Virus record (IMG/VR): IMGVR_UViG_3300009169_000085
Coordinates: 1-26,017 of that record
Direction: 5' to 3' (one strand)
Source of the DNA: a virus
Length of the DNA stretch: 26,017 nt
Shown: in pieces, positions 1 to 26,017 of the stretch
Numbering within the stretch: position 1 is the stretch's first letter
Layout: the number at the start of each line of letters is the position of its first letter
Translations under genes and position numbers: made by a program
Notes under the pieces: model-generated
Seen by the model: only the letters and a program-made list of their open reading frames with translations
What the model was told of the DNA's origin: nothing
The model's database searches: none

Positions 1-289
1 TACTGTTAGACCAACTAAGCTGTCCCCAAATACCCTGATGCTGTTTAGCAAGGGCTAACGCTTGGTCTGAGTTTGATTGTTTAATCATTAGCTTATAGAC
101 CTTGACGTATTTGCCGCTTCTGCGTCCCGTGTCATAAACACCTTTTACAACGTCTTTAAACGGTGGTGAGTCAATTAATCTTCTGACTTTGTTGGGATGT
201 ACCTCTAGCCGTTCCGCAATCTGTGCGGCTGTTAGCCATTCGTCTACGTTCTTTAAAACGTGCATCAGTTCAGTCTGGTTTCTTTTCAT
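1..289 (-). CDS. Helix-turn-helix protein, 3' end beyond the window
   Basis: The frame stays open from the ATG at 289 to the window edge, giving 96 residues of an incomplete protein. Residues about 17-45 read as a helix-turn-helix: DEWLTAAQIAERLEVHPNKV followed by a recognition-helix-like RRLID. This is typical of small phage winged-helix DNA-binding proteins, though no specific family is recognised. The start is supported by AAGG seven bases upstream. The gene begins inside the preceding small gene, overlapping it by 20 bases, so the two are probably translated together. Position after the replication genes suggests an early or middle regulator. A replisome-associated DNA-binding role is equally possible. 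Confidence 0.6.
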   Translation of the reverse strand, partial: MKRNQTELMHVLKNVDEWLTAAQIAERLEVHPNKVRRLIDSPPFKDVVKGVYDTGRRSGKYVKVYKLMIKQSNSDQALALAKQHQGIWGQLSWSNS

Positions 290-434
290 GTTTAACCTTG
301 CCATTGGGGAAAAACAAAGTGTTATGTATGCGACTTGGTGCTTCAAGTACGGTCATGCTGCCGGGTCTAACAAACCGTTTAGGCGGGACATAAGCAGGTC
401 TATCAAACTTGCTTATAGTGTCTTTCTTTTTCAT
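270..434 (-). CDS. Small basic protein of unknown function (54 aa)
   Basis: A 54-residue frame starts MKKKDTISKFDRPAYVPPKR and ends GKVKHEKKPD. It has no visible domain. It is rich in Lys, Arg and Pro, especially in its first 25 residues, which would fit nucleic-acid binding, but that is only inference. The start has a clear AGGG seven bases upstream of ATG. It overlaps the following helix-turn-helix gene by 20 bases and lies 36 bases after the P-like gene, so all are probably on one leftward early transcript. A candidate operator (452-465) sits just upstream. Confidence 0.5.
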   Translation of the reverse strand: MKKKDTISKFDRPAYVPPKRFVRPGSMTVLEAPSRIHNTLFFPNGKVKHEKKPD

Positions 435-451
435 GTTAATCCCTAATAAAG

Positions 452-465
452 TTTAGATAGCTTAA
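452..465. promoter_or_regulatory. Candidate operator, copy 1
   Basis: TTTAGATAGCTTAA fits the consensus TTWAGWTAGSTTAA derived from the two early promoter regions at 2101 and 4447. It lies between the P-like gene and the 54-aa gene. The bases that follow (CATGA) resemble those after the weaker copy at 2059-2072 (CATAA). No convincing promoter hexamers are visible beside it, so regulation here is uncertain. Confidence 0.35.
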
Positions 466-470
466 CATGA

Positions 471-854
471 TTATTTAATTAAATGCAAACCTTTTATGGT
501 TTTCATCATGTCTTTAATTCGCTCTAAGTTTTCTTTTGCGGCTTTGTCATCAACATCAGTTTTTGAATAACCCATGCGTACATCAACCGTTGGGCGTGGC
601 GCAAGTCTGCATAACTCTTTAAATTTAATAGCGTTAGGAGCACGGTCTGGCAGGTTTAGCAAAGCAAAGCTAATAGCGTCGGGGTTTAGCGCAAAACAGC
701 CTAATTCTTGTCCCCAAACAGTTTTGGCGTTCTCCATACCAATGTCGTTGCCGTTGTTATCAATAACGCTAAATTGACCTGTAAATTCCCTGCCATAAAT
801 GCCTTGCAGTCTGGCAAAGATACGGTCAACCCAAGAGGCGGGTATTGTTTGCAT
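471..854 (-). CDS. Lambda P-like replication protein (putative helicase loader)
   Basis: The 127-residue protein starts MQTIPASWVDRIFARLQGIY and has the conserved-looking core VWGQELGCFALNPDAISFAL followed by a proline-rich NLPDRAPNAIKFKELCRLAP. This arrangement is known from short phage proteins annotated as replication protein P, which bring the host DnaB helicase to the origin. It is much shorter than lambda P (about 230 residues), so identity rests on the core and on position directly behind a YdaU-type gene. An ATG at 884 is possible, but 854 has a near-perfect GGAGGTG five bases upstream and is preferred. That start overlaps the end of the ydaU-like gene by 29 bases, a usual coupling for O/P-type pairs. 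Confidence 0.55.
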   Translation of the reverse strand: MQTIPASWVDRIFARLQGIYGREFTGQFSVIDNNGNDIGMENAKTVWGQELGCFALNPDAISFALLNLPDRAPNAIKFKELCRLAPRPTVDVRMGYSKTDVDDKAAKENLERIKDMMKTIKGLHLIK

Positions 855-1542
855 CGTACACCTCCATAACAGAATGTTCGCCAAAAATAGCCCTTGCTGT
901 TGCGTCTTGTCTTAATTGATGCTCAGTCTTTTGCGATTGATCTTTAAGTACCCACTCAGCTTTAAAGCCTGTCCAACCTCTAGCGCATATTTCTTGTAAA
1001 GCGTCATTCAAAGAAATGTTAGCTTTTCTGGCTTCACGCTCTATGCCTTTTAAAGCGGTTTCTGTTATTGCGGCTTTCTTTGCTTTTCTTTGCTGAACAA
1101 AATCTTCCCAAACTGACTGCAAAACGCCGTCAGGCGTATGTAGTTTATTTGGTTGTTGGTTAGTGTTTAGTGTTTCTTGTTTAGGGTTATTTTGGGTTAG
1201 GCTTGGGTTAGGCTTGGGTATCCCATGGGTTTTTTTAGGTCTACCACCCTTGATTCCATTGAGTTTCTGCTTTTCAAGAAAACCGTGATATTGGGCTATT
1301 TCGGCATCCGCACGACTGTTTATGTACCCGTTCTCGGTGTACTCAAAAAACTCATTTAGTATCGATTTAACGATGCCGGACTCTATCCGTAACCTACGGC
1401 TAACCCATGGGATATCGATGGGTATTGGTGCTTCGGTATCGTAATACATATCCAGAAGTCTGCGATATGTAATGTCCTCAATTGGGGACAAGTGCATCGT
1501 GTGCTTGTTGTAATCACCGATGTTAAATTGATAATAGTGCAT
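826..1542 (-). CDS. YdaU/DUF1376-family phage replication protein
   Basis: The 239-residue protein begins MHYYQFNIGDYNKHTMHLSP, then IEDITYRRLLDMYYDTEAPI, the hallmark of the YdaU/DUF1376 N-terminal domain, a winged-helix domain of phage replication initiators. A lysine/glycine hinge (IKGGRPKK) and a Pro/Asn/Gln-rich linker follow. The C-terminal part (about residues 145-215) has the ARGWTGFKAEWV signature found in primosome/helicase-recruiting domains of such proteins. It should act as the O-like initiator together with the P-like protein encoded next. The frame could open at 1581, but family alignment and AAGG six bases before the ATG at 1542 fix the start. The ribosome site follows directly after a nine-T tract of a long hairpin, so expression probably depends on read-through of that leader. 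Confidence 0.8.
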   Translation of the reverse strand: MHYYQFNIGDYNKHTMHLSPIEDITYRRLLDMYYDTEAPIPIDIPWVSRRLRIESGIVKSILNEFFEYTENGYINSRADAEIAQYHGFLEKQKLNGIKGGRPKKTHGIPKPNPSLTQNNPKQETLNTNQQPNKLHTPDGVLQSVWEDFVQQRKAKKAAITETALKGIEREARKANISLNDALQEICARGWTGFKAEWVLKDQSQKTEHQLRQDATARAIFGEHSVMEVYDANNTRLLG

Positions 1543-1552
1543 AACAAACCTT

Positions 1553-1645
1553 AAAAAAAAAGGCTTCACCTGAATACTCAATTCCTTTTTTAAGGGAATC
1601 TGGTCGGGTAGGCACAGTAACCTACTGAGTATTCATGTGAAACCT
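1553..1645 (-). terminator. Long-stem intrinsic terminator/attenuator
   Basis: On the minus strand the 20-bp P1 stem (1626-1645 paired with 1561-1580) is followed at once by nine T residues (A run at 1553-1561). Between the arms lie two smaller hairpins rather than a tight loop, so termination efficiency may depend on folding order. The U tract abuts the AAGG ribosome binding site of the ydaU-like gene. Confidence 0.6.
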
Positions 1646-1673
1646 TACTGTTTTATCACCCCGACCAAGGGAT
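1553..1673 (-). ncRNA. Structured leader RNA or small RNA before ydaU
   Basis: From a promoter at 1680-1708 a minus-strand transcript would start near 1673 and meet four pairing elements. P1 is a 20-bp stem of 1626-1645 with 1561-1580, with one G-U pair and one mismatch. Inside it are P2 (1621-1625 with 1608-1612) and P3 (1595-1599 with 1581-1585). The segment ahead of P1 has two stretches, 1660-1667 and 1645-1651, that are exactly complementary to 1601-1608 and 1614-1620 and in the correct nested order. This second helix cannot be simply nested with P1: it makes a pseudoknot or a mutually exclusive fold. The arrangement is that of an attenuator, riboswitch or antitermination RNA, or of a stand-alone small RNA of about 120 nt. 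No known family is recognised. Confidence 0.55.
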
Positions 1674-1679
1674 GTAATA

Positions 1680-1708
1680 ACTATAAAACTATCTTGCCAA
1701 AAAGTAAA
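1680..1708 (-). promoter_or_regulatory. Sigma70-type promoter for the leader RNA and ydaU
   Basis: On the minus strand, TTTACT (1703-1708) and TATAGT (1680-1685) are separated by exactly 17 bases. Each matches the sigma70 consensus at four or five of six positions. The predicted start, about 1673, falls just upstream of the first pairing arm of the structured leader. This is what a dedicated leader promoter would look like. Confidence 0.6.
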
Positions 1709-1754
1709 GTGAGCCTCGATAAAGCACGATTTCCAATTAGAAAACTAAAACACT

Positions 1755-1795
1755 CAACTTTGGTGCGAAGCCTGCCAAGGAAACGATCAAAGTTG
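1755..1795. repeat. Inverted repeat, 8-bp arms
   Basis: CAACTTTG (1755-1762) and CAAAGTTG (1788-1795) are perfect inverted repeats around a 25-base interval. It lies between the terminator after the Cro-like gene and the promoter at 1680-1708. It has no T tract on either strand. It could be a binding site or an RNA hairpin on transcripts that read through from the Cro-like gene; its function is unknown. Confidence 0.4.
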
Positions 1796-1802
1796 CTGCG
1801 TT

Positions 1803-1826
1803 AAAAATTGGGCGGCTAAGACCCAA
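1803..1826 (-). terminator. Intrinsic terminator after the Cro-like gene
   Basis: Read on the minus strand, TTGGG, a nine-base loop, CCCAA and TTTTT follow the stop of the Cro-like gene after only about a dozen bases. The stem is short but G/C-rich and has a proper U tract. Its place matches that of tR1 after lambda cro. Confidence 0.55.
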
Positions 1827-1837
1827 CGCTCACACTA

Positions 1838-2059
1838 CTATCTTAACTCAATCCAAATGTCTTGCCATGTTTCTGGAAACATTTGTTTGCGTGTGTACTT
1901 GCCTTCCGACAATCGCTCGATGAGTGCGGCAACAAAGATCAAACGATCCTTGGGGATGCCTTTCTTGCGCCATTGACAGACTGCCGCCGCAGTAACGCCA
2001 CACATCCTAGACACTTTAGAAGTGCCACCTAAAAGATTGATAATTTCGTTATTTTCCAT
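1838..2059 (-). CDS. Cro-like/YdaS-type DNA-binding regulator
   Basis: The 73-residue protein carries a helix-turn-helix: LGGTSKVSRMCGVTAAAVCQ then WRKKGIPKDRL, where the GVTAAAVCQWRKKGIP pattern is typical of Cro/YdaS-like phage regulators. The C-terminal PETWQDIWIEL also recurs in this group. Such proteins bind palindromic operators as dimers. The gene lies at the divergent junction between leftward replication genes and the rightward recombination operon, the standard position of cro. A weak operator copy (2059-2072) covers its start and another (2101-2114) overlaps the rightward promoter, so it probably represses both. The ribosome site is weak (AAGA ahead of the ATG). No CI-like partner is present in the window. 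Confidence 0.75.
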   Translation of the reverse strand: MENNEIINLLGGTSKVSRMCGVTAAAVCQWRKKGIPKDRLIFVAALIERLSEGKYTRKQMFPETWQDIWIELR

Positions 2060-2072
2060 GTAGACATCTTAA
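2059..2072. promoter_or_regulatory. Weak operator copy over the Cro-like gene start
   Basis: TGTAGACATCTTAA agrees with copy 1 (452-465) at 11 of 14 positions. It covers the leader immediately before the ATG of the Cro-like gene, where a bound dimer could give autoregulation. The similarity is partial and part of it may simply be the ribosome binding site. Confidence 0.25.
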
Positions 2073-2088
2073 CATAAATTAATCTGGC

Positions 2089-2117
2089 TTTACAATACTG
2101 TTTAGTTAGGTTAATAT
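2089..2117 (+). promoter_or_regulatory. Rightward early promoter
   Basis: TTTACA (2089-2094) and TAATAT (2112-2117) are separated by 17 bases, a good sigma70 promoter for the recombination operon starting at 2152. The -10 hexamer overlaps the operator at 2101-2114, so a bound regulator would block polymerase. Confidence 0.65.
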
Positions 2118-2137
2118 CTGTACTGGCAATCACGCCA
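2101..2137 (+). promoter_or_regulatory. Operator plus downstream dyad, early control element A
   Basis: The element has two parts. TTTAGTTAGGTTAA (2101-2114) is the operator copy overlapping the -10 box. TGGCAATCACGCCA (2124-2137) is an inverted repeat TGGC-N6-GCCA in the leader, ahead of the ribosome site AAGGA. The same two parts, in the same order and almost the same spacing, occur at 4447-4484 before the second plus-strand operon. Confidence 0.6.
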
Positions 2138-2151
2138 CATAAGGAAACACA

Positions 2152-2346
2152 ATGGACGAACAAAAGCAATTTCAGGATGAATACGAACAACGCTTGGCTG
2201 ATGCACTCGACCAAGTTGAGCAAGGCTACGTTACCAAGGATCACATGGCTATCATCCGCCATGCTTGCAACCTACCTAACCACTCACCCGCAAAACTTTT
2301 GCCCGTTATCTATAACTTTAATGAAATTTTTGAGGAAATAAAATGA
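2152..2346 (+). CDS. Small acidic early protein of unknown function (64 aa)
   Basis: A 64-residue acidic protein, starting MDEQKQFQDEYEQRLADALD. It is mostly predicted helical with no recognised domain. It is the first gene of the rightward early operon and has a strong AAGGA ribosome site seven to eight bases before the ATG. Its stop overlaps the start of the SSB-like gene by four bases (ATGA), so the two are translationally coupled. Small acidic proteins in this place often act on host or partner proteins, but nothing in the sequence shows that here. Confidence 0.65.
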   Translation: MDEQKQFQDEYEQRLADALDQVEQGYVTKDHMAIIRHACNLPNHSPAKLLPVIYNFNEIFEEIK

Positions 2347-2996
2347 TTGTTACTGGATCGAACTCTGACCGTAAGAAATTCGAGATTGCACCCGCAGGCA
2401 CACACCTTGCCCGTTTGTATCGCATCATCGACCTTGGTACACAAATGCGTGAGTACGAAGGTAAAGTAAATATGCTACGCAAAGCTAAATTCTTTTGGGA
2501 ATTGCATGGCGAAGACGCAACAGGCAAACCGTTGTTGACTACGGAAGGCAAGCCGCTTATTCAATCAAAGGAATACACAATGTCATTAGGTGAAAAAGCT
2601 AATTTGCGCCGTGACCTTGAAGCATGGCGTGGCAAGGCATTAAGTGAAGATGAGCTGCGAGGTTTTAATGTTTCTGCTGTGCTTGGACAGTTTTGTATGA
2701 TCAACATCAGCCACCGTGAAAAAGGTGATATGACCTATGCAGACCTTAAAGGTGTGTCAGGTGTCCCCGCTATCTACAAAAAAGCAGGGTTGCCAGAAGG
2801 TGTTAACTCAACTTTATTGTTTAGCCTTGAAAAATTTGATGAACAGGTGTTTGAATCGTTGTCTGAAAACATTAAAGAAACCATCCGCAAGTCACCGGAG
2901 TATCGTGCGATAGAACAGCCAACCAGTTCGGCTCAGTATGCGGCTGCTTCTGGTGGCTCTGTAGCCGATATGGATAACGATATACCTTTTAATTAG
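2343..2996 (+). CDS. SSB-like phage single-stranded DNA-binding protein
   Basis: The 217-residue protein ends in an acidic tip MDNDIPFN, almost the same as the DDDIPF tail by which bacterial SSB recruits repair proteins. Ahead of the tip is a low-complexity Ser/Ala/Gly linker (about residues 193-209). The body (residues 1-190) has beta-rich text such as GTHLARLYRIIDLGTQ and a second block KAKFFWELHG, known from phage proteins placed with recombination exonucleases. The OB fold itself cannot be confirmed by eye. It should coat single strands made by the exonuclease encoded two genes later. Start ATG overlaps the previous stop; the gene ends 43 bases before the HNH gene. Confidence 0.65.
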   Translation: MIVTGSNSDRKKFEIAPAGTHLARLYRIIDLGTQMREYEGKVNMLRKAKFFWELHGEDATGKPLLTTEGKPLIQSKEYTMSLGEKANLRRDLEAWRGKALSEDELRGFNVSAVLGQFCMINISHREKGDMTYADLKGVSGVPAIYKKAGLPEGVNSTLLFSLEKFDEQVFESLSENIKETIRKSPEYRAIEQPTSSAQYAAASGGSVADMDNDIPFN

Positions 2997-3039
2997 AATG
3001 GGTCTATAATGGTTGTATTCCAAGCACACGGGGTACAAC

Positions 3040-3606
3040 ATGATTCATTCAAAACAATGCTTTAAGTGCGTGACCATCAAGCCGTTAAGTGATTTTTATA
3101 AACATTCCGCAATGGCTGATGGTCATTTAAACAAATGTAAAGAGTGCAACAAAAAAGATGCGCTTGAACATAGGTTAAAAAATATTGATAAAGTGAGGGC
3201 ATATGACAAACGCAGAGCAAAATTGCCAGAAAGAATTAAATTGGCATTGCGAGTCAATCAAGAATGGAGGCTTGCAGACAAACGTAGGGCTAAATGCCAT
3301 AGCGCAGTTGCTAGAGCAATTAAAAATGGTGAACTTAATCCAATCCCATGTATTCGATGCGGCGAAGTTAAAAGTCTTGCACATCACGAAGATTATGATA
3401 AACCGCTTGATGTTATGTGGCTATGCCAACCTTGCCATAAACAACGCCATAAAGAATTAGCCTTTCTGATGACTAAGTACGAACAAGCAATTTTATCTGC
3501 TTGGAGGCTTCAGCAAATCCAAGAGGGTGACACGGTTGATCCGATTGCCGCCAAATGGATTGCTGAAGCGATTGAACTGTTAAAACTACTAGCTAAAGGT
3601 AAATAA
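3040..3606 (+). CDS. HNH-type zinc-binding nuclease-like protein
   Basis: The protein has 188 residues from the ATG at 3040. It has two zinc-binding parts. The N-terminal one has CFKC (residues 7-10) and CKEC (about 33-36). The second has CIRCG, then AHHEDYDKPLDVMWLCQPCH and QRH, an HNH-like beta-beta-alpha-metal motif with paired CxxC. The middle is strongly basic. A TTG at 3013 would add nine residues, but 3040 has a G-rich ribosome site and the CxxC module begins right after it. It could be a nickase, a homing-type nuclease, or an operon member acting on recombination intermediates. It sits between the SSB-like and exonuclease genes, two bases before the latter. Confidence 0.65.
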   Translation: MIHSKQCFKCVTIKPLSDFYKHSAMADGHLNKCKECNKKDALEHRLKNIDKVRAYDKRRAKLPERIKLALRVNQEWRLADKRRAKCHSAVARAIKNGELNPIPCIRCGEVKSLAHHEDYDKPLDVMWLCQPCHKQRHKELAFLMTKYEQAILSAWRLQQIQEGDTVDPIAAKWIAEAIELLKLLAKGK

Positions 3607-3608
3607 TC

Positions 3609-4340
3609 ATGGCACTCGAATCTGGTCACTTTTATATGCAGGACGGTACACCTGCGTACACCATCATCGGAAAGAACGGACGGGAACGTAATACAACGGT
3701 TAAAGACGCTCGAGAGTTAAACCTTGTTCCGTCAGTCACAACGATTATGAGCGTTATGGCAAAGCCCGGTCTAAACACTTGGCTACAGCAACAAGTATTG
3801 CTTGCCGCCTTGACGTTGCCACGGGAAGAAGACGAATCGGAGTCTGACTGGTTAGTTCGAGTCATGTCTGACGCTAAATCTACTGGACGGGATGCAGCAG
3901 ACAGAGGCACTCGTATGCATGGGGTGCTAGAGTGTTTTTACCGTAGTGAAGCCCCATCTATGTGGCCTATTTACGTCATAGAGACTGATCGAGCCATGAT
4001 TGAACACTTTGGTCAGCGTAACTGGATCGCTGAAACTAGCGCAGCAGATTACGGGTTTGCTGGCAAAGTTGATTTGTGGTCTAACGAGGGTGACGGAATT
4101 GTTATTGATTTTAAGACCAAGGACGGTACTTTAGACAAGGTTGCTGTTTACCATGAACATTTGATGCAACTCGCAGCGTACAGGGTGCTTTTAGGCGTTC
4201 CAAAGGCAAGAGCTGCTAACGTGTTCTTAAACGAACGTGGTGACGTAAAGATTATTGAACACGACCATGATGACTTAAATCGTGCGTATGAGTGTTTTGA
4301 ATGTTTGTTGAAGTTCTATAAGATCAAGAATAATATCTAG
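3609..4340 (+). CDS. PD-(D/E)XK (RecB/Cas4-like) phage exonuclease
   Basis: The 243-residue protein carries the RecB-type nuclease core. GKVDLW supplies the first acidic residue (D155), IDFKTK supplies D167 and K169, and HLMQLAAYR (about 184-192) is the QxxxY motif that closes the active site. RGTRMHGVLE (100-109) is the helix typical of this group. Such enzymes resect DNA ends for phage recombination. The preceding SSB-like gene and the operon setting agree. No separate annealing protein (Erf, Bet or RecT type) is recognised here, so the SSB-like protein may be the only single-strand partner. It is the last gene before the structured region at 4341-4400. Confidence 0.8.
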   Translation: MALESGHFYMQDGTPAYTIIGKNGRERNTTVKDARELNLVPSVTTIMSVMAKPGLNTWLQQQVLLAALTLPREEDESESDWLVRVMSDAKSTGRDAADRGTRMHGVLECFYRSEAPSMWPIYVIETDRAMIEHFGQRNWIAETSAADYGFAGKVDLWSNEGDGIVIDFKTKDGTLDKVAVYHEHLMQLAAYRVLLGVPKARAANVFLNERGDVKIIEHDHDDLNRAYECFECLLKFYKIKNNI

Positions 4341-4342
4341 GT

Positions 4343-4400
4343 GTAAGCTGAAACGTGGTTTCCCTCCTTGTCCTCTGAGTAGGCTTACTTTTCACTTTTT
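4343..4400 (+). terminator. Possible terminator after the exonuclease gene
   Basis: GTAAGC (4343-4348) pairs with GCTTAC (4383-4388), followed by TTTT, CAC and TTTTTT. The loop is long (34 bases) but contains its own small hairpin AAAC-GTG-GTTT (4351-4361). It starts two bases after the exonuclease stop. The long loop makes it a weak candidate. Confidence 0.4.
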
Positions 4401-4428
4401 TACAACAGTCAGGGTAAACACCTATAAA
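4399..4428 (+). promoter_or_regulatory. Promoter candidate for the microprotein operon
   Basis: TTTACA (4399-4404) and TATAAA (4423-4428) are 18 bases apart. A start near 4435 would place the operator at 4447-4460 just downstream of the start site. An alternative -10, TAATAT (4458-4463), overlaps the operator as at 2112-2117, but it has no good -35 box. Confidence 0.45.
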
Positions 4429-4446
4429 TATCGCGTGCTTGTGCTA

Positions 4447-4484
4447 TTAAGTTAGCTTAATATCTAGTTATGGCAATGACGCCA
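4447..4484 (+). promoter_or_regulatory. Operator plus downstream dyad, early control element B
   Basis: TTAAGTTAGCTTAA (4447-4460) is the most symmetrical operator copy (TTAAG-N4-CTTAA). TGGCAATGACGCCA (4471-4484) repeats the TGGC-N6-GCCA dyad of element A with one base change. Together they mirror 2101-2137 and indicate shared control of both rightward operons. Confidence 0.6.
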
Positions 4485-4507
4485 TACAACAAATACAGGT
4501 GCATAAC

Positions 4508-4792
4508 ATGATACATATTTCCCCAGAGTCAGGACGCAACGACCATATCCACGGTGACGAAGAATACCGTGAGCATCTAGGTGCAGAGAAAGTTGACCTT
4601 TATGACGTTATCTTCGCAATTGAAAAAGGTGCATCTACGCACGATGGTCACAGCCACCACGACTGGATAAAGCGTATTTGTGAGGGTGATGAAATCACCA
4701 CAATTATGCAGCACATTATCAAGAATCGTCATAAGCGTGAGTTTGCAGAGATTATGAACGAGATTGAAATTGCGGTGGAGGGCTGGTTATGA
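4508..4792 (+). CDS. Small His/Asp-rich early protein (94 aa)
   Basis: The 94-residue protein starts MIHISPESGRNDHIHGDEEY and holds a striking run of histidines and acids (STHDGHSHHDW, about residues 53-63). No family is recognised. The histidine/aspartate clusters could bind a metal, but there is no classic motif to prove it. A GTG at 4499 is possible, yet AGGTG six bases before the ATG at 4508 decides for the latter. It opens a chain of five genes, each overlapping the next by ATGA, and lies behind early control element B. Confidence 0.65.
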   Translation: MIHISPESGRNDHIHGDEEYREHLGAEKVDLYDVIFAIEKGASTHDGHSHHDWIKRICEGDEITTIMQHIIKNRHKREFAEIMNEIEIAVEGWL

Positions 4793-4890
4793 AATACAAA
4801 AAAATGCCCGTAGAGGGCTATGTGCTGGGTGCAATCATCTTGTTTGCAGTCTTTGGATTCTTACCCTTACTACATTGGATACTGTCATGA
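4789..4890 (+). CDS. Single-span membrane microprotein (33 aa)
   Basis: A 33-residue frame starts MKYKKMPVEGYVLGAIILFA and continues VFGFLPLLHWILS. Residues about 11-32 form one hydrophobic membrane segment preceded by three lysines, giving an expected N-in orientation. Its ATG overlaps the stop of the previous gene by four bases, and its own stop overlaps the next gene in the same way, which strongly supports translation. A longer frame at 4764-5087 runs through the same DNA in a different register and is not the real product. Function unknown. Confidence 0.6.
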   Translation: MKYKKMPVEGYVLGAIILFAVFGFLPLLHWILS

Positions 4891-5087
4891 CTAAATCAGA
4901 TCAAGTATTGATGCACCTAAAAAAGAAACCAATTACATCGTGGGAAGCAATTAACCTGTACAAGGCCACAAGGCTTGCAGACATTGTTTTTAAGTTAAAA
5001 CAAAAGGGTTTGAATATTGTTACTACGATGGTTGATAACGGACAAACACGTTTTGCACGTTATTACTTAATAAAGGATAAAAAATGA
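4887..5087 (+). CDS. Small helix-turn-helix protein (66 aa)
   Basis: The 66-residue protein starts MTKSDQVLMHLKKKPITSWE and continues AINLYKATRLADIVFKLKQK then GLNIVTTMVDNGQTRFARYY. This is the layout of a common small phage helix-turn-helix domain: a short first helix, an ITSWEA turn, a recognition helix with TRLADIVFKL, and a C-terminal beta wing. It probably binds DNA, and may modulate this operon. The ATG at 4887 overlaps the preceding stop (ATGA). An upstream ATG in the same frame (4764) would run through the two previous genes and is rejected. Confidence 0.7.
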   Translation: MTKSDQVLMHLKKKPITSWEAINLYKATRLADIVFKLKQKGLNIVTTMVDNGQTRFARYYLIKDKK

Positions 5088-5239
5088 GCTACGAATTGAC
5101 AGACGAAAAGCCCAAATTACCTTGTCCATTAAATGATGATCCTAATTGGAAGTACGTTCCATCAGCATCCACTAACGTAGCAGAAACACTTAAACGCTTT
5201 GGCTTTGTGCCACCATCAACAATCAAGGATTTAAAATGA
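5084..5239 (+). CDS. Small protein of unknown function (51 aa)
   Basis: A 51-residue frame starts MSYELTDEKPKLPCPLNDDP and ends PPSTIKDLK. It has no membrane segment and no recognised motif; it contains one cysteine and several prolines. AAGGA lies seven to eight bases before the ATG, and the gene overlaps both neighbours by four bases. These features support translation although the protein itself is unfamiliar. Confidence 0.55.
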   Translation: MSYELTDEKPKLPCPLNDDPNWKYVPSASTNVAETLKRFGFVPPSTIKDLK

Positions 5240-5385
5240 AAAAGTATATCGTAGCCGTAGTGTTAGCTTTATCCGCTGGTGTTGTGTATGCAAATTGCGT
5301 CACTAACACTACGTTTTCAAATGGCAAAATGGTTACTTGTACAACTTGCTGTTATGGCAACAATTGCACAACTAACTGTTTTTAA
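5236..5385 (+). CDS. Exported cysteine-rich microprotein (49 aa)
   Basis: The 49-residue precursor has a clear Sec signal peptide: MKKYIVAVVLALSAGVVYA, with a Val-Tyr-Ala cleavage site before residue 20. The mature part of about 30 residues has six cysteines (precursor positions 21, 35, 38, 39, 44 and 48), including CTTCC and a C-terminal CF. Six cysteines in 30 residues would form three disulfides after export, so the product should act in the periplasm or outside. It resembles a knotted peptide; no characterised family is recognised. It ends the ATGA-coupled operon and overlaps the convergent endolysin gene by four bases. Possible roles are superinfection exclusion or envelope modification. 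Confidence 0.65.
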   Translation: MKKYIVAVVLALSAGVVYANCVTNTTFSNGKMVTCTTCCYGNNCTTNCF

Positions 5386-5917
5386 GCAAGCATAGAAGTT
5401 GATTTAACTTTCACTTGCTCAACACGATTTAACCAGCCTTTACCGTAAACTTGAAAATCTTTAAGACTGCGGTAAAAGGCTTCTTTTTCTTCGCTAAACC
5501 TGTTAATAAGTTCTACAGGGTCAGCAGATAAGACCGCTTTCATAGTGACTGGCCCTAACCCACCATCCGCAGGAACACCTACCGCAGACTGCAACAGCTT
5601 GATTGATCTGCCCGGCCCTGCATTTACACCCATATCAAACACCAAATAGTCGATACCAGAGGGCAACTCGTCTGCTCGAACAGCGTCCAATATTTCTTTT
5701 TGTACAACGGTTCAACATCCGCAGGAGTCAGCTTACGCATTTGATCGTGCGTGACTTGGTGTCCAATATGGTTTTCCCAATTGAATTGAGTTACTCCGAG
5801 CATGGTGCTACCCTTGCGACCATCGGGTAACTTGTTACCGTTATCACGCTCATCGTCTGTGAAACCACCCTCACTAGCAAGCATTTGCTCAAACGCCTGT
5901 TTCCAATTACCAATCAT
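5382..5917 (-). CDS. GH108-type endolysin (muramidase), apparent frameshift
   Basis: Two frames on the minus strand, 5917-5624 and 5690-5382, together spell one endolysin of about 178 residues. The N-terminal part has FEQMLASEGGFTDDERDNG, with Glu16 as the expected catalytic acid of GH108 muramidases. The C-terminal part has VFDMGVNAGPGRSIKLLQ and GVPADGGLGPVTMKAVLS, a peptidoglycan-binding domain of the PG_binding_3 type. The join is at KKYW-DAVRADELP: the DNA near 5687 reads TATTGGACG where TATTGGGACG would keep the frame. One missing G (true mutation or sequencing/assembly error) explains it. The enzyme cuts murein at the end of infection. Its start overlaps the Rz gene by four bases. Confidence 0.75.
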
Positions 5918-6321
5918 TTAGAACGCTCCTGTTGTTTAAGAATCCATTGTTGAAGTGAAATCAATTGCTGCGTGGTTTCGGCGCAAAGTCCAGCAAGTCT
6001 ACTGTCGGAGGCGAGGTCATCAGCTCTGCTGGTGGTGCTGGAGGAGGAGGACACTTGACCGCTACTGGGACTACATTGGCGCACCCGACCAGCGTACTGA
6101 CTACGCAAAGTAGCAATACGAGCTTCATACTCATTTTTAACCCCTTCAGTTATAACTTCCGCAATCTCGACTGCACTTTTGTTTGCAGCCTCTTGTGCCT
6201 CACCAATAGCTTTGACCTCAGCAACGAACAATAGGTGCTTGTCACGCATCCTGTCGTAGCCAGCCCAGTAAGCTAAAGCTAAGGCAAGAGCAACAGCAGC
6301 TATTTTTGCGTAAAGAATCAT
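5914..6321 (-). CDS. Rz: Rz-like inner-membrane spanin
   Basis: The 135-residue protein starts MILYAKIAAVALALALAYWA, one membrane anchor (about residues 5-21). A long, charged, helix-forming segment follows (about 30-85: VAEVKAIGEAQEAANKSAVE and onward), then a Ser-rich stretch and a C-terminal helix ending LQQWILKQQERSK. This is the layout of i-spanins, which span the periplasm and fuse the two membranes with Rz1. Position between the endolysin and membrane-protein genes fits, as does the embedded Rz1 frame. It overlaps both neighbours by four bases. Confidence 0.75.
   Translation of the reverse strand: MILYAKIAAVALALALAYWAGYDRMRDKHLLFVAEVKAIGEAQEAANKSAVEIAEVITEGVKNEYEARIATLRSQYAGRVRQCSPSSGQVSSSSSTTSRADDLASDSRLAGLCAETTQQLISLQQWILKQQERSK
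5961..6134 (-). CDS. Rz1: Rz1-like outer-membrane lipoprotein spanin, nested in Rz
   Basis: Inside the Rz gene, in another frame of the same strand, lies a 57-residue frame starting MSMKLVLLLCVVSTLVGCAN. It has a lipoprotein signal with a TLVGC lipobox (Cys18). The mature part is proline-rich (CPPPPAPPAEL, then SPPTVDLLDF). This is exactly the composition and placement of o-spanins such as lambda Rz1. The ATG at 6128 is an alternative start two codons downstream. With Rz it should complete outer-membrane disruption. Confidence 0.8.
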   Translation of the reverse strand: MSMKLVLLLCVVSTLVGCANVVPVAVKCPPPPAPPAELMTSPPTVDLLDFAPKPRSN

Positions 6322-6926
6322 TTTTGCAGCACCAGTCCACGAGCTACAACTTCCATGATGGATCGAGCATATTCAAGGTCAGGTTCAGCCGCCCAACCTA
6401 CAGTAATTTGACCTATAAAACTATTTATGTCGGGAGGTATGGATACTCTACAGGTATATCGAACGCCTTGGTGTATATACCAAAGTCCTGCTTCAGACTG
6501 TGGGCGCAGGTAAGCACCGCAAGGTACTTCGCCGCCCATTAAGCGAATAACATCAGCGTTATTGCTTTGGTTTCCTGAGAACAGACCTACGTTTGTGCCT
6601 TCCAATAATTTGTGTCTGCCACCGTCTTTAGCATACGCTCGGACAAGCACTCGTTTGTTTAGTATTGGATCAACCGCAAAGATAGATACAATCTCCGCCT
6701 TGGTTTCACGAAACAACATAGACGCAGCAATGTCAAATCGGCTCTCATCAAGTTTAGGTAGCTCTTTGCTTTTAAGATACGCACCGACCATCACGCCTTG
6801 ATGGGTGTACACAAAATAGCCTATAAAACCAAGCACACCTAGCAGCAAAACAACAAGCAACTTAAATGGGCTGTCTATGTATGTAAGTACGCCCATTAGC
6901 GTATCTTTGGTGTCTTTATTTTCCAT
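6318..6926 (-). CDS. Membrane-anchored lysis-cassette protein, possibly GAF-like
   Basis: The 202-residue protein has one N-terminal membrane segment (about residues 21-41, FKLLVVLLLGVLGFIGYFVY). The rest is a soluble domain with alternating helices and strands: ETKAEIVSIFAVDP, then PCGAYL, YTCRVSIP, IGQITVGWAA and a final helix. The order of these elements resembles a GAF-type sensor fold, but this is a judgement from pattern only. It lies between the holin-like and Rz genes, with a four-base overlap to Rz and an 11-base overlap to the holin-like gene. A role in timing lysis or in binding the inner membrane complex is possible; function is not established. Confidence 0.6.
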   Translation of the reverse strand: MENKDTKDTLMGVLTYIDSPFKLLVVLLLGVLGFIGYFVYTHQGVMVGAYLKSKELPKLDESRFDIAASMLFRETKAEIVSIFAVDPILNKRVLVRAYAKDGGRHKLLEGTNVGLFSGNQSNNADVIRLMGGEVPCGAYLRPQSEAGLWYIHQGVRYTCRVSIPPDINSFIGQITVGWAAEPDLEYARSIMEVVARGLVLQK

Positions 6927-7110
6927 TTACATCATCGTATGTAACAAAACCAAAATAGGAAGCAAGAACTGCGCTAATGAATCCGTAGAATGGTAGCGCA
7001 ATTGCACCTAGCGTGGGTGACTCGGTTGCCAAAATTAAAAGTGGAAATAACAAGCCAGCAAGCATGGATAACCATGCCATTTTGCGTCTGTTCTTCCAGC
7101 GGTCTGTCAC
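6916..7110 (-). CDS. Two-span membrane protein, putative holin
   Basis: The 64-residue protein has two hydrophobic segments (about residues 12-29, MAWLSMLAGLLFPLLILA, and 36-55, IALPFYGFISAVLASYFGFV) and a basic N terminus (TDRWKNRRK). Small size, two spans and position in the lysis cassette match a class II holin. It starts with GTG at 7110, preceded by AAGG and overlapping the previous stop by four bases. No sequence family is recognised, so the adjacent one-span protein could be the holin or antiholin instead. Confidence 0.6.
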   Translation of the reverse strand: MTDRWKNRRKMAWLSMLAGLLFPLLILATESPTLGAIALPFYGFISAVLASYFGFVTYDDVNGK

Positions 7111-7328
7111 TTGTCTACCTTGTTGTCTAGCTTGTCAAAAATCTTACCAAGCATATTTTTGACTTCAGCAATGTCACGATGGTACTCATCTTTTGAAACG
7201 TATGTGTGCGGCAATTTACGCACATCATCATCAAGACGGTCAATGGCTTTAGTAATGTTGTTCAACACCCAGCCACCAAAAAAGGAAGCTAAACCAATCA
7301 CAATATTAAATAACATTTGTGAGTCCAT
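7107..7328 (-). CDS. One-span membrane protein with coiled coil (XhlA-like)
   Basis: The 73-residue protein has an N-terminal membrane segment (about residues 6-22, LFNIVIGLASFFGGWVL) and a charged, heptad-like tail (IDRLDDDVRKL, then HRDIAEVKNMLGKIFDKLDN). Proteins of this layout are frequent beside phage holins and endolysins (XhlA-like or lysis accessory). A GAGG ribosome site lies six to seven bases before the ATG. The gene follows directly on the stop of the large ejection gene and leads the lysis cassette. Confidence 0.6.
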   Translation of the reverse strand: MDSQMLFNIVIGLASFFGGWVLNNITKAIDRLDDDVRKLPHTYVSKDEYHRDIAEVKNMLGKIFDKLDNKVDK

Positions 7329-9596
7329 TTATTTCCTCTTTTGCAAAGTCTTTAACACATCTTGAATGGGCTTTAAACTTTCTTGACCTTTTTTAACTGA
7401 TGCACGTTCAGAGGCACGTTGTACTTTGCCAGCAGCAAGACTGCGACCATATCCTGCGCCAATGCCGCCACCGACAGCACCGCCGCCCATTGCGCCACCA
7501 AAAGGATAACCTAACCCGTAACCTAACGCACCACCGACAGCACCGCCTAATGCTTGAGCTGTACCGCTAATCAATGGGTTTTCGTACATATTCTTAAATT
7601 GGATTGCAGCACCTTTGTAGCCGTTATCCATTCTAAGGAAGTGTCCACCATCGTTAAGTACGGTCAAGGATCGAGCCATTTCAGGATCATTTGTTAAGAT
7701 ACGCAATGAACGGTTGTTATCTTTGAGATACTTGCTAACCGCTGGTGCGTTCCAAAACTCACCTTTGCCACCGACTTCAGCAATCGTATTGGCAAACTGT
7801 GACTTAATCTCAGCAATTGCTCGTTGTGCTTGTGGTTGCAAACCTTCGGGCATTTCCTGCAACACTTTAATTAAGTGCTGTTGCTGGTCAGGTGTCATGC
7901 GCTCAACGGCTTTCGGTATATCTGGGAACGCTGTAGCACGATTAATAGGTGTCTTTGGATCGTAGTCCATAATTTTAGACACGCCTACTGGGTCTTCCAG
8001 TAATTGAGCCATTTGCCTACGAATACCACGAGCAGATTCGTAAATGTCTGAACCAGCTACCCGTGTAACATCGTTATCAATTGAATCTGTCAGCTTGTGA
8101 ATAATGCCTGAACGGTCACGATTCCAGTTTGAGTTAATGTACTGTCTGAGCAATTCAGACTGATCTACGGTCATCGGCTTGATGCTACCGTCTTTATTTG
8201 TTAACCCTTGCTCACTCAAATGCGACTGGATACCTTTACGCAGTTGTTTATAGCTGTCATTGACTACAAAGTTTGAGTTTGTGTTCAAGAACTTTTGAAA
8301 TGTTGACGCATCAACAGCAGGTGCGCCTTGTGCGACTTCTCCCGCTGCTTGATAAGCACCACGCATTTGCTCAGTAAGCAGGTTTTTAAACGCATCAAAT
8401 GGTTGTGCAATTGCTTGACCACGGTTATACAAAGCGTTTTCGTCTAAACCTAGCGAACCACCAGTTTTTTCTACAATGCCACGAGCATAGTTACGCAAGG
8501 CTGATTGTTCAGCGGCAATTTGCTCGTTAAACAGTTCCTTGTTTGGGCCACTCGTCTTTGCAGTCACATACTCATTAGCAGTCTGGAATCCGTCACCTGT
8601 GCGAGTACCTTCACGCACTCGTGGAACGCCTAATTCATTAACAGTCTGCACACGATAAAGCTGTTCTTCAACGGGAAGTTGCCCCGTCTTTGCATACATC
8701 GGCTCAACAAAAGGATTGTCAATTGTCGGGCGGGGTGTAGTCTTAGACGTAGGTGCAATACTTTCCTGCAACGGGCTAGTGATAAATGGAGTGTTAGAAG
8801 GTACGTCTGGTGCGGGTTTGATAAACGAAACTTCCGCTACAGGTGCAACAGCAACCGTAGGCGTTACAGTCGGAGTTTCTGGTGTTACCGCCGCAGCCAT
8901 TTCAGGCGCAACAGTTTCAGGCATACCCATCGTAGGTTCAACACGACCACGGGCTGTCTGTGCTTGTCTGAATTGATCCTGAACCTGACTAACAGCAGGA
9001 CTAACACCCATACGATTAGCTAACGCACGACTTCCTGCCACACCACCACTAGCGGCTAAAGTCTGCATCATGTTTTCAACGTCAGCAACAGGAAGTCCGG
9101 TTTGCTGAGAAATAAACCCAGCACCCTTAGCCATGTTTGCGCCGACAAAATCCATAATCTGTCGGGTTGCTTCGCCTTTGTATTGAGGCAACTCAGTTAC
9201 CCCAAGGGCTTTACCAAAAGGGTCTACAAACGGTGCAGCAGCAGCTTGGGATGATTGCGTAGCTTGCTCAGGCGTTGCGCCAAATGCTCTTGATCCTGCG
9301 TAAGTGACAGGTGCAACGACTCCGGGGATAACTCCACCCAATGTCACATCAAGCATAGACGCAGTAGGAGCTATGGCACGTTGCACCATATTGCCTTGTG
9401 GTGCTTGTTGCTGCATTGCAATAGGCTGATGCGGGATTTGTGCAAATTGTGCAGCAGCTTGTTGTTGCGTTAAAGGTGCAACAGGTGGTGCAGACAATCC
9501 TTGCAAAAACTGTAATGCAGAATCAAAGCCAGTTGCACCTTCCGTCTTTGGCTTTTTTGTACCCAGCAGAAAATCAAGTGAGCTTTGAATTTCCAT
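7329..9596 (-). CDS. Large ejection (internal virion) protein, gp16 position
   Basis: The 755-residue protein has a P/A/Q-rich N-terminal third, a helical middle and a C-terminal glycine-zipper segment of about 50 residues (TAQALGGAVGGALGYGLGYP and the following GGAMGGGAVGGG) before a basic end (VLKTLQKRK). A long glycine-zipper hairpin near the end is a feature of proteins that enter the host membrane with the DNA. It is the last of three consecutive ejection-type genes, the place of gene 16 in P22, with which it shares order rather than evident sequence. Early text repeats SLDFLLG and ALQFLQG (about residues 6-34). Its start overlaps the previous stop by one base (TAATG). Confidence 0.6.
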   Translation of the reverse strand: MEIQSSLDFLLGTKKPKTEGATGFDSALQFLQGLSAPPVAPLTQQQAAAQFAQIPHQPIAMQQQAPQGNMVQRAIAPTASMLDVTLGGVIPGVVAPVTYAGSRAFGATPEQATQSSQAAAAPFVDPFGKALGVTELPQYKGEATRQIMDFVGANMAKGAGFISQQTGLPVADVENMMQTLAASGGVAGSRALANRMGVSPAVSQVQDQFRQAQTARGRVEPTMGMPETVAPEMAAAVTPETPTVTPTVAVAPVAEVSFIKPAPDVPSNTPFITSPLQESIAPTSKTTPRPTIDNPFVEPMYAKTGQLPVEEQLYRVQTVNELGVPRVREGTRTGDGFQTANEYVTAKTSGPNKELFNEQIAAEQSALRNYARGIVEKTGGSLGLDENALYNRGQAIAQPFDAFKNLLTEQMRGAYQAAGEVAQGAPAVDASTFQKFLNTNSNFVVNDSYKQLRKGIQSHLSEQGLTNKDGSIKPMTVDQSELLRQYINSNWNRDRSGIIHKLTDSIDNDVTRVAGSDIYESARGIRRQMAQLLEDPVGVSKIMDYDPKTPINRATAFPDIPKAVERMTPDQQQHLIKVLQEMPEGLQPQAQRAIAEIKSQFANTIAEVGGKGEFWNAPAVSKYLKDNNRSLRILTNDPEMARSLTVLNDGGHFLRMDNGYKGAAIQFKNMYENPLISGTAQALGGAVGGALGYGLGYPFGGAMGGGAVGGGIGAGYGRSLAAGKVQRASERASVKKGQESLKPIQDVLKTLQKRK

Positions 9597-11239
9597 TACA
9601 TTTGTCCAGTTGTTGATAACTTTTGCAAGTTCATCAGTTTCTTAGCCATATCAGCTTTTTGCTTGTCGTTCATGTCTTTAAACAACTTTTGTCTTGCCGC
9701 CTGTCTTTGCTGATCTGGCATTGAGCTATTCTCAATGTTAATCAACTCAAACAAACGAGAATCGGCATTTTTAGCCCATTGCTGTTTATAGTCATTTAAG
9801 TTTGCATTTCCATACTTACGGGCAAATTCTTGTGCGCCACGAGCTTGCATATCCAAGTTAGTCATGTCAGCCATTGCCCTACGAGCAATATCTTTCAAAA
9901 TAACTGGTGGGTAAGTCTCGTCACCGTTAGCCATTTTAGTCAATTGTTGACCAGCTACAGTATCTAGCGAACCACCCATTGCTGAAATATTTGAAATAGC
10001 TACGTTTGCCAAATCTTTGTTCAATTGCTTTAAAGTGATACCAGTTTCAGTACCTAGTATTTCATTATATTTGCGAGCCAACATGCCGGGCACACCAGCA
10101 GAATCAAACTTTATTCCAAATGCACTAAGGTTTTTCTCAACTTTGTCTGCTTCGGAAATAACTTCCTCAAGGTTTCTGCGTGACGTAACTAAGTTGCTCT
10201 GATTCTTAAGCAATGCGTTGCGGTACATATTGCCTGAGTTTTCGTCAGCAATTTCTGAAGGCAAACGTTGTGCCGCTTCGCCAGCTCTGCGTACAGGGTA
10301 TGACAGTTTAAAACCCGGTGAACCAGCAGCAGGTGCAGCCATTTGATCCGCCGACACACCCATAGGCGCTTGTGGTGCAGCTTGCTGTACAGCTTGTGGC
10401 GCAGCAGGTGGTGCAACAGGAAACGCTTGAGGAACAGTTCCAATATTACGATCAATCGGTGCAGCAGCAGTAAATTCTGGTGGTGTAGCTTTAAAATCAA
10501 CAATGTTGCCAGACGCATCACGCACAGCAGGATCAAAGATAACCCTGTTGTTTGCATCAACAATCGTACCGTTATCACCAAAGAACGTACCGGGTCTGCT
10601 TGTTGGCTGTCCGGGTTGCGGAACTGGTGCGCCTTGCATAGCCGCCGACCTATCTGGTGGAGGTTGCATTTGTGGCGTAGCAGGTGCAATCGTAGCGGTT
10701 TGCAGTCTGCCTGTACCGCCTTGGAACGTAGCAGGTGCGCCGCCAGCTTCGGTAAGAGTAGGAGTTTGCAGAGCTTGTTGACCAGTTGCGCCAATACCGC
10801 CTTGAATAACGTTTTGCAGCGTTTGCAAGAAATTGTTAGGATTCGTCACAAGGCTAGTAACTAGTGGTGCTGTGTTGGCTTCCACTACATGAGCAGGAAC
10901 ACCTTGAGCAAGCATCATTGCTTTAGCTTGCAGCATCTTGTTCATAGCTGCTTGTGGGTTTTTACCTGCGTTAATAATTGCAGGATCATTTGCCAAGCCA
11001 CCAGCAATGTCTAATGCTAAACGTGATTGCTCATTGTTTAGTTTAAATATGGCACTTTCTGCACCAGTTGTAGCTTGTGACGCTTGCGCTTTAGCTTGTT
11101 CAATTGCATACGGCTTGGTTTCAAGTTCTTTTTGCAAAGTTAATGCAGAACGTCCCATATTTAACATATCGGAAATTGCACCAATTGCATTTGTTTGCGG
11201 CATTGGTCTAACTTGCAATGCTACGGTGTTATCAGCCAT
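9596..11239 (-). CDS. Ejection (internal virion) protein, gp20 position
   Basis: The 547-residue protein has three parts. Residues about 1-180 are helical and Ala/Gln-rich. About 185-310 is a low-complexity Pro/Ala/Gln/Gly linker (PVAPPAAPQAVQQAAPQAPM). About 320-547 is a charged helical domain with a Gln-rich end. The layout resembles gp20-type DNA-transfer proteins of P22-like phages, which leave the virion during infection. AGGA lies six bases before the ATG. The assignment is by order within the ejection block and by composition; sequence similarity to P22 gp20 cannot be judged by eye. Confidence 0.6.
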   Translation of the reverse strand: MADNTVALQVRPMPQTNAIGAISDMLNMGRSALTLQKELETKPYAIEQAKAQASQATTGAESAIFKLNNEQSRLALDIAGGLANDPAIINAGKNPQAAMNKMLQAKAMMLAQGVPAHVVEANTAPLVTSLVTNPNNFLQTLQNVIQGGIGATGQQALQTPTLTEAGGAPATFQGGTGRLQTATIAPATPQMQPPPDRSAAMQGAPVPQPGQPTSRPGTFFGDNGTIVDANNRVIFDPAVRDASGNIVDFKATPPEFTAAAPIDRNIGTVPQAFPVAPPAAPQAVQQAAPQAPMGVSADQMAAPAAGSPGFKLSYPVRRAGEAAQRLPSEIADENSGNMYRNALLKNQSNLVTSRRNLEEVISEADKVEKNLSAFGIKFDSAGVPGMLARKYNEILGTETGITLKQLNKDLANVAISNISAMGGSLDTVAGQQLTKMANGDETYPPVILKDIARRAMADMTNLDMQARGAQEFARKYGNANLNDYKQQWAKNADSRLFELINIENSSMPDQQRQAARQKLFKDMNDKQKADMAKKLMNLQKLSTTGQM

Positions 11240-11260
11240 GACTGTCCTTTAAACCAAGTT

Positions 11261-12382
11261 TTAATCGTAATTGATGCTTGTGTCTAATCCTGTTGTAGGA
11301 TTAATAAATAATGACGCTGCACCAGTTCCACCAGTTTGACCGCTGCCAAAACCAAATAACTTTTGCATTGCAGGAGTGTTAAACATTGCGTATTGCATAC
11401 CTGCGCCACCAATGTTGCTAAGTCCGCTACCAAAAGCGTTAGCCATTCCAACATCACCCGCTGCACTTGCTTGCGCTGATCCAGTAATTCCTTGAGCCTG
11501 AGCAGCAGCACCACCAGTAGCAAGGTTAGCAATGTTTGCGCCCATGCCTTGATTAAACTGCGCCATTGTTTGACCAAAACCAAGCTGGTCACGACTTAAC
11601 AATTGATCGTAGCCAAGTCCAAGCTGTCCACCAAGTTGACTGTAACCAAGTCCGGTCTGTGCAGCTTGACCTGTAGCTGTTTGACCAATGCCAGCAATGC
11701 CAGCAAGACGGTTATAAATGTTTTGCTGTTGACCAGTAAAGCGATTAAATGCGTTCTGATAGCCAGTATTAGCGTAGTCTGCTGCAAACTTAGTTGCAGC
11801 TCGATCAATGTTAGAACCGCCGCCGCCTACGTTCATGCCTTGACGAATTGCGCCAAGACCTTGTTCTTTCATAAACTCGTAGCCGGGGTCAAGGTTTGCC
11901 TTGAACTGTTCTGGCCCGAATTGCTGTTGAAAGTACGGTAGCTGTTTTTGAATTGCGCTTAAGCCTTGTTGCCCTGTTTGCATATAAGGCTGAAAGGTCT
12001 GCAACGCTTGAGTGCGATTGTTAATAACAGACTGCAATGCCGTAGCTCGATCAGTCTGACCACGCCGCATAGCGTCTTGTAATGCAGATTGCAGCTCTTT
12101 AATTTGCTGCGAACGCATGGTTTGCATTTGTTCAATCTGTTGCGTTGCAACACGCATTTGTGCTTCAGCAGCTTGCGTTGCAGCTTTTGATTGCTTACTA
12201 GCGGCAGATTTTGAAGCCGATCCGCCAATAACAGAGCCAAGCAGGTTAGCACCAGCACTAACACCAATTGCTGTGACAGGATCACGCAATTCACGGTACG
12301 CTGGCCCACCAGTCGGATCACCGATAGGATGGTCAATTGACATTGCCCGTGTTTGCTTGCGGCTAAGATATACTTTAAACAT
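11261..12382 (-). CDS. P22 gp7-like DNA transfer/ejection protein
   Basis: The 373-residue protein has an early glycine-rich segment (VSAGANLLGSVIGGSASKSA), a long Gln/Ala coiled-coil region (about residues 55-125), and the characteristic block PGYEFMKEQGLGAIRQGMNV then GSNIDRAATKFAADYA with NRLAGIAGIG. This block is widespread in gp7-like DNA-transfer proteins of short-tailed phages. The rest is Gln/Gly/Ala-rich. The start at 12382 is chosen because GGGAG lies seven bases upstream; the frame opens 15 bases earlier at a poorer position. Its start overlaps the end of the GNAT-like gene by eight bases. Confidence 0.7.
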   Translation of the reverse strand: MFKVYLSRKQTRAMSIDHPIGDPTGGPAYRELRDPVTAIGVSAGANLLGSVIGGSASKSAASKQSKAATQAAEAQMRVATQQIEQMQTMRSQQIKELQSALQDAMRRGQTDRATALQSVINNRTQALQTFQPYMQTGQQGLSAIQKQLPYFQQQFGPEQFKANLDPGYEFMKEQGLGAIRQGMNVGGGGSNIDRAATKFAADYANTGYQNAFNRFTGQQQNIYNRLAGIAGIGQTATGQAAQTGLGYSQLGGQLGLGYDQLLSRDQLGFGQTMAQFNQGMGANIANLATGGAAAQAQGITGSAQASAAGDVGMANAFGSGLSNIGGAGMQYAMFNTPAMQKLFGFGSGQTGGTGAASLFINPTTGLDTSINYD

Positions 12383-12740
12383 AATGACTCCCGTCACACC
12401 TTAATGAGATTTTATCGCTATCTCGCCCAGTTTCAACAAATCCTAAGCGTTTGCAAAAATTTAAACCGTTAATATTGTCTTTTTGAACCGATGTAACCAC
12501 AAAACCATGCTTTTTTATCAATGGAATCAACGTTTCTTTGATGTTTGCACGAATACTTGCTTTAGGTTTTTCAGCATATCCAACGTGTATTTCGTTTTCT
12601 TTGGTAATTACACCGCCAATTAACTTACCATTTTGCGTAAGTGGCATTACTTCCCAATCAGATACCGCATTACTAAATTCTTCAAATCCAATCGGCAATC
12701 TATGCTCAACGGATTTATAAATCATGTGTAATGCGTTCAT
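12375..12740 (-). CDS. GNAT-like acyltransferase-fold protein
   Basis: The 121-residue protein has the lower half of a GNAT fold: [20 protein letters not shown] (strands), [19 protein letters not shown] (helix) and [20 protein letters not shown], whose N-x-x-GLxFCxRLGF pattern is the usual C-terminal GNAT signature. The pyrophosphate-binding loop (Q/RxxGxG/A) is not evident, so catalytic activity is doubtful. Similar proteins occur in the head-tail blocks of P22-like phages. It lies at the place of P22 gene 14 and overlaps both neighbours. It may serve as a virion assembly factor or modify a virion protein. Confidence 0.6.
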
Positions 12741-14071
12741 ACGCTAATGTTATCCGTGACAGTCATAATGATTGCAGGGATGCTAGGTACAAAGGACGAT
12801 GCTGGCTCAGAAGGCATATAACAATCCACATCGTCAGTAGCCCACATCAATTCAAAATAATCGTTTGCGCTTAATTGGTATACAAAGTTCCATGCCGCAA
12901 CCGTAGCTGCGCTTGATCCTGCTAACGTCACTTTAGTTGCTGAGTCAGGAACGTCTACGCTGTTAATCCTAGCCCAAATCCATACGTCTTTTTTAGACGA
13001 GCTAGTTTTGTCTAATTGCGCTGAAAATTGAAAGTTATACACACCGTCAGCAGCTACCGTAATACGGGTAGATTTGGTAGCTGTTATGGTTGTGCTTAAT
13101 ACGGCTTGAGATTTATCGACTGTATATGTTCCTACACCGCCAGTACCAGTTAAGAACCCAACAATTCTAGTTCCCGCCGTAACACCAGTTCCGCTAATGA
13201 TTTGACCAATCGACAGTACGCCACTTGTTACCGCTGTGACAGTCAACACAAATAACGCAATGCTGCCTGTAACTACGCCTGTTGTAGCGGGTACGCTTAC
13301 GCCATTGCTGAGGTCTGTAGTGTCAAATTGTAGCGGGTAAGGCGTATTGATAATTCCAACTTCTTCATCAGTCGTATTGTAAAACGTACCGTATTTAGGA
13401 TTCTTCCAGCTAGGTACACCCGCTGAAGTCATTGCCAAATATGAACTATCTGTCGGTTTGGGCAACTTAGATAATACGTTTGTTGCGCTGCAATAAAGTA
13501 TGTCACCGACAGCGTAATTAGTTAGCCCTGTGCCACCGTAGACTGTACCGATTGTTGTAGCGTTCCATGTGCCAGCGGTTAGCGTTCCAACGCCTGTAAT
13601 CCCTGTATACGATCCTGAAATACGAGCCGAATCAATCGTACCGCTTGTAATTTGTGACGCTGCAATCGCTATCGCTACGTTACCCGCAACCGTCAGTTGA
13701 CCTTGAGCGTTAACCGTCAAAGTCGTAACAGACGAGGCTGAACCGTAAGAACCAGCAGTTACGCCAGTATTAGCAATTCTGGGAGTAATTGACCCAGCAG
13801 CATTTGTAATTGCTAAACCTGTTCCCGCTGTCAATGTGCTTAAAGTGTATCCAGTACCGTTACCGATCAATAATTGACCGTTTGTAGGGATAGAAGTTAA
13901 TCCTGTTCCGCCGTACGCAGGTTCTAACGGAATTCCAAGAACTACGTTTTCAATCGTAATTGTTCCCGCCGTTATGGTTTGAACGCTTGGGTTTTGCAAC
14001 CATTGCACCCATTCCCTAGCGGGTCTACCTGCCACATCAAGAAACGGACTTTGCGGGAAAATGATATTCAT
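12737..14071 (-). CDS. Fibre-like virion protein with inserted beta domain
   Basis: The 444-residue protein starts [20 protein letters not shown]. Residues about 50-190 are phage-fibre-type repeats ([43 protein letters not shown]). The C-terminal part (residues about 245-444) is a jelly-roll-like domain ([47 protein letters not shown]). This domain is interrupted at about 266-332 by a Gly/Thr-rich cassette that also occurs in the gp4-like protein. Gene order corresponds to the P22 tail-needle place (gp26), but the sequence suggests a fibre or head-tail appendage. It overlaps the GNAT-like gene by four bases and the gp10-like gene by one. Confidence 0.65.
13076..13276 (-). repeat. Inserted beta-domain cassette, copy 1
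   Basis: Residues about 266-332 of the fibre-like protein. The text [20 protein letters not shown] and [20 protein letters not shown] with TYTVDKSQ aligns with residues 77-147 of the gp4-like protein without large gaps, apart from a four-residue difference. It sits between SNGVSV and STRITVA of a jelly-roll host domain. It is a protein-level repeat; DNA similarity is weaker. Confidence 0.6.
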
Positions 14072-15534
14072 TAGTTATCACCGACCGATGCTTTTAGGTT
14101 TGCGCTAATAATGACAGCGTTAACTGGGTCAGTCACGACAACCTCAAAAATCCTATCTCGTGCGTAACCAAGTCTGCGCCAAATCGCTCGATTCTTATAT
14201 GCGCCAATCTTACCAATGCTTGTCCAATGCTCACTTGAGTATGTAGAACCACCGTCATTAGACCAGCGCAACATTGCTTGAGGGTCTTGACCTTGACCAA
14301 GATTTAAGCCAACACCGGGCTGAAACTGGATTTGCAGCTCATCAAAATAGAACCGTTGAAGGTCAGCAACCAAATGCGGACAACGCCGAATCCTACGAAT
14401 CGTGTTCCCGTTATCGGTGTAAGTATCTAGGTTGACTTCGTATATCTTGCCGTTTTCAAAGTCTCCGACAAGGTTCTCACCGTTAAAGAACGCACCGCAA
14501 TTAGCTCTGTGTCGGTGAAACTCACCGTTATCCCACGATAGCCACTTGTGCCAAAGTTTAGTTGTGAAGTCAAACACCCAAGTCAAATCTACACTTGGGA
14601 ATGTCACAACGTACATTTCATGTCCACGGATTTGATGAACGAATCCAATAGCGTCCGTTACATCAACGTTTTGGATAGAGTTTTCTACCGCATGAGTAGA
14701 AACCCTAACATACTTATAACCTTCAATCATTCCGACAGTAGCCGTTCCACGCTCGTCACGACCTACAAAAATAATAGATTCGTCAAATCGAGCAAGCGAA
14801 AAAGGTGCGGCAATACCATGCTGCATCATTGTCCCGCTAATACGCTGGAACGGGAAAGTCGTAATTCCTGCAATAGTTCCGCCAACGTCTACCCATGTTT
14901 CGGTGGTCTTTTCGCCAAGCAGGTAAACTTGCCTGTGGTCACAGATTAGCGAAACAATAGGATCAGGTGCGCCATTCTTAGAGCCGTATAAAGCCGCTGT
15001 AGACAAACGTGAATCAAGGTCAGTATTAGCCCAGTTCTGCGTTCCGGGTTCGTTATAGACGATGTACCCGTCAATCACATCACAGACCGTAGCACCTTGC
15101 CAAGCACCGTCAGTACTCGGTAATGTTGCAAACGTATTGGTAGCGGCTACCCATGTGTAACGATTTACACCGTCCACAATGTAGGCAGTCAATCCGCCGG
15201 GGATCATAATGTTGTCGGTAATCGAAACAGGGCCACTACTCGTAGTCAACGTGCCAATCTGTGTAGCAACCCAAGACGTACTAACCCGATAGACATTCGG
15301 GCCAGCCACCGCAATCAAATACTCATCACCTGATAATGCCCTCATCCCACGCACCTCACCGGGGAATAACTGAGCTTTCTCAATCAGTCCGGGTGTAGGA
15401 TACAAAGCGATAACGCCTCGTTCCTCACGGGGTTTCATTGGGTCTACTTCAGGGAAAAAGTTAATACATTCCTGTGCATCTTGATAGATACTCGGTGCTT
15501 CGTAGCTTGGGCCAACAAATCCAAAATCAGGCAT
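14071..15534 (-). CDS. P22 gp10-like packaged-DNA stabilisation protein
   Basis: The 487-residue protein begins [20 protein letters not shown] then [11 protein letters not shown], the usual start of gp10-type tail hub/DNA stabilisation proteins. The body is a long beta-propeller-like repeat: short hydrophobic strands with many aromatic and Gly residues, for example [14 protein letters not shown] and [13 protein letters not shown]. The length is close to P22 gp10 (472 residues). The protein closes the portal vertex after packaging together with gp4. The gene directly follows the gp4-like gene (14-base gap), the P22 order. Confidence 0.85.
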
Positions 15535-15548
15535 TTATTACCCCTTAA

Positions 15549-16517
15549 TCAACGGAAGCCGCCACTTAATATCCAACCAGCGTCTTTAGCTTTGCCAGTA
15601 ATCAGCACATCATCGTATCGTGCAACGTAAGCGGGTTTCATGTTTGTACGCTTCAATGTTGCCTTAGCGTGTCCAGCTAGACCGTTAATCATTTGAATCT
15701 GAGTCTGGTTTGTCTTGCCGTACATTGGCATTAGTCGTTCAGCCAAGCACCAGCGCAACGCCATGTTAAAGCCCGGAGGCAAGCTAATCGTGTTATTCAG
15801 CGTCATAAACTTGCTGAATTGCGTGTCGCAGAATAAGTGCAGCTCACCTTGACTTGGGTTAGGCCAGACAAAAATGTTACCCAGTATCTCAGTCGGTTGA
15901 TAGTAAATCGCTTTAGGCCATGGCCCTGATAGCGTCTTCAACCCAATCATCTCGTACTGATCTAAACCAATCACGGCTACCGGATAGTCCAAACCACCGT
16001 TCAAAACAGGCATACCGTTTGAATTAGTATTGATACGCACGAAAGCAGAGTTAATCTGTGTAGGACGCTGATAGTAAGCGTTTAACGTGCCACTAGCTAC
16101 CGTTTGCGACTGCCTGACTGTGTATGTACCAGTTTCGTTTACGTTGCCGCCAGCACCCGTTAAAAAGCCTGTAATCGTAGTCCCATCAATCACACCCACG
16201 CCGCTTAGTGTCTGACCGACAGCAATAGCACCGGACGAGATACCTGTGACGGTCAAGGTTGTGCCGGATATTGAACCCGTAAAGGTTGCGCCGATTTGTC
16301 CGCCCGGCCCGATTGTGTACTGCGTTTGTCCAGAAACAGTCGGAAATATAATCTCCGTCTGGTAGTAGACCATCATCCCTTCATTTGACCATTGATCTAG
16401 CAAGTCATTCAGCATATCAAACGCATCTTGCGCTGCATCAGCAGTCGGCAATTCACCCGATTCAAGTGCGCCAATATCTTTGAGTGATCTTGAAATAATG
16501 TCTAAAGGCGTAGTCAT
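15549..16517 (-). CDS. P22 gp4-like tail accessory (head completion) protein
   Basis: The 322-residue protein opens with [20 protein letters not shown] and has [20 protein letters not shown], a helix block typical of gp4-like tail accessory factors. The later [18 protein letters not shown] and C-terminal helices also fit. P22 gp4 has 166 residues; this one is larger mainly because of a cassette at about residues 77-147 placed between YTIGPGGQ and [10 protein letters not shown], and a longer beta-rich middle. It should bind the portal ring and receive the gp10-like protein. In P22, gp4 also has muramidase activity; nothing here confirms that. Confidence 0.75.
16077..16289 (-). repeat. Inserted beta-domain cassette, copy 2
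   Basis: Residues about 77-147 of the gp4-like protein: [40 protein letters not shown] and [17 protein letters not shown]. It matches the cassette in the fibre-like protein at positions such as LTVT, SG, GQ, SG-GV, GT, GFLTG, GG, GTYTV and SQ-V. Confidence 0.6.
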
Positions 16518-16524
16518 TTTTAGC

Positions 16525-16566
16525 CTATTTAATAACGTTTAAAACGATTGTAATTGCAATACTCAT
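16525..16566 (-). other. 13-codon mini-frame, possible gene relic
   Basis: In the gap before the gp4-like gene, ATG at 16566 overlaps the preceding stop (TGATG) and encodes [13 protein letters not shown]. The peptide resembles the C terminus of the membrane protein at 16877-17158 (IAATTIVLIIVK). It may be the end of a duplicated, mostly deleted gene copy. Expression is not shown. Confidence 0.3.
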
Positions 16567-16880
16567 CAATCCCAAATTCTGTGCGGAATACCTGTAACGA
16601 TAACTTTATATTGCTCAAATTCTGCGGGTAATACGCCACGCATATTAACGTGCCACCCACCTACGTCAACCATTTCGTCCATTTCCAAACCATCTTCGCT
16701 CAATAGCTTTGCGCCTGTTGGTTTGTAGATCAGACCAATTACATCGGTCAGGTAGTTTGGTGCATCGCAATATGTGACAACATCTTCGTATGTAGACTCA
16801 AGCCAAACACCCGCATCAACTAACAAAGCAGTCGCAGTCGCTTGATCTGGGAACTTTAAATGGATGTCTAACGGATTCAT
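16566..16880 (-). CDS. Small phage protein of unknown function (104 aa)
   Basis: The 104-residue acidic protein starts MNPLDIHLKFPDQATATALL and ends EQYKVIVTGIPHRIWD. It is a mixed alpha/beta protein with no membrane segment and no recognised motif. It overlaps the preceding membrane-protein gene by four bases (ATGA) and is followed by the gp4-like gene after a 48-base gap holding a mini-frame. The setting within the virion block suggests a structural or assembly role, but the sequence does not prove it. Confidence 0.65.
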   Translation of the reverse strand: MNPLDIHLKFPDQATATALLVDAGVWLESTYEDVVTYCDAPNYLTDVIGLIYKPTGAKLLSEDGLEMDEMVDVGGWHVNMRGVLPAEFEQYKVIVTGIPHRIWD

Positions 16881-17158
16881 TGTAAGCCTACCAATTTAAC
16901 GATTATTAACACAATTGTAGTTGCAGCAATAGGCAACACAAAGTCTAGTATGCCTTTTTGCGTCCACGCTCTACGCTCAAATGCTCCGTACCAAGGCATA
17001 TTTGCTCGTTTGCCACCGTAGTAGGTTTGAATCACACGGTTCTCAGCTTGCGCCATTTCACGACCAATATAGTAGCCAGCAGCAAACAGAACACCCGCCC
17101 ACCATGAGAAGGGCGAGAGCAGGAGTTGAATGGCTAGGGCTGGGAGGATGTGGTTCAT
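16877..17158 (-). CDS. Two-span membrane protein of unknown function (93 aa)
   Basis: The 93-residue protein has hydrophobic segments near both ends (about residues 5-30, LPALAIQLLLSPFSWWAGVL, and 70-91, FVLPIAATTIVLIIVKLVGL). Between them is a conserved-looking loop GREMAQAENRVIQTYYGGKR. Such proteins are seen in the structural blocks of podoviruses and have no settled function. The start follows directly on the tailspike stop (TAAATG). It could be an extra holin-like or membrane-associated entry protein. Confidence 0.65.
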   Translation of the reverse strand: MNHILPALAIQLLLSPFSWWAGVLFAAGYYIGREMAQAENRVIQTYYGGKRANMPWYGAFERRAWTQKGILDFVLPIAATTIVLIIVKLVGLQ

Positions 17159-18859
17159 TTAAAGAAAATCCACGCCGTTATTTGTTAATGCAATAATTTG
17201 CAAACGTCCATTATCACTACCAGAACCTGCGGTTTTTGTAACAACAATGTCTGTTCCAGAAGCTGCTACAGAAATTGCGCCCGTTGCTGCGGTAGATTTA
17301 TTTCCCGCTAATGTTTCAACATAAAACGCTTGAGTCTGCCCATTAAAACAATAACCTTCTGTGTATAATTTCTCGCCAACAACGTCATTTGTTTGGTTGT
17401 AAGAGACAAATACTTTTGCTACGCTGTTTGGCTTATCTATTGAAATAGTCAAAGTGTTTGTTGCATCTTCTGCCACAGTTTTAAACAAAGTGTAAACCTT
17501 GCGTTGTGTGTCGTACCCAACTTCATTGTCACGATCAAAACCCAACGACTCAGAAATTTCTACAATATCAACAGCAAGAAAAGAAGTTGTTCCCGGTGTT
17601 GGATCAAGATACGAAAACGCTTTTGAAGAGTCTGAGCCAACTCGACAACCGTACATTCTCATTTTTGCTTTGACGTAATTAGTTGCACCTCTTGTAATAA
17701 ACACAAGCGCAGTACTTGTAGCTGAATTAAAACCTGCGGCAGTCAAATTACGGATGACAACATCATCAAAAACATAAACAGTTGATGATGCGTTACCAAC
17801 ACCGCCGTACAAATAAATAGCGTTTTGTATAACAGCATTAGTTCTAATATTTTCAGCAACAAAGTTTTTATACGCATTGGCGGTATTGTTTGAAAATTGA
17901 ACTAATGCTGAAATTACATCAGTTGGATCAATACAAACAACATCAATATTGCGAACCACAGCACCATTTTCTGGGCCGCTTAATACGCCTCCAGATACAA
18001 TTGCTTCGTTTGGCGCTGCTCCATCAACGTAAAACATTTTTGCGCCATCAATTACGCCACCATATTGAATATCAATTTCAATTTGTCCACCTGTGGTTTG
18101 AGCAATTGGTGTTGTCCTGCGGCACACAACGTTAGAAACTAAAGTATTACGCACTTGTGATTTAATTGAACGTTTGTGGCAATCTTCAAAATAAGAATCC
18201 TGTATCAAAGCGTTACTAATATTTGCTGCGCTTTCTACAACAAAAACTCCGTCACCGTCATTTGAAGGACTAATTCGGCGAATATCACAAGAAGAAATGT
18301 TTATTACCGCAGCATCTTGCACAAATAAACCACGGCTAACTGGTGCAGTAGTGTGAACACTTAAAATATCCCATGCTTTGCAATCAATAACAGTTACATT
18401 AGAAAAAACAAATCCTGTGTCAGGGTAAGCAAATAAACCAGCGGCAAGACCTAATGTATTAACTTGTTTGCCGTTTAAAAACACGCATCTAAAAACATTT
18501 AACACCGCATTATTTGATTTTGCTTCAACAAAACAACATTTAGAAGCTAAAGCATTACCATCAAAAGTTACAGAATCTAACTCTAAAGATGACGTTGTTG
18601 ATACTTTAATTGCAAACTCTGTTGCTGCGCCAATGTACTTAATCGTTCCATTTCTAATGATTTTTGGTGTAGTGTACGAAACAGACACGCCGCTTGAAAT
18701 GCTAATTGTTAAACCATTCAAATCAACGCCAGAACCTGAAGCATTAAGTGCCGCTTGCAATCCTGCGCTTTCATCAGCACCTGATCCGGTCACGCCATAA
18801 TCCACAACGGCTACTGGCGCACCGTTAATCATAGAATAAGAAACTTTGGTAAGCGACAT
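17159..18859 (-). CDS. Right-handed beta-helix tailspike, no head-binding domain
   Basis: The 566-residue protein starts MSLTKVSYSMINGAPVAVVD then YGVTGSGADESAGLQAALNA, the pectate-lyase-type entry into a right-handed beta helix; the D-x-x-GLQAALN helix is the N-terminal cap. Short repeating strands fill about residues 50-440 (for example SNVTVIDCKAWDILS, INISSCDIRRISP). The last 100 residues look like a trimerisation/tip domain. There is no P22-like particle-binding N terminus, so it probably docks on the tailspike encoded at 20176-22335. It likely binds or cleaves surface polysaccharide; the specific sugar is unknown. AAGGA lies six bases before the ATG. Confidence 0.7.
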   Translation of the reverse strand: MSLTKVSYSMINGAPVAVVDYGVTGSGADESAGLQAALNASGSGVDLNGLTISISSGVSVSYTTPKIIRNGTIKYIGAATEFAIKVSTTSSLELDSVTFDGNALASKCCFVEAKSNNAVLNVFRCVFLNGKQVNTLGLAAGLFAYPDTGFVFSNVTVIDCKAWDILSVHTTAPVSRGLFVQDAAVINISSCDIRRISPSNDGDGVFVVESAANISNALIQDSYFEDCHKRSIKSQVRNTLVSNVVCRRTTPIAQTTGGQIEIDIQYGGVIDGAKMFYVDGAAPNEAIVSGGVLSGPENGAVVRNIDVVCIDPTDVISALVQFSNNTANAYKNFVAENIRTNAVIQNAIYLYGGVGNASSTVYVFDDVVIRNLTAAGFNSATSTALVFITRGATNYVKAKMRMYGCRVGSDSSKAFSYLDPTPGTTSFLAVDIVEISESLGFDRDNEVGYDTQRKVYTLFKTVAEDATNTLTISIDKPNSVAKVFVSYNQTNDVVGEKLYTEGYCFNGQTQAFYVETLAGNKSTAATGAISVAASGTDIVVTKTAGSGSDNGRLQIIALTNNGVDFL

Positions 18860-18868
18860 TATGCTTCC

Positions 18869-20179
18869 TTATTTAGAAAAGGCTTGTATTTCGTTATTGG
18901 TTAATTTTTGAGGGTAATAAAACAGTTTACGAATAGTACCGTTAAGCCTATTTGTCCCATCGTTTATAGAACCAATTGCCATTAAAGTGGCTGTCATTGC
19001 TTGCTGATTTGTTACACCTGTAACCGGAGTCAATGCGTTAGCACTACCAACTACTTTATTTGTTGGTTTAAACCCCATAGAAACTTTGCCGGAATCGGTT
19101 GTTGTATCAAGAATAATTGATTCATCAACCCCGCCTCCCGCAGTAGAATACCATCCATAAACTTGGTTAATTCTTGCTCTTGCTTGTAATGCTATTAAAG
19201 ATGAAGTTGACGCTGATACCCCATCCGCAATACACCAAACATAACCAGTTAACGTACCTACGTTTTTAACAATATTACAAGTGTAGTCAGCAACTACAGT
19301 CCCTTCCGTCTGGTTATACCAATCACTAAAGTTTGTCCCCGTCATTGTCGCTACGTCAGCGGTGCGTGTGACTTGGGATGCGACTGTGGGGATGTAGCTG
19401 GTAAAGAATGCGCCAAGTTCAGTTTGTGCGCCCCATATATAAATATTATTGTCTGTGCTTCCTGCGAAGTTAACCGTAGCAGCGTCTTGCACCATATAAA
19501 TTCTAAAATTATTTGTGTTTACGCCAGTACCTACGTCATTTGATACCCAGCAACGATACCAACCGTTTCCTGCGTCTTCAATACCAAACCCTGTTGGTGC
19601 TGTTGTCCAACCTGACGCAGTTAAAGCAGACGATGTGCCTGAATTTAAATCAAACAATCGACCACGTTGACCGCCAGCTTTTGTAATAATGGCAAGCATA
19701 AAAATAGATTTGCTGCCTTTTTTTGCATAAACGGAATTGGTGTATATCGTATTGTCAGCGATTGTTGGGGACTGCTGAATGGCGTGTCCAGAATTTACAG
19801 TTGTTTCTACAAGTTGATCCGCATTTTGCGTACCATCAGGGGAAACAATTTGATCCGCAGATAACGTGACGTTAGCATAAGACCAAGGTCTAGTTGATCC
19901 TGCGTCAGCAGTATTTCTAAAATCGTCTGAATATGTTATTAAATTTGTTCTAGCTTCTTCAATCAGCAATCCCTTACAAGCCAACGTCACAGGGTTAAAG
20001 TCAAATCTTGCAATATCAGCGTTAACAAGTTCTACTAAACCAGAAGAATTTACCCGTGTAGCGGTGTTTCCAGTGCGGGTAAACGTAATGCGGGGGTCAA
20101 GGCTTGCAGTTGTAAAGTCTAACGCAAGTCTAGGCAACACTCGTTCTGTTGCTGTCAATCCAAATGATGGTGTAATCAT
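18869..20179 (-). CDS. Lectin-like tail protein (carbohydrate-binding fold)
   Basis: The 436-residue protein opens ITPSFGLTATERVLPRLALD then FTTASLDPRITFTRTGNTAT, followed by GLLIEEARTNLITYSDDF. This stretch is common at the start of phage tail or appendage proteins with concanavalin-like beta-sandwich domains. Two sandwich-like parts are suggested: about residues 85-245 (WSYANVTLSADQ to IYIWGAQTELGAF) and about 270-436. A sugar-binding role at the tail is inferred. It overlaps the preceding tailspike gene by four bases and may share its assembly. Confidence 0.6.
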   Translation of the reverse strand: MITPSFGLTATERVLPRLALDFTTASLDPRITFTRTGNTATRVNSSGLVELVNADIARFDFNPVTLACKGLLIEEARTNLITYSDDFRNTADAGSTRPWSYANVTLSADQIVSPDGTQNADQLVETTVNSGHAIQQSPTIADNTIYTNSVYAKKGSKSIFMLAIITKAGGQRGRLFDLNSGTSSALTASGWTTAPTGFGIEDAGNGWYRCWVSNDVGTGVNTNNFRIYMVQDAATVNFAGSTDNNIYIWGAQTELGAFFTSYIPTVASQVTRTADVATMTGTNFSDWYNQTEGTVVADYTCNIVKNVGTLTGYVWCIADGVSASTSSLIALQARARINQVYGWYSTAGGGVDESIILDTTTDSGKVSMGFKPTNKVVGSANALTPVTGVTNQQAMTATLMAIGSINDGTNRLNGTIRKLFYYPQKLTNNEIQAFSK

Positions 20180-22335
20180 GCTATCACCGCCAATTTTCGC
20201 AGACTACCCAAAGAATCTTTAACCTCAATATACCCAACTACAGGTGCGTCTGATGCTGAGGTGAATGGTGCAAGTCGTACTCTACCAGACGGATTTAAAA
20301 CACTAAGAATTAAATCCTCTGAATTAACATCTGCTTGGATAACAAATTGTTTTCCAGACCCCGCCGCTGATACTGCTTTAATTGTATTAAACGACCCATC
20401 GCCAGAAATTTCAATGTATTGCGCTCTATTTCTACCAAACTGAACAGGGCCAGCTACCGCACCGCAGCCAACAAATTGAGTACCTGTACCAGAATTGCTT
20501 ACTTTTCCTTCAGTAATGCTGCCACCAATAAACTTAGTGTAAAGAACACCAGAAGATATTAGTACGTCATCTCCTGTATTGTTTTCTGTAACAGGGTTAA
20601 CAAATGTGTTACCTACTAAGTCAGCACCTGTTCCTGATACTCGAATAGCCCCTGTGCCTGAAGCAGAACCTGCAACGTAAACATTAACAAATACGTTGTT
20701 GTTAATTGCGTTCCCAGAGTTTGCAAAAATATAAACGCCTTCGTTGCAGTCTACAGACATTAAATTTAAATATTGAGCTTTTTGAGTACGAACCCAAAAG
20801 CCAATTTCTGCACCCTCAACATAAATGTTGTTGTATCTTCCTGCAAAACCAGAAGAATGAAACCCTTTAGAATTAAGTCCGCCTGTAGATATACATCGAA
20901 CATTATCTACACATGATTGTTGGTCAACAGTTGTATCAATGCTTCCGTCAACTCTAAACCCAGTATTACCTGCACCGTATCCAGATACATAAATATCTCT
21001 AGCAGATACTCCGGTGCGGATATTGACACCTGCTTGGGGAACACCAATGCCAACAACATCTTTGCCAAAATTGGTGACAGTTACATTTTCAACAAGATTC
21101 CCGTAACCGGAATTATTGGTATCCATTTTAAAATCAATACCATCACCGCTAATGGTATCAATTTGAACGTCTGAAATTAAACAATCAATAAAACCATCTC
21201 GTTGGAAACCAATTCCATAGCCGCCGCAGTTTTTAATTTCAAGACGCTGAAGTTTAATGTTTGTGCAGCCAACGCCAGACAATCCAGAAACATCAATTCC
21301 TGTATTTGTGACGGTGCTTGAAGGAGTGCCGCTAACGTATGTGCCGATTAACGTCATATCTTGCACAGCAACATTATCAACAAAAATACTACCGTCAATT
21401 CTACGACCGATTTTTATCAACCTAGCAGCAGTAGTATTTGTTATCGTATTTGTTAATACCGTTGCGCCTCGACCATCACCTTGCAAAGTAATGTTGTCGT
21501 TTTGTACATCTAAAATTACATCTCTATCAAACGATCCTGTAATTGCTGGATTGTATGGTGCTGAGGTTTTTCCTACGGCATATGTTCCTGCAGGAATGTG
21601 AACAACACCGCCACCAATGCTACCAACATAATCAATAGCCTTTTGAATAGCCGCCGTATCATCCGCTACACCGTTGCCAACAGCGCCAAAGTCTTTGACT
21701 GATACTGTTTGACGTAGCTTTGTTTGAACGTTTGTAGTGACAGCACCCGTCCCAGCAGGGTCATACGTCACGTTAGCAGCATTACCCACGCTACCCGCTG
21801 TAAATACAGCAGTCGTAAACTTAACCTCTGCACCAACGTGTAGACCAGCGGTAAACGTCACAACAGTTGGACTAGTTTCAACAAAACTGTATGTGCTGCC
21901 TTCGTATTGGTTTACACCATCCACAAACACAGTCAGGCTGTTTGTAGCAGGAGCGTATTGCATTGTGGTCAACGTAAAGACCGTTTGACCCGCTGTAGCA
22001 GTCTGGATTTCTTCTTGAATGGTGTAATTGACAAAGTTGGAGTTAATACCCGAAATGTTGTCAAACGTACCGATTAGCTGATTCGTACTGGACTGAATAA
22101 CAAACTTATATTGCAGACCATCAGTTAGCCAAATCTCACCGCTTGGTACACGACCACCGGAGTCAAGGATAATTGGGTTGCTATGCGCTGTTACGCCCGT
22201 AGCACTTGTGTACGTTACTTGGTTAGTAGTCGTTCCAGCAGCGTAAGTGAAAATCTTGCCCCCGCTAAGCGGGTTGCCGTTGTTGTCAAAGAACTGACCC
22301 GCCACACCACCCACAGGGGAAAGGTTCACAGCCAT
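20176..22335 (-). CDS. Main tailspike: head-binding domain and pectate-lyase-like beta helix
   Basis: The 719-residue protein has three parts. Residues about 1-100 are a particle-binding domain (VAGQFFDNNGNPLSGGKIFT, GRVPSGEIWLTDGLQYKFVI) of the kind that attaches tailspikes to the virion. About 105-185 is a short beta domain (TATAGQTVFTLT, VDGVNQYEGSTYSF). From about 211, VSVKDFGAVGNGVADDTAAI followed by HIPAGTYAVGK marks the start of a right-handed beta helix of the pectate lyase superfamily, with many short repeating strands. It should recognise or degrade host surface polysaccharide. The ATG at 22335 (GGAG upstream) is preferred over 22407, which would overlap the HNH gene. Confidence 0.8.
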   Translation of the reverse strand: MAVNLSPVGGVAGQFFDNNGNPLSGGKIFTYAAGTTTNQVTYTSATGVTAHSNPIILDSGGRVPSGEIWLTDGLQYKFVIQSSTNQLIGTFDNISGINSNFVNYTIQEEIQTATAGQTVFTLTTMQYAPATNSLTVFVDGVNQYEGSTYSFVETSPTVVTFTAGLHVGAEVKFTTAVFTAGSVGNAANVTYDPAGTGAVTTNVQTKLRQTVSVKDFGAVGNGVADDTAAIQKAIDYVGSIGGGVVHIPAGTYAVGKTSAPYNPAITGSFDRDVILDVQNDNITLQGDGRGATVLTNTITNTTAARLIKIGRRIDGSIFVDNVAVQDMTLIGTYVSGTPSSTVTNTGIDVSGLSGVGCTNIKLQRLEIKNCGGYGIGFQRDGFIDCLISDVQIDTISGDGIDFKMDTNNSGYGNLVENVTVTNFGKDVVGIGVPQAGVNIRTGVSARDIYVSGYGAGNTGFRVDGSIDTTVDQQSCVDNVRCISTGGLNSKGFHSSGFAGRYNNIYVEGAEIGFWVRTQKAQYLNLMSVDCNEGVYIFANSGNAINNNVFVNVYVAGSASGTGAIRVSGTGADLVGNTFVNPVTENNTGDDVLISSGVLYTKFIGGSITEGKVSNSGTGTQFVGCGAVAGPVQFGRNRAQYIEISGDGSFNTIKAVSAAGSGKQFVIQADVNSEDLILSVLNPSGRVRLAPFTSASDAPVVGYIEVKDSLGSLRKLAVIA

Positions 22336-22339
22336 AATT

Positions 22340-22798
22340 TTAAACTCCGTGATTCGCAAATTCTTTGTGGTACTTATTGCGGACTTCAATAGCAACAAGT
22401 TCGGCAAGCTCTATGTCTTCAAACCGTCCAAAAGAACGTAATTTCTTGTTAATACGAACGGCTACACGCCATTTTTGGTGGTCTTTGCACCAAAATACAC
22501 CTTTACTGCCAGACGTATTGTTTTTCATTGTGCCTCTGTTCATAGCGTTAATAAAACTATCCGCCGCCCTAAGGTTTTCAATACGATTGTTTAATTTGTC
22601 AGTATCAATGTGATCTATTTCTTTAGGAAAATAACCGTGATGGTACAAAAACACCAATCGGTGCGCTTTGTAAATTTTATAGTCAACGCAAATAACTCGA
22701 TAACCTAGGCTGTTTATTGTGCCAGCAATTTTTCCCTTACGGATTAAATTACCGTCTTTGTAAACAAACAATTCATGTAAGCGTTTTTGGGTAACCAT
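22340..22798 (-). CDS. HNH homing endonuclease with AP2 domain
   Basis: The 152-residue protein has an HNH core (AHRLVFLYHHGYFPKEIDHI then DTDKLNNRIENLR, about residues 45-77) and a C-terminal AP2-type DNA-binding part (SGSKGVFWCKDHQKWRVAVR, about 93-130). This pair is typical of free-standing phage homing endonucleases. It sits alone between two structural genes, with a two-base gap on one side and a four-base gap on the other, as an inserted selfish gene would. The frame opens at 22849, but the domain and AGGA eight bases before the ATG at 22798 fix the start. Confidence 0.8.
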   Translation of the reverse strand: MVTQKRLHELFVYKDGNLIRKGKIAGTINSLGYRVICVDYKIYKAHRLVFLYHHGYFPKEIDHIDTDKLNNRIENLRAADSFINAMNRGTMKNNTSGSKGVFWCKDHQKWRVAVRINKKLRSFGRFEDIELAELVAIEVRNKYHKEFANHGV

Positions 22799-22800
22799 GT

Positions 22801-23172
22801 TTACAATCCTAAATTTCCCGCCGCCACGAATGTGTTTGCAACAGGACACACCAAGCTAATTACTGCATATTGTCCCATTGTACTAAACAGGCTTGAATAT
22901 GACACTAATGTTTGTCCACCAGCAGCTACAGTTACTTTACCTGCGCCGCCTTGGATAATCGTTACGCTAAAGCCAGCACCAAGACCCGCCGCACAAGTAA
23001 TTGTAGTAGCTGATCCGCTAGTGCAATAAATGATTTTTCCGTTGTCAGCAGCAGATAGAGTTCGTGAGGCTGTTGCTTCAGTAATGATACCAGCCGCAGA
23101 CAATTGGTACGATCCAGATACTAACGAGGTGTAAACCTCATTAAGTAATTTAGCTACAGCTCTTAAACTCAT
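22801..23172 (-). CDS. Small beta-rich virion protein of unknown role (123 aa)
   Basis: The 123-residue protein starts MSLRAVAKLLNEVYTSLVSG. After a short N-terminal helix, the rest is beta-rich: LSAADNGKIIYCTSGSATTI, AGFSVTIIQGGAGKVTVAAG. Such a domain is common in phage appendage proteins. No enzymatic motif is seen. It overlaps the preceding gene by four bases and lies in the head/tail block, so it is probably a minor structural or decoration protein. Confidence 0.6.
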   Translation of the reverse strand: MSLRAVAKLLNEVYTSLVSGSYQLSAAGIITEATASRTLSAADNGKIIYCTSGSATTITCAAGLGAGFSVTIIQGGAGKVTVAAGGQTLVSYSSLFSTMGQYAVISLVCPVANTFVAAGNLGL

Positions 23173-23501
23173 AGCCCTTCTCCCGGAGTAATCTCAAACG
23201 CTCCGACAGCATCAGCTTCAAACCAAGCATTAGCTGGCAATCCACCAAAGACTTCCACAGAGTTCGGCAACATACCGATAGTGTTAGCAGACGGTACACC
23301 AGCAGTCGGGACTGTCACAGTCACGTTTTGCACCGCATCACCGGGCATTGGAGCAGTCCAAGAGAAGTATTGTGTTGTACCCAAAAGGTTACGCACACGA
23401 TAGCTACTAGGATTGTTGTTGTTTGACGATTTAACTTGAACCGATGTTGTCCCGACTAAGTACGTAGGGCCAAACGGTGAAAATGGACTGTTATAAGCCA
23501 T
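23169..23501 (-). CDS. Small virion protein of unknown role (110 aa)
   Basis: The 110-residue protein starts MAYNSPFSPFGPTYLVGTTS and is beta-rich, with TVTVPTAGVPSANTIGMLPN and VEVFGGLPANAWFEADAVGA. No family is recognised. Two adjacent ATG codons exist (23504 and 23501); AGGG is seven bases ahead of the second, so 23501 is preferred. It follows a strong terminator and shares a four-base overlap with the next gene. Context suggests a capsid decoration or head-tail protein. Confidence 0.6.
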   Translation of the reverse strand: MAYNSPFSPFGPTYLVGTTSVQVKSSNNNNPSSYRVRNLLGTTQYFSWTAPMPGDAVQNVTVTVPTAGVPSANTIGMLPNSVEVFGGLPANAWFEADAVGAFEITPGEGL

Positions 23502-23518
23502 CATAATCCCTTTTTAAG

Positions 23519-23550
23519 AAAAAAGCCGACCCTTGTGAAGTCGGCTTTAT
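23519..23550 (-). terminator. Strong intrinsic terminator after the head-fibre-like gene
   Basis: A nine-base-pair stem (AAAGCCGAC at 23522-23530 with GTCGGCTTT at 23540-23548) has a nine-base loop and, on the minus strand, six Ts after the GC-rich part. It follows the head-fibre-like gene and probably reduces transcription into the downstream genes. It is symmetrical enough to work on both strands. Confidence 0.75.
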
Positions 23551-23576
23551 TTTAGCGTGATTGAGTCCTTAACGGA

Positions 23577-23813
23577 TTAAGCAATCAAGCCTTTTGCTTG
23601 CAAACGTGCAATCAAAGCGTTAACAGCCGTTGCAATCTCAGTTCCGCTAGCGGAGTTTGTGATTGTTGCGACAGTTGCGCCTTGTGCAGTTGCTGCCTCA
23701 CCATGAAAGCCGACTAGCTTTGAAGGTGATCCACCAATAATAATACCGTCTGCGGCATCGCCATTAAACAGTTGAACTGGTGTCTGGGTACTTGCTGGGC
23801 CGGGATTCGCCAT
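23577..23813 (-). CDS. Head-fibre/decoration-like protein (78 aa)
   Basis: The 78-residue protein starts MANPGPASTQTPVQLFNGDA. It has SKLVGFHGEAATAQGATVAT followed by a helical tail AVNALIARLQAKGLIA. This combination (GFHG-x-x-x-AQ, then an asparagine-leucine-rich C-terminal helix ending KGLI) resembles the trimeric core of phage head-fibre proteins. It is placed just behind the coat gene, which fits a capsid decoration or short fibre. A strong AAGGA lies before the ATG, suggesting high expression. Family assignment is by pattern only. Confidence 0.65.
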   Translation of the reverse strand: MANPGPASTQTPVQLFNGDAADGIIIGGSPSKLVGFHGEAATAQGATVATITNSASGTEIATAVNALIARLQAKGLIA

Positions 23814-23840
23814 GATAATTTCCTTTAAATTTAGATTAAC

Positions 23841-23858
23841 GGGGGACGATTAACCCCC
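23841..23858 (-). other. G/C hairpin between coat and head-fibre-like genes
   Basis: GGGGG (23841-23845) pairs with CCCCC (23854-23858) around an eight-base loop, seven bases beyond the coat stop codon. There is no T tract on the minus strand, so it is not a classic terminator; it may stabilise the coat mRNA end or pause polymerase. Confidence 0.4.
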
Positions 23859-23865
23859 CACTAAG

Positions 23866-25104
23866 TTACGCTGCGACTCGGCAAGCGAGTTCTGGATACA
23901 GAGGAGCCCAGCCGTACAGCACATCAAGACGAGTCGGGATCGAATCGTTGTTGATTGTGTACTGGCGAACGATACGCATTGACAGACCAAGTTCCTTATC
24001 GGAAGCACGACCTGCGAAATGAACACCGTCAGGCAATTCAAGGTCAGCACAAGCCAAGGTGAACGCATTTTTGTGCATTACCAAGTTCTGTGGGGAAACC
24101 TTACCAGTCTTGTCAAAGAAGTTGACAGTAGCAGTACCCGATGTTGTTGGGATAGTAACGTTCTGGAACTGACCAGCCGAAATAACAGCAGGTGAAACAG
24201 TCACGTTAAACGTTGCGCCAGTACCCGAAGCAGCAGCAGTAACAACAAAGTTACGCAGCTTGTTTGAGCCGTAAGCAGAACGGTTCTGTGGGTTAACAGC
24301 GTACACACCATCAATCGTAATCACATCACCAACGTTCAAGCTAACTGCGCCAGTCGAGGTGATGCTGATTGTGGAGGTTGAAGCCCAACCAGAGGTTAAG
24401 TAACCTGTGCCAGTTGTCGTGCTAGTTGTAGCTGTACCAGCAAACGAACCAAACTGTTGATTAACAACGTTCTGATCCATGTACCAATCCATACCACCTG
24501 AGTCACGACCCATCATGCCTTTCTTGTACTGGTCAGCAATGATGTTTGAAGGAACAAACAGACCCTTCAACGCATCAACGATTGCAGCAGACGAGAATGG
24601 CTCAATGATGCAGCTACGCTTACCATCACGGGGTGCGCCTTCGCTGTCCAGATAAGCCTGAGCTGTCAAGAATGTCAGCAGAGCGTTAGGAACAACACCA
24701 GCAGTACCTACGATGTTGGCTGTAGCGTTCTTAGCCATCAGCAGACCATCAGCGTCAATCTTGTTGGCAATCGCAGCAATAGCTGGCTTCAAAACACGGT
24801 CAGAGAAAGAATCAAGGCTCAAAGCCAAGTCTTGTGTCGTAAACTGTGTGTCAACGTGAAACTGTGTAGACAGAGTAACTGGAACTGAAGTTTCGTTAAA
24901 GTCTTCAACGTTCAGAGCTGGGCCAGTTGTACCGATAAAGCGACCGGGTTTGCGGACGTTAACGGTGTTACCGATTTTTGCACCAGCAACAGCAAATTGG
25001 TCATCGTACTTGCGCTCGACTTGACCAGTAAATGTAAGTTCGTTTTCCAAGACCATCAACGCTTCGTTACTGATCTTGCTAATGGTGAGTAGATTGTTAC
25101 TCAT
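23866..25104 (-). CDS. P22 gp5-like major coat protein
   Basis: The 412-residue protein starts MSNNLLTISKISNEALMVLE, then GNTVNVRKPGRF and VDTQFTTQDLALSLDSFSDR, all typical of P22-type coat proteins; P22 gp5 has 430 residues. Residues about 235-325 (ISITSTGAVSLNVGDVITID, FVVTAAASGTGATFNVTV) form a beta-rich insertion corresponding to the gp5 insertion (telokin-like) domain. C-terminal HFAGRASDKELGLSMRIVRQ followed by YTINNDSIPTRLDVLYGW is another family mark. It forms the capsid shell around the scaffold encoded upstream. AGGAT lies seven to eight bases before the ATG. Confidence 0.9.
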   Translation of the reverse strand: MSNNLLTISKISNEALMVLENELTFTGQVERKYDDQFAVAGAKIGNTVNVRKPGRFIGTTGPALNVEDFNETSVPVTLSTQFHVDTQFTTQDLALSLDSFSDRVLKPAIAAIANKIDADGLLMAKNATANIVGTAGVVPNALLTFLTAQAYLDSEGAPRDGKRSCIIEPFSSAAIVDALKGLFVPSNIIADQYKKGMMGRDSGGMDWYMDQNVVNQQFGSFAGTATTSTTTGTGYLTSGWASTSTISITSTGAVSLNVGDVITIDGVYAVNPQNRSAYGSNKLRNFVVTAAASGTGATFNVTVSPAVISAGQFQNVTIPTTSGTATVNFFDKTGKVSPQNLVMHKNAFTLACADLELPDGVHFAGRASDKELGLSMRIVRQYTINNDSIPTRLDVLYGWAPLYPELACRVAA

Positions 25105-25135
25105 GATAATCCTTTAATCAAAAATTAGATTTCCG

Positions 25136-26017
25136 TTACCTAATTCGCCCAGCTTTTCTGGCTTCACGCCATTGACTGTAAGTCCCATGAAACTCACCAT
25201 CGCTTCCGATAGGTGTTTCCATTGATCCGCCAGTCGATTTAAGCGGGTTAATAGGTGCAGGTGCTTTAGACCGCACAACGGGCTTGGTTTCAGTTTTCTC
25301 AAACTTAGCCTCCAGCTTCCCAATCTCACGCAATGCGCTAATCACCGTCATTTTGGACAGCTTTTCAGCGTAATCAGGATTCTCAGCTAAGTGATACAGG
25401 ATTCGTGGCCCTGCCTCACTCTCTAATAAAGCGTCACGCACTTGGTCAGAAACCATTACGTCACTAGACTCTATCATGTCTGCATAATCCGGCAGTTCTT
25501 TCTTAGTAGCCTCTAACCGATCATTCCAAACCTCAATGAGTTTTTCCTGTTCAGCTTGATACTTCTTTTCCAGCTCTGCTCGATCACGATTCTTTAACGC
25601 TTGCTCAGCGGAGTATTCAGCCAATGCTCGTGCATATTCAAAAGCATCGTTGAATTGCTCAGGTTTTGGTTCTTCGTCTAGCGACTCAACCTTTTGGGGC
25701 TGGTTACGCCTTTCTAGTTCCGCTAACCTAGTTTCCAAAGCCTCCCTAGCTTCACGTTCACGTTGTGCTTCCGCACGAGCCGCTTCACGTTGCTTAGTAA
25801 TCTCTGAAAACCGCTTTTCAAGTTTAGGGTTTTGTTTACCCGCTTTAGCTTCGTCTTCGGACTTGGGTTCACTCTGTTCCGGTGCTTGATCTGGCTCTGA
25901 ATCGTCTTCGACAACTTCAGCCGCAGTATCATCACGGTCAGCTAAACCTAACTTTTGTGCCTTAAACTCTGCAATATTTTCACTCGTTAATACTGTTCCT
26001 GCTTCACGACTCTCTGA
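25136..26017 (-). CDS. Scaffolding protein, start beyond the window
   Basis: The frame is open from the right edge to the stop at 25136, giving 293 residues without a start codon in the window. A methionine-like start at 25738 is an internal TTG (Leu) in a continuous frame and is not the true start. The protein is highly charged: a strongly acidic Glu/Asp-rich N-terminal part (about 26017-25850), a long Glu/Arg/Ala coiled coil (EAARAEAQREREAREALE), and a helical middle rich in Glu/Lys. It ends in a basic tail, TYSQWREARKAGRIR, which fits the coat-binding C-terminal helix of P22-type scaffolds. The gene is followed directly by the coat gene, as in P22. Confidence 0.75.
   Translation of the reverse strand, partial: SESREAGTVLTSENIAEFKAQKLGLADRDDTAAEVVEDDSEPDQAPEQSEPKSEDEAKAGKQNPKLEKRFSEITKQREAARAEAQREREAREALETRLAELERRNQPQKVESLDEEPKPEQFNDAFEYARALAEYSAEQALKNRDRAELEKKYQAEQEKLIEVWNDRLEATKKELPDYADMIESSDVMVSDQVRDALLESEAGPRILYHLAENPDYAEKLSKMTVISALREIGKLEAKFEKTETKPVVRSKAPAPINPLKSTGGSMETPIGSDGEFHGTYSQWREARKAGRIR

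Follow-up and report, generated by a model that had tools for sequence, protein, structure and literature searches.

A covarying leader RNA of environmental phages as a candidate self-sensing transcription attenuator of the C4 / P4-CI type

Genomic context and layout of the leader

The window, i.e., the whole stretch of DNA analysed here (a 26-kb virus record of IMG/VR, 26,017 nucleotides), belongs to a P22-like phage, in which the P22 coat and scaffold proteins were identified. On the minus strand, a Cro/YdaS-like gene is followed by a predicted promoter, a leader with several RNA helices and a replication gene (Table 1). The terminator stem P1 of this leader (1646-1626/1580-1560) comprises 20 pairs with one mismatch. 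The first-pass annotation of this DNA had described a promoter, two short strands, a long stem with two small hairpins between its arms, a run of nine Us and a ribosome site, and the sequence check located all of these elements at the positions assigned to them, including the exact complementarity of 1667-1660 to 1608-1601 and of 1651-1645 to 1620-1614. Its list of parts stands, except that it missed the P0 hairpin: the strand 1667-1660, which it treated as a free segment, is itself the loop of a hairpin (1673-1658).

Table 1. Features of the leader and its flanking genes in the window
Feature	Position	Strand	Remarks
Cro/YdaS-like gene	1838-2059	minus	upstream of the leader
Sigma-70-like promoter TTTACT-17-TATAGT	1680-1708	minus	predicted start near 1673; position conserved across homologues
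P0 hairpin AUCCC-UUGGUC-GGGGU	1658-1673	minus	compensatory changes; hairpin type as in c4-a1b1/isrK
b1 target strand (P0 loop and first stem Gs)	1667-1660	minus	pairs with b' (1608-1601)
a1 target strand ACAGUAA	1645-1651	minus	pairs with a' (1620-1614); two-base overlap with the P1 base
P1 5' arm, terminator stem	1626-1646	minus	folding and covariation
P3 hairpin GUAGG-loop-CCUAC	1608-1625	minus	loop UUACUGU (1620-1614) is the a' antisense strand
b' antisense strand CCCGACCA	1601-1608	minus	pairs with b1 (1667-1660)
P4 hairpin AUUCC/GGAAU	1581-1599	minus	covariation
P1 3' arm (1580-1560) and nine Us (1561-1553)	1553-1580	minus	predicted intrinsic terminator
Shine-Dalgarno AAGG	1549-1552	minus	directly 3' of the U-run
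ATG of the DUF1376/YdaU gene	1542-1540	minus	
DUF1376/YdaU-like replication gene	826-1542	minus	first gene after the leader; Pfam PF07120, E 1.2e-21; PHROG primosomal and O-like

The interval that separates the leader promoter from the Cro-like gene contains two further features. One, an 8-bp inverted repeat, CAACTTTG/CAAAGTTG, at 1755-1762 and 1788-1795, is a possible operator or hairpin. On the minus strand, 3' of the Cro-like gene, the motif TTGGG-9-CCCAA followed by five Ts (1803-1830) has the appearance of a weak terminator; with such a terminator, the leader would be a transcription unit of its own.

The leader folds better than expected by chance, with z = -3.8 on the coding strand relative to dinucleotide shuffles, and a near-perfect stem of 22 pairs is its longest; across 200 such shuffles, the longest one averages 11.2 pairs and never exceeds 15. 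The opposite strand folds equally well, which a long stem would lead one to expect; the strand of the element is fixed as minus by the U-run, the Shine-Dalgarno sequence and the promoter. The promoter match by itself is weak (9 of 12 positions), and sites of this quality are about as frequent in shuffles. Its position is conserved, being found in 70% of 87 dereplicated homologues versus 5.5% of shuffled upstream sequence, when the -35 and -10 boxes together are required to score at least 8 (of 12) and the -10 box to lie 3-8 nt upstream of the P0 hairpin. The locus has the general makeup of an attenuator: a promoter, a leader and an intrinsic-type terminator ahead of the start codon, and an exclusive, covarying alternative helix.

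Homologues, compensatory change and competing folds

A search of IMG/VR with the replication protein as query yielded 80 loci, none of them selected for the RNA. With classes assigned by regular expressions, 22 of these 80 DUF1376 leaders carry an RNA of the window type under a strict rule, and 44 carry an int-alpA-like RNA instead. Two DNA patterns, with a U-run of at least seven built into them, gave at least 120 stretches (pattern 1) and at least 23 further ones (pattern 2) among the matches listed, and a descriptor kept at least 114 distinct elements; the loci derived from patterns are biased to strict members, and their abundance is a lower bound. More than 110 distinct homologues with the six helices kept were found on IMG/VR phage contigs, along with one in a Polynucleobacter prophage (L229, 3106-3202). 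The window element was found at E = 1.5e-6 by a covariance model from which its own subgroup had been left out. One member has imperfect a1/a' pairing (L151, 2140-2240) and another has a much enlarged P3 region (L133, 2126-2238); these are possible variants or decaying copies. Two viral pattern matches (L204 and L212) look like non-members in which the pairing is absent, and a pattern match on a Clostridia contig (L227) apparently arose by chance, as it is missed by the covariance model and lacks the terminator stem.

The element is rare in sequenced genomes, where it was found in one Polynucleobacter prophage and one betaproteobacterial metagenome-assembled genome; in the genome sampling, it was present in 3 of 398 genomes of the family of the Polynucleobacter prophage and in 1 of 369 of the class. 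Among phage records, the matches are to environmental assemblies only, and the plasmids searched gave no match to the element. Judging from these few genome matches and the exclusively environmental phage records, the hosts are probably freshwater Burkholderiales. A deposited phage genome (MW202520.1, 6498-6716; L254, 2479-2697) has a hypothetical protein annotated over a stretch that is homologous to the window leader and the start of its gene.

In 103 of 109 members, 8-13 nt separate the end of the U-run from the ATG. The first genes downstream match one primosomal PHROG in 29 of 73 cases, and the rest are O-like, DnaD-like, ParB-like, HNH or small unknown genes; the share of DUF1376 among the first genes is inflated by the loci picked via DUF1376. 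The RNA often precedes replication genes, which agrees with the phage replication control suggested in the first-pass annotation (a predicted function), and the framing of the element there as a ydaU leader proved too narrow in view of the variety of first genes. In one locus (L026, 3386-3500), the RNA lies about 500 nt upstream of the DUF1376 gene, and a short reading frame directly 3' of it forms an extra first operon gene.

Compensatory change was assessed in two subgroup alignments, as a MAFFT alignment of all 39 representatives placed the 3' arm of P0 wrongly. Across 25 diverse members, 97.6% of the cells pair, and there are 214 both-side changes, which are not counts of independent events, versus 56 in shuffles and 18-37 with the partners slid; P0, P1, P3, P4, PK2 (a1/a') and the single variable pair of PK1 (b1/b') all contribute. 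The ten members of the window subgroup have 48 both-side changes, versus 12.8 in shuffles and 2-8 with slid partners. Six helices, including both pseudoknot helices, are supported by compensatory change in these alignments, the P0 hairpin among them, and the compensating changes in both competing helices that the first-pass annotation had proposed looking for are decisively present. The letters of PK1 were demanded by the patterns and the descriptor, so that its invariance at those loci is partly a product of selection; the one R/Y position left free by the patterns has a Watson-Crick partner in all 92 distinct pattern 1 matches listed and in 14 of the 16 pattern 2 matches listed, the two exceptions looking like non-members. 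The strands of PK2 are highly variable, with 48 distinct a1 sequences, and a1/a' scores average 14.7 with the strand's own partner versus 7.6 with swapped partners. The core CUUGGCRG ... CUGCU ... AGUCYGCCAAC is conserved, in part because the search patterns selected for it.

These helices appear to form two folds that exclude each other. The strand a1 overlaps the P1 base by 1-4 nt in 100 of 114 members, and its partner, the a' loop, sits at the opposite end of a helix some 20 pairs long, so that, on geometric reasoning, complete PK2 and complete P1 would be mutually exclusive. In a nested partition function for 29 members, beside which the pseudoknot energies are crude sums without loop penalties, the probability of b1:b' is 0.94 before the 3' arm of P1 exists and 0.00 after, and that of the P1 base is 0.94 once the 3' arm is present. 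A conflict between the pseudoknot and terminator folds is strongly supported by these sequence-based calculations; the overlap, the covariation and the partition function agree with the earlier proposal of a helix that competes with the terminator stem in an attenuation or antitermination design. P1 is the thermodynamically stable end state, and antitermination would therefore have to be kinetic.

The cis helices by themselves account for all of the compensatory changes, which leaves room for an attenuator that works in cis only, with the choice between pseudoknot and terminator set by a phage or host protein, Nus factors, polymerase speed or a small molecule rather than by a second RNA copy. 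The very conserved core, although partly selected by the search, could then reflect a protein or ligand requirement. We regard this explanation as rather unlikely: the strongly conserved letters are partly common to C4 RNAs (the b1 loop and GCCAAC) and the others vary freely, as helices do, and the differing first genes are phage early genes and not members of one metabolic pathway.

Comparison with known RNAs

The Rfam scan of the element at gathering and relaxed thresholds returned nothing relevant, in agreement with the suggestion in the first-pass annotation that the RNA may be new, and no description of the leader RNA was found in the literature searched; the 224 candidate RNAs of 2017 and Burkholderiales-1, which is on a 2010 list and has no Rfam entry, lie outside this comparison. 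No put-type family was matched in these scans. A put-like RNA, which would bind the transcribing polymerase and let it pass later terminators, had been named as a comparison earlier, and the element does lead an early operon in lambdoid-type phages. An intrinsic-type terminator inside the element itself speaks against such a role, as does the variable a1/a' helix, which argues for RNA-RNA specificity and not for a fixed polymerase-binding surface; the put-type comparison is thus unsupported, and we rate this reading as extremely improbable.

The closest resemblance is to C4 RNA (RF01695), the family of the P1/P7 c4 and P4 CI RNAs. The C4 model gave no match at E up to 10 on the elements of the window, L187 and L125, while in a positive control it found phage P4 at 74.9 bits; likewise, the isrK and c4-a1b1 models (RF01394 and RF03163) left the element unmatched and are found in P4, where the order in the Rfam scan is isrK and c4-a1b1 (just under its cut-off), then C4. 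As in the window, C4 has a long closing stem around an a'-loop hairpin followed by an unpaired b' with GCCAAC (in the C4 consensus, a hairpin with the antisense loop and then UgCcAACCCC), and in C4 loci the same transcript carries, further upstream, a b1 hairpin and then a1, which are complementary to b' and a'. This order of b1, a1 and C4 was seen in 19 of 20 C4 loci from genomes of the Burkholderiaceae family, most of which also have a2 and b2 copies downstream, and in one of them (L240) the b1/b' letters UUGGUCG/CGACCAA are identical to those of the window. C4 RNA was found in 48 of 120 genomes of the family of the Polynucleobacter genome, and as many as 20 copies are listed for a single genome (G069). 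The window RNA differs from C4 in that about 115 nt hold the fused target, antisense and terminator, P1 serves both as closing stem and as terminator, the P2 hairpin is missing, with P3 directly after P1, and an extra hairpin, P4, follows b'. A second target, a2/b2, over the ribosome site was not found, as within 600 nt downstream the elements' own b1 recurs 3 times (4.0 expected) and their own a1 16 times (15.8 expected). Since the Rfam C4 model, P2 and a2/b2 all fail, the window RNA is not filed as a C4 member, though it would appear to work like a C4 system. The first-pass comparison to c4, set aside there for want of a clear match, was the right lead, the order and parts matching C4 plus its a1/b1 target, though the Rfam model does fail. 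The P4 CI RNA pairs with seqA and seqC, which leads to premature termination and keeps the replication genes off in the lysogenic state (PMC4825925, PMC10111431).

The isrK and c4-a1b1 (P4 seqA) RNAs also resemble the window RNA, being promoter-proximal short RNAs with a UUGGC-loop hairpin (consensus CGGGa-UUGGcA-uCCCG in isrK), an a1 strand and an intrinsic terminator. In isrK, however, termination falls to a short hairpin of its own, with the C4 antisense further downstream, whereas in the window the terminator stem encloses the antisense core. A terminated RNA of about 115 nt is a probable product of the window leader, close to the 120 nt predicted in the first-pass annotation, and it might be a free small RNA that acts on other host or phage RNAs, with readthrough incidental. 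The element's own promoter and own terminator (both predicted) would suit this role, and its C4 and isrK relatives are known as stable short RNAs (PMC4825925). Yet the fixed spacing of U-run, Shine-Dalgarno sequence and start codon described above ties the element to the downstream gene, and the downstream region has no second copy of the target strands above chance, so that we find this possibility distinctly improbable.

Another likeness is to the IncI-alpha repZ leader, which also has a UUGGCG hairpin loop, a pseudoknot with a downstream strand and a replication initiator gene next to it. There, translation of the initiator needs a 5' pseudoknot, which the antisense Inc RNA disrupts (PMC9977716, PMC10724649). 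Copy control of the plasmid type (IncI/IncFII), with the UUGGC loop and pseudoknot controlling initiator translation and an antisense RNA, transcribed from the opposite strand, counteracting them, would fit the shared loop, which is the very one studied in repZ control, and the frequent position of the element before a replication initiator. In repZ, control is exerted on translation by a countertranscript, whereas in the window the pseudoknot precedes an intrinsic terminator and falls short of the ribosome site, and no countertranscript is evident, the promoter-like site on the plus strand at 1508-1535 being of a kind found at background frequency. This reading seems very improbable to us.

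The int-alpA RNA (RF02996) occupies the same site, between the promoter and the DUF1376 gene, in other phages (int-alpA-like leaders include L018, L032, L066 and L030, and 2 of 13 scanned loci reach the Rfam cut-off). It has a different sequence and helix order and no long terminator stem, and the window element gave no int-alpA match in Rfam; the two were accordingly rejected as being the same RNA. A loop strand of the int-alpA-like RNA appears to pair downstream, seemingly near the ribosome site, and in function this RNA may correspond to that of the window. Among ribozymes, permuted hammerheads and others were also weighed in the light of the literature; inspection by eye showed no letters of a hammerhead core.

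A model of self-sensing attenuation

In our preferred reading, which we consider somewhat likelier to be right than wrong, the element is the untranslated leader of a replication operon, attenuates transcription in the manner of C4 and P4 CI, and senses itself via copies that act in trans. The comparison supports the helices, the fold conflict, the leader position, the promoter and the U-run; from the model we infer the termination efficiency, the direction of the switch, the stability of the short RNA, its action in trans and immunity. Transcription would begin at the leader's own promoter, and in the nascent RNA b1 (in the P0 loop) and a1 would pair in cis with b' and a' (in the P3 loop). 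This cis pseudoknot (a1b1:a'b') would be the antiterminator; it would occupy the basal part of the P1 5' arm, so that the terminator would not form in time and the polymerase would continue into the replication gene (the ON state). A terminated transcript would be an RNA of about 115 nt in which P1 is closed while a' and b' are exposed. In a cell that is infected or lysogenic, these copies would build up and base-pair in trans with the b1 and a1 strands of the leader that is transcribed next, leaving that leader's own a' and b' without partners; P1 would then fold, and transcription would end ahead of the replication genes (the OFF state). The expected outcome is gene-dosage control and superinfection immunity with a specificity set by the a1/a' sequence. 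A resident phage would probably shut off, via this leader, its own replication and that of its relatives.

RNA-only phage immunity is, to our knowledge, known from very few systems, namely P1/P7 c4 and P4 CI. The antisense, target and terminator of these systems are dispersed across several hundred bases and difficult to dissect. More tentatively, with a chance that we put slightly below even, the family may represent a new class of autonomous RNA immunity element, in which a leader of about 115 nt would be sensor, antisense effector and terminator at once, would sense its own terminated copies and would confer on each phage lineage an exchangeable immunity group through the 6-7 nt a1/a' helix. 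In the family studied here, the same logic would be condensed in a single short leader, one that covaries strongly, is common in environmental phages and precedes diverse early genes, and it offers a minimal, directly testable model of self-sensing transcription control and RNA-specified heteroimmunity. It would also account for leaders that lack annotation at present or have been annotated as small hypothetical proteins. Cro- or repressor-like genes are present as well in the window phage and the Polynucleobacter prophage, so that RNA immunity would act in them alongside other control and not as the sole one.
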